Positions 1 to 64,000 of a DNA stretch of 64,000 nucleotides are shown here, piece after piece. Made by a program: the position numbers and the translations under genes. Numbering within the stretch: the first letter of the stretch is position 1; every line of letters begins with the position of its first letter. This stretch comes from Seleniivibrio woodruffii (GTDB taxonomy: Bacteria > Chrysiogenota > Deferribacteres > Deferribacterales > Geovibrionaceae): positions 992,770 to 1,056,769 of the forward strand of contig NZ_SMGG01000003.1 of NCBI RefSeq assembly GCF_004339245.1, in the 5' to 3' direction. The notes under the pieces were generated by a model. It was not told the DNA's origin and ran no database searches. It worked only from the letters and a program-made list of their open reading frames with translations.

Positions 1-573
1 TGCGACATCCACCCCAACGTAAGCATCTATTCAGGCTCAAAACTGGGCAGCAGGGTGCTCCTGCTCTCCGGTGCCGTTATCGGTGCCGACGGATTCGGAT
101 TCTACCAGCGTGGCGGAAAGAACGTAAAAATTCCCCACGTGGGCGGAGTTCTGCTGGGTGACGACGTTGAGATAGGTGCAAACAGCTGTGTTGACAGAGG
201 TAAGTTCTCCGACACTGTCATAGGCGAAGGCACGAAGATAGACAATCAATGTATGGTGGGGCACAACTGTGTGCTCGGCAAAGGCTGTGTCATGGCAGGG
301 CAGGCGGCTCTGGCAGGCAGCACGACGCTGGGCGACTATGTTATCATGGGCGCACGCTCAGGCGCAGCAGACCACCTGAATATATGCTCAAAGACAATGC
401 TTGCCGGACAGTGCGGGGTGATCTCCGACATCGACAAGCCCGGAATATACGCAGGATTCCCCCACACATCCAGAAAAGGCTGGCTGCGTGAGGTTCTGCT
501 TCTGCGCGGACTTCCCGACACAATTAAGAGGATTGAAGAGATTGAGAGGAAACTGAACAATGATGGACATTAG
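1..573 (+). CDS. lpxD: UDP-3-O-acylglucosamine N-acyltransferase LpxD, 3' part
   Basis: The reading frame is open from the first base, so the N-terminal part of the gene lies outside the window; 190 codons are present. LpxD adds the second 3-hydroxyacyl chain in lipid A synthesis at the cytoplasmic face of the inner membrane. The visible part is left-handed beta-helix made of hexapeptide repeats (IGANSC, IGEGTK and similar). It contains the VGHN stretch that carries the family's catalytic histidine, and ends in the short helical tail typical of LpxD. The stop overlaps the fabZ start by 14 bases, and lpxA follows, which is the classic lpxD-fabZ-lpxA order. Identity is secure from both sequence and context. 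Confidence 0.95.
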
Positions 574-991
574 AGAAATAATGAAAAAACTCCCCCACAG
601 ATACCCTTTTCTGCTTGTTGACAGGGTTCTGGAGATGGACAGCGAAAGTATAACCGCTATCAAGAACGTAACAATGAACGAACCCTTCTTTCAGGGACAT
701 TTCCCTTCATACCCCGTTATGCCCGGCGTGCTCATCGTCGAGGCTATGGCGCAGGTTGCGGGAATACATACCATTTCAACCGCTGAGGAGGTTCCGGAGA
801 ACGCTCTCTTCTTCTTCATGGGTGTTGACGGCGTAAAATTCCGCAAACAGGTTGTTCCCGGCGATCAGCTTGTTATGAAAATAAAAGTTCTTAAAAAGAA
901 AAAAGACCTCGTAAAGGTCAAGGGCGAAGCTTTTGTTGACGGCCAGCTTGCATGTGAAGGCGAACTGACAGCAATAATGAGAGCCGGCTAG
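560..991 (+). CDS. fabZ: 3-hydroxyacyl-ACP dehydratase FabZ
   Basis: A 143-residue hot-dog fold protein that dehydrates 3-hydroxyacyl-ACP in type II fatty acid synthesis. The family hallmark GHFPxxPVMPGVL is present near residue 50, with the catalytic His in GHFP and the catalytic Glu in IVEAMAQ. The N-terminal [13 protein letters not shown] stretch is also typical. Two ATG codons stand in tandem at 560 and 563; either could be the start. The gene sits between lpxD and lpxA and competes with LpxA/LpxD for the same 3-hydroxyacyl-ACP pool, which explains the co-location. Length is normal for the family. Confidence 0.97.
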
Positions 992-1000
992 AGAGATCCG

Positions 1001-1050
1001 GTCACAGCGAAGGCCGTAGGCCTGCGGCAGTCTCATCCGATGGGAATGTC
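1001..1050. repeat. Dispersed repeat family R3, degenerate single copy
   Basis: A stretch between fabZ and lpxA begins GTCACAGCGAAGGCC and continues with a GCGGCAGTCTCATC-like core. It resembles the hairpin units of the tandem array at 47.8-48.9 kb and the copies at 16490 and 33256. It holds no open frame of note. Confidence 0.6.
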
Positions 1051-1057
1051 AGAATAC

Positions 1058-1093
1058 AAATCTCCCTTAACCCCCTTTTAACTGAAGGGGAAA
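1058..1093. repeat. Dispersed repeat family R1, short copy
   Basis: The sequence CTCCCTTAACCCCC followed by a complementary AAGGGG run forms a small hairpin just ahead of the lpxA ribosome binding region. Longer copies of the same family lie at 6676, 22661 and 39804. Confidence 0.6.
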
Positions 1094-1120
1094 TATGATG
1101 AAGATACTCAGGAGTCGGTT

Positions 1121-1894
1121 ATGATTCATAAGGATGCGATAGTACACCCCAGTGCGCAGATCGCTGACAGTGCCGTAATTGAAAAGGGCGCTTTCATCGG
1201 TAAAAACTGCGTTATCGGTGAGAACGTTATAGTCGGCTACAACGCTGTTGTTGAACGTGACACTGTTGTCGGCGACGGAACAAGGGTCTGCATGAACGCC
1301 CATATCGGCGGCGACCCTCAGGACTACAGCTTTAAAGGCGAAGACACAAAACTGATAATCGGGAAGAACTGTCTTTTCCGTGAGTTCAGCACAGTGCACA
1401 GAGCCTCAACAAAAGAGGACGTGTGGGAGACTGTTGTAGGCGATAACTGCTTCATCATGTCATACGCACACGTTGCCCACGACTGCAAGCTCGCAAACAA
1501 CGTGACCATGACCAGCTTTTCAGCACTCGGCGGTCACTGCCGTGTGGGTTCGTTTGTAAACATGGGCGGATTCGCCGCAGCGCACCAGTTCGTGCGTATC
1601 GGCTCCGGCTGTATGATAGGCGGAAAAGCAACCCTGCTTAAGGACGCACCCCCTTTCTGTATGCTTGCGGGAACACCTGCTGAGCTTGAAGGGCTTAACA
1701 GTGTCGGTCTTAAGAGAAGAGGGATCGGACCTGAGGTCAGAATGGAGCTGAAGCGTGCTCTTTCCATTTATATGGATCTGACTGTTAAACTTGTCGATCT
1801 GCCCGAAGAACTGTCGTTCCTGCATCCCTATCCTGAGGTGCTGGAGTTCATCGACTTCATCAAAGACAGCAAGAGAAGTTTTGTAAGGGGCTGA
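1121..1894 (+). CDS. lpxA: UDP-N-acetylglucosamine acyltransferase LpxA
   Basis: A 257-residue acyltransferase that transfers a 3-hydroxyacyl chain from ACP to UDP-GlcNAc, the first step of lipid A synthesis. Residues 1 to about 185 are hexapeptide repeats forming a left-handed beta helix. The catalytic histidine is in AHVAHDC near residue 117, and the HQFVRIG motif follows. The C-terminal helical domain (PPFCMLAGTPAELEGLNSVGLKRRG) is characteristic of LpxA rather than LpxD. The ATG at 1121 is preceded by CAGGAGTCGG. lpxI starts two bases after its stop, so the two are co-transcribed. Confidence 0.97.
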   Translation: MIHKDAIVHPSAQIADSAVIEKGAFIGKNCVIGENVIVGYNAVVERDTVVGDGTRVCMNAHIGGDPQDYSFKGEDTKLIIGKNCLFREFSTVHRASTKEDVWETVVGDNCFIMSYAHVAHDCKLANNVTMTSFSALGGHCRVGSFVNMGGFAAAHQFVRIGSGCMIGGKATLLKDAPPFCMLAGTPAELEGLNSVGLKRRGIGPEVRMELKRALSIYMDLTVKLVDLPEELSFLHPYPEVLEFIDFIKDSKRSFVRG

Positions 1895-1896
1895 TT

Positions 1897-2697
1897 TTGA
1901 AAGTTGCCGTCGTAGCAGGATATGGTGTCCTGCCCAAGCTTGCCGCAGAAAATCTGCTTAAAAAGGGACACAGCGTTCTCGTTGTTGCTCTGGATGAAGC
2001 GGTCAGCATCGGGTTCTCAGATGTTCAGGGAATAGACCTTGAAAAGATAAGTGTGACCCAGATTGGCAAACTTCTGAAATTACTGAAAAAATATAACACT
2101 GAGAGCGTCCTGTTCGCCGGAAAGGTGAACAAGACGCTCATCTACTCAAACCTCAAGTTCGATCTGCTGGCTGTAAAGATTCTGGCGGGACTGAGAAACC
2201 GCAAAGACGACACTGTCATGGACGCTGTCTGCAAGCTGATAACCGAAAACGGCATGCAGATCATGGATCAGACCTACGCTCTGGACAGTCTCTATCTGGA
2301 AAAAGGTATCTATACTAAGAAACGCCCCACGAAAGAGCAGGAAGAGGACATCGCTTTCGGCTATGACACCGCAAAAGAACTTGGCAGGCTGGACATAGGC
2401 CAGACAGTGGTCATAAAGAACAAAGCCGTTATGGCTCTTGAGGCCATAGAGGGCACAGACCTCGCCATTGAAAGGGGTTGCAGGCTGGCAAAAGAGGGTG
2501 CGGTTGTTGTTAAATGTGCGAAACCGTCACAGGATCTGAGATTCGATATCCCTACAGTAGGGGTTGACACATTAAAAATTTTATCAGATAATAATGGAGT
2601 TGTTCTTGCTGTGGAGGCAGGAAGAACTTTCGTAGTGGACATAGACAAATGCATCAGATTTGCTGATGAAAACAACATTGTGATTGTAGCGATATAG
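1897..2697 (+). CDS. lpxI: UDP-2,3-diacylglucosamine pyrophosphatase LpxI
   Basis: A 266-residue LpxI (DUF1009) protein, which hydrolyses UDP-2,3-diacylglucosamine to lipid X and UMP in bacteria that lack LpxH. Recognised from the N-terminal GYGVLPKLAAENL stretch, the VNKTLIY segment, and the C-terminal catalytic domain with RPTKEQEEDIAFGY, GTDLAIERG and QDLRFDIPTVG. The start is a TTG two bases after lpxA, supported by the N-terminal homology. The LpxI version of this step is common in Alphaproteobacteria and several other phyla outside the Gammaproteobacteria. The neighbouring lpxA makes the assignment firm. Confidence 0.92.
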   Translation: MKVAVVAGYGVLPKLAAENLLKKGHSVLVVALDEAVSIGFSDVQGIDLEKISVTQIGKLLKLLKKYNTESVLFAGKVNKTLIYSNLKFDLLAVKILAGLRNRKDDTVMDAVCKLITENGMQIMDQTYALDSLYLEKGIYTKKRPTKEQEEDIAFGYDTAKELGRLDIGQTVVIKNKAVMALEAIEGTDLAIERGCRLAKEGAVVVKCAKPSQDLRFDIPTVGVDTLKILSDNNGVVLAVEAGRTFVVDIDKCIRFADENNIVIVAI

Positions 2698-2700
2698 GTA

Positions 2701-3168
2701 ATGAAAGCGGAACACATTAACCCCTTCATAACATCAACATGCGAAGTCTTCAGAACCATGCTCAGTATCGACCCTGTGCGTGGGCAGCTTTATGTCAAAA
2801 CCAATGAAAAACTCCCTTATGACATCTCCGGAATAATAGGTCTGGCGGGTGATTCCACAGGCTTTATCATAATCAGCATGACGGAATCTCTGGCTCTGAA
2901 AGTTGTCGAAAAGTTCATCGGCGAAAAGAAAGAGAAGATGGACGAAGACGTTATGGATGCCGTTGGCGAGATACTCAACATGATAGCAGGCGGCGCAAAA
3001 CAGATCTTTTCACGCACAGGTGTGCGGTTCAAAATATCCATCCCCAACGTTGTGATGGGAAAAGACCATATGGTGGGCAAACAGAAGAACGTTCACTGCC
3101 TCGGAATGACCTTCAAGGTCGGCGATGAGGTCTTTGTCATAGAAGTTGCCCTGAAAGACGGTAACTAA
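2701..3168 (+). CDS. cheX: CheX-like CheY-P phosphatase
   Basis: A 155-residue protein of the CheC/CheX/FliY family, which dephosphorylates the chemotaxis regulator CheY. The E-x-x-N catalytic signature is visible as E90 and N93 in DAVGEILNMIAGGAK, followed by the alpha/beta core ending in FKVGDEVFVIEVAL. There is a single such motif, as in CheX rather than CheC. It starts three bases after lpxI and precedes a prepilin peptidase gene, so a motility protein is transcribed with lipid A genes here. The partner CheY is not in the immediate neighbourhood. Confidence 0.8.
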   Translation: MKAEHINPFITSTCEVFRTMLSIDPVRGQLYVKTNEKLPYDISGIIGLAGDSTGFIIISMTESLALKVVEKFIGEKKEKMDEDVMDAVGEILNMIAGGAKQIFSRTGVRFKISIPNVVMGKDHMVGKQKNVHCLGMTFKVGDEVFVIEVALKDGN

Positions 3169-3176
3169 GCACAGCC

Positions 3177-3956
3177 GTGGACATACTTAAAGGTATCTAT
3201 ATCTTTTTCATAGGCGCATGTTTAGGCAGTTTCATGAACGTGCTTACCTATCGCCTCCCCAGAGGGCTCAACATTGCATTCCCCCCTTCCTCCTGCCCCA
3301 AATGCGGACAGAAGATAAGGTTTTACGATAACATCCCGGTATTTTCATGGTTCATCCTCGGCGGCAGATGCAGAAACTGCAAAACCCCCGTTTCAATAAT
3401 GTACCCGCTTACGGAACTGCTGACGGCATTGCTGTTTCTTGCCTGCTATATAAAATTCGGCAACACGCTGACCATGTGGCACGGATGCGCAGTTGTGTTC
3501 TTTATGCTGGCGGCGGCATTTGCGGACGTTTTCACTGCAGCGGACGAGAACTTTGAATGCGGCATAATTCCCGACAGCCTGAACATCGCAGGTTTTGTCA
3601 TAGGCTTTCTGCTGACATATCTGCTCTACGGCTTCAAATTTCCACTTTACGGTGCGTTGGCAGGTTTTCTCGGCCTGTTCATCCCGTCCTATCTTTTCAA
3701 GCTCATACGCAAAAAAGAGGGCATGGGCGGCGGCGACATAAAGCTTATGGCTGTTGTCGGTGCCATGCTGGGTATAAAATCCGTTTTTTTCGTTATCTTC
3801 GCTTCGGCATTTATGGGGGCAGTGTTCGGAATAACCCTTCAGGCTGTTTCCGGCCGAAAAAACATCATAATGCCTTTCGGGCCGTTTATCGCAGCGGCGG
3901 CAATACTTTATCTGTTTTATGCGCCGTTGGTTGACAAGTTCCTGTATGGCATGTGA
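3177..3956 (+). CDS. pilD: Prepilin peptidase / N-methyltransferase (A24 family)
   Basis: A 259-residue polytopic inner membrane protein that cleaves and N-methylates type IV prepilins and pseudopilins. The cytoplasmic zinc-binding loop with two CxxC pairs (C40/C43 and C65/C68) marks the bifunctional type. The aspartate protease sites are in the ADENF...IPD segment and in GMGGGDIK (D187, the GxGD motif). About seven hydrophobic segments are visible. The start is GTG at 3177 with no strong ribosome binding site, so translation may be coupled to the cheX gene just upstream. No pilin gene is in the window. Confidence 0.9.
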   Translation: MDILKGIYIFFIGACLGSFMNVLTYRLPRGLNIAFPPSSCPKCGQKIRFYDNIPVFSWFILGGRCRNCKTPVSIMYPLTELLTALLFLACYIKFGNTLTMWHGCAVVFFMLAAAFADVFTAADENFECGIIPDSLNIAGFVIGFLLTYLLYGFKFPLYGALAGFLGLFIPSYLFKLIRKKEGMGGGDIKLMAVVGAMLGIKSVFFVIFASAFMGAVFGITLQAVSGRKNIIMPFGPFIAAAAILYLFYAPLVDKFLYGM

Positions 3957-4026
3957 GTGAAAAATAACCAACCCGCTCTTGAACATTCAATTAATATCAG
4001 CTATAACAAAAGACTATTTCAATAAA

Positions 4027-4044
4027 GGCCGAAACGGCCGGAGG
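4027..4044 (+). promoter_or_regulatory. Hairpin abutting the tyrS ribosome binding site
   Basis: GGCCG-AAA-CGGCC forms a 5-bp GC-only hairpin. Its 3' edge touches the GGAGG at 4040-4044 that serves the GTG start of tyrS at 4049. It could affect ribosome access; no T-box features are visible upstream. The rest of the 92-base gap before tyrS is AT-rich. Confidence 0.4.
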
Positions 4045-4048
4045 CAAA

Positions 4049-5251
4049 GTGCTAAGACCGGAAGAACAACTGGAACTGATCAAACGTGGAACTGAGGAGA
4101 TAATCAGCGAAGAGGATCTGCTGAAAAAACTTCAGAAATCGTATGAAGAGAACAAACCTCTCAGGGTCAAAGTGGGATTCGACCCCACCGCACCGGACCT
4201 GCACCTCGGACATACCGTTGTCATCCAGAAAATGAAACACTTTCAGAACCTTGGTCATCAGGTTATTTTCCTTATCGGTGACTTCACAGGTATGATAGGC
4301 GACCCCACAGGAAAAAGCGAAACCAGAAAAGCCCTCACCAGAGAGCAGGTTCTCGCCAACGCCGAAACCTATAAAGAACAAGTATTTAAGATTCTCGATC
4401 CCGAAAAGACCGAAGTTGCGTTCAACAGCACATGGATGGGAGCGATGAGCTCTCAGGATATGATAAAGCTGGCCTCCCAGTATACCGTTGCCAGAATGCT
4501 TGAGCGTGATGATTTCTCCAAAAGATACTCAAACAACAAACCCATAAGCATACACGAATTCCTCTATCCGCTGGTTCAGGGCTACGACTCGGTTGAGCTT
4601 CGCAGCGACGTTGAGATGGGCGGAACAGACCAGAAATTCAACCTTCTTGTGGGACGTGACCTCCAGAGAACCTACGGACAGTCCCCGCAGATAGCCATCA
4701 CGATGCCCATTCTGGAAGGTCTGGACGGCGTGAACAAAATGTCCAAATCTCTGAACAACTACATAGGTATTGCGGAATCCCCCGCCGACATGTTCGGCAA
4801 GATGATGTCCGTTTCCGATGAGCTGATGTTCAGATATTATCTGCTGCTTTCCGACAAATCCATGGCGGAGATCGAACTGCTGAAAAAAACCGTTGCAGAC
4901 GGCTCAAAGCACCCCATGGAAGCAAAAAAGGAACTTGCGGTTGAGATAATCACCCGTTTCCATTCCGCAGAAGAGGCGGCCGAAGCGAGAACAAACTTTG
5001 AGAAGATCTTCTCAAAGCATGAAAACCCCGAAGATATGGTAGAATTTACCGCATCTTCCGAGGATAAACTTGTTGATATCATCGGAAAACTCCAGTTTGC
5101 CCCCAGCAACAGCGAAGCAAGACGCACAGCCAAGGCGGGCGGGGTATATCTGGACGGTAACAGGGTTGAAAATATTGACATCGCCCTTGATAAGGGTGAA
5201 TATGTCTTAAAGGTTGGCAAGAGAAAATTTGCCAAACTTACAGTAAATTAG
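4049..5251 (+). CDS. tyrS: Tyrosyl-tRNA synthetase
   Basis: A 400-residue class I synthetase that charges tRNA-Tyr. The HIGH signature appears as HLGH (residues 52-55) and the KMSKS signature as KMSKS near residue 231. The [15 protein letters not shown] start, the [16 protein letters not shown] stretch and the C-terminal S4 RNA-binding domain (about residues 335-400) fit the bacterial TyrRS type with shorter N-terminus. The start is GTG at 4049, five bases after a GGAGG. The next gene begins ten bases downstream, with its ribosome binding site overlapping the tyrS stop. Confidence 0.96.
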
Positions 5252-5260
5252 GAGGATACA

Positions 5261-6517
5261 GTGTCTATTGTAAGACCTTTTGCGGGCGTACGCTACAATC
5301 TTGAGGAAGTGCTTCTGAAGAGTGTTGTTGCCCCTCCCTATGACGTCATTTCTCCCGAAATGAAACAGGAGCTGAAAGATAAAAGCCCCTACAACGTTGT
5401 GACACTGGATCTGCCCGACGGCGCAGACGACAAATATGCCAATGCTGCCGCACTTTACAAAGAGTACCTCGACAACAAGATACTCGTTAAAGACCAGAAA
5501 CCCGGATTCTATGTTTATGAGCAGGTCTACACCTACGGCGGAAAAGAATACGTCCGCACAGGCTTCGTCGGCCTTCTGAAAATAGAAGAGCTGGGCAAAG
5601 GCTCTGTTTATCCCCATGAAAAGACCCTTTCCGGTCCCAAAAAGGATAGATTTGAGCTGATGAAGGCCTGCAAAACCAATTTCAGCCAGATATTCGGTCT
5701 CTACATGGACAAGGATAACCGCATGAACCTCGTTTTCAACGAGGCAAAAAAGAACATGCCCACAGCGTCTGCAATGGACGATGACGGCGTTAAGAACACC
5801 ATCTGGTCTGTTCAGAACGAAAACACAGTCCGCATGATCGAAGAGTTCATGAAGGACAAGGCAATATACATCGCCGACGGACACCACAGATATGAAACTG
5901 CTCTGAACTACAGAGACTATGCCCGTGAGCAGAACGCGGACATGGAGAAAGAGGAGAAGCCCTACGACTACGTCATGATGATGTTCGTGAACTTCTACGA
6001 CGAAGGTCTGAAGATCTTCCCCACCCACAGGGTGCTTGAAGTGGATTCATCATTCAGCTTCGAGGCTTTCAAAGAGAAACTGCGCTTCGATTTCACCATT
6101 GAAAAGCTGGCAGATGCCGCCGCAGCCGACGCATACGTTAACGATGCCTCAGGCGAACGCACAATGGCAATCTACTACGACAACACCTATTACGGTATCA
6201 AGGCCAACGACGAGGTAATCGAGAACCTCGCACAGGTCTACCGCAAGGTCGATACATACCTGCTTCAGGAAGGCATCATGAAGAAATTCCTGAACGTCAG
6301 CGATGAAAGACTCCTCAAAAAAGAGGGTGTCTACTTCGTTCAGACCCTTGAGCAGATTGAAAAACTCGCCGCCGATAAAAAGGCCGTGGGCTTCATTCTG
6401 AAAGGTGTGGACATTGAAATAGTAAGGGAGATTTCCGAGAGCGGAATGGTCATGCCTCAGAAGTCTACCTACTTCTACCCGAAACTGCAGACAGGACTTG
6501 TGATATATCAATTCTGA
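5261..6517 (+). CDS. DUF1015 family protein of unknown function
   Basis: A 418-residue soluble protein matching DUF1015 from the N-terminal IVRPFAGVRYN and VVAPPYDVIS segments and the central YIADGHHRYETALNY motif. That His-rich motif is the most conserved element of the family. DUF1015 proteins have no firmly established activity; in some genomes they lie near serine or phosphoglycerate metabolism genes, but no such gene is adjacent here. The GTG start is preceded by AGGAGG overlapping the tyrS stop, so it is translated from the tyrS mRNA. The transcript ends at the terminator at 6521. Confidence 0.85.
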   Translation: MSIVRPFAGVRYNLEEVLLKSVVAPPYDVISPEMKQELKDKSPYNVVTLDLPDGADDKYANAAALYKEYLDNKILVKDQKPGFYVYEQVYTYGGKEYVRTGFVGLLKIEELGKGSVYPHEKTLSGPKKDRFELMKACKTNFSQIFGLYMDKDNRMNLVFNEAKKNMPTASAMDDDGVKNTIWSVQNENTVRMIEEFMKDKAIYIADGHHRYETALNYRDYAREQNADMEKEEKPYDYVMMMFVNFYDEGLKIFPTHRVLEVDSSFSFEAFKEKLRFDFTIEKLADAAAADAYVNDASGERTMAIYYDNTYYGIKANDEVIENLAQVYRKVDTYLLQEGIMKKFLNVSDERLLKKEGVYFVQTLEQIEKLAADKKAVGFILKGVDIEIVREISESGMVMPQKSTYFYPKLQTGLVIYQF

Positions 6518-6520
6518 TAA

Positions 6521-6549
6521 AGGGGGCATCAGCCCCCTCTTTGCTTTTT
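6521..6549 (+). terminator. Rho-independent terminator after the DUF1015 gene
   Basis: AGGGGGC and GCCCCCT form a 7-bp stem around a 4-base loop, followed by CTTTGCTTTTT. An R2 repeat begins at the end of the T tract. Confidence 0.85.
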
Positions 6550-6656
6550 ATATGCGGTGCATTACTTCGTCAGTCTCGCCTCGGAACTGCTCACATACTT
6601 GCTTTGTATGCTCGCAGCCCTCTCGGCTCATCTTCCTTGTACTGCTTGCATCTAAA
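6546..6656 (+). repeat. Terminator-associated repeat R2, copy 1
   Basis: About 110 bases with GGAACTGCTCACATACT, an internal CATAC/GTATG hairpin, CTCGCAGCCCTCTC and CTTCCTTGTACTGCTTGC. It is nearly the same as the copy at 47653 and more distantly related to those at 8219 and 33083. It starts directly behind a terminator. Open frames crossing it are not credible genes. Confidence 0.8.
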
Positions 6657-6675
6657 CAGCAAATTAAAGGATACT

Positions 6676-6713
6676 GCTCCCTCCTTTAGTAAAGGAGGGT
6701 CGGGGTGGATTTA
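6676..6713. repeat. Dispersed repeat family R1
   Basis: CCCTCCTTTA and TAAAGGAGGG form a 10-bp inverted repeat around one base, followed by TCGGGGTGGATTTA. The same element occurs at 22661 and 39804. It lies in the 413-base gap before rho. The remainder of that gap (6714-6930) is AT-rich and holds only a possible TATACT promoter element at 6916. Confidence 0.8.
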
Positions 6714-6930
6714 CACTTCTGTTTTTTACAGACTGAACAAAATGATAGCTTGACATCCGCCTTTTCTGGGATTAAATATATCAAAGCATATACAGTCCTT
6801 ATGCCGCACACCATAAGCGGAGATCGTTCCCGAAAATTAATCATAAAATAAAAACTGGATTCAATTTTAAACAACCCGTTGTTAATTTACATGAACGTTA
6901 TTCGATACAACCTTTTATACTATTATCTTA

Positions 6931-8184
6931 ATGGAGAAACTCGTGAATCTTACCGATCTTAAGAAGAAAGCTATTGAAGAGCTTGTCACTATTGCGGATT
7001 CTGTCGGAATAGAAAACTCCGACGGCCTGCTCAAACAGGAACTCATCTTTGAAATCCTTAAAACCACCAGTGCCAGAAACGGACAGATATACGGTCAGGG
7101 GGTTTTGGAGATTCTGCCGGACGGTTTCGGCTTCCTCCGCTCACCCAACTACAACTACCTGCCCGGACCCGATGATATATATGTTTCCCCCGCTCAGATA
7201 CGTAAATTCGGCCTCAGAAACGGCGACACGGTTGCCGGAGAGATAAGACCCCCTAAAGACAATGAAAAATATTTCGCACTGCTTAAGGTCGAAGAGGTAA
7301 ACTTTGAGACCGCAAACAGAATGCGCACCCTTTTCGAAAACCTTACGCCCCTTTTCCCCGAAGAAAGACTCCAACTCGAATACAAACCCGCAGCATACGA
7401 AACCAGAATAATGAACCTCATTTCACCCATCGGTAAAGGCCAGAGGGGACTTCTTGTGGCTCCTCCCAAAACCGGTAAGACCATGCTGCTTAAAAGCATC
7501 GCAAACGCAATTTCCGAAAACCATCCCGAGGTTTACCTCATAATCCTTCTTATAGACGAGCGTCCCGAAGAGGTTACCGACATGCAGAGATCGGTTAACG
7601 CAGAGGTTATCAGCTCAACTTTCGACGAGCCTGCATACAGACACGTTCAGGTATCCGAAATGGTTCTTAACAAAGCAAAAAGACTCGTGGAGCACAAAAA
7701 GGACGTAGTTATCCTTCTGGACTCCATCACCCGTCTGGCCAGAGCCTACAACTCCATCGAACCGCCCTCAGGCAAGGTTCTTTCCGGTGGTGTGGACTCA
7801 AACGCACTGCATAAGCCCAAAAGATTTTTCGGTGCGGCCAGAAACATAGAAGAGGGCGGCTCACTCTCGATCATCGCCACAGCCCTTGTGGACACAGGTT
7901 CCAGAATGGACGAGGTTATCTTTGAGGAATTCAAAGGTACCGGCAACATGGAACTCCACCTCGACAGAAGACTGGTTGAGCGCCGTATATTCCCCGCTCT
8001 TGATATCAACAAGTCCGGCACTCGCCGTGAGGAACTTCTGCTGACCAAAGAGGAACTGAACAAAGTTTGGATCCTCCGCCGATTCCTGGCAAATATGAAC
8101 AGTATAGATGCCATGGAGTTCCTGCTGGATAAAATGAAAGGAACGAAGACGAACGTCGAGTTTCTGGAGAATATGGGTAAATAA
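6931..8184 (+). CDS. rho: Transcription termination factor Rho
   Basis: A 417-residue hexameric RNA helicase that ends transcription at Rho-dependent sites. The N-terminal helical Rho-N domain ([16 protein letters not shown]) is followed by the RNA-binding OSB domain with DGFGFLRSP, then a RecA-like ATPase with Walker A APPKTGKT (residues 177-184) and Walker [17 protein letters not shown]. The Q-loop and R-loop regions are intact ([30 protein letters not shown] in pieces). The ATG at 6931 gives a normal N-terminus; a GTG at 6943 is the alternative. The gene appears to be transcribed alone, ending at a strong terminator. Confidence 0.97.
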
Positions 8185-8187
8185 GTT

Positions 8188-8215
8188 AAGCCGCTCTTTT
8201 GAGCGGCTTTTTTTT
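8188..8215 (+). terminator. Rho-independent terminator after rho
   Basis: AAGCCGCTC and GAGCGGCTT form a 9-bp stem around TTTT, followed by a run of eight T. A copy of repeat R2 starts a few bases further on. Confidence 0.92.
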
Positions 8216-8218
8216 GCT

Positions 8219-8327
8219 TTTTATAACGCTTCGCATTTCGTCGTTGTCAGCTAAAAAATATTGCTCATGTACATTCGTGTACACTCCGCATATTTTTTAT
8301 CTTCCGCCTTGAACTGCTCGGTTCTAA
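8219..8327 (+). repeat. Terminator-associated repeat R2, copy 2
   Basis: Begins TTTATAACGCTTCGCATTTC, has an internal TGTAC/GTACA hairpin and ends CCTTGAACTGCTCGGTTCTA. Nearly the same as the copy at 33083. It immediately follows the rho terminator. Confidence 0.8.
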
Positions 8328-8365
8328 AAAACAAAGAATAAAAATCCGGCCAAGAGCAAAATCCA

Positions 8366-8395
8366 GTCACCCTGAGGCACAGCCGAAGGGTCTCA
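8366..8395. repeat. Dispersed repeat family R4, single copy
   Basis: GTCACCCTGAGGCACAGCCG followed by AAGGGTCTCA, an imperfect palindrome related to the 28-base spacer elements in the 47.8-48.9 kb array and to copies at 33219 and 63017. Confidence 0.6.
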
Positions 8396-8406
8396 CACTT
8401 TTACTG

Positions 8407-8434
8407 TTGAAATAAAATGTATATACTTTATAGT
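8407..8434 (+). promoter_or_regulatory. Predicted vapBC promoter
   Basis: TTGAAA (8407-8412) and TATAGT (8429-8434) are 16 bases apart, a good sigma70-type promoter. The operator palindrome at 8417-8442 covers the spacer and the -10 element. Confidence 0.65.
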
Positions 8435-8442
8435 ATATACAT
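8417..8442. promoter_or_regulatory. Predicted VapB operator
   Basis: A perfect inverted repeat: ATGTATATAC, six bases, GTATATACAT. It overlaps the -10 element and ends 10 bases before the vapB start. Palindromes of this GTATATAC type are known autoregulatory sites of VapBC/FitAB systems. The position predicts repression by the VapB-VapC complex. Confidence 0.75.
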
Positions 8443-8452
8443 GAGGTGTGCC

Positions 8453-8680
8453 ATGAGCAGTGCAAAAGTGTTTAAAAGCGGCAACAGTCAGGCGGTGAGA
8501 CTTCCGAAAGAGTATCAGCTTGATGTTGATGAGGTCATCATCAAAAAGGTCGGCAATATGCTTATTCTCATTCCGGAATCCGGAGTCTGGGACAACTTTG
8601 AGAAAGGTTTGTCCATGTTTGACGATTCTTTCATGGATAACAGAAATCAGCCGGCTGTGCAGGAAAGGGAAGGCTTCTGA
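8453..8680 (+). CDS. vapB: VapB-type antitoxin (AbrB/MazE fold)
   Basis: A 75-residue antitoxin. The N-terminal SpoVT/AbrB swapped-hairpin DNA-binding domain is clear from AKVFKSGNSQAVRLPKEYQL and the following beta strands. The C-terminal part (about residues 45-75) is the acidic, toxin-neutralising tail. An upstream in-frame ATG at 8417 lies inside the operator palindrome, so the ATG at 8453, preceded by GAGGTG, is the better start. The stop overlaps the toxin start (TGATG), the usual translational coupling. Function follows from family and pairing. Confidence 0.9.
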   Translation: MSSAKVFKSGNSQAVRLPKEYQLDVDEVIIKKVGNMLILIPESGVWDNFEKGLSMFDDSFMDNRNQPAVQEREGF

Positions 8681-9075
8681 TGTATATGCTTGACACCAAC
8701 ATCTGCATTTACATCATAAAGCGCAGACCACCTGAAATCATTGAAAAATTCAGAACGTTTTCCGTTTCAGAGATAGCCATTTCATCTGTCACCCTTGCAG
8801 AACTTGAATATGGTGTCTGTAAAAGTCAGCATTCTGAAAAGAACAGGGACGCACTCGCTCTGTTTGTTTCTCCTCTCAATATACTGTCCTTCGACAGCCT
8901 TGCGGCTGTTAAGTATGGTGAGATCAGGGCAAAACTGGAAAAAGAGGGCAGGATTATCGGTGCAATGGATATGCTGATTGCCGCCCATGCCATGTCACTG
9001 GGGCTTACCCTTGTTACAAACAATACGAATGAATTTGAAAGAATAGACGGTCTCCGACTTGAAAACTGGTCATAA
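8680..9075 (+). CDS. vapC: VapC-type PIN-domain RNase toxin
   Basis: A 131-residue PIN-domain ribonuclease. The metal-binding acidic residues of the family are present: D5 in MLDTNICIYI, E41 in TLAELEYG, D97 in GAMDMLIAAHA, and the NNTNEFERI segment near the C-terminus. VapC toxins cut initiator tRNA or other structured RNA and are held inactive by VapB. The target of this one cannot be read from sequence. The gene is full length with no sign of decay. It sits between repeats and a terminator, a position that suggests a small mobile cassette rather than part of the rho operon. Confidence 0.9.
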   Translation: MYMLDTNICIYIIKRRPPEIIEKFRTFSVSEIAISSVTLAELEYGVCKSQHSEKNRDALALFVSPLNILSFDSLAAVKYGEIRAKLEKEGRIIGAMDMLIAAHAMSLGLTLVTNNTNEFERIDGLRLENWS

Positions 9076-9076
9076 A

Positions 9077-9100
9077 AAAGCCCTGCCGGAGCAGGGCTTT
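9077..9100. terminator. Bidirectional terminator between vapC and the ferritin gene
   Basis: AAAGCCCTGC and GCAGGGCTTT form a 10-bp stem around CGGA, with A residues upstream and T residues downstream. It can end the vapBC transcript on the plus strand and the long glucan/ferritin transcript on the minus strand. Confidence 0.85.
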
Positions 9101-9116
9101 GTATTGCTAAATTTTC

Positions 9117-9626
9117 TCAGGGAACTGCGGGGGGAGTGAACACTCTTGCCGCAAGCTCGGTGTTGATCATAAACAGACCCTGTCCGGTGCTGCCCGCCAG
9201 TTTCAGCTTATCTTTGATATCCTTAACGTTCGCTTCCTCTTCCTGCTGTTCTGTGATGAACCACTGTATCCAGCTGTGTGTGCCGTGATCCTTCTCTTCA
9301 AGAGCCAGAGAGGCGATGTCGTAAATTCTTCTGGTGACTTCCCTTTCGTGTTCAAGACTGACATCGAAAAGCTCCTGAGCGTCTTTGTATTCCTTTTTGG
9401 GCTTGTCTATCTGCTCCAGTTCAACCTCTCCGTCCTGATCGAGGATATAGTTGTAGAATCTGTCCGCATGGAACAGCTCCTCCTGAAACTGAACGTGGAA
9501 CCAGTTTGAAAAGCCTTTAAGTCCCATAGTGTTTGCGTTGGCCGCCATGGCCAGATACACATATGCGGAGTAAAGCTCGAAATTGAGCTGTTTGTTCAGT
9601 GCTTTGAGCATCTTTTTGCTGATCAT
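9117..9626 (-). CDS. ftnA: Non-haem ferritin
   Basis: A 169-residue ferritin that oxidises and stores iron in a 24-subunit shell. The ferroxidase residues align with E. coli FtnA: E17, E50, H53, E94 and the E126/Q127/E130 cluster in TEQQEEE. The start at 9626 (MISKKMLKAL) is chosen because AGGAGAGG precedes it; a longer open frame to 9728 runs into the upstream gene and adds a non-homologous tail. It begins 10 bases after the branching-enzyme gene, so it may be the last gene of the alpha-glucan transcript before the terminator at 9077. It is not a Dps or bacterioferritin, as no haem-ligand or Dps motif is seen. Confidence 0.93.
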   Translation of the reverse strand: MISKKMLKALNKQLNFELYSAYVYLAMAANANTMGLKGFSNWFHVQFQEELFHADRFYNYILDQDGEVELEQIDKPKKEYKDAQELFDVSLEHEREVTRRIYDIASLALEEKDHGTHSWIQWFITEQQEEEANVKDIKDKLKLAGSTGQGLFMINTELAARVFTPPAVP

Positions 9627-9636
9627 TTTCCTCTCC

Positions 9637-11214
9637 TTAGCAGTAAATTCTGAAATCCATATTTTTAAAAATACTATTCTTTTGTTCAACGGTCTCAAGG
9701 AAGCCGTAGTCAAAATCCCTGCTTTCAACCATATCCTTAAGGCGCAGGAAGTTATAGATGTGCTCTTTTGTTCTCTGCACAGCGTACTCTATGGCCGTTC
9801 CGGTTGTTATGAGGAACGCCCAGTCGCTGGACTGTGCGAGGAAAAGCTCTCTGGCCATTTGGTTCAGGCATCTGCGGATAGTGTCGTCAGCAGTTGCGTG
9901 ATGATATTTTGCAAGGTTCACCATGCTGTCGGACATAAAGTGAAGGTGTCTGTATATCCAGTCGTTGCCACGGTTCAGCCATACGTCATAGTAGCCTTTG
10001 TCGCCCCATGACGATGGGTTGACCTTAACCACCTGATTTGTGGAGTATTCGTTCAGATACTCAAGGGGAGTGATAGCCTTTACGGTGTCCGATCTGTCCA
10101 TTTCCTTGAATACGTTATAGAGAAACTCAGGCCCTTCGAACCACCAGTGGCCGAAAAGCTCGGCATCATACGGAGAGACCACCATGGGTTTTCTGTCGAT
10201 GAGTTCTGCGATCTCCTCTATCTGCTTCTCACGTCCCGCAACGAAGTGTTTTGCATGGTCAACTGTCTTCAGAGACGCTATTTCCGGCTGATAAAACTCT
10301 TTAAAGTCCGAATCGCCTGTGATCCGGTGATATTTCAGTCCGGTGAAAACCCTTTCGCCGTCAGGGCTGATGTAGGGTTTTATATAGTCGTGGTCAAGGT
10401 CATAGCCTATGTCACGATAGAAATCTCTGTAGTGAGCGTCGCCCGGATAGCCCTCTTTGGAGCTCCAGACCTGCTTTGACGAGTAGTAGTCACGCCCGAA
10501 CGCCGCAACTCCCGACTCTGTGTAGACCGGTGCGTAAACGCCGAATCTGGGGCGTGGTTTGGAATAGAGAACGCCGTGGGTATCCACGAAGAAATAGCGT
10601 ATGCCGTATTCCGCCAGAACCTCATCCAGCCCTTCAAAATAGGCGCACTCCGGCAGCCAGATTCCTTTCGGTGCTCTGCCGAATTTTTCGGTGTGGCTTT
10701 TGACCGCCATTTCTATCTGCGCACGTACAGCTTTCAGGTTGTCGTTTAAAAGCGGCAGGAACCCGTGGGTGAACCCGCAGGTGATGACATCTATATTCCC
10801 TTTTTCAAGGAAATGTTTGTATCCTTTTATGAGGCTTCTGTCCAGCCAGCCGTAGTAAAACTCTTTGAGGTCGCCGAACCTCTTTCTGTACATGTGGGCA
10901 AGCCCTTCGAAACAGGTTCCCTTGGTGCGTTCAATCTCTTTTTCCGAAAGCTCAATAAGCTTTTCCAGATGTTCCTCATAGCGTTTCATCAGCAGCTCGT
11001 CGCACATCATCTCCGCAAGGGGAGGGGTGACGGAAACTGCGAAACGGAAGTGGACTCCTTCGTCCTCCATCTGTTTCATATATCTCAAAATGGGCAGGTA
11101 GGTTTCTGATATTGCTTCATAAAACCATTGTTCTTCAAGGAAATACGAGTATTCGGGATGCTTTACGAACGGCAGGTGCGAGTGAAGCACCAGCATCCAG
11201 TAACCTTTCGGCAT
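9637..11214 (-). CDS. GH57 1,4-alpha-glucan branching enzyme (DUF1957)
   Basis: A 525-residue GH57 enzyme of the TK1436/TTHA1902 branching-enzyme type, which makes alpha-1,6 branches in glycogen. The N-terminal HSHLPFVKHPE motif, the nucleophile E189 in WLPECAY and the acid/base D350 in SPYDAELFGHWWFEG match the family. The DUF1957 C-terminal helical domain is also present. It replaces the GH13 GlgB in this organism as far as the window shows. The gene starts at the stop of the DUF4912 gene and is the last glucan enzyme of the operon. Confidence 0.9.
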   Translation of the reverse strand: MPKGYWMLVLHSHLPFVKHPEYSYFLEEQWFYEAISETYLPILRYMKQMEDEGVHFRFAVSVTPPLAEMMCDELLMKRYEEHLEKLIELSEKEIERTKGTCFEGLAHMYRKRFGDLKEFYYGWLDRSLIKGYKHFLEKGNIDVITCGFTHGFLPLLNDNLKAVRAQIEMAVKSHTEKFGRAPKGIWLPECAYFEGLDEVLAEYGIRYFFVDTHGVLYSKPRPRFGVYAPVYTESGVAAFGRDYYSSKQVWSSKEGYPGDAHYRDFYRDIGYDLDHDYIKPYISPDGERVFTGLKYHRITGDSDFKEFYQPEIASLKTVDHAKHFVAGREKQIEEIAELIDRKPMVVSPYDAELFGHWWFEGPEFLYNVFKEMDRSDTVKAITPLEYLNEYSTNQVVKVNPSSWGDKGYYDVWLNRGNDWIYRHLHFMSDSMVNLAKYHHATADDTIRRCLNQMARELFLAQSSDWAFLITTGTAIEYAVQRTKEHIYNFLRLKDMVESRDFDYGFLETVEQKNSIFKNMDFRIYC

Positions 11215-11960
11215 TATTCACCGCCTTTGCGTGTAAGTGAGGATGAGGACATTCCGCCCTCGGTCTGATGTAGTTTTTTAAACAGCTCTGAGTGCATTCT
11301 GGCACTGGAGAGCAGTTCCTCTTTCTGAAGGTCGGTCACACCTGAAAGATGATATATTTTTTCTATGTTTTCGCCGACTGTCATCCATGTCTCCTCGTCG
11401 ATGAGGTCGCTGATGCGGTCGGTGGGCATTTTAATGCGCTTGGAGGTGCTTATGGTGTGGTAGTTTCCCATTGAGTCAAGCATTCCTATTTCAGCCCAGA
11501 GTCTCTGGTCGGGGCAGTAGAGGTCGAAATACCAGTTGCCGTATTTGCCCACACGGACGCTGGCCAGCTCGGCGATATTGTCCTCTTCGCCTGTGAACAC
11601 CTTGAGGATAAAGATGGGATCTGCGGTGTTGTAGCTGCGGCAGAATTCGTTCATGGTCTTGTCGGAGACCTCCCAATATACGTATTCCTTTTTGGGGTTA
11701 ACGGGGAGGAGCACAACGGTATTTATGTTGTAGATATCCGGAATGGGATACTCTTTTTTCAGCGGCTGAGGTTCGTTCTTCGCTTCAGCGGTGACATGGC
11801 TGGAAACGCTCTCCTGAGCGGCTCCTTTGCTCGAAACGGTCTTGTCGTATTTTGACAGAGCATTGGCCAGTTCTTCCTTTGTCATTGCGCTTCTGTTCTT
11901 AATATTAAATTTTTTGGCAATCTCGTATAATTCTGCCTTGTTCATATCCTCAAATTTCAT
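11214..11960 (-). CDS. DUF4912 protein with an N-terminal Rho-N/SAP-like domain
   Basis: A 248-residue protein of unknown function. Residues 1-40 (MNKAELYEIAKKFNIKNRSAMTKEEL in pieces) resemble the helical Rho-N or SAP-like fold. Residues 70-190 match DUF4912, with VYWEVSD, GNWYFDLY and AEIGMLD segments suggesting a beta-sandwich like carbohydrate-binding folds. The start at 11960 is chosen because GGAGG precedes it and it overlaps the glgA stop as TGATG; the frame is open further upstream inside glgA. DUF4912 genes are often found beside GH57 branching enzymes, so a role in glycogen particle formation is a reasonable inference, not shown. Confidence 0.75.
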   Translation of the reverse strand: MKFEDMNKAELYEIAKKFNIKNRSAMTKEELANALSKYDKTVSSKGAAQESVSSHVTAEAKNEPQPLKKEYPIPDIYNINTVVLLPVNPKKEYVYWEVSDKTMNEFCRSYNTADPIFILKVFTGEEDNIAELASVRVGKYGNWYFDLYCPDQRLWAEIGMLDSMGNYHTISTSKRIKMPTDRISDLIDEETWMTVGENIEKIYHLSGVTDLQKEELLSSARMHSELFKKLHQTEGGMSSSSLTRKGGE

Positions 11961-13381
11961 CAGCTGCCTCCAAGAATCCGTTGATACAATAGGATAAATT
12001 TCTCCGCCGTTCTCATCCATGAGAAGTCCAGCCTCATAACTTTGGCGGCATATTCAAACAATATAGCCTTATTTTGGAAAAAATCCACTGCTCTGTTGAT
12101 CTGTTTTATCAGGTCGTGACGGCTGTATCCGTCCATGAAAAATCCGTAGCCTCCGTCTTCGATATCGACAACAGTGTCGATGAGGCCTCCGGTGCGTCTG
12201 ACAACAGGCAGAGCGCCGTAGCGCATTCCAAGCATCTGGCTTTTGCCGCAGGGGTCGGAAAGTGAGGGGCGCAGGACAAAGTCCGCTGCCGCATAGGCTT
12301 TGTGGAGCATAGATTCACTTATACCGATGGATGTAAAGACATTGTTATGGTTATTTGCTATTTCCTTAAATTTTGAACAGAACTTTGGTTCGCCGTAGCC
12401 CAGAATTGCGAAATTTGCAGGAATTTCGGCAAGTTTGTCCGCACAGTCGGCCAGAAGCTCAAGCCCCTTGCGCTCTGTAAATTTCGTTTCCAGCAGAAAG
12501 AGGGGAAGCTCAGTGTTGCCGAGTCCGGTCTCTGACAAAAAATCCTCTTTGTTGACAAGTTTATGCTGAACGGTGTCCGCATTGTAGTTCATTTTGATGA
12601 ACTGATCGGTCTCCGGATTGAACCTATCATAGTCTATGCCGCCCAGAATGCCCTCTATTCTGTCTTCAAACTTCGCCATGAACGAGCCCAGACCGAAAGA
12701 GTTCTCCTCGGTCTGAACCTCTTTTGCGTAGGTCGGGCTCAGAAGGGTTATGAAGTCCGAATGGGTCGCTCCGCCCTTCAGGAGGCTTATATTTTCATAA
12801 AACTCAAGCTCTTCAATGTTGTACATTTCCCATGGAAGCCCCAGCGACTGTATGGAGAACTTGCCGAAGACCCCCTGAAAGGTGATGTCGTGTATGGTGA
12901 AGACTATTTTAGCTTTAATATCTTCATAAAAAAGGTGTTTATACACAGGAACAAGTCCCGCCTGCCATTCGTGGCAGTGGATGATATCGGGATGTATACT
13001 CTCCTCTCTGATGTATTGCAGGGAGGCCATGCAGAACATGCCGTAGCGGATGTCGTTGTCGGAGTAGTCATAGCTGGAGGTTCCGTAGATGTATCTGCGG
13101 TTGTAGAGTTCCTCATTATTAAAAAAGACGTAGCGCACGCCGTCCAGCTGTGTTGAAAAGGTTGTGAAAAAATAGCAGACCCCGGCCGCATAAACGGTTA
13201 TATCCCGTCCCTTGACAAGGCCATAGGGTTCGTAGCACCCTGCCGAGGTGTACATGGGCGAGAACACGACTGTTTCCTGTCCAAGTGAAGCCTGAGACTT
13301 TGCCAGTCCGAAAACGGAATCCCCCAGCATCCCCGTTCGGGAAAAGGGGTAGACCTCGCTGGTGATATGCACGGCTATCAT
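11960..13381 (-). CDS. glgA: Divergent GT5 glycogen/starch synthase
   Basis: A 473-residue GT-B fold glycosyltransferase that aligns along its length with bacterial GlgA (ADP-glucose or UDP-glucose to alpha-1,4-glucan). The N-terminal SEVYPFSRTGMLGD corresponds to SEMFPLLKTGGLAD of E. coli, the TIHDITFQG histidine is kept, and RPSLSDPCG corresponds to RPSRFEPCG. Three positions used in catalysis or donor binding are conservatively changed: K15 to R, R300 to K and E377 to D (E. coli numbering). The frame is intact and in a glycogen operon, so it is probably active, possibly with altered donor preference. Gene symbol is by homology. Confidence 0.85.
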   Translation of the reverse strand: MIAVHITSEVYPFSRTGMLGDSVFGLAKSQASLGQETVVFSPMYTSAGCYEPYGLVKGRDITVYAAGVCYFFTTFSTQLDGVRYVFFNNEELYNRRYIYGTSSYDYSDNDIRYGMFCMASLQYIREESIHPDIIHCHEWQAGLVPVYKHLFYEDIKAKIVFTIHDITFQGVFGKFSIQSLGLPWEMYNIEELEFYENISLLKGGATHSDFITLLSPTYAKEVQTEENSFGLGSFMAKFEDRIEGILGGIDYDRFNPETDQFIKMNYNADTVQHKLVNKEDFLSETGLGNTELPLFLLETKFTERKGLELLADCADKLAEIPANFAILGYGEPKFCSKFKEIANNHNNVFTSIGISESMLHKAYAAADFVLRPSLSDPCGKSQMLGMRYGALPVVRRTGGLIDTVVDIEDGGYGFFMDGYSRHDLIKQINRAVDFFQNKAILFEYAAKVMRLDFSWMRTAEKFILLYQRILGGS

Positions 13382-13385
13382 TCTG

Positions 13386-14405
13386 TCAGTTCACTCCTTT
13401 TAAGAACCCTGCCGCACTCTCCGGCGACACGGGGTTTATAAAGAATCCTGTTCCCGACTCAAATCCGGCAATGCCTGAGAGTCTGGGCGTAATCTCTATG
13501 TGCCAGTGAAAATCCTGTTCGATGCTCTGCCAGTAGTTCGGCTGAGAAGGTCTTCTGACTGACGGCGGCGAGGTGTGTACCACCATATTAAGGGGCGGGT
13601 TTTCCAGACATTTGTAAAGTCTTCTGAAAACCTCACGGACGATATCCGCAAGCCCGCTCAGCTCCGAATCGTCCGATTTTTCGAAGCAGTGGGTGTGCCG
13701 TTTCGGGAAAATAAGAACCTCGAACGGCAGAGACGATGCGAAGGGGCAGAAGGCTGTGAAATCCTGATTCTCATAGACTATTCTGCTTCCTTCGTCCTTT
13801 TCCTGATTCAGTATATCACAAAAAATGCAGCGTTCTTTATTTCTGTAATGCTCCTGCGCCGATGTGAGCTTTGTTTTAACAATATCCGGCGTAACAGGCA
13901 GTGCAATTATCTGGGAGTGGGGGTGTTCAAGGTTTGCGCCCGCCAGAGTCCCGTAGTTTTTAAAAGGCATTATATATCTGAATCTTGTGTCCTTTTTCAA
14001 GTCGAGCACACGCTCTCTGAAGGTGGTGAACACATCCTTTAAAACCTTGTCGGTGTAGCTGCCTATGTTCATGTGGTGTTTCGGGGTTTCGATCACCACT
14101 TCATGTGCGCCTATGCCCGCCACACAGTCATACATTCCGTGGGCGAACCTTTGCAGTTCCCCTTCAATGCGGAATGCGGGATATTTGTTCGGAACGACCC
14201 TTGTCAGCCAGTCGCCCTGCGCATCTCTCAGCGAAAAAATCTCCTGTCCGGCCTTGTCCTCGCTGCCGGGGCAGAAGGGGCACACTTCCGTATGTTCGCC
14301 GTTTGCGGTGAGCCTGCGCACCAGAAAATCTTCAGGTCTGCGGCTTCTTTCGGAAGCAATCACCGACCATATTTTTTTAACGGGGTCAAATCTGAGTTCC
14401 GACAT
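13386..14405 (-). CDS. galT: Galactose-1-phosphate uridylyltransferase family protein
   Basis: A 339-residue HIT-superfamily nucleotidylyltransferase. The HPH active site (NLEHPHSQ), the zinc-binding CPFCPGSE pair and the second-domain CIFCDILNQE and FHWHIEITPRL segments identify the GalT family. Members interchange UMP between UDP-glucose and hexose-1-phosphates; some relatives act on ADP-glucose. No galK or galE is nearby. The gene is embedded between glgA and a glucanotransferase, so here it may supply or salvage the nucleotide-sugar donor for glycogen synthesis. The exact substrate is not decided by sequence. Confidence 0.82.
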   Translation of the reverse strand: MSELRFDPVKKIWSVIASERSRRPEDFLVRRLTANGEHTEVCPFCPGSEDKAGQEIFSLRDAQGDWLTRVVPNKYPAFRIEGELQRFAHGMYDCVAGIGAHEVVIETPKHHMNIGSYTDKVLKDVFTTFRERVLDLKKDTRFRYIMPFKNYGTLAGANLEHPHSQIIALPVTPDIVKTKLTSAQEHYRNKERCIFCDILNQEKDEGSRIVYENQDFTAFCPFASSLPFEVLIFPKRHTHCFEKSDDSELSGLADIVREVFRRLYKCLENPPLNMVVHTSPPSVRRPSQPNYWQSIEQDFHWHIEITPRLSGIAGFESGTGFFINPVSPESAAGFLKGVN

Positions 14406-14408
14406 CTG

Positions 14409-16466
14409 TCACCTGCCCAGTGTGAGCCTGCATTCAAGCTCAAGATTTTTTCTGAAACGGAAGGGGAACAGCAGACAGATGCCCTGTCGGGTGAGGTCTG
14501 CGCCGCTTTCGGACTGGGAAACAGTCATCACCTGATATGAATATAGTTTCGCACCGTTGCTTATTTCAAGTGAAATCTTCGACGGTGTATGTTTTTCTCC
14601 TAATTCGACTTTAGTCAGAGCTTGCCCTTCGCTCTCCTGCGGATCTTTTCCGTTGATGAGCACGTTTTCGAGGTCGTTGAAATGGAGGTTCATCTCCATT
14701 ACGTAGTCCAACTCCTCGTCAAGTTCTGCAGAGGCTTTCAGTTTCAGTTTCAGTCCCTTTTCATCGAATGAGTATTCCTTAGTGACCGTACAGGGTGTTT
14801 TCTGATCGTATCTGTACAGCCCGCCTGTCCTCGTGAAAGTTATTCCGTCTGTTTTGACATCCATTTCGGCGGGGCGGTTGGCAAAATCACCCATCTCGCC
14901 GAAGCTCATATTGCGGAACTCCTCCGCATCGAAACGGTGGACAAAATGGTCGATAAAGCTGTTCTTGTTGTGCCAGTCGTATATAAGATGTTTCGTAAGC
15001 TCTTCGTTCACTTCAGTGCTGTCGTTGTGGATTGTGGCTATTCCGTCGTCTTCGGCGGTTTCTTCGGTCTCCTCAGTCTCTTCCGGCTCTGCTGGGTTCA
15101 GCATCTTCTCGTGATATGCCTCTTTGCGGCGTGCCAGAGTGTTCTGGAAGTTATAGCAGTTTACCTTGTCCTCGATGGACACCAGCTGACCGCCATCAAC
15201 GGATACGAACATGAAATTCAGCTCCGGAGTGCGGACGTATGCCTCCTCGTAGCCGTCGAAATCGAAATCATCGACGGAAACGGAAGGGTAGGAGGGCTTT
15301 TCAAGCTCTTCAACCAGTTTTTCGCCTTCGATTATGAACCTGTAGGCGTTGTTGCGAAGGTTCGGCAGATAGAGACCGCCGAAGATTCCGTGCCACAGGA
15401 CGTCGTTGCACTGGGCTTTGTAAAGAGCTTCATAGAGTCTTGCATCCTTAAGCCTGTCTGCATCCTTTGACAGTTTCATCGTGCGTTTATGTATCCTGTT
15501 TGATTCAGGGTATTTTACTAAAAAATTCTTCCAGATTCCACCCTTTACGAACACTTTCGCCGTGTCGTCCTCGTGGAGTTTTTCAGTCTCTTTGACGAAT
15601 TTTTCCATCTTTGCGGTGCGTTCGGAGAAGAGCGACCATTCGCCCATCTCGAAGTATGAGACGGTGGGCAGATAGGCTATCTGTGCAGGGCGAACCGCCT
15701 GAACCGTGTCTCTGAACAGTGCAAATTCGCTGTGTCCGCTCTTGTCGACCGCATCAACGAAGCTGTTCAGCCAGCCCTTTTCATAGACCCATTCGTGGGT
15801 TTTAGGCCAGAGACCGAATTTTTCGCCGTCATCAAATATCGTAAGTGATTTTCCGCCCTCGGCGGCTATATCGCCCAGATACTGAACAACGTCCGCCGCA
15901 GGCCTGAAAGGTATCATATATCTCAGCTTTTCGCTGATGGGGAATATCAGCATCTCCCGTCCGTCCTGCTCGGTTTTGAAGTGTCCGTGGAGCATGGATT
16001 CGTAGAATCCGGCGGCGATGAAATGATAGTCGTCCACTATGACGTATTCTATGCCGCAGTCGGCGCAGTCGGGGATTATGGAGCTGTCCCACACCCGCTC
16101 GGTGAGCCACAGACCTTTGGGCGACACCTGAAAATTATCCTCGATGAAACCGTTGAGCTTTTTTATCTGCTCTTTGCGGTCACGGGAGGGGATGGCGGCC
16201 AGCACAGGCTCATAGAACCCGCCGGAGAAGAACTCCGTCTGTCCGTTTCTGTTGGCCTCCTGCATCATGCCGAACAGGTCTGCATGATGTTTCTTAATGT
16301 ATTCGAACAGCCATCCGCTGTAATGCACGCTCACCTTGAGGGCGGGCTTTTTCAGCAGCAGTTCGAAGAAGGGACGATAGCTCTGGTCAACGGCTATGTC
16401 CACCACATGATAAAAGTTGTCCACCGGCTGGTGGCAGTGTATTCCGAGATGAAGGGGAAGTTTCAT
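14409..16466 (-). CDS. GH57 4-alpha-glucanotransferase-type enzyme
   Basis: A 685-residue enzyme resembling the Thermococcus litoralis 4-alpha-glucanotransferase. The N-terminal (beta/alpha)7 barrel carries LGIHCHQPV, nucleophile E123 in LWLTERVWDSS and acid/base D213 in IFDDGEKFGLWP. The C-terminal half (about residue 390 on) is the DUF1925/DUF1926-like beta-sandwich, with an acidic low-complexity linker near residue 455 (EETEETEET). It would transfer maltooligosaccharides between alpha-glucans or hydrolyse them. The gene starts downstream of an R3 repeat and is followed by galT three bases on. Confidence 0.87.
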   Translation of the reverse strand: MKLPLHLGIHCHQPVDNFYHVVDIAVDQSYRPFFELLLKKPALKVSVHYSGWLFEYIKKHHADLFGMMQEANRNGQTEFFSGGFYEPVLAAIPSRDRKEQIKKLNGFIEDNFQVSPKGLWLTERVWDSSIIPDCADCGIEYVIVDDYHFIAAGFYESMLHGHFKTEQDGREMLIFPISEKLRYMIPFRPAADVVQYLGDIAAEGGKSLTIFDDGEKFGLWPKTHEWVYEKGWLNSFVDAVDKSGHSEFALFRDTVQAVRPAQIAYLPTVSYFEMGEWSLFSERTAKMEKFVKETEKLHEDDTAKVFVKGGIWKNFLVKYPESNRIHKRTMKLSKDADRLKDARLYEALYKAQCNDVLWHGIFGGLYLPNLRNNAYRFIIEGEKLVEELEKPSYPSVSVDDFDFDGYEEAYVRTPELNFMFVSVDGGQLVSIEDKVNCYNFQNTLARRKEAYHEKMLNPAEPEETEETEETAEDDGIATIHNDSTEVNEELTKHLIYDWHNKNSFIDHFVHRFDAEEFRNMSFGEMGDFANRPAEMDVKTDGITFTRTGGLYRYDQKTPCTVTKEYSFDEKGLKLKLKASAELDEELDYVMEMNLHFNDLENVLINGKDPQESEGQALTKVELGEKHTPSKISLEISNGAKLYSYQVMTVSQSESGADLTRQGICLLFPFRFRKNLELECRLTLGR

Positions 16467-16489
16467 ATTAGCTCCTGAGAAAATCGGCG

Positions 16490-16564
16490 GTCATTGCGAG
16501 GAGCGACGCGACGCGGCAATCTCACTCGATGAGACTGCCACGGGCATAAGCCCTCGCAGTGACA
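16490..16564. repeat. Repeat R3 with two inverted halves
   Basis: GTCATTGCGAGGAGCGACGC...GGCAATCTCA is followed by an inverted TGAGACTGCC...CCTCGCAGTGAC, so the whole element can fold into one long imperfect hairpin. It lies between two GH57 genes in the glucan operon, the only large gap there. Its halves match the units of the tandem array at 47.8-48.9 kb. Confidence 0.75.
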
Positions 16565-16576
16565 TATAATGTATTC

Positions 16577-18670
16577 TTACGCAATCCAGTCCCGTCCGCT
16601 GTCGTGGGTCAGGTCTATCTCCACCGTGTTATACACGGGTGCGGTTTCCAGAATCCTGCCGTCCCTTTTCAGCCGGAACGTGACGTATATCTTCTCTGTG
16701 CCGTTGGCAAATTTTCTGGGGAGAGCCGCTTCAAACACCGACTCCAGACAGGAGTGCATCCCTCTGTCGTCGTTGTATTCGTTGATGAGCGGGAAGGTGA
16801 AATGCTTCGTTTCCCCCGCCGTTATCTCCACATCAAGCTCGTAGCCGAGATTGGCTATCTCCCTGAAAGTGCCGTCCAGCCTCATGTATATATTCTCTTT
16901 GTCGAATCCGAAATAGAGCATGTGCATAACGTTCGACGAAGCGGTCATTGCCCCTGCGTCGAACTTGAGGTCGAATCTGCCCGCCCCCAGCCACTCGAAG
17001 AAACTGGTCACACGTCCGTCGATGACAGGGGATATTTCCCCCGCCGGAGCTTTGAGAAGCCCTGATTTGTGGCTCTTTTTGATGGGTCTGTTCACTTCCT
17101 GCGGCACTTTTTCGCCCAGCAGTGTGTAAACGTTTGCTATATGCCTGCGGAACAGCTTGTCGAAAACGTCCGACTGGAGGCTGAAATGGTCGTCACCGTA
17201 CCACCAGAACCAGTCCGAACCCTCCGCCGCAAAAAGTTCCTTCTCTATCAGTTCTCTGTTTTCCGCAATATCGGCCTTTGCCGCATATCTGCTGTGGGCT
17301 TCCGCCAGAATCCGCCATGCCTCGTTCTTTTCAGGATGTCCCATCCATGTGGTGAAGTTGGCATATATCCACGATCCAGCCCGTATCCTGTCCAGAGGCT
17401 CTTCCGGAGTGTCGCACTCAGTCGCCTCGGACATTGTGAGCGTCTCAACCCAGTTGCAGGAGGAGAGCCGCATGTAGAGCAGGTCGAAGAACTTTGATGC
17501 ATTGTCGGGATAGTATTCCCATGCGTTCTCGCCGTCCAGAATCACAGGCACTATGGGAGAGAAATCGCACAGGTCATAGATCTCTGCCAGCTTGGTCATA
17601 AAATCGTCCACAGCCTTCCCCGCATCCCACCCGCTGTAGGTGAACCCCACGAGGTCTGAAAGCTCCTTATCACGGAAGAAGATGTTTATGCCGCCGGCGG
17701 GTGTGTGGAAACCGTGCTTTTTATACAGCCTCTGTCTCTGATGTTTGTCACGCAGGTCACGGCCTATGGAAGCCGACAGAACGTCCTCGTCGCTTGCTAT
17801 CCAGCGGATTCCGCAATTGCGGAAAAGTTCCGCCGCTTTATTGGAAATGCTCCCCTCCGCAGGCCACATGCCTTTGGGGGGATTGCCGAAAATATCTCTG
17901 AAATAGTCCACCGCCGACTGAACGTGCACCCTTGCATGTGCGGAGAAGTCCGCATTTATGCTGGGCATTGGCATGTCGGGCAGTGCCTCCTTTGCGCTTC
18001 TGTGATCCAGCAGCAGAGGGAGGATGGGGTGGTAAAAGGGTGTGGCCGAAACTTCGATTCGCCCGCTGTTCTGTAAATCTTTATACAGCGGAAGAATGGA
18101 CTTTATAAAGTCTGCCAGAGCCTCCAGAAGGTTCAGCTTGTCCTTGTGCAGAAAATTCCGCTCCCTGTCCATAAGTTCTTGAATAACAGGGACATTTCTG
18201 CGTGTGAAAATTCCGCACCAGCTTATCAGATACATTATCTGAAGGTCGGTGAGTTCCTGCTCTGAAAAATTAAGCTTTGCCGTTTCAAACAGCGGAGTGT
18301 CCCCTTTGCGGTCGTAAAGCTCACGGTATCGTTTCAGCGGCTTGGCCTGATTTTTATAGTTGGCCATGAAAAGCTGAGGGATAAGCAGGTTCTTTTCGTC
18401 CTGCGTCAGCTCCCGCACATCCTTTTTCATAAGCCTGATAAAGGTGTCGGCAACGTCTGTTGTGGTGTAGTCGGCGAGCTGGACAAGGAGAGAGGGCACA
18501 AGGTTGTATGTGCCCTTCACCTGTCCGTATATTTTGTGGTAAAAAGGAAGCTCGTAGTAATCTTTCAGGGCGTGCAGGTAAACCCAGGGCATGTGGTATT
18601 GCCCGTCAAGGTCGTCCTTGTAGTAGGGCTGATGCATATGCCATAAGAAGCACAGCCTGAGTTTTTTCAT
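16577..18670 (-). CDS. GH57 alpha-amylase/amylopullulanase-type glycosidase
   Basis: A 697-residue GH57 enzyme. The N-terminal LCFLWHMHQPYY motif, catalytic E272 in GMWPAEGSIS and D379 in VPVILDGENAWEYY place it in the amylopullulanase/alpha-amylase branch of GH57, distinct from the two other GH57 enzymes of the operon. The C-terminal 130 residues form a beta-rich domain. No signal peptide is visible, so it should act in the cytoplasm on stored glucan, probably in glycogen breakdown. It is immediately upstream (in the transcript) of the R3 repeat and starts two bases from the NTase-PMM gene. Confidence 0.85.
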   Translation of the reverse strand: MKKLRLCFLWHMHQPYYKDDLDGQYHMPWVYLHALKDYYELPFYHKIYGQVKGTYNLVPSLLVQLADYTTTDVADTFIRLMKKDVRELTQDEKNLLIPQLFMANYKNQAKPLKRYRELYDRKGDTPLFETAKLNFSEQELTDLQIMYLISWCGIFTRRNVPVIQELMDRERNFLHKDKLNLLEALADFIKSILPLYKDLQNSGRIEVSATPFYHPILPLLLDHRSAKEALPDMPMPSINADFSAHARVHVQSAVDYFRDIFGNPPKGMWPAEGSISNKAAELFRNCGIRWIASDEDVLSASIGRDLRDKHQRQRLYKKHGFHTPAGGINIFFRDKELSDLVGFTYSGWDAGKAVDDFMTKLAEIYDLCDFSPIVPVILDGENAWEYYPDNASKFFDLLYMRLSSCNWVETLTMSEATECDTPEEPLDRIRAGSWIYANFTTWMGHPEKNEAWRILAEAHSRYAAKADIAENRELIEKELFAAEGSDWFWWYGDDHFSLQSDVFDKLFRRHIANVYTLLGEKVPQEVNRPIKKSHKSGLLKAPAGEISPVIDGRVTSFFEWLGAGRFDLKFDAGAMTASSNVMHMLYFGFDKENIYMRLDGTFREIANLGYELDVEITAGETKHFTFPLINEYNDDRGMHSCLESVFEAALPRKFANGTEKIYVTFRLKRDGRILETAPVYNTVEIDLTHDSGRDWIA

Positions 18671-18671
18671 G

Positions 18672-21170
18672 CTACTCCTGCTCCTGAAGCCATCCGTTTA
18701 TCATCTCTTTGTACTGTCCGTGGATGCTGTCGTAGTCGGCCTTTGTCGCCGCCTCAACGTACAGGTGTACGTTTGCGGTGAACTGGTCGGGAACCATATG
18801 CACCCATCCCTTGCCCTTGAACATTATCTTGATGCCGTCAAGGAACGATGCCTCTTTCTCCATGGCCTCTTCGCTCATTTTCCGCATCAGATATCCCTTC
18901 ATCTCAAGGGGGCAGTTTATGACTGTGTGGCTGAAGAAATATTCGGGAATGGTCTTCAGCACGTCGCTTATTTTTACATTCTGTCGGGCCATCATCTCCA
19001 GCATCTTAAGTGAGCTGAACATTGCATCCGCATGGATTCCGTTGCGGATGAAGATGAAATTGCGGTTGAGATCCCCCGTGAAATAGAAATTCCGCAGGAA
19101 CTCAGCCTTTAGACCGGAACCCTTGCCCCTTGTTATCTCAACGTTCATCAGCGAATCGTCCAGCACTGTGGGGGCATATGCGGGCAGATAAACCCGTATT
19201 TTGCCCTTAGCGGTGAGGTCGATGAGTTTCAGCATGAACATCAGGGCTCTGTCCTCGGACAGCATGTCGCCCTTGTCGGTGATTATTCCCAGCCTTTCGC
19301 CGTGGGGGAAAACCACGATTCCCAGCTCGGACTCGGTCACTTTTACAATTTTTGAGACCTCTTTAAAACTTATCTCGCTCTGGTGCATGGTTCTGGAGAG
19401 TTTTTTCTCGTCTCTGTATGCGTTCAGCACCACAGCGTCAACACCCGCCTTGTTCAGAAGCTCGGGGAATATCATATCCGTTGTGCCGTTCATCAGATCG
19501 GCCACTATCTTGCTTCTGCGGCTTTTCAGGAGTGTTATGTCGATGTTCTTAAGCACCCCTTCCTTATAAAACTCGTTGACCATCATCTGGTCGTATATTT
19601 CGCCTATGTCGTCCTGCGTTGCCCTGCGGTAGTTCTCACGGAAGAATATCCTTTCAACGTTCTTCTCAGTGTTGCTGTCTATCAGCAATGCGGAATCGTC
19701 ATAGAAAAGTATTTCTGTGTTGGTGGGGTCTGTCTGGCACTGGCGGAAGTAAACACCCGCCACTTCGCCGAACATCGCCAGTTTATGCCTCATTATGGGC
19801 AGAGGGGTCATGCGCAGTTCCGTAACGTTCACTCCTGTGGACAGAAGTCCGCCGAGGAAGCATCGCTTAAGCATTCGTGAGGCTCGGTCGTAGTCTCTGG
19901 AGAGCAGAACCCTTGCGCCCTGCGGAAGCTGGCTTCCCAGTGCCGCACCCAGTTTTGCCGCCATGTCCGGAGAAAGCTCAACGTTGGTTCTGGCTGAAAC
20001 CTTTCCGCCTTCGAAGATGGATTTTTTCCACTTGTCGCCCCAGATAAGGTTACTGCTGACTATGGAGCCGGCTTCTATCTGCTTTTCCGGCCAGACCATC
20101 ACATCCTTTTCAAAAATGACCTGACTGCCCACCTCTGTGTCCTCGGCGATTATGACGCCGTGCTCCGCCTTGACATTTGAGCTGAGCTTCACCCTGTCGC
20201 AGAGGACAGCGTTCTTAATGACGCTGCTCTTGCCCACAAGGCAGTCCTTCCAGAGTATAGAGTCGGTGACCTTCGCCTTCTCCTCGATAACGGAGTTTTT
20301 GCCGATGACAGAGTCGATTATTACAGCCTCTCTGCCGACCACGCAGCCGTCGTCCAGAACCACAAGCCCCTCAAAACGTGCTGTTTCATCTATCACAACG
20401 TTCTCGCCGACATGGATATGGGCGGTCTTCTCCTCACGCAGAGTGCCTGAGAGGGGAAGGTGAACCTGTCCCTCCATTATGTCCAGCAGTGCCGCACGGT
20501 ATGAATCGGGGTTGCCCACGTCACGCCAGTAGCCTTTGGCGTTGAAACCGTAAATGTCTATGCCGCTTGCCATCAGTTTGGGGAAGAGATCTTTTGAGAA
20601 ATCGAAATTCGAATCCTCGGGGATATATTGGAGAATTTCAGGCTCGAAAACGTATATGCCTGTGTTGATGGTGTCGCTGAAAACCTCGCCCCAGCCCGGT
20701 TTTTCAAGGAAACGCAGGATCTTGCTCTCCTTGTCGGTGATAACCACGCCGAACTGCAGCGGGTCGGGTACGGAGGTAAGGGTTATTGTTGCCAGCGAGT
20801 TTTTTACCTCGTGGAAACCGATTATCTCCTGTATTTTGAAATCCGAGATGAGGTCGCCGCTTACGATTATGAACCGCTCATCCAGATATTTCTGAGCTTT
20901 TTTAACAGCTCCCGCCGTGCCGTAATCGTCGTCCGGCAGAACGTAATTTATCTTCACGCCGAAATCGGAACCGTCTTTGAAGTAGTTCTGAATAACTTCC
21001 GGTTTGAAATAGAGAAGAATGACGATATCTACTATGCCCGCCGCCTTCAGAGAGCCTATTATGTATTCCATCATAGGTTTGTTGAAAACAGGGATCATGG
21101 GTTTGGGCACACTTGAAGTGAGCGGCTGGATTCTGGTTCCGAATCCGCCCGCCATAACAACAGCTTTCAT
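18672..21170 (-). CDS. Sugar nucleotidyltransferase - beta helix - phosphomannomutase-like fusion
   Basis: An 832-residue three-part protein. Residues 1-235 are a nucleotidyltransferase (AVVMAGGFGTRIQPLT, KPMIPVFNKPMMEYI), about 240-370 are hexapeptide beta-helix repeats, and about 380-832 are a phosphohexomutase-like region. In the last part the catalytic phosphoserine loop (normally SxHNP-like) is replaced by RQCQTDPTNTEI, so mutase activity is doubtful. The ATG at 21170 with GGAG eight bases upstream is preferred over a GTG at 21179. The likely activity is GDP-mannose or ADP/UDP-glucose synthesis; the setting favours glucan metabolism. Similar fusions are known in archaea and cyanobacteria. 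Confidence 0.82.
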   Translation of the reverse strand: MKAVVMAGGFGTRIQPLTSSVPKPMIPVFNKPMMEYIIGSLKAAGIVDIVILLYFKPEVIQNYFKDGSDFGVKINYVLPDDDYGTAGAVKKAQKYLDERFIIVSGDLISDFKIQEIIGFHEVKNSLATITLTSVPDPLQFGVVITDKESKILRFLEKPGWGEVFSDTINTGIYVFEPEILQYIPEDSNFDFSKDLFPKLMASGIDIYGFNAKGYWRDVGNPDSYRAALLDIMEGQVHLPLSGTLREEKTAHIHVGENVVIDETARFEGLVVLDDGCVVGREAVIIDSVIGKNSVIEEKAKVTDSILWKDCLVGKSSVIKNAVLCDRVKLSSNVKAEHGVIIAEDTEVGSQVIFEKDVMVWPEKQIEAGSIVSSNLIWGDKWKKSIFEGGKVSARTNVELSPDMAAKLGAALGSQLPQGARVLLSRDYDRASRMLKRCFLGGLLSTGVNVTELRMTPLPIMRHKLAMFGEVAGVYFRQCQTDPTNTEILFYDDSALLIDSNTEKNVERIFFRENYRRATQDDIGEIYDQMMVNEFYKEGVLKNIDITLLKSRRSKIVADLMNGTTDMIFPELLNKAGVDAVVLNAYRDEKKLSRTMHQSEISFKEVSKIVKVTESELGIVVFPHGERLGIITDKGDMLSEDRALMFMLKLIDLTAKGKIRVYLPAYAPTVLDDSLMNVEITRGKGSGLKAEFLRNFYFTGDLNRNFIFIRNGIHADAMFSSLKMLEMMARQNVKISDVLKTIPEYFFSHTVINCPLEMKGYLMRKMSEEAMEKEASFLDGIKIMFKGKGWVHMVPDQFTANVHLYVEAATKADYDSIHGQYKEMINGWLQEQE

Positions 21171-21190
21171 AAGAATCACTCCGAAAACAA

Positions 21191-21550
21191 TTAATTTTTA
21201 TTCAGTACCTTGTTGATCTCTTCAATCAGATTGTCAAATTCGAGGGATTTGACCCAGTAACCGTCCGCAAGCCATGTTGAGAAATCATCCTGATATGCGC
21301 TGTAGGCAGTTGCCAGAATTATCTTAACCTTTTTTTCGCCGGAGGAGAGATGCTGGAGAATGTCTATCCCGCTTTCGCCCTTGAGCTTTATATCCAGCAG
21401 AATCAGATCCACCTTGTTTTTTTTCAGCGCATCGTAGCACTCGGCAGAGCCGGATGCCTCTATTACGGTGAAACCTCTGTCCTCAAGTTCGGAACGGTAT
21501 AAGAGCCTGATTTCAGCTTCGTCATCAACAACAAGTATAGTCGTGCCCAT
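21191..21550 (-). CDS. Single-domain response regulator
   Basis: A 119-residue receiver domain with no output domain. The acidic pocket (VVDDE), phospho-acceptor D53 in LLDIKLKG, T81 in ATAYS and K101 in YWVKS are all present. It is the first gene after the predicted promoter at 21580 and precedes the glucan genes on the same strand, with the next start 20 bases on. It may transmit a sensor kinase signal by protein contact; no kinase gene is adjacent. A strong GGAGG lies before the ATG. Confidence 0.9.
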   Translation of the reverse strand: MGTTILVVDDEAEIRLLYRSELEDRGFTVIEASGSAECYDALKKNKVDLILLDIKLKGESGIDILQHLSSGEKKVKIILATAYSAYQDDFSTWLADGYWVKSLEFDNLIEEINKVLNKN

Positions 21551-21579
21551 CTGATTCCTCCGTATTTATTAATTAAATA

Positions 21580-21608
21580 ATGATACCATACGGACATAGA
21601 ATTTGTAA
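21580..21608 (-). promoter_or_regulatory. Predicted promoter of the alpha-glucan operon
   Basis: Reading the minus strand, TTACAA and TATCAT are 17 bases apart, with the response regulator start about 30 bases past the -10 element. No internal terminator is apparent between here and 9077, so this could drive the whole 12-kb run of glucan genes. Confidence 0.6.
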
Positions 21609-21633
21609 TGCGATGTGGTGTAAAATATTCTTA

Positions 21634-22275
21634 TTAAATTTTAAGACTTTCGATGGCCGCTTTATAGTCCGGATTTCCGAACACATAGCTTCCGGCCACC
21701 ACACACTCACAGCCCATTTTCGCAAGTTTTTCAATGTTCTGGCCGTTCACTCCGCCGTCAACCTGAATGACGAAGTCAAGCTTGGCCTCTTTTTTCATCC
21801 GTTTCAGCATCAAAATTTTGCCGTAGGTGTTCTCAATGAACTTCTGTCCGCCGAATCCGGGGTTTACGCTCATCAGAAGCACCATGTCGAGATCGGGCAG
21901 TATCTCCTCTATGGTGGCAAGGCTGGTGGCGGGGTTAAGAGAGACTCCGGCCTTTTTGCCCAGCTCCTTTATGCGGGAGATTGTTCTGTGCAGGTGAACG
22001 CATGCTTCCTGATGAACAGTTATGTAGTCGCAGCCTGCTGCGGCGAAGTCCTCAAGGTATCTGTCGGGCTTCTCTATCATCAGGTGAGCGTCGAACACCT
22101 TCTCCGTGGTCTTGCGTAATGCTTTAATGACAGGCGCACCGAAGGTTATGTTCGGAACAAACATTCCGTCCATCACATCCAGATGTATCCAGTCGGCTCC
22201 TGCCTTGTCTATGGCGGTTATCTCCTCCGCCAGTCTCGAAAAATCTGCGCTGAGTATCGATGGTGCTACAAGCAT
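21634..22275 (-). CDS. rpe: Ribulose-phosphate 3-epimerase
   Basis: A 213-residue TIM-barrel enzyme interconverting ribulose-5-phosphate and xylulose-5-phosphate in the pentose phosphate pathway. Family motifs are all visible: APSILSADF, HLDVMDGMFVPN with the metal-binding His and Asp, DAHLMI, SVNPGFGGQKF, VDGGV and the phosphate-binding AGSYVF. Length is standard. It follows the DUF559 gene after three bases on the same strand. Confidence 0.96.
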   Translation of the reverse strand: MLVAPSILSADFSRLAEEITAIDKAGADWIHLDVMDGMFVPNITFGAPVIKALRKTTEKVFDAHLMIEKPDRYLEDFAAAGCDYITVHQEACVHLHRTISRIKELGKKAGVSLNPATSLATIEEILPDLDMVLLMSVNPGFGGQKFIENTYGKILMLKRMKKEAKLDFVIQVDGGVNGQNIEKLAKMGCECVVAGSYVFGNPDYKAAIESLKI

Positions 22276-22278
22276 ATA

Positions 22279-22638
22279 TTATGTCCTCTTTTTCAGTTCC
22301 TCATATAAGCAAGCCATGACCCCGTCTGTGTTAGTCATGACCTCTGCGTTATTGAATCTTAAAACCTTTATTCCAAGCTCATTGAGCTTTTCATCTCTTT
22401 TCTCATCCGCTTCCGCCGCATCCTTTTCAAAATGCTGTCCGCCGTCGATTTCGACTACTAAGGCGGCTTTGGGACAGTAGAAATCCACTATGAAATTATC
22501 AAGTATCTTTTGTCGGTAGAACTGGACATCCGGAACCTGTTTTCCTTTTATGCGGCACCATATTCTGCGCTCCGCATCAGTCATGTTTTTCCTTAAATCA
22601 CGGGAGAATTTTTTCAGGTTTTTATTGTAATCTTCCAT
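22279..22638 (-). CDS. DUF559 (Vsr/restriction-endonuclease-fold) protein
   Basis: A 119-residue DUF559 protein. The characteristic LRKNMTDAERRIWCRI start, FYRQKILDNFIVDFYCP, and the nuclease-like VVEIDGGQHF motif are present; D and E/Q residues of the PD-(D/E)XK-type core are intact. No DUF559 protein function is firmly established; the fold suggests a DNA nuclease like Vsr. Its start lies 23 bases from a double R1 repeat. Solitary DUF559 genes tend to have patchy distribution, which suggests horizontal transfer. Confidence 0.85.
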   Translation of the reverse strand: MEDYNKNLKKFSRDLRKNMTDAERRIWCRIKGKQVPDVQFYRQKILDNFIVDFYCPKAALVVEIDGGQHFEKDAAEADEKRDEKLNELGIKVLRFNNAEVMTNTDGVMACLYEELKKRT

Positions 22639-22660
22639 AGGTTTAATCCGTTAATAATGT

Positions 22661-22734
22661 AAATCCCCCTTGATCCCCCTTTGTCAAAGGGGGAAAGCTC
22701 CCTCCTTTAGCAAAGGAGGGTTGGGGTGGATTTA
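22661..22734. repeat. Dispersed repeat family R1, double copy
   Basis: Two adjacent hairpins: CCCCCTTTG/CAAAGGGGG, then CCCTCCTTT/AAAGGAGGG followed by TTGGGGTGGATTTA. It separates the divergent DUF559 and mltB genes. Confidence 0.85.
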
Positions 22735-22825
22735 TATTAAAAAATTCTTCCCATTTTAAAACATTCATGCTTTAAGACTGTCTATCCGATTATAAACTAA
22801 AATTATTAAAAGACCAGAAACATCT

Positions 22826-23821
22826 ATGAAAAAATACTTACTATTGCTTTTAACTATAATGATTTTCGGCCGTGCGGAAGCACTTGAAATAAACAAAGAG
22901 CTCCATGAGTTTGCGGACAATATGGAGAGCTGTTACGGCGTGCCCAGAGACAAGGTTCTCTGGTGGATGTACGGCGCAAACATCAGCGAGATAGCTCTGA
23001 ACAGAACCGCTGCGCCCACAGAGGCAAAACCATGGGGTGAATATAGAAAACTGTTCATAACCGACGACCGTGTCCGTGGCGGGCTGGATTTTTATCTGGC
23101 AAACGAGGGAGACCTCGTGAGAGCCGAGCATCAGTTCGGTGTCAGCAGATATGTCATAGCTGCGATAATCGGCGTTGAGACAAACTACGGAAAATATCAG
23201 CTTAAACTGAAAGCCATAGACATGCTGGCCACTCTGGCGTTCAACTCGCCAAACCGCAGACCATTTTTCACAAAAGAGCTTAAATGGCTGCTTATAATTG
23301 CCGACAGAGAGAACGTCGACCCGCATAATTATATGGGTTCCTATGCCGGAGCAATAGGCTATCCCCAGTTCATGCCGTCGAACTTCGATAAGTTCGGAGT
23401 GGATTTTGACGGTGACGGCAAAACCGACCTCGTGCGTTCCATGCCCGATGCCATAGGAAGCGTTGCCAAATATCTTTCAGCCCACGGCTACAGACTGGGC
23501 GAACAGACTGCCGTTCAGTCGGACGTTTCGGGCGATGCATGGCAGCAGTTCGACACCCGTTCCATGCGCCCCGTTAAGAAGCTGAAAGAGCTAACCGCAA
23601 ACGGAATAACCCCCAGAACCCCCGCAAACCCCGAGCAAAAGGCCATCCTTTACACTCTGGACGGGACTGACGGGAAGGAATACTGGATACTCTACAATAA
23701 CTTATACGCTATTTCCCGCTACAACCCCAGAATCAACTATGCCATGGCGGTCTTCTCTCTCTCCGAAGAGATAAAAACTGCCGTCAGAGGCGCATTTGAA
23801 GAGGGAGTTTACGCCGAATAA
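22826..23821 (+). CDS. mltB: Lytic murein transglycosylase B-like protein
   Basis: A 331-residue periplasmic enzyme that cleaves peptidoglycan to 1,6-anhydro-muropeptides. Residues 1-19 form a signal peptide (lysines, then LLLLLTIMIFG, AEA cleavage site). No lipobox cysteine is seen, so it is soluble rather than a lipoprotein. The SltB/MltB domain carries the catalytic Glu in AIIGVETNYGKY, with SYAGAIGYPQFMPSNF and the DFDGDGKTDL calcium-binding-like loop. The gene stands just before argB on the same strand but with its own gap upstream. Confidence 0.93.
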   Translation: MKKYLLLLLTIMIFGRAEALEINKELHEFADNMESCYGVPRDKVLWWMYGANISEIALNRTAAPTEAKPWGEYRKLFITDDRVRGGLDFYLANEGDLVRAEHQFGVSRYVIAAIIGVETNYGKYQLKLKAIDMLATLAFNSPNRRPFFTKELKWLLIIADRENVDPHNYMGSYAGAIGYPQFMPSNFDKFGVDFDGDGKTDLVRSMPDAIGSVAKYLSAHGYRLGEQTAVQSDVSGDAWQQFDTRSMRPVKKLKELTANGITPRTPANPEQKAILYTLDGTDGKEYWILYNNLYAISRYNPRINYAMAVFSLSEEIKTAVRGAFEEGVYAE

Positions 23822-25377
<1,556 letters not shown>

Positions 25378-25706
25378 GAATTCAAAAAGTCAAGGAAAAG
25401 TGTCAAATTTTCTTTGTGTTGATTATTTAGTTCTTCCCTTTTTTTTATAACTTCGTTACAATGCAACTCAGGCGTGCTTTACATTTAGACAGAGCGCATT
25501 AAACCTGCGCTGATCGATTACGGCAGCCCCCGCAGGAGACCGGAGTATGGAACAAAAAACCATTACCGTCAGAACGGCTCAATTGACAAACTGCGGATGC
25601 CTGCTGTTCAAAATCCAAAATTATTCAACTACATTTTGCCCGGACAAGTCAAAAAGAGTGTCATCCGGCACTACAAACAATTTACCTTTTATTACTCGGA
25701 GCTGTT
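25378..25706. other. 329-base leader region of the sigma factor gene
   Basis: The gap holds a T-rich tract at 25436-25446, a possible TACAAT -10 element at 25457, and a 57-codon open frame from the ATG at 25547 that overlaps the sigma gene start by 14 bases. GGAG lies close to that ATG. The frame has less GC-rich third positions than the neighbouring genes, so it is doubtful. No classic riboswitch was recognised. Confidence 0.35.
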
Positions 25707-26642
25707 ATGAACGAAGGTGAAATTCTCGAGGATAAACTCGAGGAAGAGTTTGATGAAAAACTCGAAGAATGTGAGGTGGAGATAGACGTCAAGGTCGACT
25801 ATTCATCCGATGACCTTGAAGTATTCAAAATCTATCTCAACGAGATATCAAAATACCCCGTGCTCTCAAGAGACGAGGAAGTTGAGCTGTCTCAGGGGAT
25901 TGAAAAAGGCTGTCCCCAGAGCAAAGAAACAATGATAAAGTGCAACCTGCGTCTGGTTGTGTCCATCGCCAAAAAATATATCAACAGAGGCATGAACCTT
26001 GTTGATCTTGTGGAAGAGGGCAACATAGGCCTTCTGAAGGCTGTTGAGAAGTTTGACTACACAAAGGGCTTCAAATTCAGCACCTATGCCACATGGTGGA
26101 TTCGTCAGGCCATTGAGCGTGCCATAATAAACCAGTGTCGCATGGTGCGTATCCCCGTGCACATGTCCGAGAACATCAGCAAGGTGATGCGTGCCCAGAC
26201 AGACCTCCAGCAGCAGCTGGGGCGTGAACCCACGATCCACGAGCTTTCAACCGCCTGCAAGATGCCCCTTTCGACTCTGAAAAAAGTGTTCGATGCCATC
26301 AAACAGGATACCTCACTGGATATGCCCGTCGGAAGTGACGAAAGCAGCACTCTGCACGAATTTATCACCGACGACGAAAAATACTGCGATCCCTACATGC
26401 GCATTGAGAACTCCAGCAAGAAGGACATCATTTTCAAATGGCTGACCTTCCTGTCGGAGAACGAAAAGGTCATAATCATCCGCCGCTACGGACTGGGCGG
26501 AAACGACCCCGAAACCCTTGAGGCCATCGGCAACGATCTGGGCATTACAAGGGAGCGTGTGCGCCAGATAGAGAAGCGGGTTCTCAGCAAAATGAGAAAC
26601 CTTCTGGCTACCAAAAAAATATCGCTGGAGGAGCTGATTTGA
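25707..26642 (+). CDS. rpoS: RpoS-like group 2 sigma-70 factor
   Basis: A 311-residue sigma factor. After an acidic N-terminal tail (residues 1-35) come region 1.2/2 ([70 protein letters not shown]), region 3, and region 4 with the helix-turn-helix [28 protein letters not shown]. It lacks the long region 1.1 and non-conserved insert of RpoD, and it is longer than RpoH, so a group 2 factor is most likely. The position behind pcm supports RpoS. Regulation may involve the long leader. Confidence 0.8.
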
Positions 26643-27823
26643 CGAAAGTGCCCGCTGCCGAACTGAAACTGAGGATGTCAAACTTCACCGCAAGGATGGA
26701 CTCGCTGTGTCCCGACTGGGAGACGGTGATGATTGTGAACAAGGTGAACATCTACTATTTCACGGGAACGCAGCAGAACGGCGTACTCCTTGTCCGCAGG
26801 GGCAGAGACGCTGTTTTCTATGTCCGCCGCAGTTTTGAGCGGGGACAGGTCGAATCGGAATTTTCCTCTCTGGTAAAGATAAACAGTTTTAAAGACATAG
26901 CGGCTGCTGCGGGTGACTGCGGCAGCCGTGTCCATATTGAGAAGGAGTTTGTTCCTCTTGCCTATTTTGAAAGGCTGAACAAATACTTCAATTTCAAAGA
27001 GATACTCTCCTGCGACTTTGTGCTTTCGGTCGTCCGTTCGGTGAAAACCTCTTACGAGCTTGATATAATGCGCAGAGCCGGCGAACTTCATGCAAAAACC
27101 CTGAACGATTTCGTGCCCTCGGTGGCAAAAAAAGGGATGAGCGAGGTTGAGCTTGGTTCGGAAGTTCTGAGGTTCATGCTGAACAACGGACATCAGGGTG
27201 TTGCAAGGCTCTCAATGTTCAATACCGAGATGTTCATGGGGCAGGTCTGTTTCGGCGACAACTCCATGTATCACAACACATTTGACGGGCCGGGCGGAAT
27301 TCTGGGGTTTGGTCCTGCCGCTCCGTTCTTCGGAAACGCCGACCGCAGGCTTGCGGATAACGAGCTGATCTTCATCGACATAGGCTGTATGGTGGACGGC
27401 TACTACACCGACAAGACTCAGGTTTATTCGCTGGGAACGCTTCCGGACGAGGCCTATGAGTATCACGAAAGATGCGTCAGGATACTTGAGGATACGGTGT
27501 CCCGCCTCAGGGCGGGGGCTGTGCCTTCAAAAATATATGAAGAGGTCATGACCCCTCTCGATGAGTCTTTTCTTGAATATTTCATGGGTGTGCGTGAGGA
27601 GAGGGTGAAATTCCTCGGCCACGGAATAGGGCTTACGATAGACGAGTATCCGGTCATAGCAAAAGGGTTTGATGCGCCCATAGAGGAGAACACGGTGTTC
27701 GCTGTGGAACCCAAACGCGGAATCCCCGGCGTGGGTCTGGTGGGGCTTGAGAATACCTATGTGGTGAAAAATTCCGGTGCGGAATGCATCACAGGCTTCA
27801 ACCCATCGATCATCCGGATATAA
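26639..27823 (+). CDS. M24-family Xaa-Pro aminopeptidase-like protein
   Basis: A 394-residue pita-bread metallopeptidase. The creatinase-like N-terminal domain (residues 1-150) is followed by the catalytic domain with the five metal ligands in place: two Asp in [16 protein letters not shown], His in FLGHGIG, Glu in VEPKRG and Glu in GLENTYVV. It probably removes N-terminal residues before proline or a related substrate. It starts at a TTG that overlaps the sigma factor stop by four bases, so it is co-translated. Its 3' end overlaps the convergent Maf gene by 14 bases. Confidence 0.88.
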
Positions 27824-29696
27824 GCTCCGCTTCCAGTTTCTCTTTCAGAACCTTCAGCAGTTCCTCCATCTTTATTATCAGCTGAATCATCACTTCATAC
27901 ATATCTTTCAGAATGCTCACCACGTTCACCTGAATCTCGTGCACAGGCAGATCTCTGGCGGTTATGTCATGAACCTCTATCATGGTCTTTATGGCATACG
28001 ACTGAACGTAGTGCATCAGAACGTTGAAGAAATCCGGATCTCTGAAAATCTGGACGCTCTGTTCCAGTTCAGTGACAATTCTGTTGCCCTCTGCTTCGTT
28101 GTATGGCTGTCCCTGACTGAACGGAATCCAGACCTTTTCGATGTATTCCATACAGAGAGCATGGCATCCTTTGAACAGTTCGATGGATTTTCCGCAGGTC
28201 ATCAGTCCCTGATCAACCTTATCCAGAACCTGTTTCCGCTGAGCGGTTAGAGTTTCGCCGTCTGGATAGGTCAGAGTCTTCTTTATGGCTGCGAGGGGAT
28301 CGAAAGATTCGGTGACGTATTTTCCGATTGCCTCTTTAAAGGTCATTATCTCTGTGCCGTGTATCTTTGCGCCGCCCTCTGTGGCGTTTATAACCTTTGC
28401 CTGAGAGTTCAGCACGTCCTTGTGGTAGTAGTTCAGGAACATGTTCCAGACCCTGGAAGAGCGAACCTGCGGTGAGTAGTTGCCCTCCACCAACAAACAG
28501 TTTTCGTAGTATGTTGATTCTCGTTCGCCGAATGTACTGCCTGTTGCGTGTGTGTTTCCGTCCTCGCCGAACGCCAGATCCTGTCCAATTAGTATTATGG
28601 GGTCGCAGCCTATATATTCGAGTATTTTAAATGCCATGTTTCCAGATGATGGACCGATGTTTAGTGTACCCTTTTCTATATCAAGCCATTTGAAGGTGGC
28701 AAAGTTTCTGTATACTATGATACGCTTGCCCTTGTATGTCTGATATGTAATGGGGCTGATAACTGGGGCAGCAGCATAATATACATCTTCAAATGCCTCC
28801 GGTGAAAGCTCTTCAAAAAGTTTTGCAGTTGGCGGCATCCGCTCCAGCGAGCAGACCATATGGGGTTTCATGCCTTTTTTGGCCAGAACCCTCATAGATG
28901 CATCCGCACCTACGACAACGGCTTTGTCCGTCACATCCCGCAGAAGCTCGACGTTCTTGTTCAGCGATGGGCCTGTGGCTACAACTATTCCGGGTCTGCC
29001 CTTAAAGGCGCCTTTTAGCTGATCTATTCCGGGGTTGTTGAGTATTTCGTCAATGTTCAGAAGTGTGTTCTCAATGCCTATCATTGAGTCGTGGGGGTCG
29101 TTGCCGAAGAAGTTCAGAACCTCTTTAATGGCGTCCTTAGTGGCTCTGACAACGTTCAGGTAATATTCCTTATTCTCAGAAAAGGCCACAGCCTGCTCTA
29201 TGAAGTTCACCGTCTTGACGTAGAATTTCGTATCGGTGGCTGTGAGCACGTTATTTATTGTCGTAAATATGACGGGAAGTTCCTCTCCCACCAGAAAGTG
29301 AACGTTGGGATGGGTCAGGATGGCGGATATGTCCACCACTTCCATCAGAGCACGGAGAATGTCGGGGTTCTTTTCCACTATAAAGTGCGAACCGCCCTGA
29401 ACCTTGACCAGATCATACAGAGCGAAAACGTGATAAAGCATTCCCGCACCCAGAAAAACGTTGAACTGGGCAACTTTGAGCTTTCTGTTTTTAATATCCT
29501 GATGAACTTCGGCCATAGGGTTTACGGGGTTATAGAAAAGCCTGCCTGTCTTAAGGTTTTTCATGTTGGGCACAATGCCCTCTTTGGAGGACATGATGAT
29601 TGCGTAGTCAGATTGTGCAGGCAGTGCCAGCAGCCGCTCATATATCTGGGGATATTTCTGTTTCAGCGTTTGCCAGTTCTTTTCTTTAATGTCCAT
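27810..29696 (-). CDS. Maf-type (DUF115/MptE-like) flagellin glycosyltransferase
   Basis: A 628-residue motility accessory factor protein. The central Rossmann-like core shows GRPGIVVATGPSLNKN, VVVGADASMRVLAKKG and IILIGQDLAFGEDGNTHA, typical of the MAF_flag10/DUF115 domain. The C-terminal 150 residues are helical. Maf proteins add nonulosonic acids such as pseudaminic or legionaminic acid to flagellin in several bacteria. The gene is divergent from the flagellin gene, which fits. No nonulosonate synthesis genes are in the window. A strong promoter lies at 29718. Confidence 0.85.
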   Translation of the reverse strand: MDIKEKNWQTLKQKYPQIYERLLALPAQSDYAIIMSSKEGIVPNMKNLKTGRLFYNPVNPMAEVHQDIKNRKLKVAQFNVFLGAGMLYHVFALYDLVKVQGGSHFIVEKNPDILRALMEVVDISAILTHPNVHFLVGEELPVIFTTINNVLTATDTKFYVKTVNFIEQAVAFSENKEYYLNVVRATKDAIKEVLNFFGNDPHDSMIGIENTLLNIDEILNNPGIDQLKGAFKGRPGIVVATGPSLNKNVELLRDVTDKAVVVGADASMRVLAKKGMKPHMVCSLERMPPTAKLFEELSPEAFEDVYYAAAPVISPITYQTYKGKRIIVYRNFATFKWLDIEKGTLNIGPSSGNMAFKILEYIGCDPIILIGQDLAFGEDGNTHATGSTFGERESTYYENCLLVEGNYSPQVRSSRVWNMFLNYYHKDVLNSQAKVINATEGGAKIHGTEIMTFKEAIGKYVTESFDPLAAIKKTLTYPDGETLTAQRKQVLDKVDQGLMTCGKSIELFKGCHALCMEYIEKVWIPFSQGQPYNEAEGNRIVTELEQSVQIFRDPDFFNVLMHYVQSYAIKTMIEVHDITARDLPVHEIQVNVVSILKDMYEVMIQLIIKMEELLKVLKEKLEAELISG

Positions 29697-29717
29697 GGTG
29701 TTCCCCCGTTAGGAAAA

Positions 29718-29747
29718 ATAATACCCGCCGCCTGTGCGGTGCGTCAA
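29718..29747 (-). promoter_or_regulatory. Predicted sigma70 promoter of the Maf gene
   Basis: On the minus strand TTGACG and TATTAT are 18 bases apart. The ATG of the Maf gene at 29696 follows with GGGGG as ribosome binding site. Confidence 0.65.
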
Positions 29748-29941
29748 TAAAATTATGGAAATTTTGATTTTTTTGAAAAAAGGGCAAAAGTATTTATTTT
29801 AATGTCCGATTATAAAACGGTGAAAAAATATCTATTAGGAGAAACCAGGTGAGAACAGCCTCGTAACGGTTTATTTTGAATCCCGAAACTACATTTCAAT
29901 AAATCTATTTCAACCCGGACGAAATAATCACGTCTTTTCTC

Positions 29942-29968
29942 TAAAGTTATCCATATTCCTGCCGATAT
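29942..29968 (+). promoter_or_regulatory. FliA (sigma28) promoter
   Basis: TAAA, exactly 15 bases, then GCCGATAT. This matches the flagellar sigma28 consensus TAAA-N15-GCCGATAA at 11 of 12 positions. It points towards the flagellin gene, whose start is about 255 bases past the expected transcription start. Confidence 0.85.
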
Positions 29969-29974
29969 GATTCT

Positions 29975-30097
29975 CAGAAAAACTCTATATTGCCTGTAAC
30001 GCCCCTTGGACAAGGGTTTTGCAGGTCACAGTTTAAAAAAACAGGTACTGAAACAATCAGGCCGATGCATTCAGACATTGAAGCATCGGCCTTTTTT
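29975..30097 (+). ncRNA. Candidate small RNA or attenuated leader upstream of flagellin
   Basis: The interval between the expected FliA transcription start and a strong terminator is about 120 bases. It contains a CCCTT-GGAC-AAGGG hairpin inside an outer CCTG/CAGG pairing; CCTGT can alternatively pair with a later ACAGG. No open frame with a ribosome binding site is evident. It could be a FliA-dependent small RNA or a regulated flagellin leader. No known RNA family was recognised. Confidence 0.5.
30059..30097 (+). terminator. Strong Rho-independent terminator ahead of flagellin
   Basis: AGGCCGATGC and GCATCGGCCT form a 10-bp perfect stem with a 14-base loop, followed by TTTTTTC. It lies between the FliA promoter and the flagellin start, an unexpected position. 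Confidence 0.85.
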
Positions 30098-30185
30098 CGT
30101 TTTCGGCAGGAGGATCTATCGGTCAGGCTCTTATGTTTTGTTTCTTTTAAAAACGGCAATTTTCGACGCGCAACAATTTAGTATT

Positions 30186-30205
30186 TGTCGGCAAGGATGC
30201 CGACA
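30186..30205 (+). promoter_or_regulatory. Predicted CsrA-binding hairpin in the flagellin leader
   Basis: TGTCGGCA and TGCCGACA form a perfect 8-bp stem with AGGA in the loop. The apical CAAGGATG matches the CsrA selection consensus core ACARGGAUGU, with GGA exposed. A second GGA lies in the ribosome binding site (ATGGAGG, 30216-30222). Two such sites are the known arrangement in the Bacillus hag leader. Confidence 0.65.
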
Positions 30206-30228
30206 CGATTCAAACATGGAGGTATATC

Positions 30229-32625
30229 ATGGCGTTAACAGTATATACTAACGTCAACTCGCTGATCGCTCAGAATTATGTGAATCAGACGAGCAGCAAC
30301 ATTTCAAAAAACCTTGAGAAACTGTCATCCGGTCTCAGAATAAACAGTGCCGCAGACGACGCATCCGGCCTTGCTATTTCTGAGAAACTCCGCGGACAGA
30401 TCTCAGGTCTCAAAAGAGCATCATCAAACGCTCAGGACGGTATTTCTATGCTTCAGACCGCAGAGGGCGGTCTGGCAACAATCCAGTCTATGACTCAGAG
30501 AATGAGAGAGCTGGCTGTTCAGGCATCCAACGGCGTTTACACTTCAAACGACCGTGCGGAGATCCAGAAAGAGGTTGATCAGCTGAAAGAAGAGATCGAC
30601 CGTGTTGCCTCCTCAACTGAGTTCAACACCAAAAAGCTCCTTAACGGAAACGCCACTGCACTGTGGTCAACCGACAAAGGAAACTCCATCGATGTAGCTG
30701 TTACCGGCAAAGTGGCAGAGGGCAACTATAACCTCGAAGTCACTGTTGACCCCGGTAAAAACTATGTCTACAAATCAGACGTTATGACACTTAACTCTGA
30801 TGCAGTGGGCGGCGAAATCGTTGAAGACGGCGCAGCAGGCGACAACGATTCAAACGTTACGTCTGTAACCGACATCAAAACAATGGCCACTTCCGGCACA
30901 AGCTACTACACAGTGAACGTGGGCGACGTTTCTGCTAACACATCTGCAACTATGACAGTTACAGGTTCATATCAGCAGGCAGGTTCCTCATTCTCAGTAG
31001 CAACAGCGGCAACAGTTTCAACTGCAACTTCATCCGGCTACGTCGAAGTTAAATTCGATCAGGATGTAACAGCAGGCGCAACTGCAATTTCTGCAAAAAT
31101 CAGATTCATCAACGCCAAAACAGGCGATGTTGGCGACTGGGTAACCGTTACAGCTGCTGCAACAGGCAGCACTATCAGCATATCTTCAGCTGACACGGTA
31201 GCTCTGACAGACACAGCCGGCGGTACACTTGGCTTCGACATGACCATCAGCCTCGGCGTTAGCGGCAAAATCCAGTCTGGTGACAAAGTGCTTCTGGCTC
31301 AGTCAGGTGCTGTTACAACCGCTGACAGCATCGCATCATCAGGCGGCGGTACCATCAAAATTTCCGATGGTCCCTCCGGACAGGCAGGCCCCACAATCAA
31401 CTTCACAACCGCAAGCTCGCTGACTAAAAAGGATAACGGCGACGACGTTGTGGATGCAAACAACGTAACAGTTTACTATGCATCCATCGACAGCGGCACA
31501 GGTAACATTGATGTGGGTTCTATGACCCTTAACTTCAAAGAAGGCAGCAACGCTACAGATGCTAACGGTCTTACCAAGACCGACTCCTTCAACCTTGAAG
31601 TAAGAGGCGGCGGCGAAGCTGCAACATCCAGCACCAAACTGAGAGACATTGCACTGTTCACCACCAGTGACGGACGCAACCTGTTCGACCAGACTCAGGA
31701 GCTGACAATCTTCGGTAACGGTTCATCAAAAACCATCTATCTGGAAGGCGATGACACAGTTTCCGATTTCGAAACCAAAATGACAGATGCCATCAAGGCA
31801 CTGGGCATGGGCGCAACAAGCGAAACCAGCGACGTGGTTTCCGATGTCAACAACAACCTTGTAAACTACGTTTCAACTGAAACTGACAACACTAACGAAG
31901 CTCTGAAAGGTTCTTTCGTTATTCAGACAGCGAAACTGGGCAATGACAGCCAACTGTCATTCGTTGGTGACGAAAACCTCATCAACGCTCTGTCTCTGGC
32001 CACAATTCAGGAAGGCGAGAACAGCGAGCTGACAATCAAGGTTACAGATGCCCACACAGGCAACACTGTAGGCTCGGATAAAGTTAACGACTATACACTG
32101 AAAAACGTTATCGCAGGCGTTGAGGTTAAAGTCGACAGCGCACTCGGTCTTGACATCACTTGGGACGACACCAACAAGGAGATGACTTTCAATGCCGGAA
32201 CAGCTGAAGATATCAAACTTCACCTTGTCGATAACTCCACAGAGCTTCAGATAGGCGCAAACGAAGGTCAGACCATCAACACAAGCATCGCTCAGGCAGA
32301 CACTTATGCTCTGGGTCTTTCAGATGTGCTTATGGTAGATCAGGAAAGCGCACAGAAATCTATCACAATGATAGATTCAGCTCTTAACAAGATCTCCAGT
32401 GCAAGAGCGACAATCGGTGCTCAGATCAACAGACTTGACTACACCATCGCAGGCCTTGACACTACAAGAGAGAACCTGACAGCTTCCGAATCCAGAATCC
32501 GTGATCTGGACATGGCTTCAGAAATGTCAGATTTCACTAAGAATCAGATCCTCAGCCAGGCTGGCGTAGCTATGATTTCTCAGGCTAACGCTCAGTCTCA
32601 GCTGGCTCTGCAACTTCTTGGTTAA
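30229..32625 (+). CDS. fliC: Flagellin
   Basis: A 798-residue flagellin, the filament subunit exported by the flagellar type III system. The conserved N-terminal D0/D1 region (residues 1-140, with NLEKLSSGLRINSAADDASG and QTAEGGLATIQSM) and C-terminal D1/D0 region (last 90 residues, ending QSQLALQLL) are intact. Between them is a long variable surface domain of about 560 residues, rich in Thr, Ser, Ala, Asp and Gly. Typical short flagellins are 270-500 residues, so this is a large one. GGAGG precedes the ATG. A Maf gene upstream and flaG downstream support a role as main, probably glycosylated, flagellin. Confidence 0.96.
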   Translation: MALTVYTNVNSLIAQNYVNQTSSNISKNLEKLSSGLRINSAADDASGLAISEKLRGQISGLKRASSNAQDGISMLQTAEGGLATIQSMTQRMRELAVQASNGVYTSNDRAEIQKEVDQLKEEIDRVASSTEFNTKKLLNGNATALWSTDKGNSIDVAVTGKVAEGNYNLEVTVDPGKNYVYKSDVMTLNSDAVGGEIVEDGAAGDNDSNVTSVTDIKTMATSGTSYYTVNVGDVSANTSATMTVTGSYQQAGSSFSVATAATVSTATSSGYVEVKFDQDVTAGATAISAKIRFINAKTGDVGDWVTVTAAATGSTISISSADTVALTDTAGGTLGFDMTISLGVSGKIQSGDKVLLAQSGAVTTADSIASSGGGTIKISDGPSGQAGPTINFTTASSLTKKDNGDDVVDANNVTVYYASIDSGTGNIDVGSMTLNFKEGSNATDANGLTKTDSFNLEVRGGGEAATSSTKLRDIALFTTSDGRNLFDQTQELTIFGNGSSKTIYLEGDDTVSDFETKMTDAIKALGMGATSETSDVVSDVNNNLVNYVSTETDNTNEALKGSFVIQTAKLGNDSQLSFVGDENLINALSLATIQEGENSELTIKVTDAHTGNTVGSDKVNDYTLKNVIAGVEVKVDSALGLDITWDDTNKEMTFNAGTAEDIKLHLVDNSTELQIGANEGQTINTSIAQADTYALGLSDVLMVDQESAQKSITMIDSALNKISSARATIGAQINRLDYTIAGLDTTRENLTASESRIRDLDMASEMSDFTKNQILSQAGVAMISQANAQSQLALQLLG

Positions 32626-32641
32626 GTTTGCCGAAAATTAT

Positions 32642-32663
32642 GGGGGCTTTTAACTAAGCCCCC
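32642..32663 (+). promoter_or_regulatory. Hairpin between fliC and flaG
   Basis: GGGGGCTT and AAGCCCCC form a perfect 8-bp stem with a 6-base loop, 17 bases after the flagellin stop. There is no T tract, so it probably protects the flagellin mRNA 3' end or slows polymerase rather than terminating fully. Confidence 0.6.
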
Positions 32664-32684
32664 TGATGCAAGGATGGTGGAATC

Positions 32685-33044
32685 ATGAGTAGCATTAGTA
32701 TTACACCAACTGCCGCAGACACCAGAACCAGCAATGTTGCATACACGAATGAACAACGCCAGACTGTGCCTGCAAAGGAAGGCAGCAGAAGCGGGAGTCA
32801 GGAGCAGGAAAAAAAGCCTCGCAAAGACGAAGTTAACACTGCCGTCAGCGAGCTTAACAAAACTCTGGATTCCCTGAACGTCAGACGTGAGTTCAGGATT
32901 GATGATTCCATTAACGAGGTAATCGTTAAGATCATCGATAAGGATGAACAAAAAGTTATAAGACAGATACCATCTGAGGAAGCGATAAAGTTATCGAAGA
33001 ATATAAGAGAGATGGTTGGACTTTTATACGACAGCACGTCATAA
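32685..33044 (+). CDS. flaG: FlaG family flagellar protein
   Basis: A 119-residue protein. The N-terminal 55 residues are polar and low in complexity; the C-terminal FlaG domain shows NVRREFRIDDSINEVIVKIIDKDEQKVIRQIPSEEA, written here in part, as in FlaG of Pseudomonas and Campylobacter. FlaG affects filament length, usually from a gene next to flagellin as here. The ATG has AAGGATGG upstream. Transcription ends at the terminator at 33049. Confidence 0.88.
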   Translation: MSSISITPTAADTRTSNVAYTNEQRQTVPAKEGSRSGSQEQEKKPRKDEVNTAVSELNKTLDSLNVRREFRIDDSINEVIVKIIDKDEQKVIRQIPSEEAIKLSKNIREMVGLLYDSTS

Positions 33045-33048
33045 GGGA

Positions 33049-33076
33049 AGGGGGGGCTTCGGCTCCCCTCTCTTTT
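33049..33076 (+). terminator. Rho-independent terminator after flaG
   Basis: A G-rich arm and a CTCCCCT arm form an 8-bp stem closed by a TTCG tetraloop, followed by CTCTTTTT. Repeat R2 begins directly behind it. Confidence 0.8.
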
Positions 33077-33082
33077 TGTCGG

Positions 33083-33192
33083 CGTTTATAACGCTTCGCA
33101 TTTCTTCGTTGTCCTTAAAAAAATTATCCTCACATACTTCTATGTATGCTCGTCAATTTTTTCTCGTCCGCCTTGAACTGCTCGGTTCTAAA
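33083..33192 (+). repeat. Terminator-associated repeat R2, copy 3
   Basis: Begins CGTTTATAACGCTTCGCATT, has an internal ACATAC/GTATG hairpin, and ends CCTTGAACTGCTCGGTTCTA. Closest to the copy behind rho at 8219. It occupies part of the 365-base gap between flaG and cysK, together with R4 and R3 copies. Confidence 0.8.
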
Positions 33193-33218
33193 CACCAACA
33201 GGGAAGACCCTTTTTTCT

Positions 33219-33248
33219 GTCATTCTGAGGCAAATCCGAAGAATCTCA
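33219..33248. repeat. Dispersed repeat family R4, single copy
   Basis: GTCATTCTGAGGCAAATCCG then AAGAATCTCA. Same family as 8366, 63017 and the array spacers. Confidence 0.65.
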
Positions 33249-33255
33249 TTTTCCT

Positions 33256-33327
33256 GTCACTGCGAACGGCGTGAAGCAGTCTTTTAGACTTCAGGCCGCT
33301 CGCAGCTCTGGCAGGGTTAGCAATGAC
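33256..33327. repeat. Dispersed repeat family R3, single copy
   Basis: GTCACTGCGAACGGCGTGAA at one end and a GCAATGAC at the other, giving imperfect inverted ends. Related to the copies at 1001 and 16490 and to the array. Confidence 0.6.
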
Positions 33328-33345
33328 GCTCATTTTCCACCCACA

Positions 33346-33378
33346 AAAAAATCCCCTCCGGTTTTCACCAAAGGGGAT
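33346..33378 (-). terminator. Rho-independent terminator after cysK
   Basis: On the minus strand AATCCCC and GGGGATT form a stem with a long loop, followed by TTTTTG. It ends the copZ-cysK transcript. Confidence 0.75.
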
Positions 33379-33409
33379 TCTTAATTATTATTCAGTTTAT
33401 TTATCTGTT

Positions 33410-34354
33410 TTAGTTGAACAGGCCGGAGCTGAGGTATCTTTCGCCTGAATCGGGCAGGATAACTACTATGTTCTTACCCGTCATGCCCAGTTTGTCAGCC
33501 GCCGCAAGAGCCGCCGCAACAGCCGCACCGGATGATATTCCGCAGATTATCCCCTCGGCTTTCGCAAGCAGTCTGGAATAGTCCAGAGCCACCGCATCGT
33601 CAACCAGCTCCATGTGGTCGATGGTGCTAAGATCCAGAACCTCAGGAATAAAACCTGCGCCTATCCCCTGAATATTGTGGGGGCCGGGCTTCAGTCTTTC
33701 GCCGTTTACCTTCTGAGTTATGACGGGGCTTTTTGAGGGTTCGACACCAACCATCACAACGTTCTTTCCTGCCTTCTCTTTCAGGAAGCGGCCTATACCG
33801 GAGATGGTTCCTCCGGTTCCTATCCCGCATACCACCATGTCGACACATCCGTCGGTGTCCCTGAGGATTTCAGGGCCAGTGGTCTTTTCGTGGACAAGAG
33901 GGTTATAGGGGTTTCTGAACTGGTTGGCCAGATAGTATTTGCCGGGGTTTTCCTTAAGCATTTTGTCGGCTTCGGCAACCGCGCCCGCCATTCCTTTTGT
34001 GCCGTCGGTGAGTATCAGCTTTGCGCCGAACGCCTTCATCATCAGGCGGCGTTCAAGGCTCATGTTGTCGGGCATAACTATGGCGACCTCATATCCCAGA
34101 GCCGCACCCGCAAAAGCCAGACCTATGCCTGTGTTTCCGCTGGTTGCCTCCAGAACCGACATTTCGGGCTTCAGTTCACCGTTTTTTATAGCTTCGTTAA
34201 GGATATATGCTCCCACTCTGCATTTAACGGAATATGCGGGGTTGCGCCCCTCAACCTTCACCAGAATGTTGTTCTTTTCGGTGCCTTTTATGCTGTTCAG
34301 CTTTATTAATGGAGTCTCGCCGATTGCGAGTGTATTGTTCTCAAAGATTTTCAT
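33410..34354 (-). CDS. cysK: Cysteine synthase A
   Basis: A 314-residue PLP enzyme that makes cysteine from O-acetylserine and sulfide. The PLP lysine lies in NPAYSVKCRVG, the substrate loop is EATSGNTGIGLA, and the phosphate-binding loop is GIGTGGTISGIG. The serine binding the PLP pyridine is in GICGISSGAAVAA-like sequence near residue 270. Length and motifs fit CysK rather than cystathionine beta-synthase. The start overlaps the CopZ-like gene stop by four bases. Confidence 0.95.
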   Translation of the reverse strand: MKIFENNTLAIGETPLIKLNSIKGTEKNNILVKVEGRNPAYSVKCRVGAYILNEAIKNGELKPEMSVLEATSGNTGIGLAFAGAALGYEVAIVMPDNMSLERRLMMKAFGAKLILTDGTKGMAGAVAEADKMLKENPGKYYLANQFRNPYNPLVHEKTTGPEILRDTDGCVDMVVCGIGTGGTISGIGRFLKEKAGKNVVMVGVEPSKSPVITQKVNGERLKPGPHNIQGIGAGFIPEVLDLSTIDHMELVDDAVALDYSRLLAKAEGIICGISSGAAVAAALAAADKLGMTGKNIVVILPDSGERYLSSGLFN

Positions 34355-34554
34355 GCAACGCCGAATCCCTCTTCCTTGATTGCGGAAGAAATTTCGGATT
34401 CATCCACTGTATCATCAAATTTAACTGTTACCGTACCTTTTTCGAGGCTGACATCGCATGACTGAACGCCTTCAACCTCTGAAACCGCCTCTGTAACGGT
34501 CATCACGCAATGTTTGCACTTCATGCCTGATACGTTGAACACCTTTTCTTTCAT
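34351..34554 (-). CDS. copZ: Heavy-metal-associated domain protein (CopZ-like)
   Basis: A 67-residue HMA domain with the metal-binding GMKCKHC motif (Cys13 and Cys16) and the ferredoxin-like beta-alpha-beta pattern. Such proteins carry copper(I) or other soft metals to P-type ATPases or regulators. No ATPase gene is adjacent; instead its stop overlaps cysK, so metal handling and cysteine synthesis share a transcript. Metal identity is inferred only from the CxxC motif. Confidence 0.88.
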   Translation of the reverse strand: MKEKVFNVSGMKCKHCVMTVTEAVSEVEGVQSCDVSLEKGTVTVKFDDTVDESEISSAIKEEGFGVA

Positions 34555-34596
34555 CTTTTAACCTCCGGATAAACAGGCTTAATAAGCCCGCCTTAG

Positions 34597-34625
34597 TTGA
34601 CAATCTCCTCCATTTCTTATATTTT
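34597..34625 (+). promoter_or_regulatory. Predicted sigma70 promoter of the MOSC-MogA gene
   Basis: TTGACA at 34597-34602 is followed 17 bases later by TATTTT (or 15 bases later by TATATT). The gene start is about 55 bases downstream. Confidence 0.5.
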
Positions 34626-34684
34626 TGCAATACAAAACAACAAAAATATATATTATTTTTGCTATGTTTCAAAGGGGGTAAGAA

Positions 34685-35611
34685 ATGGCTAAAGTTCAGA
34701 GTCTGAACATAAGCGAAACTAAGGGGGTCAGAAAGACTCCGGTGGACAGTGTTAAGCTTGTCACTGATTTCGGGATTGCAAACGATGCCCACGCAGGCAA
34801 GTGGCACCGTCAGGTCAGTCTGCTGGCCACAGAGAGCATTAAGAAAATGAAGGACATGGGGCTTGATGTCACCAGCGGCGATTTCGCTGAGAACATCACA
34901 ACAGAGGGAATAGACCTCATGAGCCTCATCGTCGGCGATACAGTCAACATCGGCGGAGTCGATATCACCATCAGCCAGCTCGGTAAAATATGCCACCACA
35001 GATGTGCAATATTCTATCAGGCAGGGGACTGCGTTATGCCCCGTGAGGGCATATTCGGCGTGGTCCGAAATGACGGCGATATAAAAGTAGGAGATGAGGT
35101 CACTTTTAAACCCAAGGAAGGACTTTCCGTCTGCGTGATAACCCTCAGCGACAAGGGGAGCAAAGGCGAGAGAGAGGACGAAACAGGCCCCGCAGTGCTT
35201 AAGCTTCTGAAAGAAAAGCTGAATGTATGTTTCTCCAGAATCGAAATGCAGGCGGACGATCAGGAGCCTCTTGAGAACACACTTAAGTATATGTGCGATC
35301 TCCAGAAATTCGATCTTGTCGTAACAAACGGCTCAACAGGCGTGTCGCCCCGTGACATAGCTCCGGACGCAACGCTCAATGTCATCACCAAGCGTATGCC
35401 CGGTTTTGAAGAGGCTATGCGCATGGAGAGCTTTAAAAAGACCAACCGTGCCCTCATCAGCCGTGCTGTTGTGGGTGCAAGAGGCAACACACTCATAGTA
35501 AACGTGCCCGGCAGTCCCAAAGGGGCGGTGGAGAATCTTGAGGTCATCATCGACGCCATTCCCCACTGCATCGAAAAACTGCAAGGGTCCAAGGCGGACT
35601 GCGCACAGTGA
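34685..35611 (+). CDS. MOSC domain - MogA/MoaB domain fusion protein
   Basis: A 308-residue two-domain protein for molybdenum cofactor work. Residues 1-145 form a MOSC domain with the conserved Cys region GKICHHRCAIFYQAGDCVM in part, typical of proteins that handle molybdenum cofactor sulfur. Residues 150-308 are a MogA/MoaB domain (CVITLSDKGSKGEREDETGP, TNGSTGVSPRDIAPDAT) that adenylylates molybdopterin. Fusing both suggests coupled cofactor activation and transfer. It starts a plus-strand operon; the tmk GTG overlaps its stop. Confidence 0.9.
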   Translation: MAKVQSLNISETKGVRKTPVDSVKLVTDFGIANDAHAGKWHRQVSLLATESIKKMKDMGLDVTSGDFAENITTEGIDLMSLIVGDTVNIGGVDITISQLGKICHHRCAIFYQAGDCVMPREGIFGVVRNDGDIKVGDEVTFKPKEGLSVCVITLSDKGSKGEREDETGPAVLKLLKEKLNVCFSRIEMQADDQEPLENTLKYMCDLQKFDLVVTNGSTGVSPRDIAPDATLNVITKRMPGFEEAMRMESFKKTNRALISRAVVGARGNTLIVNVPGSPKGAVENLEVIIDAIPHCIEKLQGSKADCAQ

Positions 35612-36243
35612 AGGATTACCCGCTCTACATAGCTCTGGACGGAATAGACGGCTGCGGAAAGACCACTCTGTCTCAGGGCATCTATAAAGAATTTACAAAG
35701 CTCGGCCGCAGGGTGAAACTCACCCGCGAGCCGGGCGGTACCGAGGTCGGCATGCTTCTGCGCCAGCTTCTGGTGAACCAGAAGTTCGCCCTTGAGCCTG
35801 AGACTGAGCTGATGCTCTACTGTGCCGACAGGCTGGAGCACCAGACAAAACTGGTTCTGCCGAACCTTGAATCCGGCAGGGATGTCATAAGCGACAGGTT
35901 TTTGTCCTCGACCTATGCCTATCAGATTTTCGGCAGAGGTCTGGACAAGCCTTTTCTGGACTATCTGTCACAGCATAGTGTTAAAAGGATGCCCGATATA
36001 ACCTTTATCATCGATATAGACCCGAAAACGGCTCTGAACAGGGCTGTGGAGAGGCTGAAAAGGGACGGGATGATGCAGGACGAGGGCAAGTTCGAATCTC
36101 TGGGCACAGAGTTTTACGAAAAGGTTCACGAGGGTTTCGTCTGGTATGCGGACACCCATGAGAACGTATGGACAATAAACGGCATGCAGCCTAAAGAGGC
36201 TGTTCTGGCCGACGTTATGGCTATTCTGGATAACTTTGTATGA
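35608..36243 (+). CDS. tmk: Thymidylate kinase
   Basis: A 211-residue P-loop kinase that phosphorylates dTMP. Motifs are the P-loop DGIDGCGKTTLS, REPGGTEVG, and SDRFLSSTYAYQ. It begins at a GTG overlapping the MOSC-MogA stop, and its own stop overlaps holB by four bases. The order tmk-holB-ricT-metG resembles that of many Gram-positive genomes. Confidence 0.95.
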   Translation: MKDYPLYIALDGIDGCGKTTLSQGIYKEFTKLGRRVKLTREPGGTEVGMLLRQLLVNQKFALEPETELMLYCADRLEHQTKLVLPNLESGRDVISDRFLSSTYAYQIFGRGLDKPFLDYLSQHSVKRMPDITFIIDIDPKTALNRAVERLKRDGMMQDEGKFESLGTEFYEKVHEGFVWYADTHENVWTINGMQPKEAVLADVMAILDNFV

Positions 36244-37118
36244 AAATCATAGGGCATGAGAAGGAAAAAGAGATCTTCGGCAGGGTTCTGAAAGAGAACA
36301 GACTGCATCATGCCTATATACTCAGCGGCCGTGAGGGCACAGGAAAAAAACTTTTTGCAAAAGCACTTGCAAAGGCTGTGCTGTGCGAGAACGGTGCATT
36401 TCTCACCGACTGCAAATGCCGTCAGTGCGTTCTGGCGGACAGCGGCGCACATCCGGATATACACATCATAGAGGAATCCCCGCTTAAGATAGACAAAGCG
36501 AGGGAGATATCGGCCGACGCCTTCATGACGCCGCTTACGGCAAGAAAAAAGGCATATGTAATCGACAGTGCGGATACCTTCGGACAGGAGGCGGCCAACG
36601 CACTGCTGAAAACCCTTGAGGAACCTCCGGCGGACACATATTTCTTTCTTATAACATCCCGATATCCGCAGGTTCTGCACACCATCCGCTCAAGATGCAT
36701 CAGCATAGGCTTCGGGCTTCTCAGCGACGATGAGGTCTGTGAGGTGGTGAGCTCAAACAGCGACAAAACCGACGATGAGATAAAGGCGGCCGTGGCAATC
36801 AGCTCCGGTTCGGCCGGATATGCTCTGTACATGCTTGAAAATATGGAAAAACAGCCCACGTTCGGCAAAACGCTGAACCCCGTTGAGCTGTTTTTTGAGA
36901 TAGAATCTCTGGACGACAAAGAGAAAGTGCGTGCCTACTGCGCTTCGCTGTACGGCTATCTCCTTGAAAAATATAAGAGAACGGGTAACGAAACTCTGCT
37001 CGATTTCTCCAACTATTTACTGGATATTTTAAAAAGGCTTGAGTATAATGTCAGTTTAGACATATTCAGGCTTGACCTGTACATAAAAACTATTGAGGTA
37101 CTTAGTGAGAAAAGTTAA
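36240..37118 (+). CDS. holB: DNA polymerase III delta' subunit
   Basis: A 292-residue AAA+ protein of the clamp loader. Visible are HHAYILSGREGTGKK (Walker A-like with GTGKK), a zinc-binding cluster CKCRQC, SADTFGQEAANALLKTLEEPP and the sensor-1 SRYPQVLHTIRSRC. These are standard for delta'. The gene overlaps tmk and ricT on both sides, so all are translated together. Confidence 0.92.
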   Translation: MKIIGHEKEKEIFGRVLKENRLHHAYILSGREGTGKKLFAKALAKAVLCENGAFLTDCKCRQCVLADSGAHPDIHIIEESPLKIDKAREISADAFMTPLTARKKAYVIDSADTFGQEAANALLKTLEEPPADTYFFLITSRYPQVLHTIRSRCISIGFGLLSDDEVCEVVSSNSDKTDDEIKAAVAISSGSAGYALYMLENMEKQPTFGKTLNPVELFFEIESLDDKEKVRAYCASLYGYLLEKYKRTGNETLLDFSNYLLDILKRLEYNVSLDIFRLDLYIKTIEVLSEKS

Positions 37119-37851
37119 TGCCATAGGCGTGGCCTTCAAGCCCGCAGGCAAGATATATGATTTCCTCTCTTGCGGCGTTGAGGCCAAATTCGGAGAGAAA
37201 GTTATCGTTGAAACCGAAAAGGGCGAGGACATGGCAAACGTGATTCATTCCGCCCGTGACATAGAAGTGGACGACAAAGCGGAGATGAAAAACGTCATCC
37301 GCAAAGCCACCATGGCCGATTTTGAACAGCGCAAAATAAACGCCGCAGACGAACCGGCGGCTTTCAAGGCTTGCAAAGAATTCGTGGTTCAGCATAATCT
37401 GGACATGAAGCTCCTCAAGGCGGAATATACGCTGGACAGAAGCAAGCTGACGTTCTTTTTCACAGCTGACGGCAGAATAGACTTCCGCCTGCTGGTGCGT
37501 GACCTCGCAAGGGTATTCCGCACCCGCATCGAAATGAGACAGGTCGGCGTTCGGGACGCCACCAAGATGATAGGCGGATTCGGCCTCTGCGGCAAAGAGT
37601 TCTGCTGTTCCACCTTCTTAAGAAAATTTGACAACATATCAATAAAAATGGCCAAAGATCAGAACCTCATCCTGAACCCCACGAAAATTTCCGGGGTTTG
37701 CGGAAGGCTTATGTGCTGTCTGATGTATGAAAAGGATTCATACGACGGCGATATAGTTTCATGCTGCCGCAAACAGCAGCCCGTTATGGAGGGTGACGAT
37801 ATGGTGCGGCTGAAAGACCTGCTCGACGACCATTCCGGAGGAGAGATATGA
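37105..37851 (+). CDS. ricT: PSP1-domain protein RicT/YaaT-like
   Basis: A 248-residue PSP1 (RicT/YaaT) protein. Two Cys-rich stretches, GFGLCGKEFCCSTFL and VCGRLMCCLMYE, are those that ligate iron-sulfur clusters in the Bacillus RicAFT complex, where it helps RNA processing and phosphorelay control. The GTG at 37105 is preferred, with GAGG six bases upstream; a TTG at 37093 is the alternative. The position between holB and metG matches the Bacillus order. No RicA or RicF is nearby, so the role here may be partly different. Confidence 0.88.
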   Translation: MRKVNAIGVAFKPAGKIYDFLSCGVEAKFGEKVIVETEKGEDMANVIHSARDIEVDDKAEMKNVIRKATMADFEQRKINAADEPAAFKACKEFVVQHNLDMKLLKAEYTLDRSKLTFFFTADGRIDFRLLVRDLARVFRTRIEMRQVGVRDATKMIGGFGLCGKEFCCSTFLRKFDNISIKMAKDQNLILNPTKISGVCGRLMCCLMYEKDSYDGDIVSCCRKQQPVMEGDDMVRLKDLLDDHSGGEI

Positions 37852-39782
37852 GCGAGAGAACATTTTATATCACCACGCCTATTTACTATGTAAACGACGT
37901 GCCCCACATCGGCCATGCGTATACAACTGTGGCGTGTGACACCATCAGCAGATATAAAAGGCTCTGCGGCTACGACGTAAATTTCCTGACGGGAACCGAC
38001 GAACATGGCCAGAAGATCGAACAGGCGGCTCAGAAGCGGAACATAACCCCCAAACAGCTTGCAGATGAAGTTGTGACCAGATATCAGAGCCTGTGGGAGA
38101 AACTCAATATTTCAAATACTGACTTCATCCGCACAACTGACGAAAGACATAAAGAGGGTGTACGCAAGATCTTCCGCACAATGCGGGACAAAGGCGACAT
38201 CTACGTCGACCACTACGAAGGCTGGTACTGCACCCCCTGCGAAACCTACCTCACAGAAACCCAGCTGCTTGAGGGCAATGCATGCCCCTCTTGCGGACGT
38301 GAGACAGCGAAGCTGAAAGAGCCCAGCTACTTCTTCAAAATGAGCAAATACGGTGATGCGCTCCTTAAACATATCGAAGCGAATAAGGATTTCATCCGCC
38401 CCGAATCGAGAAGAAACGAAATAATATCATTCATAAAAGAGGGTCTGCGTGACCTCTCCGTATCCCGTGTGTCCTTTAAATGGGGCATTCCGGTTCCGGA
38501 GGACGAAGACCATGTTATCTACGTATGGATAGACGCACTGACCAACTATATCGCCGCTCTCGGCTACGGCAACGCAGACGACAGCAATTTCGGCAAATAC
38601 TGGCCTGCGGATTTCCATGTGGTCGGCAAAGATATTCTCCGCTTCCACACCGTCTATTGGCCTACAATGCTTATGAGTGCGGAACTTCCTCTGCCCAAAA
38701 GCGTTTTCGCACACGGCTGGTGGACTGTCGAGGGGCAGAAGATGTCCAAATCCATGGGCAACGCAATCGACCCCAACTGGCTTGTTGAGAAGTTCGGCGT
38801 GGATGCCATCCGCTATTTCCTGCTGAGGGAGGTTCCCTTCGGTCTGGACGGCGACTTTTCGTTCAAAGGTCTCATCCACCGCATCAACGGCGATCTGGCC
38901 AACGACCTCGGAAACCTGCTGAACCGTACAATGGGAATGGTCAACCGCTACTTTGACGGAACAGTGCCCGCATACACCGACAGAAGCGAATATGACGAGG
39001 CTCTGGAAGCCCTCATCAGCAAAGTTTTTGACGATGTGGACACACACCTGAACAACCTTGCGTTCAACAAGGCGCTTGCTTCCCTCTGGGAGCTTGTGAG
39101 CGCACTGAACAAATATATCGACGACAACGCACCCTGGGCTCTGGCGAAGGATGAGGCGAAGAAAGCCCGTCTGGGTTCCGTGCTCTACACAGTGCTGGAC
39201 GGCATCCGTCTGGTGTCTCTGCTGCTCTATCCTTTCGTGCCGGATACTGCGCTTAAGATAAGAAAACAGCTGAACACATCACTGGACATTGAAAAAGCTG
39301 ACGAAAACTCGCTGAAAGCCGTCCGCAGACTGGAAAGCGGTCAGAAACTGGGCGAGGCCGAACAGCTTTTCCCCAGAATAGATGAAAAAGAGATGCTGGA
39401 ATCACTGAAACCCGCAGAAAAATCCGCAGATGTTAAAAAGGCGGAAGCGGCGGCGGATGCCATCGATTTCGCATATTTTTCGAAAATGGTCATAAAGGCC
39501 GGAAAGGTTGTGGAGTCCGAGCGGGTTGAGAAATCCGACAAGCTCCTCAAACTTAAAGTTGACCTCGGCGACGGCGATATCCGTCAGGTGGTCTCCGGCA
39601 TCGCCAAGAGCTATCAGGCGGAAGAGATGCTGGGTAAAACGGTAGCCGTTGTGGCTAACCTGAAACCCGCAAAGCTGATGAACATCCAGTCCGAGGCTAT
39701 GATACTTGCGGCCACACAGGCTGACAAGCATGTGGTCATCGAACTGCCCGACAGCATTGAAGCAGGAACGATAATTAAGTAA
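37848..39782 (+). CDS. metG: Methionyl-tRNA synthetase
   Basis: A 644-residue class I synthetase. HIGH is at residues 20-23 (PHIGHAYTTV), KMSKS near residue 300 (GQKMSKSMGNAI), and a zinc-binding CxxC pair set lies in CTPCET and CPSCG. A C-terminal EMAP/Trbp111-like tRNA-binding domain occupies the last 110 residues (FSKMVIKAGKVVESERVEKSDKLLKLKVDLG in part). It is the last gene of the tmk-holB-ricT run. Its start overlaps ricT by four bases. Confidence 0.96.
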   Translation: MSERTFYITTPIYYVNDVPHIGHAYTTVACDTISRYKRLCGYDVNFLTGTDEHGQKIEQAAQKRNITPKQLADEVVTRYQSLWEKLNISNTDFIRTTDERHKEGVRKIFRTMRDKGDIYVDHYEGWYCTPCETYLTETQLLEGNACPSCGRETAKLKEPSYFFKMSKYGDALLKHIEANKDFIRPESRRNEIISFIKEGLRDLSVSRVSFKWGIPVPEDEDHVIYVWIDALTNYIAALGYGNADDSNFGKYWPADFHVVGKDILRFHTVYWPTMLMSAELPLPKSVFAHGWWTVEGQKMSKSMGNAIDPNWLVEKFGVDAIRYFLLREVPFGLDGDFSFKGLIHRINGDLANDLGNLLNRTMGMVNRYFDGTVPAYTDRSEYDEALEALISKVFDDVDTHLNNLAFNKALASLWELVSALNKYIDDNAPWALAKDEAKKARLGSVLYTVLDGIRLVSLLLYPFVPDTALKIRKQLNTSLDIEKADENSLKAVRRLESGQKLGEAEQLFPRIDEKEMLESLKPAEKSADVKKAEAAADAIDFAYFSKMVIKAGKVVESERVEKSDKLLKLKVDLGDGDIRQVVSGIAKSYQAEEMLGKTVAVVANLKPAKLMNIQSEAMILAATQADKHVVIELPDSIEAGTIIK

Positions 39783-39803
39783 TTTTCAGATAATCAATAA
39801 TCT

Positions 39804-39854
39804 AGATCCCCCTTTAACCCTCCTTTATTGAAGGAGGGTTGGGGCGGATTTTTT
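39804..39854. repeat. Dispersed repeat family R1, possible metG terminator
   Basis: AACCCTCCTT and AAGGAGGGTT form a strong hairpin around TATTG, followed by GGGGCGGATTTTTT. The T run suggests it may act as a terminator behind metG. Same family as 6676 and 22661. Confidence 0.75.
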
Positions 39855-39870
39855 CTCTTTAAGGCATATA

Positions 39871-40713
39871 ATGATAAACAAATCCGGAAGTCCCCTGCAC
39901 CACCAGTTTCTTATGGAGCTGGAAGCGGCAGGAAAGGCGGGGGCGTTCTTCACAGATTCCCACGCCCACATACATATGGAACCCATTGCCGCCGAAATGG
40001 CGGAAGTTCTTAAACGTGCACAGGCGAACCATGTCCGCCGTGTCGTTACCATCGGATGCGGCTATGAGGACAGTCTCCTCGCTCAGACGGCCGCCGAAAC
40101 CTACGAAAACGTCTTTTTCGCCGCAGGAATACACCCTCACGATTCTGCTGAAACACCTGATAATGCTGATGAGCTGTTTGGCAGTATTTTTAAGCATCCC
40201 AAATGCATTGCGGTCGGTGAGATAGGTCTGGATTACTACTACGACCATTCTCCACGTGACGTTCAGCAGGACGTTTTCAGGCATTTTTTGAGGCTGGCTG
40301 TTGAGCACGAAAAACCTGTTGTTATACACAACCGTGACTCCGCAGAGGACTGCGTGCGGATACTGAACGACGAAGTGAAAGGGCGTGACCGAAACGGCAT
40401 AATCCATTGTTTCAGCGGCGACATCGAGCTTCTGCGCTGGGCACTGGACAACGGATTTTATATATCCTATGCAGGGCCTGTGACCTATGCCAAATCCGAC
40501 GACCTGAGAGCCACTCTCCAGTATGTCCCCGTTGACAGGCTGCTTGTTGAGACCGACTGTCCCTATCTTTCGCCGATGCCTTTCAGAGGCAAGACAAACG
40601 AGCCGGCCAACACCGTTTATAACGCTTATGAAATTTCCACAATAAAAAGCATGAATTTATACGATTTTGCGGTACAATTAGAAAAGAACTATAAATATCT
40701 TTTTCAGGCTTGA
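39871..40713 (+). CDS. tatD: TatD-family DNase
   Basis: A 280-residue TIM-barrel metallohydrolase. The HxH motif is in DSHAHIHM, the metal-bridging Glu in GEIGLDYYYD, further His in VIHNRDSAED and IIHCFSGD, and the final Asp in VETDCPYLSP. TatD proteins act as 3'-5' exonucleases in DNA repair and degradation. The N-terminal 25 residues before the HxH are longer than usual, so the start may be internal. The response regulator follows three bases on. Confidence 0.92.
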   Translation: MINKSGSPLHHQFLMELEAAGKAGAFFTDSHAHIHMEPIAAEMAEVLKRAQANHVRRVVTIGCGYEDSLLAQTAAETYENVFFAAGIHPHDSAETPDNADELFGSIFKHPKCIAVGEIGLDYYYDHSPRDVQQDVFRHFLRLAVEHEKPVVIHNRDSAEDCVRILNDEVKGRDRNGIIHCFSGDIELLRWALDNGFYISYAGPVTYAKSDDLRATLQYVPVDRLLVETDCPYLSPMPFRGKTNEPANTVYNAYEISTIKSMNLYDFAVQLEKNYKYLFQA

Positions 40714-40716
40714 TTA

Positions 40717-41079
40717 ATGAAACACAAAGTGCTGCTTGCGGATGATAACGAATCTGAACTCTCTGCCCTTAAAGAGCTTTTCGAGGCAGAGGGATATGAG
40801 GTTGATACCGCCGAGAACGGACTTTTTGCCCGGGAAATGGTTAAGGAAAAGGAATACGACCTGATTGTAACCGACCTTGTTATGCCGGTTTCCGACGGGA
40901 TACAGTTTCTGTATTCCATAGGCGACAGGGGCAGAGCTATTCCCGTCATAGTCCTGACAGGCTACAACCGCCTGGACAATATGCTCAACGCCTACCAGAT
41001 GGGTGCTGTGGACATTCTCTACAAACCCTATGACGTGTCACAGCTTCTGGAGCTTTGCGCTAAGGTTTTGAAGAAATAA
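40717..41079 (+). CDS. Single-domain response regulator (CheY-like)
   Basis: A 120-residue receiver domain with the acidic pair in LADDNE, D53 in VTDLVMP, T81 in LTGY and K103 in YKPYD. No output domain is present. It follows tatD directly and precedes uspA. No partner kinase gene is nearby, so its input is unknown. Confidence 0.92.
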   Translation: MKHKVLLADDNESELSALKELFEAEGYEVDTAENGLFAREMVKEKEYDLIVTDLVMPVSDGIQFLYSIGDRGRAIPVIVLTGYNRLDNMLNAYQMGAVDILYKPYDVSQLLELCAKVLKK

Positions 41080-41095
41080 TCTAACGGAGGACGAT

Positions 41096-41554
41096 ATGAC
41101 AATAAACGTTAAAAAGATCCTGTATCCTACAGATTTCTCCGACCCGTCGGCATATGCGCTCAACTATGCGGCGGAGATGGCAAAACTTTTCGATGCGGAG
41201 CTTGAGCTTCTGCACGTTATGCTGGATGAAAGCCAGCTGGTATCCTTTTATCTGCCCCAGATAACCGTGCAGAACCTCGCAAAGGATATGGAGGACGGAG
41301 CTACAGCCAAACTTAAGGATTTCATAGCGAACGCAGAGGTTCTTAAGGGCGTGAAGTATAAATATACCATGACGAAAGGTATTGCTGACGAGGAGATAGT
41401 GCGCGCGGCGCAGGCCTCAGGTGCAGACCTTATAGTGATCGGAACACACGGACGCACAGGGTTCGAGCATGTTCTTTTCGGCTCAACGGCCGAAAAAGTT
41501 GTGCGCAAGGCTCCCTGTCCTGTGCTCACCGTCAGAAAGAAAGAGGAAGATTAA
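41096..41554 (+). CDS. uspA: Universal stress protein UspA family
   Basis: A 152-residue Usp domain. ILYPTDFSDPS at the start and GTHGRTGFEHVLFGSTAEKV near the end give the G-x2-G-x9-G-S/T motif of the ATP-binding class. It probably responds to stress or starvation; the exact role is not seen. GGAGG lies eight bases before the ATG. Confidence 0.93.
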   Translation: MTINVKKILYPTDFSDPSAYALNYAAEMAKLFDAELELLHVMLDESQLVSFYLPQITVQNLAKDMEDGATAKLKDFIANAEVLKGVKYKYTMTKGIADEEIVRAAQASGADLIVIGTHGRTGFEHVLFGSTAEKVVRKAPCPVLTVRKKEED

Positions 41555-41560
41555 TCTGCG

Positions 41561-41585
41561 GGGCGGCTTCGGCCGCCCTTTTTTT
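41561..41585 (+). terminator. Rho-independent terminator after uspA
   Basis: GGGCGGC and GCCGCCC form a 7-bp stem closed by TTCG, followed by seven T residues. Confidence 0.9.
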
Positions 41586-41721
41586 GCCCGTCGGCTGTTC
41601 CAGCTTTTCAAACCATTATCTGCTCTCTTTGTGTTGTCTTAACTTAAAAAACATGGATTTTCCTGCAATGATTGTTTATAAATGTATCCGGACACGACAT
41701 GCGTGCATTTGGGGAGGACAA

Positions 41722-42084
41722 ATGAGCACACCTGACACCAGTATGAAAAAGGTACTTGTCCGCAGTCTGATCACAATAGTGATCGTATTTGTTGCGGCAT
41801 GGAGCTTTAACCTTTTTTATGAAGGCAATAAGACAAGACTTCTGAAAAAATTCGATACCGATGCTGAAGCGAACAGCGCACTTAAGCCGTTCCATCTGGA
41901 GCACTTTAAGGCGAACCTGGACTGCGGAGCCTGCCACGAGGGCGGGGTTCAGCATGAACAGCCCCTGAAGAAGACGAAAGAGGCGGTCTGCTTCACATGC
42001 CACGATAAGATCAGACAGGCTCAGGCAGTTCCGGCCAACGACGACTGCAAAGCCTGCCACACAAAACAAGTTAAAAGAAAGTGA
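41722..42084 (+). CDS. Membrane-anchored triheme c-type cytochrome
   Basis: A 120-residue protein with three CxxCH haem-binding sites, CGACH (68-72), CFTCH (90-94) and CKACH (109-113). A single N-terminal membrane segment (residues 12-33) is uncleaved, leaving the haem part in the periplasm. The start at 41722 has GGGGAGG upstream; the open frame continues upstream without homology. It resembles small NapC/cytochrome c7-like electron carriers of anaerobic respirers. yedF follows eight bases after the stop, so they are co-transcribed. The redox partners are not visible. Confidence 0.85.
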   Translation: MSTPDTSMKKVLVRSLITIVIVFVAAWSFNLFYEGNKTRLLKKFDTDAEANSALKPFHLEHFKANLDCGACHEGGVQHEQPLKKTKEAVCFTCHDKIRQAQAVPANDDCKACHTKQVKRK

Positions 42085-42092
42085 GGAATAAT

Positions 42093-42668
42093 ATGATAGA
42101 CGCAAGAGGATTAGCCTGCCCCCAGCCTGTTCTGCTTATGAAAGCGGAGCTTGAAAAAACAGCCGAAGGTGTTGTCTCGATAACTGTAGACAACAAAGGC
42201 TCAAGTATAAATGTTAAAAACTTCTGTGAGGCCAACGGCTGCACAGTGACCGTGACCGAGCTTGCGGACGGCTGTTTCCGCATAGATGCCGCAAAGGGCT
42301 ACGACTGCGATGTTGCGGAGAAGAAAGCTGTATCCGACACAGTTGTGTTTGTAACAGGCGAGTGCATAGGCAGCGAAGAGCCGGAACTGGGTAAAATGCT
42401 GATGAAGGGCTTTCTGGCAAACCTTAAGAACGTGGAAAACCTGCCCAAAACGGTTATCTTCGTTAACAACAGCGTGCGCCTTGTAACTCTGAACCTCGAA
42501 GTTGCCGAAACTGTTAAGGAGCTTGAGGACAAAGGTGTGGAAATCCTTGCGTGCGGAGCATGTCTTAACTATTTTAATCTTGTTGACGAGCTTAAGGTCG
42601 GCAGTGTGACTGACGGTCATACAGTTGCAAACAAGCTCTTCAATGCAGGAAAAGTAGTAAGACTGTAA
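42093..42668 (+). CDS. yedF: YedF-type sulfurtransferase-like selenium metabolism protein
   Basis: A 191-residue two-part protein. Residues 1-75 form a TusA fold with the active Cys in ARGLACPQPVLLMK (C9). Residues 90-191 are a DsrE/YchN-like domain (VVFVTGECIG, VEILACGACLNYF). This combination is the YedF family, found often near selenium metabolism genes, although no selD or selA is in the window. GAGG six bases upstream supports the ATG at 42093. Confidence 0.85.
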   Translation: MIDARGLACPQPVLLMKAELEKTAEGVVSITVDNKGSSINVKNFCEANGCTVTVTELADGCFRIDAAKGYDCDVAEKKAVSDTVVFVTGECIGSEEPELGKMLMKGFLANLKNVENLPKTVIFVNNSVRLVTLNLEVAETVKELEDKGVEILACGACLNYFNLVDELKVGSVTDGHTVANKLFNAGKVVRL

Positions 42669-42680
42669 AAGGACAAATCA

Positions 42681-43355
42681 TTGTTCCCATTGTCTGATTC
42701 GTTTAAAACCGGAATATTCCCAGTGGTCACACTGGGCATAATACTCATTAATGTGTTTGTGTTCTGGATCATGTATATGGGTGTGAACGCACAGCCCAAC
42801 TATTTCATAGGCCACTACGGACTGATACCCCGTGAGCTTTTCATGCCTTCGGAGGTTCTGCCTTTTTCTGAAAAGATGCAGTCTGTGATAGCTCACATGT
42901 TCATGCACGGCGGCTTTATGCACATCTTCGGCAACATGTATTTCCTGTATATTTTCGGGGATAACGTTGAGGAGCGGATGGGGCATTTCGGCTTTGCTCT
43001 GATGTATCTGGTTTTCGGTCTGGCTGCCGCCGGGGTTCAGGTGTTCACCGACCCCGCATCGGGTATCCCCATGGTGGGTGCCAGCGGTGCTCTGGCGGGA
43101 GTTATGGGTGCGTACTGGGTCTTTTTTCCCAGATCACACATACGGACGCTGATCCTTTTTCCGTTCAGCGTTATAAACATTCCGGCGTTCATCTATCTGT
43201 TTCTGTGGCTGGGGCTGCAGTTTTTCGGACTGTTGGGCGGCGGATCCAGCATAGCGTTCATGGCGCATATCGGCGGTTTTTTGGCGGGAGTTCTTTCCGC
43301 ATTGATATATAAAAGCGTGGGCACTGCGCCCCGAAGAAGATACCAGCGGTATTGA
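42681..43355 (+). CDS. Rhomboid-family intramembrane serine protease
   Basis: A 224-residue polytopic protein with the rhomboid catalytic dyad: Ser135 in VGASGALAG and His196 in AHIGGFLAG, with the supporting HIFGNMYFL motif (N85). About six membrane segments. It would cut single-pass membrane proteins within the bilayer. It starts at a TTG after AAAAGG, and its stop lies 20 bases before the hypC start. Confidence 0.9.
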   Translation: MFPLSDSFKTGIFPVVTLGIILINVFVFWIMYMGVNAQPNYFIGHYGLIPRELFMPSEVLPFSEKMQSVIAHMFMHGGFMHIFGNMYFLYIFGDNVEERMGHFGFALMYLVFGLAAAGVQVFTDPASGIPMVGASGALAGVMGAYWVFFPRSHIRTLILFPFSVINIPAFIYLFLWLGLQFFGLLGGGSSIAFMAHIGGFLAGVLSALIYKSVGTAPRRRYQRY

Positions 43356-43375
43356 TTAATAAAAGGAGTGACATT

Positions 43376-43624
43376 ATGTGTCTCGGTTTTCCCGGTAAAA
43401 TAGTTGAAATGGACGAATATTCCGCAGTAGTGGACATTGCAGGCACAAAGAGGGATGTGTCGATAATGATGCTTCCCGATGAGGTCGTCGTCGGCGACTG
43501 GGTAATGGTTCATGCGGGAATGGCGCTGGCGAGGATGGACGAGGAGGATGCTCACGCAACTCTGGAAGCCCTTGCCATGCTGGCGGAGGAAATGGACAGG
43601 ATGGATGCGGATGAAACTAATTGA
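43376..43624 (+). CDS. hypC: Hydrogenase maturation factor HypC
   Basis: An 82-residue HypC/HupF chaperone starting MCLGFPGKIVE, where Cys2 carries the Fe(CN)2CO unit for [NiFe] hydrogenase. The ATG at 43376 is chosen because the protein must start MC and AAGGAG precedes it. It overlaps hypD by 14 bases. HypC and HypD form the complex that builds the iron centre; the rest of the hyp set and a hydrogenase are not in the window. Confidence 0.95.
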   Translation: MCLGFPGKIVEMDEYSAVVDIAGTKRDVSIMMLPDEVVVGDWVMVHAGMALARMDEEDAHATLEALAMLAEEMDRMDADETN

Positions 43625-44687
43625 GGGATTCAGAGATAAGGACATCTGCGCCGCTCTGATAAAGCAGATAGAGAAAGAGGCCACAGGCCGCTACAGGTTC
43701 ATGGAGGTCTGCGGAAGCCACACTATGGCCATCGCAAGATTCGGCATAAAGAGCATTCTGCCTGAGAACATCGAACTGGTTTCAGGCCCCGGATGCCCCG
43801 TCTGCGTCACGCCCCAGTGCGAGATAGACGGAATTTTCAAGCTGGTGGAGCAGGGAGCGGTCATAACCACTTTCGGCGACATGATGAAGGTTCCAGGCAG
43901 TCAGGGTCAGAACCTTCAGGAGCTTAAAAGCGCCGGAGCGGATATCCGCATAGTCTTTTCACCTCTTGATGCCATAAAGGTTGCGAAGGAGACGGGCAAA
44001 GAGACCGTGTTCATCGGAATCGGTTTCGAGACCACAGCCCCCGCAGTTGCGGCGGTTGCTCTGTCTGCGAAACAGCAGGGGGTAAAGAACGTATCAGTGA
44101 CTCCCTATAACAAAACGATGCCCGAGGTTCTTGGAATCCTTCTGGACGATGAGAATCTTAACATACAGGGTTTTGTGTGCCCCGGTCACGTCACCGTGGT
44201 CACGGGAACCTCTCTCTATACACCCATGGCGGAGCACGGAATGGCGGCTGTCATAACCGGATTCGAGCCTGTGGACGTTCTGACATCCGTCCTTGAGATG
44301 GTTCGTCAGGTGAACAGCGGAAAATTCGAGGTCAAAAACATGTACGGCAGGGTCGTTTCCGAAAAGGGAAACGAAAAGGCTCAGAACATCCTGAACACCG
44401 TATATGAAAAGGCCGGATGCTGGTGGAGAGGAATCGGCTGGATAGATAACAGCGGTCTGGCTTTCAGACCGGAATATAAAGAATATGATGCGTTCCACAA
44501 GTTCGGCATCAGCCTTGAAGGCGAAAAGGAAACCCCCGGATGCAGATGCGGAGAGGTTCTGAAAGGCTACATAAAGGCCAGCGACTGCCCGCTCTTCGGA
44601 AGCGCATGTACGCCCGAAAGCCCTGTCGGTCCCTGCATGGTATCCTCGGAAGGTGCCTGCGCCGCAGTTTATAAATACGGAGAATAG
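43611..44687 (+). CDS. hypD: Hydrogenase maturation protein HypD
   Basis: A 358-residue iron-sulfur protein that serves as scaffold for the Fe(CN)2CO group. Motifs are FMEVCGSHTMAI, SGPGCPVCVTP, GFVCPGHVTVVTG and the C-terminal cysteines binding the [4Fe-4S] cluster (CRCGEVLKG, CPLFGSACTPESPVGPCMVS in part). The start at 43611 lies inside hypC and gives the standard N-terminus; the frame is open further upstream in hypC sequence. hflX follows directly. Confidence 0.95.
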   Translation: MKLIEGFRDKDICAALIKQIEKEATGRYRFMEVCGSHTMAIARFGIKSILPENIELVSGPGCPVCVTPQCEIDGIFKLVEQGAVITTFGDMMKVPGSQGQNLQELKSAGADIRIVFSPLDAIKVAKETGKETVFIGIGFETTAPAVAAVALSAKQQGVKNVSVTPYNKTMPEVLGILLDDENLNIQGFVCPGHVTVVTGTSLYTPMAEHGMAAVITGFEPVDVLTSVLEMVRQVNSGKFEVKNMYGRVVSEKGNEKAQNILNTVYEKAGCWWRGIGWIDNSGLAFRPEYKEYDAFHKFGISLEGEKETPGCRCGEVLKGYIKASDCPLFGSACTPESPVGPCMVSSEGACAAVYKYGE

Positions 44688-44689
44688 AA

Positions 44690-46447
44690 ATACTACACGG
44701 AAATATAATCGGGCTTAAGCCACAGCAGATCAAAAGACTTGAAAACCTCTACGGCCGCAAGGCGGGAACAAGTGAGGTCATTCAGCCGGAACTGGCAAAG
44801 GCCATGTGCTCCATCTCAATGGAGATAAACAGGCAGGTGGGGGTTCTGGCAGACAGAAAGGGTGCGGTTGAATTTGTCATAGTGGGCGACACCCACGGGC
44901 TGTTCATACCGTCACTGTCACGTTTCCGGCTTGTGCCGGGAAATCTGCGGGGGATAAGGCTTCTGCATACCCACCTCTACCGTGAGAACATCACGGACGA
45001 CGACATAACCGACCTCGCCCTTCTGCGTCTGGACAGCGTTACCGCTGTTTACTTCGACCCGCAGGGCAACCCCAACGGAATGAAGACCGCACACCTTCTG
45101 CCGCCGGATGCGGAGAGCATGTACGCATATCTCCCCGACACCGACGTTCACAGGCAGAAGACCGACTATGAACACTTCATAGCCGAACTGGACAGCGAGA
45201 TAGCCTCCAAGACCAAAAAGCTCCACAGGATAAAGGACAAGCCCTATGCCCTGCTGGTCGGCTGCTACAGGTCGAAGAACTACGGCGAGGACAACATGGC
45301 GGAGCTGAAAGAGCTTGCCAGAAGTGCGGAGATGGAGATAACCGATACGGTTATTCAGGTTAAGGATCAGATACATCCGAAATTCGTCATAGGTTCGGGC
45401 AAGCTTAAGGACATAGTCATAAAGGCTATGCAGACGGGAGCGGAGTTCCTTGTGTTCGATAACCCGCTGACCCCTGCCCAGTCACGATCCATAGCGGACT
45501 TCACCGACCTTAAGATAATAGACCGGCCTCAGCTCATTCTGGATATCTTTGCCAAACGGGCGAAGACAGGGGAGGGGAAGATACGGGTGGAACTGGCGCA
45601 GATGAAATATCTGCTGCCCAGACTCACTGCCAAGGACGATGCTCTCTCCAGACTTACGGGCGGGATCGGCGGAAGAGGACCCGGAAACACTAAACTTGAG
45701 ATAGACAAAAGGCGTGTCAACGAAAGGATAGCCTTCCTTTCGGACAAGCTGAGACAGATAGAGAAGAACAGGGTGACAATGCGCAAGGGCAGAAGCAGGA
45801 ACGAACTGCCTGTTGTGTCCATCATAGGCTACACCAACGCAGGCAAGTCCACTCTGCTGAACACACTGACCCGAAGCGATGTCTATGCGGACAACCTTAT
45901 GTTTGCCACTCTGGACACAAGCTCGAAGAGGATAAGATTTCCGGAGGAGAAGGATGTGATCATCACCGACACGGTGGGTTTCATCCGTGACCTGCCGGAA
46001 AATCTGAAAGGTGCGTTCAAATCGACCCTTGAGGAACTGGCCGAGGCCGACCTTCTGGTGCACGTTCTGGATGTCGCCTCCGAAGGATTTGAGTCAAGAG
46101 TACGTTCCGTTGAACTTATTCTGGCCGAACTCGGTCTTAGTGACAGTGATAAGATTCTGGTTCTGAACAAGATAGACCTGCTCGAAGATTTTGAGCGTGA
46201 ATATCTGTCCACAGGTATGGTTCCGGAGGGTGAGCAGCCGGAAAAATATTCCAGAATTTTCGATGTTGAAAATTTAATACAAAGGTATAATAAGGTATGT
46301 CTTGTGAGCGCCACGGACAGAAAGACTTTCCGTGAGCTGCTGGAGATGATCAGGCTTTCCCTTTTTTCCGGTGGAAAAGAGGTGGATATTGATATTGAGG
46401 GCTATTTCGGGCTGAGGGAATATGACGGAAACACTGACACCTTCTGA
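44690..46447 (+). CDS. hflX: GTPase HflX with probable non-canonical start
   Basis: A ribosome-splitting GTPase. The HflX N-terminal domain, glycine-rich linker (GGIGGRGPGNTKLEIDKRR), G1 GYTNAGKSTLLN, G3 DTVGFI and G4 NKID are present. Homology continues upstream of the first ATG (44804) through GNIIGLKPQQIKRLENLY, yet no ATG, GTG or TTG lies in frame between the stop at 44672 and 44804. An ATA at 44690 has GGAG seven bases upstream and fits the usual start of the family. About 585 residues result. A sequencing error (ATG to ATA) is the alternative. Coordinates of the 5' end are thus inferred. Confidence 0.85.
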   Translation: MLHGNIIGLKPQQIKRLENLYGRKAGTSEVIQPELAKAMCSISMEINRQVGVLADRKGAVEFVIVGDTHGLFIPSLSRFRLVPGNLRGIRLLHTHLYRENITDDDITDLALLRLDSVTAVYFDPQGNPNGMKTAHLLPPDAESMYAYLPDTDVHRQKTDYEHFIAELDSEIASKTKKLHRIKDKPYALLVGCYRSKNYGEDNMAELKELARSAEMEITDTVIQVKDQIHPKFVIGSGKLKDIVIKAMQTGAEFLVFDNPLTPAQSRSIADFTDLKIIDRPQLILDIFAKRAKTGEGKIRVELAQMKYLLPRLTAKDDALSRLTGGIGGRGPGNTKLEIDKRRVNERIAFLSDKLRQIEKNRVTMRKGRSRNELPVVSIIGYTNAGKSTLLNTLTRSDVYADNLMFATLDTSSKRIRFPEEKDVIITDTVGFIRDLPENLKGAFKSTLEELAEADLLVHVLDVASEGFESRVRSVELILAELGLSDSDKILVLNKIDLLEDFEREYLSTGMVPEGEQPEKYSRIFDVENLIQRYNKVCLVSATDRKTFRELLEMIRLSLFSGGKEVDIDIEGYFGLREYDGNTDTF

Positions 46448-46781
46448 GATTATACAGTTTCGGGCGGAATGCTACCGGAATCTGGACGGGCGGGGAGTTT
46501 TCAGTCTTTATTCGGAGCGGAGCGAACTTTGCAGATTTTTCAGCGAAGAATCCTTTCACGACCATTTTTCCAGACAGACCGCAGGGTCAACACATGCGGG
46601 TGTTAAAATAGTGTCGGAACAGTGCAAAGGCGGTCTGGCCGAGGTCAAATATATCGAATATATCCATGAAGGGGCACTGCTTGTGTCCTACTATTCCAAA
46701 ACTGCTCTGGTGACCGAAGACGGTCAGTGGAAGATTCTGCGGGAATCCAGAGAGATGCGGAAAAACGCCATAACCACCTGA
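46422..46781 (+). CDS. Hypothetical protein, NTF2-like
   Basis: A 119-residue protein not matched to a named family. The pattern of an N-terminal helix pair (SEIIQFRAECYRNLDGRG), ELCRFFSEESFHDHF, then beta strands ending VTEDGQWKILRESREM suggests an NTF2/SnoaL-like cone fold similar to the YchJ C-terminal region. It starts inside the last codons of hflX and so is probably co-translated. No signal peptide or metal motif is seen. Confidence 0.7.
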   Translation: MTETLTPSEIIQFRAECYRNLDGRGVFSLYSERSELCRFFSEESFHDHFSRQTAGSTHAGVKIVSEQCKGGLAEVKYIEYIHEGALLVSYYSKTALVTEDGQWKILRESREMRKNAITT

Positions 46782-46858
46782 TAAAAAAAATTTACTTTTA
46801 TGTCAAATAGTGCTTGATAAATTAGCGGGAATATTTTATAAGTAATCCCTGCTTACAC

Positions 46859-46947
46859 GGAGGAGTGTCCGAGTCTGGCTTAAGGAGGCGGTCTTGAAAA
46901 CCGTTGAGCGTGTGAGCGTTCCGTGGGTTCGAATCCTACCTCCTCCG
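46859..46947 (+). tRNA. tRNA-Ser (anticodon TGA)
   Basis: An 89-base class II tRNA. The acceptor stem pairs GGAGGAG with CTCCTCC, discriminator G. The anticodon loop CTTGAAA gives TGA at 46895-46897. A long variable arm (GAGCGTGTGAGCGTTC) and the T-loop GGTTCGAATCC are present. CCA is not encoded. Confidence 0.95.
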
Positions 46948-46966
46948 TTTTTTACATGTTCTCTTG

Positions 46967-47058
46967 GGAGTGGTGGCCGAGCTAGGCCGAAGGCGCTCGC
47001 CTGCTAAGCGAGTATACGGCATTAAACCGTATCGAGGGTTCAAATCCCTCCCACTCCG
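46967..47058 (+). tRNA. tRNA-Ser (anticodon GCT)
   Basis: A 92-base class II tRNA. The acceptor stem pairs GGAGTGG with CCACTCC, discriminator G. The anticodon stem CTCGC/GCGAG encloses CTGCTAA, giving GCT at 47003-47005. The long variable arm (ATACGGCATTAAACCGTAT) and T-loop GGTTCAAATCC are typical of tRNA-Ser. It lies 19 bases after the other serine tRNA. Confidence 0.95.
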
Positions 47059-47084
47059 TATCACTTCTAAAAAAAGAGGATGCC

Positions 47085-47615
47085 ATGAAAAAAATAATCA
47101 CAATGTTTATTGCTTCAGTATTCGCATTTTCCTGTTCTCAGGGCGTTGTCGACAAAGACAAAGCGAAAGAGCAGGCTCCCGCTGCAACAGAGCAGACGGC
47201 TGATCCCCATGCAGGTCAGGCAGCTGCCGACCCCCATGCCGGCGCTGAAAAGCCTAAAGAAAGAAAAGTTAACGTTCCCAAAGAGGTTGCTGAGAAATAC
47301 AAAAGCCTCATCCTTGAGGTTAAAAACACTAAGGACAACTCCACTGTTCAGTCCGATGTTATCATCGGTCAGAAAGCTGAAGTTCAGGGCACTCCCTTTG
47401 CAGTTGAAGTTGAGTACTACATGCCCGATTTCGTTATCGAGTCTGACGGTACCATCACAACAAGAAGCGCAGACGAGAAAAACCCTGTAGCCAAGATCAA
47501 GGTCTACAAAATGAACGAAGTGTTCTTCGACGGATGGCTGTTCAAAAACCACCCCACAGAGCACGGCAACTTTAACGACCCCAACTACAGCATTACGATA
47601 ATCAGCTCTAAGTAA
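47085..47615 (+). CDS. Lipoprotein with DUF2155-like domain
   Basis: A 176-residue exported lipoprotein. The signal peptide ends in a lipobox-like AFSC (Cys17). A linker follows with the sequence ADPHAG twice, rich in Ala, Asp and His. The C-terminal domain, about residues 70-176, has YMPDFVIES, NPVAKIKVY and FFDGWLFKNHP, matching DUF2155, a periplasmic domain of unknown function. It may bind metals through the His-containing linker, which is speculation. The two tRNA genes lie just upstream and a terminator just downstream. Confidence 0.75.
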   Translation: MKKIITMFIASVFAFSCSQGVVDKDKAKEQAPAATEQTADPHAGQAAADPHAGAEKPKERKVNVPKEVAEKYKSLILEVKNTKDNSTVQSDVIIGQKAEVQGTPFAVEVEYYMPDFVIESDGTITTRSADEKNPVAKIKVYKMNEVFFDGWLFKNHPTEHGNFNDPNYSITIISSK

Positions 47616-47620
47616 GTTAT

Positions 47621-47650
47621 AAGCCCCGCTTCCTGCGGGGCTTTCTTTTA
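47621..47650 (+). terminator. Rho-independent terminator after the lipoprotein gene
   Basis: AAGCCCCGC and GCGGGGCTT form a 9-bp stem around TTCCT, followed by TCTTTTA. Repeat R2 begins directly behind it. Confidence 0.9.
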
Positions 47651-47652
47651 TC

Positions 47653-47764
47653 CGGCGTCTATATGCTGCGCATCACTGCGTCAGCTTCTCTTCGGAACTG
47701 CTCACATACTTATGTGTATGCTCGCAGCCCTCTCATCGAATCTTCCTTGTCCTGCTTGCATCTA
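47653..47764 (+). repeat. Terminator-associated repeat R2, copy 4
   Basis: CGCATCACTGCGTCAGC, GGAACTGCTCACATACTT, an inverted CACATA/TATGTG, CTCGCAGCCCTCTC and CTTCCTTGTCCTGCTTGC. Closest to copy 1 at 6546. Immediately behind a terminator. Confidence 0.85.
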
Positions 47765-47786
47765 TCCTCCGTATTTCTTAATTTCC

Positions 47787-48889
47787 GTCACTCTGAGCTT
47801 TGCGAAGAGTCTCATTTCTCCGATTCCAGTCACTGCGAGGGCTTCAGCCCGTGGCAGTCTTCCACGTTCAGGCAGGCTGATGTTTAGGTTTACTGTGCTT
47901 GGAAGTCTGCTTCACTGCGTTCGCAGAGACGAAAAGATTGTCACTCTGAGCTTTGCGAAGAGTCTCACTCCGATTCCAGTCACTGCGAGGGCATAGCCCG
48001 TGGCAGTCTTCCACGTTCGGGCAGGCTGATGTTTAGGGTTACTGCGCTTGGAAGTCTGTTTCACTGCGTTCGCAGAGACGAAAGGATTGTCACTCTGAGC
48101 ATAGCGAAGAGTCTCGTTTCTCTGATTCCAGTCACTGCGAGGGCTTTAGTCCGTGGCAGTCTTCCACCTTCAGGCAGGCTGATGTTTAGGTTTACTGTGC
48201 TTGGAAGTCTGCTTCACTGCGTTCGCAGAGACGAAAATAGATTGTCTCTCTGAGCTTTGCGAAGAGTCTCATTTTTCCGATTCCAGTCACTGCGAGGGCA
48301 TAGCCCGTGGCAGTCTTCCACCTTCAGGCAGGCTGATGTTTAGGATTACTGAGCTTGGAAGACTGCTTCACAGCGTTCGCAGAGACGAAAAGAGATTGTC
48401 ACTCTGAGCGTAGTGAAGAGTCTCATTACTCTGATTCCAGTCACTGCGAGGGCTTCAGCCCGTGGCAGTCTTCCACGTTCAGGCAGGCTGATGTTTAGGT
48501 TTACTGTGCTTGGAAGTCTGCTTCACTGCTTTTGCAAAGACGAAAGGATTGTCACTCTGAGCTTTGCGAAGAGTCTCATTACTCTGATTCCAGTCACTGC
48601 GAGGGCGCATAGCCCGTGGCAGTCTTCCACGTTCGGGCAGGCTGATGTTTAGTGTTACTGTGCTTGGAAGTCTGCTTCACAGCGTTCGCAGAGACGAAAA
48701 GATTGTCTCTCTGAGCATAGCGAAGAGTCTCATTTCTCTGATTCCAGTCACTGCGAGGGCTTCAGCCCGTGGCAGTCTTCCACCTTCAGGCAGGCTGATG
48801 TTTAGGTTTACTGTGCTTGGAAGTCTGCTTCACTGCGTTCGCAGAGACGAAAATAGATTGTCTCTCTGAGCATAGCGAAGAGTCTCACA
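47787..48889. repeat. Tandem array of seven composite hairpin repeats (R3-R4)
   Basis: Seven units start at 47829, 47979, 48131, 48286, 48440, 48593 and 48747, a period of 150-155 bases. Each has an imperfect palindrome of about 105 bases: GTCACTGCGAGGGC...GGCAGTCTTCCA, a 40-base centre (AGGCAGGCTGATGTTTAG), then TGGAAGTCTGCTTCACTGCG...CGCAGAGAC. Units are joined by a 28-base R4 element (GTCACTCTGAGC...GAAGAGTCTCA), giving eight R4 copies. Copies vary by scattered substitutions and small indels, so the array is not freshly duplicated. Short open frames crossing it repeat the same peptide and are not genes. It fills most of the 1.3-kb gap between the lipoprotein and thioesterase genes. Confidence 0.95.
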
Positions 48890-48910
48890 GCGTCTTCTTA
48901 GAATTGATTG

Positions 48911-49621
48911 TCAGATTATTTCGCAGAGGCAGGCGAGGGTGTCGCCGTCGAAGATTGAAACTATGCGGCTCTTATCCTCATCAGCTATCCTGACATCCAC
49001 AAATTCGGTTTCGGGTTTTATCTCGTGGTTGTAGAAAAGTCCCACGGTTTTTCCTGTGAAATCCATATCTGAGGATGCAAGCGAAAGCAGTTCGCCGTAG
49101 CGGATGTTGTTCATATGTCCGTTTATGTCGAAATCGGCGGGGCGGAGCTGAACACGCACTGATCTGTCGTATTTTTCCGCATCCTTTCTGTCCCAGCCGT
49201 CGATCATACTGCACATGTTGCAGACGTTTTCGCTCTGGTAGTCCTCATACATCTGGGGAGTGACCCTGACGGGACGCTTTCTTTCTATGTCGATATAAAG
49301 CCAGATGCTGGAGCCTTTTATACAGATTTCCCCGTCCGCTCTTATCTCATAGTTTCTGAAACCCTTGAACCTGTCCAGTCCTCTGGACCAGGTGCGTACG
49401 CTCAGCTCCTGAGCAAAGTCGGGAAACTTTTCTGCGTGTGCCATTAATCTGTTGAGGATCCAGATGTTTCCTCTGCCCATGTAGGTGTCGGCGGAGTAGC
49501 CGACGCTTGCCGAATGAGCCACTGCGGCTTCCTGAAATATCTTCAGTACAGCGTCAAAGCGCAGTTTCTTGTCAGCACCGTAGTCAGAGATATCTTTTGT
49601 TCTGATGTAATCGTAAAACAT
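48911..49621 (-). CDS. Acyl-ACP thioesterase
   Basis: A 236-residue protein with two hot-dog domains, of the FatA/FatB-type acyl-ACP thioesterase family (PF01643). The N-terminal FYDYIRTKDISDYG and the LNRLMAHAEKFPDFAQELSVRTW stretch (in part) are typical. The second domain carries the catalytic Asp/Asn/His set in DFDINGHMNNIRYGE. It releases free fatty acids from ACP. The strand is opposite to the upstream lipoprotein; its 3' end adjoins the repeat array. Confidence 0.9.
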   Translation of the reverse strand: MFYDYIRTKDISDYGADKKLRFDAVLKIFQEAAVAHSASVGYSADTYMGRGNIWILNRLMAHAEKFPDFAQELSVRTWSRGLDRFKGFRNYEIRADGEICIKGSSIWLYIDIERKRPVRVTPQMYEDYQSENVCNMCSMIDGWDRKDAEKYDRSVRVQLRPADFDINGHMNNIRYGELLSLASSDMDFTGKTVGLFYNHEIKPETEFVDVRIADEDKSRIVSIFDGDTLACLCEII

Positions 49622-49717
49622 TTGTAATGTTAACTCCTAAATTCGCTAAAGGTCAATCTTTTTGCTATGCAAATGAATAATGTGACCGCTATAATGCCGG
49701 AAAAACCGGAGGAGAAT

Positions 49718-50176
49718 ATGGAAGTTACCGTTCAGAAATTTGAAGATATCAGAACCGCAAGCGTCCGCCACGTTGGCACATACGACCAGTGTACGCCCGC
49801 ATGGATGACGCTGATGATGAATCCCGCAGTTATGCCCCTTGTTAATGATAAAGCTCTTTTCATTGGCGTCTGCCACGACGACCCCTCAAAGACCGACCAG
49901 TGCCGCTATGACGCATGCGTCAGCTGTCCCGATGATTTTCAGGCGGCGGCTCCCATCGCCGTAACGGTTATCGAGGGCGGAGACTATGCCGTATACAGGC
50001 ACACAGGCTCTTACAGAGGCCTTGAGCAGGTCTATCACGATCTGTTCGAAAAATGGCTCCCCGCAAGCGGCAGAAGCTATAAATCGGGCGCTCCCACCGT
50101 GCAGATATACAGAAATCTGCCCATCAACACCGCAGAAGAGAACCTTATCACAGACGTACTGATCCCTCTGGCTTAA
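49718..50176 (+). CDS. GyrI-like / AraC effector-binding domain protein
   Basis: A 152-residue stand-alone GyrI-like domain. The pattern VRHVGTYDQCTPAW, ALFIGVCHDDPSKT, CRYDACVSC and GDYAVYRHTGSYRGLEQVYHDLFEKWLP, given here in short pieces, is that of the small-molecule-binding part of AraC-family regulators and SbmC/GyrI. No DNA-binding domain is attached. GGAGGAG precedes the ATG at 49718; an upstream ATG at 49667 is less likely. Such proteins may bind drugs or hydrolyse small electrophiles. Confidence 0.82.
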   Translation: MEVTVQKFEDIRTASVRHVGTYDQCTPAWMTLMMNPAVMPLVNDKALFIGVCHDDPSKTDQCRYDACVSCPDDFQAAAPIAVTVIEGGDYAVYRHTGSYRGLEQVYHDLFEKWLPASGRSYKSGAPTVQIYRNLPINTAEENLITDVLIPLA

Positions 50177-50192
50177 ATATTAAGGCTGTGCC

Positions 50193-50888
50193 CTATGTTA
50201 TCATACCGAGAATGTAGGGCACGGCATATTCCGTTGTAAGTATCCTTTCGCCTGCGGAGAACTGCTGAAAGCCGTATCTTTCGAAGGTATCGAGCTCTTT
50301 CTGAATGAATCCGCCCTCACAGCCCACAGCCAGACACATGGGTTTAGGAAATTCCTTTCTGAAACTTCCCGCAGGATGTGCAATGAACCTGTTCGGTATC
50401 TCCGTCTTCTCAAGCACTTCTCCGGCAAATTCCATAAAAAATCTGTGCAGTGTTACCTTTGGCAGAATGGTATCTTTCGACTGCTGGAGAGCATCGAATA
50501 GGTGCTCGTCTATCTTATCCCTTTCCAGATATGGGCTTTCCCAGTAACTCTTGTCAACCCGCCATGAGTTTATGATGTGGATATCTTTTATTCCTGCGCA
50601 GGCAAGACCGAAAAGCACACGGCGAAAGACCTTCGGACGTGGAAGGGCAAGAATGACCGTAACTGGCAGAGGAGCCGGTGCCTGTGCATTGCAGTCCGGT
50701 CTGAGTGTGATGCAGGTGTCGGTGATATTCAGAATTTCAGCTGTTCCAAGCCCGCCGCCGAGGATTCCAGCCTTAAGGCTGTCCCCTTCGGATGCTTTCA
50801 GAACATTCTTTATGTGAGTGTGGCGGGTGTCGCTTAAAACCGCCGTGCCGCCGGATATCTCTTCCGGTCTGATAAGGATTATGTTCAT
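50193..50888 (-). CDS. rsmE: 16S rRNA (uracil-1498-N3)-methyltransferase
   Basis: A 231-residue SPOUT methyltransferase. The N-terminal PUA-like domain shows RHTHIKNVLKASEGD. The knotted C-terminal domain shows AVGCEGGFIQKELDTFERYG and SAGERILTTEYAVPYILG, the SAM-binding knot of RsmE. It methylates the 30S subunit. It converges with the GyrI-like gene with a 16-base gap. Confidence 0.93.
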   Translation of the reverse strand: MNIILIRPEEISGGTAVLSDTRHTHIKNVLKASEGDSLKAGILGGGLGTAEILNITDTCITLRPDCNAQAPAPLPVTVILALPRPKVFRRVLFGLACAGIKDIHIINSWRVDKSYWESPYLERDKIDEHLFDALQQSKDTILPKVTLHRFFMEFAGEVLEKTEIPNRFIAHPAGSFRKEFPKPMCLAVGCEGGFIQKELDTFERYGFQQFSAGERILTTEYAVPYILGMIT

Positions 50889-50921
50889 GGCTGACTATAG
50901 GATAGGCTGTTGAAAATGTAA

Positions 50922-50953
50922 AGGGGCGGCTGTCCGGAAATAACAGCCGCCCG
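50922..50953 (-). terminator. Probable terminator after cstA
   Basis: On the minus strand GGGCGGCTGT and ACAGCCGCCC form a 10-bp GC-rich stem with a 9-base loop, followed by CTTT only. The T tract is short, so termination may be partial. Confidence 0.65.
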
Positions 50954-50977
50954 GGTATTACTTATGGTGTGTGTGGA

Positions 50978-52399
50978 TTATTCAGCTTCGGGTTCCGGTT
51001 CGCAGCCGCACTTTCTGAATTTGATAAAGAAAGCCGCTGTAGCTGCCGCCGAAACAACAAGACCGATGTAGGTCGATACCTGCAGATCCAGCCCGAAACC
51101 GATGGGCTGATTTGCGAGGTAGGTTGTAACCACCACTGTCATGAACATAGCGGGGATGGTTGCAATCCAGTGGAGCTTATTGTTCTGGATGAGATATGCC
51201 GCAGCCGCCCAGAGAACGACAGTGGCCAGAGTCTGGTTTGCCCAGCCGAAATATCTCCAGATTATGTCGAACTCGGTGAGAGAGATAAGAAAGCCGACGA
51301 CAAACAGAGGAACAGCGATGGCAAGCCTTTTGAAATAGCCTTTCTGTTCCATGTTCAGCATCTCAGCGATGATAAGTCGTGCGCTTCTGAAAGCGGTATC
51401 GCCTGATGTGATGGGGAGTATCACAACACCTACCACAGCAAGGATGCCTCCGAATCCGCCGAGAAGTGTTGTCGAAACTTCGTTAACAACGTATGCCGGA
51501 CCGCCCTTTGCCAGTGCCGCTCCAAGCTCGGGTGAGCCGTAGTAGAAAGTCATGCCGAGGGTTGCCCAGATAAGAGCTATCGCTCCCTCGCCGATCATTG
51601 CACCGTAGAAAACAGCCTTGCCCCTTTTTTCGCTTTTCAGGCATCTTGCCATCATTGGCGACTGGGTAGCATGGAAACCGCTGAGAGCTCCGCAGGCTAT
51701 TGTTATGAACATCAGAGGCCACATGGGCAGATCTGTGGGATGAACGTTTGAAAGCGTGCGCTGGGGATAGAACTCGTGCCCCTGAACAATGAGCGCCACA
51801 GTAAGTCCCACAGCCATGAAAAGGAGCACTGCGCCGAACAGCGGATATATTTTACCGATTATCTTGTCGATGGGCATTATAGTAGCAAGGGAATAATATG
51901 CGAATATCAGCCCCACAAGAACAGGAACGGATATGTGGGTCATATTCGTAAGCAGTTTTGCTGGGCCGAGCACAAACACTATGCCCACCAGCAGAAGAAG
52001 GATAACTGAGAACCATCTCATGAACTGCTTGAACACGTTGCCGAGGTTCTGTCCGACAACATCCGGAACGCTTGCGCCGTTGTAGCGCAGCGAGAGCATG
52101 CCTGAGAAATAGTCGTGAACAGCTCCGGCGAAAATTGAGCCGAAAACGATCCACAGCAGAGCCGAAGGGCCGTAAAGAGCACCCAGAATAGGGCCGAATA
52201 TTGGGCCGAGGCCTGCAATGTTCAGAAGCTGAATAAGCCATATCTTCCATGTGGGCATTTCCACATAGTCCACGCCGTCATACATTGTCGATGCGGGTGT
52301 GGGGCGGTTTTCATCAGAGCCGAAGATCCTGTCCACCAGCGTGCCGTAAACGACGTAGCCGAGGACCAGCAGAGCAAGACATCCGAAAAATATAAGCAT
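50978..52399 (-). CDS. cstA: CstA-family carbon starvation / pyruvate transporter
   Basis: A 473-residue membrane protein with about 13 hydrophobic segments. CstA hallmarks are NIAGLGPIFGPILGALYGP, FGSIFAGAVHDYFSGMLSLRY and GFHATQSPMMARCL, each seen in sequence. CstA and relatives (BtsT) take up pyruvate, and possibly peptides, when carbon is short. This is the short form without the extended C-terminal part of E. coli CstA. GGAGG precedes the ATG. Upstream lie three phased AGCGGC repeats that may be regulator sites. Confidence 0.9.
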   Translation of the reverse strand: MLIFFGCLALLVLGYVVYGTLVDRIFGSDENRPTPASTMYDGVDYVEMPTWKIWLIQLLNIAGLGPIFGPILGALYGPSALLWIVFGSIFAGAVHDYFSGMLSLRYNGASVPDVVGQNLGNVFKQFMRWFSVILLLLVGIVFVLGPAKLLTNMTHISVPVLVGLIFAYYSLATIMPIDKIIGKIYPLFGAVLLFMAVGLTVALIVQGHEFYPQRTLSNVHPTDLPMWPLMFITIACGALSGFHATQSPMMARCLKSEKRGKAVFYGAMIGEGAIALIWATLGMTFYYGSPELGAALAKGGPAYVVNEVSTTLLGGFGGILAVVGVVILPITSGDTAFRSARLIIAEMLNMEQKGYFKRLAIAVPLFVVGFLISLTEFDIIWRYFGWANQTLATVVLWAAAAYLIQNNKLHWIATIPAMFMTVVVTTYLANQPIGFGLDLQVSTYIGLVVSAAATAAFFIKFRKCGCEPEPEAE

Positions 52400-52466
52400 G
52401 GTAAACCTCCGAATAGATCATGAAATCTATTGCATATTTATGATGATGAAAACGTCCACCCCTTTG

Positions 52467-52514
52467 AGCGGCAATATAACGATGTCAGCGGCGGAATATT
52501 GAATTAAGCGGCGG
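52467..52514. promoter_or_regulatory. Three phased direct repeats upstream of cstA
   Basis: AGCGGC occurs at 52467, 52488 and 52507, intervals of 21 and 19 bases, the last two extended to AGCGGCGG. They lie 68-115 bases upstream of the cstA start. Spacing near two helical turns suits binding on one face of DNA. The rest of the 346-base gap up to 52745 is very AT-rich with no clear feature. Confidence 0.45.
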
Positions 52515-52745
52515 TGAATTCAGCATGAAAACTATCCGATGGCTGTAAAGATTGTTAAGAAGAATAACGGCATATGCTTATTAAGGAGCTATGGTTCACA
52601 TAAACCGCTATTGATACGTTAATATTTAATTATTGGATTATGAGTATATGATAATAATAAAATATATTATTTGCGTTTTATAAATCACTGTTGATTATGA
52701 ATAATTCAGAGGTAGGCTTTATTTATAATCAATGTGAGGTGTTTT

Positions 52746-52979
52746 ATGAACGCTGTTTACAGGTTATTTGACGGTGTTGTTCTGAGCACGAAGATAGTTT
52801 TTGCGGCGGCCTTCTTTTTGTTCCTCTTTTTATACTACAGCTGGCTTACGTCTGAAGGCATAGGCGGAATCTTTCTGAGTCTCGCCGCCTCCGCAGCCGC
52901 AACGGTATTCTTTATGCCTCTGTATGTTGTTCCCATAGCTGTTGTCGGGATTCTGGCGGGGTATCTGAAAAGGGCTTAA
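52746..52979 (+). CDS. Small two-segment membrane protein, unknown
   Basis: A 77-residue protein starting MNAVYRLFDGVV. Two hydrophobic segments are visible (about residues 16-35 and 40-72), with a basic C-terminus KRA. No family was recognised. GAGGTG lies before the ATG at 52746. Its stop overlaps the convergent smc stop by four bases. It stands alone between cstA and smc. Confidence 0.6.
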   Translation: MNAVYRLFDGVVLSTKIVFAAAFFLFLFLYYSWLTSEGIGGIFLSLAASAAATVFFMPLYVVPIAVVGILAGYLKRA

Positions 52980-55900
52980 AGCACAACTGACAGGATTCTT
53001 GAAACGCCGGGTTCCTGCATTGTGACCCCGTAAATTGAGTCTGCCTCAGCCATTGTCTTCTGGTTGTGGGTGATTATTACAAACTGGGTGTCTGCGGACA
53101 GGGTCTGCACCATGCGGATGAATCTGTCGATGTTGTTGTCGTCCAGCGGTGCATCTATTTCGTCGAGGAAACAGAAGGGTGTGGGACGATAGAGGAACAG
53201 AGCGAAAAGGAGCGTACACGCACCCATAGCCTTCTCCCCGCCTGACATCAGGTTCATGTTCTGAAGTCTTTTGCCGGGGGGCTGGATGAAGATCTCCACT
53301 CCGCTGTTCAGCACGTCGTCGGGGTTGGTCAGCGTCAGCTCGCATGTGCCCTGTCCGAACAGGATAGAGAAGACACGCACGAAATTCTTTTTGACCCCTT
53401 CAAAGGTCTCGCTGAATATCTGCGTCGTGTTCTCGTCCATCTCACGGATCAGTTCGTGGATGCTGGCCACAGCCTCTTCCAGATCGTTCTTCTGTTTGGT
53501 CAGGAACTCGTTGCGCTCCTGAATCTCGTTATATTCGGATTCTGCTGTCATGTTCAGGGGGCCAAGCTCGTCGATCTCACGCTCGATGCCTGTCAGCTCG
53601 GTTTTGGCCTTAACGGGCTGGAAGTCCTCGATATCCATATCGAAATCTTTGACATCCATCTGGAATTTATCTTCAAACGCTTCACGCAGGTTGGTTATAT
53701 CAGCTTCCTGACGCTCTTTCTTCTTCTCTGCGTCAAAGATATCGTCTTCGATGGCTCTTATTTCGAGGTTATATTTGTCGATCTGCCTGCCCGTGTCCTC
53801 CTGTTCCTTTTCGGTTTCGGCGATCTGGGCATCCAGTCGGAATTTCTCTTCGTTAAGGTTATGACGCTTTTTGATGATATCCTGAAACTCGCCTTTTTTG
53901 GCTTCCAGACGGTCTTTCAGGTTTACTATGTCGGATGTGAGAAGCTGGGAGAGTCTGTTTTTTGCGGCGTTCTGCTTAACGGTTGATTCGGCTATATCCT
54001 TGTCAATGAATCCAAGTTCACGCACGAAACCGTTTATGCTCTCCTGAACGCCTCTCAGTTCAACCTTATAGGCCGAGTGTTCGTCCCTTACGTCCTCATA
54101 CATTGCGTCTATGTCTTCCAGCTTGCTGCTGAGTTCCTCTTTGCGCTGTTCGGCATCGGCCATCTGGGCAGAGAGGTCTTTGTTCTGCTTGGTGTAGAGT
54201 TCTATTTTTTCGTAACTGCGCTTGATCTCGTTGTCGATGTTGGCTATCTCGCTGTCGATAATGGCCGCACGCTTCGCCATGCGCTCGTGTCTCTGTTTAA
54301 TGTCGGCTATGCTGCGTTCCTTGTCCTTTATGTCCAGAGTTGCCGTCTGCTTCATCTGCTGAAGCTCTTCCAGCTTGTCGGAGATGGTCTCCAGACTGTC
54401 TGAGATTTCCGGGATCTGATCGCTTATGCCTTCCAGAGCATTTTCTGCGTCCTCCAGTTCCGTTGTGCACTGGGTTATCTCACTCTGGAGCCTGACCACA
54501 GCCTCCCGCTTGTCGTCCGCACCGGGTTTTCTGTAGATAAGTCCGTTGACGATAACGGCTCCGTCGGCTCTTACGGTGTTCTCCGCGTTGCGCAGAAGCT
54601 CCTGAACGTCGGAATCGAAAACGAATCTGACCGTCTGCTTGACCTCTGCAACGCCCCGCAGGACATCATCTTTTTTTGAGGATGGAAAGACTATTATGTC
54701 GCCCAGCTCACGAACGAGGGTGGGGCTGAGTTTTTCAAGGAGCAGATATCCGCCGAATTTTTCGGTGAGTGCCGAGTTGTCCTGTCCGGATGTTTCGGCC
54801 TTCAGCCTGTTCTGGAGCATTGCAAGTTTTGAGCGTGCGGAGTTTACCTCCAGCTTCTTCTCATTAGCCTTGTTCTCCAGCAGATTCAGTTCGTCTTTCA
54901 GCTCCGAGTATTTTTCTTTATATGTGTCAAGTGTATCGTCGATGGTCTCAATTTCCGTGCGCAGGCGGTTTATCTCCTGCTCAGTGACGATTATGTTGTT
55001 TTCTGTGAACTGGGTGTCCCGTATGCTCTCTTCCTTCTCCTGCGCCAGACGCTCCTTGTCCTTTTCATAGCGTCCCAGCATGGTTTCGTTCTGGAAGATG
55101 GCGTTTCTGGTTTCCGATGCCCTGTGGGCGGTTTTCAGATATTCCTCGTCGGCGGCGAACAGCTCCTCTTTGATATCCTCGCGCATGGTTTCATATCCGC
55201 TGATGCGCTCTTCTATCTCGTCTATCTTTTCCTGAAGAGATGCTGTCTTTTCGCTCTGGGAGGCCTTCGCTTCGAGGATTCCGGCTCTGCGGTCGGTGAG
55301 TTCGCCCAGTTTTTTCTGGAGAAACTCTATGTCGCTGTGCAGGGTTTCCTTGCTTTTTTCTGCGGCCTCTATCTCGTTTTCAAGGAGCCTGATGTCGGCT
55401 TCGGCTCTGCCCGATTCCGCTTCGGCCTTGATTATAGCGTCGTTCTTTTCGTTGAAGTTCCTTCTCAGCTCCGCCGCTTTCTGGCGCAGTGCCGTCTCCG
55501 CCGCTGTGAGCTTTGCGAACTTCTCGGTGTGAGACGAAAGGTTTATCTTCATCTCGTTTATGGCTTGCAGAGCTTCGGAAAGCTCTTCGAATGTCTTTTT
55601 ATATCTGTGGAAGATTATTGATTTCTGAAGTGAGGACTGGCGTTTGGCCAGATCACGGTATCTGCGGACCTTCTCCGCCTGCAAGGTCAGGGTTTCAAGC
55701 TGCCCCCTTATCTCCGCCAGAATGTCGGTGACACGGCTAAGGTTGTCCTTGGTCTGATTAAGCCTGCGTTCGGCATCCTTTTTGCCCTCTTTAAAGCGCA
55801 TGACCCCTGCTGTCTCCTCAAAGAAAGACCTGAGGTCTTCTGGGGTTGACTGGATTATCTTGTCGACCTTTCCCTGTTCGATTATGGAGATGGATTTTGT

Positions 55901-56311
55901 TCCGAGGCCTGAGTCGTAGAATATTTCACGGATGTCTTTCAGACGGCATTTTTTGCCGTTGATCAGATAGTCCCTTTCGCCTGTGCGGTAGTGCTTTCTG
56001 GTGACGGTTATCTCGCTGAACGAGCCCCATTTCGCCGTGAGGTTTTCGGGCAGTTCCGAAAGGGTGAGCGACACTTCGGCAAAACCGGATGCCTTTCTGT
56101 GCTGTGAGCCGGCGAAGATGACATCGTCCATGTCCGCTCCCCGTAGCTCCTTTGCGCTCTGCTCACCGAAGATCCACCTGATAGCGTCCAGAATATTGCT
56201 TTTGCCGGAACCGTTGGGGCCGATAACGCAGGTTATCCCACCGGGGAACTCAATGACGGTCTTGTCCACAAAAGATTTAAAGCCCTGAACCGTAAGCGAT
56301 TTGAATTTCAT
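52976..56311 (-). CDS. smc: Chromosome segregation protein SMC
   Basis: An 1111-residue SMC ATPase that compacts and segregates the chromosome with ScpAB. The N-terminal head has Walker A GPNGSGKS (residues 31-38). Two long coiled coils flank a hinge at about residues 495-605. The C-terminal head has the signature LMSGGEKAMGA and Walker B FCFLDEIDAPLDD. The length is slightly shorter than the usual 1170-1190, within the coiled coils. The antiparallel order of features is complete, so it is full length. Confidence 0.96.
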   Translation of the reverse strand: MKFKSLTVQGFKSFVDKTVIEFPGGITCVIGPNGSGKSNILDAIRWIFGEQSAKELRGADMDDVIFAGSQHRKASGFAEVSLTLSELPENLTAKWGSFSEITVTRKHYRTGERDYLINGKKCRLKDIREIFYDSGLGTKSISIIEQGKVDKIIQSTPEDLRSFFEETAGVMRFKEGKKDAERRLNQTKDNLSRVTDILAEIRGQLETLTLQAEKVRRYRDLAKRQSSLQKSIIFHRYKKTFEELSEALQAINEMKINLSSHTEKFAKLTAAETALRQKAAELRRNFNEKNDAIIKAEAESGRAEADIRLLENEIEAAEKSKETLHSDIEFLQKKLGELTDRRAGILEAKASQSEKTASLQEKIDEIEERISGYETMREDIKEELFAADEEYLKTAHRASETRNAIFQNETMLGRYEKDKERLAQEKEESIRDTQFTENNIIVTEQEINRLRTEIETIDDTLDTYKEKYSELKDELNLLENKANEKKLEVNSARSKLAMLQNRLKAETSGQDNSALTEKFGGYLLLEKLSPTLVRELGDIIVFPSSKKDDVLRGVAEVKQTVRFVFDSDVQELLRNAENTVRADGAVIVNGLIYRKPGADDKREAVVRLQSEITQCTTELEDAENALEGISDQIPEISDSLETISDKLEELQQMKQTATLDIKDKERSIADIKQRHERMAKRAAIIDSEIANIDNEIKRSYEKIELYTKQNKDLSAQMADAEQRKEELSSKLEDIDAMYEDVRDEHSAYKVELRGVQESINGFVRELGFIDKDIAESTVKQNAAKNRLSQLLTSDIVNLKDRLEAKKGEFQDIIKKRHNLNEEKFRLDAQIAETEKEQEDTGRQIDKYNLEIRAIEDDIFDAEKKKERQEADITNLREAFEDKFQMDVKDFDMDIEDFQPVKAKTELTGIEREIDELGPLNMTAESEYNEIQERNEFLTKQKNDLEEAVASIHELIREMDENTTQIFSETFEGVKKNFVRVFSILFGQGTCELTLTNPDDVLNSGVEIFIQPPGKRLQNMNLMSGGEKAMGACTLLFALFLYRPTPFCFLDEIDAPLDDNNIDRFIRMVQTLSADTQFVIITHNQKTMAEADSIYGVTMQEPGVSRILSVVL

Positions 56312-56422
56312 TCAATATTGTTATTTCAAATCAGTTAAAAAAACAAGTGAAATTGATTTTACAGGTACACATGCTCCAATAAGATGTTAGAATACATGTA
56401 ACGATTTGAGTAGGTAGATACA

Positions 56423-57259
56423 ATGTATGATGTTAATGCAGTTATCAAAAGATTAAAAGAAGGGCTGGACGGCCTTGGCAAAAATCCCACCGAAGAAGAG
56501 CTTAACAATCTGATAACGGGCATATTCGGCTGCCGGCTGTGCGATCTTTCATGCTTTATGACGGACGACGACGTTTTTCAGACCATGCTGGATGCCATTC
56601 CGGTACCCATCTATTTCAAAAACACGGAAGGGCAGTATCTGGCCTGCAACAACTCGCTCTGTATTATGTTTGAGACAGACAGAAAGGATATCATCGGAAG
56701 AACCGCCTATGACTTTTTCCCGCATGAGACAGCGGATATCTTCCGAAAGAGCGATCTTCAGCTTATTCAGGAGGAGTCGGAGGAGAGGCTTGAACACAGG
56801 GGGCTGACCACCGACGTTACCGACGGTTTCCATGTTATCCACAAACGTGCTTTTAAGCGCAAAGGCAAGGTTGAGGGTATTCTCGGCGTTATAATGGATA
56901 TGTCGGAGCTGAAAAGGGTTGAGGATACCGCATGGGAATCCGAAGCTTTCTTTAAAGCCCTTTTCATAATGTCGCCCACGCCGATTGTAATTGTAAACAG
57001 TTTCAATATTGTCACTGATATGAACAAGGCCGCCGTTGACTTCTTTCCGGAGGATGAACTGGCGGCGGGGCAGGAAGTTTCCGCACTCTTCTCCAGATAC
57101 TCAGACCTTGAGAAGGTGATGTCGGCTAACAACAGCGTTGTGCGTGTCAATGTGAACACAAAGTCCGGCGAGCAGGAGATGATCGTCATGGTTATTGTTA
57201 ACATCATGCACGGAGAGCCTCACAGGGCTATTAAATTCATCAGAACGGATATTGCATGA
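56423..57259 (+). CDS. Protein with two PAS domains and no output domain
   Basis: A 278-residue protein. A Cys-containing N-terminal part (residues 1-48, FGCRLCDLSCF) precedes a PAS domain at about 50-165 (MLDAIPVPIYFKNTEGQYLACNN, in pieces) and a second PAS at about 175-278 (MSPTPIVIVNSFNIVTDMNKAA in part). There is no kinase, GGDEF or transmitter region. It probably acts by protein contact. Its stop overlaps the start of the FapA-like gene by four bases, so the two products may work together. Confidence 0.8.
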   Translation: MYDVNAVIKRLKEGLDGLGKNPTEEELNNLITGIFGCRLCDLSCFMTDDDVFQTMLDAIPVPIYFKNTEGQYLACNNSLCIMFETDRKDIIGRTAYDFFPHETADIFRKSDLQLIQEESEERLEHRGLTTDVTDGFHVIHKRAFKRKGKVEGILGVIMDMSELKRVEDTAWESEAFFKALFIMSPTPIVIVNSFNIVTDMNKAAVDFFPEDELAAGQEVSALFSRYSDLEKVMSANNSVVRVNVNTKSGEQEMIVMVIVNIMHGEPHRAIKFIRTDIA

Positions 57260-58683
57260 AACCTCCTCAGCAGCAGTCAAAGCGGGGGGAGACCTTTGAG
57301 GAGTTCAGCTATAAACAGCTGCCCGTCATTGAGATCTCGCCTGACAGAATGATCGCAAGGGTGAAATTTCCGCCCATGCCTCTCTGTGTTGATATATTCA
57401 ACCTTCTGGCCGAGGCCGGAGTCTGCTCCGGAATCGACACTATGACTGTGAGAGAGCTGAACCAAATGCTTACCAACGGCGAAAGGCTTGAGGAGACATA
57501 CATAGTCGCCAGAGGCCGGGAACCCTCGGACGGTATGGATGGAGAGCTTATTCTGCGCTCCACCCGCCCTCAGGACGTCATTCTATCATCAGATGAACTT
57601 GTCAGTGTTGACTACAGAATATACAAGCAGAAACAGTTGGCTCTTGCAGAGATGGAACAGCCCATCGCAATGATAATTAACCCCACGGAGGGCAGAGACG
57701 GCGTTGATGTCACCGGAAAGAGCGTTCCGGCAAAACCCGGACAGGATGTTAAGCTGGATCTGGGGCGAAATGTTTACATCAGCGGAAAGAAGGTTATCAG
57801 CAGGATTGACGGTCTTGTGGAATACGGCAGGGTAAACGGCATAATATATCTTGATGTCAGTCAGGTATACATCGTTAAAGAGGATGTGGATTTCACCACA
57901 GGAAACATCGATTTCCCGGGTTCTGTCATCGTTAACGGCAGCATCAAGGCCGGTTTTCAGGTCAGAGCCAGAAACGAGGTCATCGCCACCACCATCAGAG
58001 GAAGGGTTATAGCAGGCGGCGGCGTCACTGCACGTCAGGGCATCATAGGCGGACAGGAACCTGCGGATATCTACTCCGAAGGCTCGGTCTACGCCAAATT
58101 TGTCCACAAGGCAAAGATAATAACCAACGAAGGCGTCTACGTTAAAAAATCCATAATGGCGTCTGAAATATATGCGGAAAAAGAGGTGATAGTCGACGGG
58201 GCGCCGGGCAGTATCATCGGCGGTAAGATATTTTCGGTAAAAGAGATCTCCGCCAAGGTCTACGGGTCTGAAAGCTATGTTAAGACAGAAGTGGCGATCT
58301 TTACCTCCGTTAAAGACGTTGTTGATATGAAAAAACTTGTGGCTCAGAGATTTGAAACATCAAAAATGCTGAACAAGCTGGAAAACTATCTGGGCAACAA
58401 CAAAGAGATCCTGATGAGGCAGGGAGAGAGCAAGCGTGCCATGATAGACAAACTCCTGAGAAAAAGGGAGCAGATGCGCAAGGAGATAGCCTCTCTGGAC
58501 AGCATGATAAAAGAGCTTCAGGGAAAACTGGTGATGAACAGCACGGGGCGTATAGAGGTTCAGAGGCATGCTTATCCGGAAGTTAAGTTCATGATAGGCG
58601 GCAGGTTTGTTCTTACCACCGAAAAGACAAAAAGAGGAACGTATTATTTTGACAAAAAGACCGAAGAGGTGGAATTCCGCTGA
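57256..58683 (+). CDS. FapA/DUF342 family protein
   Basis: A 475-residue DUF342 (FapA, flagellar assembly protein A) protein. The central right-handed beta-helix shows ITPTEGRDGVDVTGK-like sequence (INPTEGRDGVDVTGKSVPAKPG in part), GNIDFPGSVIVNGSIKAG and GGGVTARQGIIGG. A coiled coil of about 60 residues follows (370-430), then a small C-terminal domain. Some relatives affect polar flagellum placement and cell-surface localisation. It overlaps the PAS gene by four bases. Confidence 0.85.
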   Translation: MKPPQQQSKRGETFEEFSYKQLPVIEISPDRMIARVKFPPMPLCVDIFNLLAEAGVCSGIDTMTVRELNQMLTNGERLEETYIVARGREPSDGMDGELILRSTRPQDVILSSDELVSVDYRIYKQKQLALAEMEQPIAMIINPTEGRDGVDVTGKSVPAKPGQDVKLDLGRNVYISGKKVISRIDGLVEYGRVNGIIYLDVSQVYIVKEDVDFTTGNIDFPGSVIVNGSIKAGFQVRARNEVIATTIRGRVIAGGGVTARQGIIGGQEPADIYSEGSVYAKFVHKAKIITNEGVYVKKSIMASEIYAEKEVIVDGAPGSIIGGKIFSVKEISAKVYGSESYVKTEVAIFTSVKDVVDMKKLVAQRFETSKMLNKLENYLGNNKEILMRQGESKRAMIDKLLRKREQMRKEIASLDSMIKELQGKLVMNSTGRIEVQRHAYPEVKFMIGGRFVLTTEKTKRGTYYFDKKTEEVEFR

Positions 58684-59772
58684 TCAGATACTGAGAAATT
58701 TTGCGTTGAAAACGTAGCCCTTTTCCGATTCTTCAATCAATCCCATATCCAGAAATTTTTTGATGTCCCTTGCCGCAGTGGTTCGGCTCACCTTTCCGTA
58801 ATAGTTTGTGAAAGGTTTTTTGAGCAGCATATCCTCATAGCTGAACGAGGTTCCGGTTTTGTAGAGCATCATCAGAAAATCGTGCTGTCTTGATATCAGT
58901 TCCTTGTCGTGCAGAAGTCCGGCGAGATACTTTTCAACGCTGTTCTGTCTGATGTATGAAAGGTTTGTCCGTGTTCCCTGTCCGATGGAGAGGATCAGTC
59001 TGCGGGAAACGAACTCGGCAAAGGCTGATATGTCGGATGTTTCGTAAAACTTTGCCACAGAGGAATAATATTCGTCACGGTTCTGCGCATAGACCTCCTG
59101 AAGCAGGAAAGGCAGTGCGTTCAGCCCGTGTCTGCGCATCATGAAGATTTCGGCTATTTTTGCGGTTTTTCCGTTCACGGAAACGAACGGCTGAATTTTT
59201 TTAAGGTGCAGATGTATCAGAAGGCCTTTCATCAGGGGGCTGAGACCTGCGGTTTCGGCACATGTCAGCCATTCTGTCAGATGTTTCATCAGAAAGTTTA
59301 TATCCAGCGCCGAGGCGGGGGGAGAATAGTTTGATATGAACGCCTTATCCTCGCACTGAGCGGACATTTTCCGGTAAACTCCCGGTTCGGGCTTGTCCAG
59401 ATTTTTTGTCAGCTCCGCATGGATATCGGAGATAAGCTCTGTCGTCAGCGGCTCCGTCAGCCTGTTTTCGGCTGTCTGCAGAGCGTAGTAAACGTTTATG
59501 GCCTCAATGGAGCTTGAATCCTGAGTAAAGTTGCTCCTGTCGTGGGTTATGATCCTTGAAACCTGTTCATAGGTGACCCTGCTTTCGTCCATGTTCAGAA
59601 TGCTGTATACGCATCTGGCCATGATGCTGTCGGTGAGATACGAGAACGCACGGGGCTGCGAAGGGATATCCAGAAGCATCTCCAGCGCCGACACCAGAGG
59701 GAGCGCATCGGAAGATATGCCCGAATTAAAAACATATCTGCTTGAATGAAAAGTATTTACAGTCCTCACCAC
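58684..59772 (-). CDS. Fic-domain protein with degenerate active site
   Basis: A 362-residue protein with Fic N-terminal, Fic and C-terminal winged helix parts. The inhibitory helix is recognisable (SSSIEA, residues 86-91). The Fic motif HPFxDGNGRxxR, expected near residue 194, reads QPFVSVNGKTAK. The catalytic His, the acidic metal ligand, the first Gly and both Arg are changed. AMPylation is therefore unlikely. The winged helix suggests a regulatory role. The start is one of two adjacent GTG codons at 59772 and 59769. mazG lies upstream on the same strand. Confidence 0.8.
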   Translation of the reverse strand: MVRTVNTFHSSRYVFNSGISSDALPLVSALEMLLDIPSQPRAFSYLTDSIMARCVYSILNMDESRVTYEQVSRIITHDRSNFTQDSSSIEAINVYYALQTAENRLTEPLTTELISDIHAELTKNLDKPEPGVYRKMSAQCEDKAFISNYSPPASALDINFLMKHLTEWLTCAETAGLSPLMKGLLIHLHLKKIQPFVSVNGKTAKIAEIFMMRRHGLNALPFLLQEVYAQNRDEYYSSVAKFYETSDISAFAEFVSRRLILSIGQGTRTNLSYIRQNSVEKYLAGLLHDKELISRQHDFLMMLYKTGTSFSYEDMLLKKPFTNYYGKVSRTTAARDIKKFLDMGLIEESEKGYVFNAKFLSI

Positions 59773-59823
59773 AACCTCTGTAAATTGATTACCGACCTAA
59801 GATTATTACCGATATACTTAGAA

Positions 59824-60600
59824 TTATTCAAGGTTTTTTGCTTCAATCCACAGATTTTCCATTTCTTCCAGCGTTGCTTCCTCACACGAACGCCCTTTGG
59901 CCTTAAGCTCACGCTCAATATGTTTAAACCGTTTCACAAATCTGTCATTGGCCTTTCTGAGAGCCTCGTCCGGATTTACCTTGCAGAAGCGGGACATGTT
60001 TATCACTGCGAAAAGAACATCGCCCAGTTCGTGTTCCATAGCGTCTTTGTCGCCGCTTTCAAAAGCCTCATGAAACTCCTGAACCTCTTCTGTCAGCTTG
60101 GCGAAGCAGTCCTCGGGCTTTTCCCAGTCGAAACCGACCTTGCGAACCTTCTCCTGAATTTTCAGCGCTCGCATAACCGAAGGATAGGCGGCGGGGATAT
60201 CGTTCAGGATTGATTCCGCAAGCTTTGCCTTCTTCTCCTGTTTCTTTATCTCGTCCCAGTTTGCCAGCACCTCGTCGGAACTGGTCAGATTTTCTGTTCC
60301 GAAAACGTGAGGATGTCTCCGAATTAACTTGGCGTTAACTTCTGAGATGACCTCATCGAGGCTGAACCTGCTTTCGTCCTCTGCCATGACACTGTGAAAG
60401 ACGGTGTGAAAGAGCACATCGCCCAGTTCTTCACGAATGTTCGCAATATCCTCTTTGTCCAAAGCATCAAGAAGCTCAAAAGCTTCCTCGATGAACTGGT
60501 TTTTCACCGAGAAAAGATGCTGTTCTCTGTCCCACGGACAACCCTCCTCGCTGCGGAGTTTTCTTACGGTATTTACAAGTTTTTCAAATTCAGTGCTCAT
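59824..60600 (-). CDS. mazG: Nucleoside triphosphate pyrophosphohydrolase MazG
   Basis: A 258-residue all-alpha NTP pyrophosphatase with two MazG domains. GCPWDREQ, EEAFELLDAL and REELGDVLFHTVFH carry the ExxE and ExxD metal-binding motifs of the first domain. The second is seen as LTEEVQEFHEAF and HELGDVLFAVINMSRF. Length and doubling match E. coli MazG, which clears damaged NTPs. It is divergent from the MCP gene. Confidence 0.95.
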   Translation of the reverse strand: MSTEFEKLVNTVRKLRSEEGCPWDREQHLFSVKNQFIEEAFELLDALDKEDIANIREELGDVLFHTVFHSVMAEDESRFSLDEVISEVNAKLIRRHPHVFGTENLTSSDEVLANWDEIKKQEKKAKLAESILNDIPAAYPSVMRALKIQEKVRKVGFDWEKPEDCFAKLTEEVQEFHEAFESGDKDAMEHELGDVLFAVINMSRFCKVNPDEALRKANDRFVKRFKHIERELKAKGRSCEEATLEEMENLWIEAKNLE

Positions 60601-60605
60601 ACAAT

Positions 60606-60634
60606 TTGCATTCCTGTCCGATTACGTATAAAAT
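60606..60634 (+). promoter_or_regulatory. Predicted promoter of the MCP gene
   Basis: TTGCAT (60606-60611) and TAAAAT (60629-60634) are 17 bases apart. No FliA-type element is seen here. Confidence 0.45.
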
Positions 60635-60691
60635 ATTGTAATTATTAGTTTGTCGAAGCCGGGGAGGCTTTCAACGCTTCTGAGGTGAAGT

Positions 60692-62986
60692 ATGCGATTT
60701 ATTAAACTTAGTATCAAGCAGTATGTTTCGATAGGGGTGTATCTTGGCATACTCCTTATCACGATAGTGCTGGCTTGGTATGACTATTACTCATTGAAAA
60801 CATTGATGAAAACCGAAGCTGAGGTCAATATGAAATCAGTTTCGGAAATTTTGGAATCGAGAATTGCCGAGAAGCTGAACGATATTTCAATTTCAGTCAA
60901 GACAATTGCCGAAGATCAGGATTCCGCCCGGATGCTGGCGGAGGGTGACCATGACGGACTGATCAGAAAATATTCCGCACTTTTTAAAACCATTGAGCAG
61001 GCCGGAATATCGCAGTTTCAGTTCCACTCATCGGACAACCACAGCGTGGCAAGACTGCACAAGCCCGAGAAATTCGGCGATGACCTGACCTCCATCAGAG
61101 CCACAGTCTCCGAAGTGAACAGCACCAGAAAGCCTGTTCAGGGGCTGGAGCTGGGCAGAGCAGGTTCCGGACTCCGTTCGGTTTTCCCTGTTTATTATGA
61201 AGGACAGCATGTCGGCTCTGTTGAGTTCGGCGGCTCCATCGACAAGATAATCGAGCAGCTCGCCGCAACATACGGTGCGGAATATGCCATGGGCATCAGC
61301 GAGGAAGCCCTTGCAAAGTCTGAAGGCATGGAGAAAAAATCCGACGACGTGGTTCACGACGGATTCAGATTCTATAAGAACAACATGGCTGAGCATGCCG
61401 AAAGCTATATCGATCTATACGAGAAAGACGGGCTGGTGAAGATAGACGGGCACAGCGTCTATATGCACATGCAGCCCCTTAACGACCATTCGGGCAAGGA
61501 ACTGACCAGAGTTCTTTTTGTTACCGACATGACCCCCGCCCTTAAACTGGCTCTCCTGGGAGCTGTTAAGAAGTTTGTTATAGGATTCGTGCTCGCTTCA
61601 ATGTTCGCCGTAATCCTTTACTATACACTCCAGTATTACCTTAAACTCATTGACACAATGGGCAAAATCGCCGATGCGGTCACCACCGGAAACGGCGACC
61701 TCTCAAAGCGTCTGCCCGTAAGCAAAGAGGGCAACGAGCTTGAGACGGTATCCTTTAAAATGAACAACTTCCTCGGGACGCTGGACGGCAACCTGAGCAA
61801 GACCATACACACACTCGGAAATCTTCTGACGGGTGTAATGCCGATCTACTATGCTCTGGTGGACGTGCGTAAAGCCGCCAACCAGAACGTTGACCTCTCC
61901 GCAACCGTTGCGGCGGCCGGCGAGGAGATGAGCGTTACTGTTGAGGAGATTTCCAGAAACACCGCCGACGTGGCGGAAAAGGGCGAAAAAACCCTTATGC
62001 TGGCGCAGGAGGGCTCGTCCATCGTGCGTGAGGCCACCGAAAAGGCCGAGCATGTTAAAGAGGTTGTAGCCTCCCTTGCAGAGGACATAAACTCGCTCAC
62101 GATCAATGCGACAACCATAGGCTCCGTTGTAAACGTTATCAACGATATATCCGAACAGACCAACATGCTGGCTCTGAACGCAGCCATTGAAGCAGCAAGA
62201 GCCGGAGAGGCGGGCAGAGGATTTGCGGTTGTTGCAGACGAAGTGCGCAAGCTGGCCGAAAAGACCCTCTCGTCCACGAACGAGATTGAGAGGATAGTCA
62301 AGGTCATTCAGGAGAACGTCAAAAAAGCGAACAGCAACGCAAAAATAGTTGAAAACGAGATAGGTGCGCAGGTGCATGCAACGGAGAACGCAAACGAGCG
62401 TTTCAACGAAATCCTTCACTCCGTAATGGATCTGAACGCACTGCTTCTCAACACCTCCACAGCCGCAGAACAGCAGTCGAAAGCCACTGCCGAAGTGGCC
62501 GGGAATATTGAGAAGGTTGCGGAATCCTCCAGAGAGTCCAGAGACAGGGTCGAAAACCTTATGGATGCCATCGACAAGCTGATGGAGGAACTGAGCAATA
62601 TCGAAAAAGATCTTATTCAGTATGAGCTTACATGTAAGTCACTTCTGTTTGTAAAGGCGAAGATGGCTCATGTGAAGTATCTGAAGAACGTGTTCAACGC
62701 ATATATGAGAGGCGTGCCGCCTACCCATCTGAAAGAGCATACAGCCTGCGATTTCGGCAAGATGTACTACGGCAAGGAGGCTCAGGCTCTGTTCGGAAGC
62801 GATCCGGATTTCAAAGCCATAGAAAAGCCTCACTCCGAGGTGCACAAGCTGTCCCATCAGGTTGCGGATCTCATCAAAGCCGGAAATCAGGACAAGGCTC
62901 TGGTAGTTCTGAACGAAATGCGAAGAAACGTGGAGCACCTTATAGGCCTTCTGGACAGAATGTTCGAAAAGGCGAAATGTCTGTAA
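60692..62986 (+). CDS. Methyl-accepting chemotaxis protein with CZB domain
   Basis: A 764-residue chemoreceptor. The order is an N-terminal membrane segment (about 10-30), a periplasmic Cache-type sensor (30-285), a second membrane segment (about 290-315), HAMP, and a cytoplasmic signalling domain with the hairpin tip [41 protein letters not shown] (in part). The last 125 residues are a CZB domain with the HxxxC-type zinc set: [34 protein letters not shown] domains sense zinc or hypochlorite-type oxidation. GAGGTG precedes the ATG. Confidence 0.93.
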
Positions 62987-62994
62987 TCTTTAAT

Positions 62995-63103
62995 GGCGTG
63001 CCGGAATGATCTACCCGTCATTCTGAACGAAGTGAAGAATCTGATTGAGATCCTTCGCTTTGCTCAGGATGACATATCCAATCATTCAGGCACGCCTTTT
63101 TTT
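62995..63103 (+). terminator. Terminator after the MCP gene with a repeat in its loop
   Basis: GGCGTGCCGGAATGAT and ATCATTCAGGCACGCC pair as a 16-position stem with one mismatch, followed by TTTTTTT. The loop (63011-63080) holds a complete R4-type palindrome at 63017. Confidence 0.8.
63017..63073. repeat. R4-type palindromic repeat nested in a terminator loop
   Basis: GTCATTCTGAACGAAGTGAA...AGAATCT, a five-base centre, then AGATCCTTCGC...CAGGATGAC. It is a nearly complete 26-bp hairpin made of an R4 copy and its inverse. Confidence 0.8.
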
Positions 63104-63139
63104 CCTTGATTTATATCAGCAACCTGCGATGTTATATCT

Positions 63140-64000
63140 ATGAATATTGATGAAGCCTCAGCTCTTTACCTCGATTTTATGCTGAACGAGAAGGGTGCGT
63201 CCCGCCACACCCTGATAAACTATTCCCGTGACCTTGCCGACCTCTGCTCTTATCTGGAGGAGTCCGGAATAAACACCATTGAGGATGCGGACTTTTTTAT
63301 GCTCCGTGGTTTTGTTGCGATGCTCTATGAAAAAGGGTTTTCAAAGTCCACTGTGGAGCGGAAGATAGCCTGCCTGAAATCATTCTTTAACTTTTTGCAG
63401 AGAAAGAATAAATCCGAAGATAACCCCGCCCGCATGCTGAAATTTCCCAAAAAGGAGAAGAAGGCGTTCGGTGTGTTCAACATTGATAATATGCTTACTT
63501 TGCTTGATCTTCCGAAACAGGATGAACCGTTCGGCATGCGTGACGCTCTGCTTCTGGAGATGATGTACGGCACAGGAGTACGTGTCAGCGAGCTTGTTGG
63601 GCTGAACGTAAGCGATATCGATTTCAACGGAATGCGCATCAGGGTGCGGGGCAAAGGAAAGAAAGAGCGTATCGTTCCGCTGGCGGACATGCATATCGGA
63701 ATGATAAAGGACTATCTGGGCAGGCGTGCCGACGACTGCGGGGGCTATGTTAAAGACGGGGAGGCGCTGTTCATAAACAGGCTCGGAACAAGACTGACAG
63801 ACAGGTCTGTGAGGCGGACTGTTGAAAAATATCTGCTTCAGGCCGGACTGCCGCTGGACTATTCGCCTCACTCTTTCAGACATACCTATGCGACACATCT
63901 TTTGGAGGGCGGCGCAGACCTGCGCACCATCCAGACCCTTCTGGGGCATGAATCCCTCTCAACCACCCAGAAATATACCCACCTGAATCTGGCGGAACTT
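63140..64000 (+). CDS. Tyrosine recombinase XerC/XerD, cut by the window end
   Basis: The frame begins at the ATG at 63140 and stays open to the last base, giving 287 codons; the last few residues are outside. The N-terminal SAM-like core-binding domain (residues 1-85) is followed by the catalytic domain with Arg in YGTGVRVSELVGL, HSFRHTYATHLL (His-x-x-Arg) and LGHESLSTTQKYTHLN, which includes the nucleophile Tyr. All catalytic residues are present. It would resolve chromosome dimers at dif or act as an integrase; length and compactness favour Xer. XerC and XerD cannot be told apart here. Confidence 0.9.
   Translation, partial: MNIDEASALYLDFMLNEKGASRHTLINYSRDLADLCSYLEESGINTIEDADFFMLRGFVAMLYEKGFSKSTVERKIACLKSFFNFLQRKNKSEDNPARMLKFPKKEKKAFGVFNIDNMLTLLDLPKQDEPFGMRDALLLEMMYGTGVRVSELVGLNVSDIDFNGMRIRVRGKGKKERIVPLADMHIGMIKDYLGRRADDCGGYVKDGEALFINRLGTRLTDRSVRRTVEKYLLQAGLPLDYSPHSFRHTYATHLLEGGADLRTIQTLLGHESLSTTQKYTHLNLAEL

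Follow-up and report, generated by a model that had tools for sequence, protein, structure and literature searches.

A sevenfold tandem amplification of small CGTC-tagged REP hairpins between convergent genes of Seleniivibrio woodruffii

What is the regular array of hairpins that lies between two convergent genes of Seleniivibrio woodruffii, and how did it come to have seven units? The locus belongs to a stretch of 64,000 nucleotides (the window), and the initial annotation, made from the sequence alone, had described it as a tandem array of seven long hairpins linked by eight small palindromes. This array is real. TRF gave a period of 154, 7.2 copies and 90% matches between 47787 and 48887, and the seven aligned units (153, 149, 155, 154, 153, 154 and 155 bp) are 88-97% identical to each other. 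We describe here that the array consists of three small hairpin repeats, amplified sevenfold in tandem, the class of which has already been described.

All of the hairpins share one grammar. GTC is followed by a stem arm of 5 bases and by GA; an inner hairpin comes next, and the complementary arm of 5 bases then leads to CTC or CTTCCA. In the array REPs, the five outer pairs are continued across an internal loop by two to four inner pairs, with loops of 3-5 bases. By this shared grammar, the two components, which had been taken for different repeats, are sub-types of one family, and each unit of the array contains three REPs in the directions +, + and -. The small palindrome (B) is present in eight copies as described, with a measured length of 27 nt and not 28. 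The long hairpin (A) is present seven times, its length being corrected from about 105 bases to 102 nt; it does fold as one palindrome (DNA fold of -20 kcal/mol, z -3.0), yet it is itself made of two inverted REPs placed head to head. The positions previously listed for single copies in the window (1001, 8366, 16490, 33219, 33256 and 63017) are all placed within REP-like elements that obey this grammar; position 63017 marks the first REP of a pair at 63017-63073. Altogether, a stem-aware finder detected 28 REP elements in the window, compared to 0-2 in Markov-shuffled controls. An Rfam scan matched two tRNAs and nothing else. A 94-aa ORF over the start of the array (47712-47996) was regarded as spurious, and a CRISPR array was rejected, as the whole unit is repeated including its spacers, in place of identical repeats with unrelated spacers.

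Table 1. Features of the array and its surroundings (positions in the window)
Feature	Position	Strand	Remark
Upstream gene, 176 aa, lipoprotein-like N-terminus (by eye)	47085..47615	+	convergent with the right neighbour of the array
Terminator-like hairpin with T-rich tail	47621..47643	+	3' of the upstream gene
Complete array, B-(A-B)x7, period 149-155	47787..48887		TRF and unit alignment
B1, single REP, GTC-ACTCT-GA-GC-TTT-GC-GA-AGAGT-CTC, 27 nt	47787..47813	+	
Further B REPs (starts)	47940, 48089, 48244, 48398, 48551, 48705, 48860	+	
B8, closing REP	48860..48886	+	same direction as B1
A element, unit 1, 102 nt, two REPs head to head around a spacer of 43-44 nt	47829..47930		
A-left REP, unit 1, GTC-ACTGC-GA-GGGC-TTCA-GCCC-GTG-GCAGT-CTTCCA	47829..47861	+	
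Other A-left REPs (starts)	47979, 48131, 48286, 48440, 48593, 48747	+	
A-right REP, unit 1, GTC-TCTGC-GAACGCAGTGAA-GCAGA-CTTCCA	47903..47930	-	
Other A-right REPs (ends)	48079, 48232, 48386, 48541 (mutated), 48695, 48848	-	
A-right, linker and B2, 59 bp	47908..47966	+	second identical copy at G000:C5:230341-230399
Downstream gene, 236 aa, acyl-ACP-thioesterase-like (by eye)	48911..49621	-	runs toward the array

The same elements are abundant in the rest of the genome (G000 in the following; G001-G004, G008-G010, G018 and G025 are other genomes, and C denotes a contig). The restricted pattern GTCAYYSYGAN{5,18}RSRRTCT had 270 matches in the whole genome versus 2 for a reversed control pattern; REPs of the GTCT type, common in G004, are counted too low by it. 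The existence of other arrays and of hundreds of single copies in this genome excludes a one-off amplification, the reading that their absence was to have favoured. Because the pattern leaves the stem bases free within their class, covariation could be counted, and this was done in 178 copies, collected over 1.59 Mb of a genome that measures 2.9 Mb. The second stem pair was T-A in 91 copies and C-G in 87, with no mismatch, and Watson-Crick pairs were present in 175, 177 and 176 of the 178 copies at the third, fourth and fifth pair. The evidence that REP stem pairs covary almost perfectly genome-wide is thus overwhelming. The stability of a single REP as ssDNA was unremarkable compared to shuffles (z of 0.04 for B), so that the stem is evidenced by covariation and not by fold energy. 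Across the genome, the dispersed non-coding REPs tolerate loop changes and keep their tags and stem pairing, the GTC being invariant by design of the genome-wide finder.

Regarding their context, 88 copies were convergent, 65 co-directional, 7 divergent and 8 genic by an ORF proxy; random intergenic sites, for comparison, were 19% convergent and 24% divergent. The base before GTC was C in 50 of 94 copies and T in 26, and it is A in the A-left copies of the array. The tails were CTCA/CTCT or CTTCC(A). Outside the array, the REP pairs found in 400 kb were head-to-head in 15 cases, tail-to-tail in 13 and head-tail in 3. Pairs with a long spacer (CTTCCA-35-TGGAAG) are also dispersed in G000, e.g. 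at C3:939626, C4:311750 and C4:625865; the length of their spacer is near constant and its sequence divergent.

We assign the array, as a tandem cluster, to the CGTC-tagged REP superfamily, a known repeat class, and not to a new kind of element. These REPs (CGTC-1 to -4) were defined by Di Nocera, De Gregorio and Rocco in 2013 as having an unpaired CGTC (or TGTC/CCTC) tag at one end, a stem of 8-9 bp whose first two pairs are A-T, a loop of 4-5 and a tail of three bases, mostly CCA; they form predominantly head-to-head pairs (tail-to-tail and head-tail pairs are rare) and rare clusters, are located between convergent or co-directional genes and have no dedicated transposase (PMC3733652). In the present case, we likewise find an unpaired CGTC/TGTC tag, a short interrupted stem, a small loop, head-to-head pairs and placement between convergent or co-directional genes; of the transposase families, Y1_Tnp and IS110 gave no match in this genome. 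In contrast to the published elements, C-G and T-A are equally frequent at the second stem pair, the tails are CTCA or CTTCCA, and both tail-to-tail pairs and tandem arrays occur commonly. Moreover, the host phylum, Deferribacterota, is absent from the five CGTC phyla of that study (Proteobacteria, Chlorobi, Bacteroidetes, Spirochaetes and Thermotogae), and a well-formed CGTC-tagged REP cluster in this phylum is new for the class. Other members of the superfamily are dRS3 of Neisseria and RPE-4/RPE-6 of Rickettsia (PMC3733652). The Neisseria copies also make large clusters, but these are mosaics with other repeat families, whereas the array described here is a regular 154 bp tandem.

As in the BIME clusters of E. 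coli, the REPs stand in alternating direction, in tandem and between genes; unlike those, they belong to another superfamily, come three to a unit and show no IHF consensus. The comparison with BIME-type REP clusters made at the outset was right as to the kind, but the superfamily is CGTC and not GTAG/RAYT. In the case of the REPINs that go with RAYT (Bertels and Rainey 2011, PMC3116915), the similarity lies in the A element, in which two inverted REPs and a spacer make one hairpin. Unlike REPIN/RAYT systems and GTAG REPs, the array and the listed copies carry GTC[A/T] and no GTAG tag, and no RAYT/Y1 gene was found in this genome.

To follow the origin of the array, relatives are informative. 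Among the genomes examined, this particular array was found in this genome alone. The orthologous gap contains a tandem of a different REP pair in G004 (88% protein identity; period 87, 4.4 copies), a single REP pair in L056 and no REP in the stretch read of L057 (68%); in L055, a different gene lies beside the thioesterase-like gene. Elsewhere, G010 (L060) has an array with other units and a period of 109, and contig C9 of G018 shows a regular run of listed REP positions. As arrays with other units occur in relatives, array formation recurs.

The ends of the arrays could then be compared in nine cases: the present array, five further ones from the 1.59 Mb and three from G004. The remainder beyond whole units was about one REP in the present array (27 nt), in C3:1103530 (34), in C4:732547 (38) and in G004:C6:244878 (32), and it was a REP plus 18 nt in C4:213877. 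Remainders of 68-88 nt were seen in C4:289818 and in two arrays of G004:C14, and one of the nine, C3:1221316, does not close on a REP. A REP-sized remainder is predicted by tandem duplication between two direct REPs and not by homology-free duplication. Since a REP of the same direction stands at both ends, since four other arrays likewise close on one REP, and since a relative has a different REP array at the orthologous site, we infer that the array was amplified locally, through recombination or slippage involving REP copies in direct orientation, and not by seven insertions.

In detail, a segment B-A-B bounded by two B REPs of the same direction would have multiplied in place to B-(A-B)7 with the help of the hairpins, either through unequal recombination of its B copies or through slippage of replication from one B copy to another. 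With 27 bp, the B copies are short for recombination of the RecA type, and slippage may therefore be required. It is probable that about four units were copied together in at least one step: units 1, 2 and 3 differ from units 5, 6 and 7 at 9, 11 and 4 positions (mean 8; permutation p of 0.0095, uncorrected for six offsets), and this similarity of each unit to the fourth one after it suggests, weakly after correction, that a block of about four units was duplicated. Between B1 and B8 there are 3 differences; two of the six inner B copies equal B1, one equals B8, two look recombinant, and one (48398) has other changes. Composite pairs have also been copied between loci, as the A-right, linker and B2 segment recurs unchanged at C5:230341. 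Overall, a tandem CGTC-REP cluster that multiplied in place and is near-neutral filler is the best explanation of the locus, and we consider it likely.

A different origin would be movement by an enzyme. A search for a REP-associated Y1-type transposase had been suggested, and Y1_Tnp (RAYT-type), the transposase to which REP movement is generally ascribed, gave no match in this genome, the same search being positive in control genomes; a RAYT was thus rejected as the mover here. The genome also had no IS110 match and one RVT_1 match. REP number was unrelated to the presence of Y1 (Mann-Whitney p of 0.52; Spearman 0.16, p of 0.35) in 35 genomes of the order with a completeness of 90% or more and a contamination of 5% or less. 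IS110 and reverse transcriptase were rejected as movers because by inspection neither tracks REP number. In the case of G008 (one contig, 100% complete), 106 REPs coexist with no match to Y1, IS110 or RVT_1.

An enzyme of unknown type could still build both the dispersed copies and the arrays, every unit having arrived as a mobile REP pair next to the one before, in line with the enzyme-driven movement proposed for RAYT and REPINs. Compatible with this are the dispersal of A-type long-spacer pairs, the identical 59 bp A-right and B block at two loci and the result of an empty-site test on 38 REP clusters. This test gave one likely gain (c17) and one clear intergenic gain, the REP pair at 1137806-1137877 (c25), which is absent in G003 and G004 with a clean gap of -2 to 4 bases between the flank matches. 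However, in the syntenic contigs compared, no target duplication was visible at REP gains at this divergence, and one-by-one insertion predicts neither the shared linkers nor the terminal B. Together with the missing Y1_Tnp, the independence of REP number from Y1 and the content of G008, this makes the enzyme unlikely. A further reading, of low probability, is that CGTC REPs spread with no partner of the HUH, IS110 or reverse-transcriptase kind, their hairpins being processed by the replication and recombination of the host. Arrays would then arise by the process that also disperses the copies, and REPs could even carry cargo, such as the guest sequence of about 45 nt that is found inside many REPs of this genus.

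Further observations concern the REPs of this group. On G025:C2, a single contig of a REP-rich relative, there are seventeen identical-scoring Y1 transposase genes of 144 aa. A guest sequence of about 45 nt (TATTCGACAATTA...GTGGACTCATACAGCCTTCGGCTAGT) occurs inside CGTC REPs in both orientations (G000:C4:344012, 442440, 209741 and 111152; G000:C5:282401 and 209966; G004:C6:228732 and 279921; others). In this genome, it interrupts the REP at GTCAYTCT^GAG, and in relatives the apical loop is its usual place. Its core pattern was counted 17 times in this genome, 21 times in G004 and 5-6 times in G001 and G003, with a single diverged match in G002 and G009. When the guest was removed, a strict rule counted a REP as restored in 9 of 22 cases, compared to 4 of 2000 random sites. 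G000:C5 and G000:C6 both start with the same approximately 95 bases of a REP composite; the assembly thus seems to be interrupted at a REP block that is repeated.

Next to its origin, the array raises the question of selection, as the preservation of arms and period had been read as a sign of selection or gene conversion. Among the seven units, 0 of 20 columns vary in the tags, 1 of 14 in the internal loops, 6 of 42 in the stems, 7 of 14 in the hairpin loops and 12 of 63 in the spacers. Stems therefore vary as often as spacers (p of 0.60), tags and internal loops taken together less (1 of 34, p of 0.03) and hairpin loops more (p of 0.003). A check for compensatory changes between the arms revealed no double change; as read from the alignment, unit 5 breaks the long hairpin arm, and unit 4 improves one pair and breaks a local one. 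With stems varying like spacers and no compensatory change, the argument for selection on the array fails and the family-wide constraint holds. Inside the array, signs of constraint are limited to the unpaired tags and the internal loops.

Orthologues of the upstream gene are 64-87% identical in relatives, and the nearest named relatives of the thioesterase-like gene are from Seleniivibrio and Deferribacteraceae MAGs. The terminator-like hairpin sits between the upstream gene and the array, which places the array beyond the terminator of that gene; between the thioesterase-like gene and the array, a terminator search found none. With a terminator on the left-gene side only, any RNA role would be on the minus strand. 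Selection could accordingly keep the array as an RNA 3' structure or as a transcription barrier between the convergent genes, and REPs at the same site in two relatives, in one of them as an array, might mean that the site is kept for function. This is rather improbable, as the units are unrelated in sequence to the array of the relative, the more distant relative shows no REP in the stretch read, the stem columns vary like spacers and no T-tract follows the hairpins. A platform for IHF, gyrase or another nucleoid protein, as in E. coli BIMEs, is very improbable: the layout resembles BIMEs and nothing more does, the array has no IHF consensus on either strand, and only the REPs and the A spacer, with no other sequence module, are shared with single copies.

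We therefore return to local amplification of near-neutral DNA. The array appears to have no dedicated function and, with low confidence, is most likely near-neutral filler 3' of two convergent genes; at most, it supplies hairpins of RNA or DNA behind the thioesterase-like gene. A second dispersed repeat of about 116 nt (GATGCAAGCAGGACAAGGAAG...CATACACATAAGTATGTGAG) lies on the minus strand of the window at 47702-47720 and 33130-33148, adjoining the array and the REP cluster near 33219, and related tandem arrays occur in G003.

In conclusion, the simplest idea for the movement of these REPs, a resident RAYT-type enzyme, is removed for this genome. The order offers a clean test set for CGTC REP movement, with genomes closely related to one another that carry from 0 to 270 copies and a closed genome that has 106 copies and no match to Y1, IS110 or reverse transcriptase. 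The array ends show the mode of growth, and there are loci where the gain, loss and amplification of REPs can be followed between strains.
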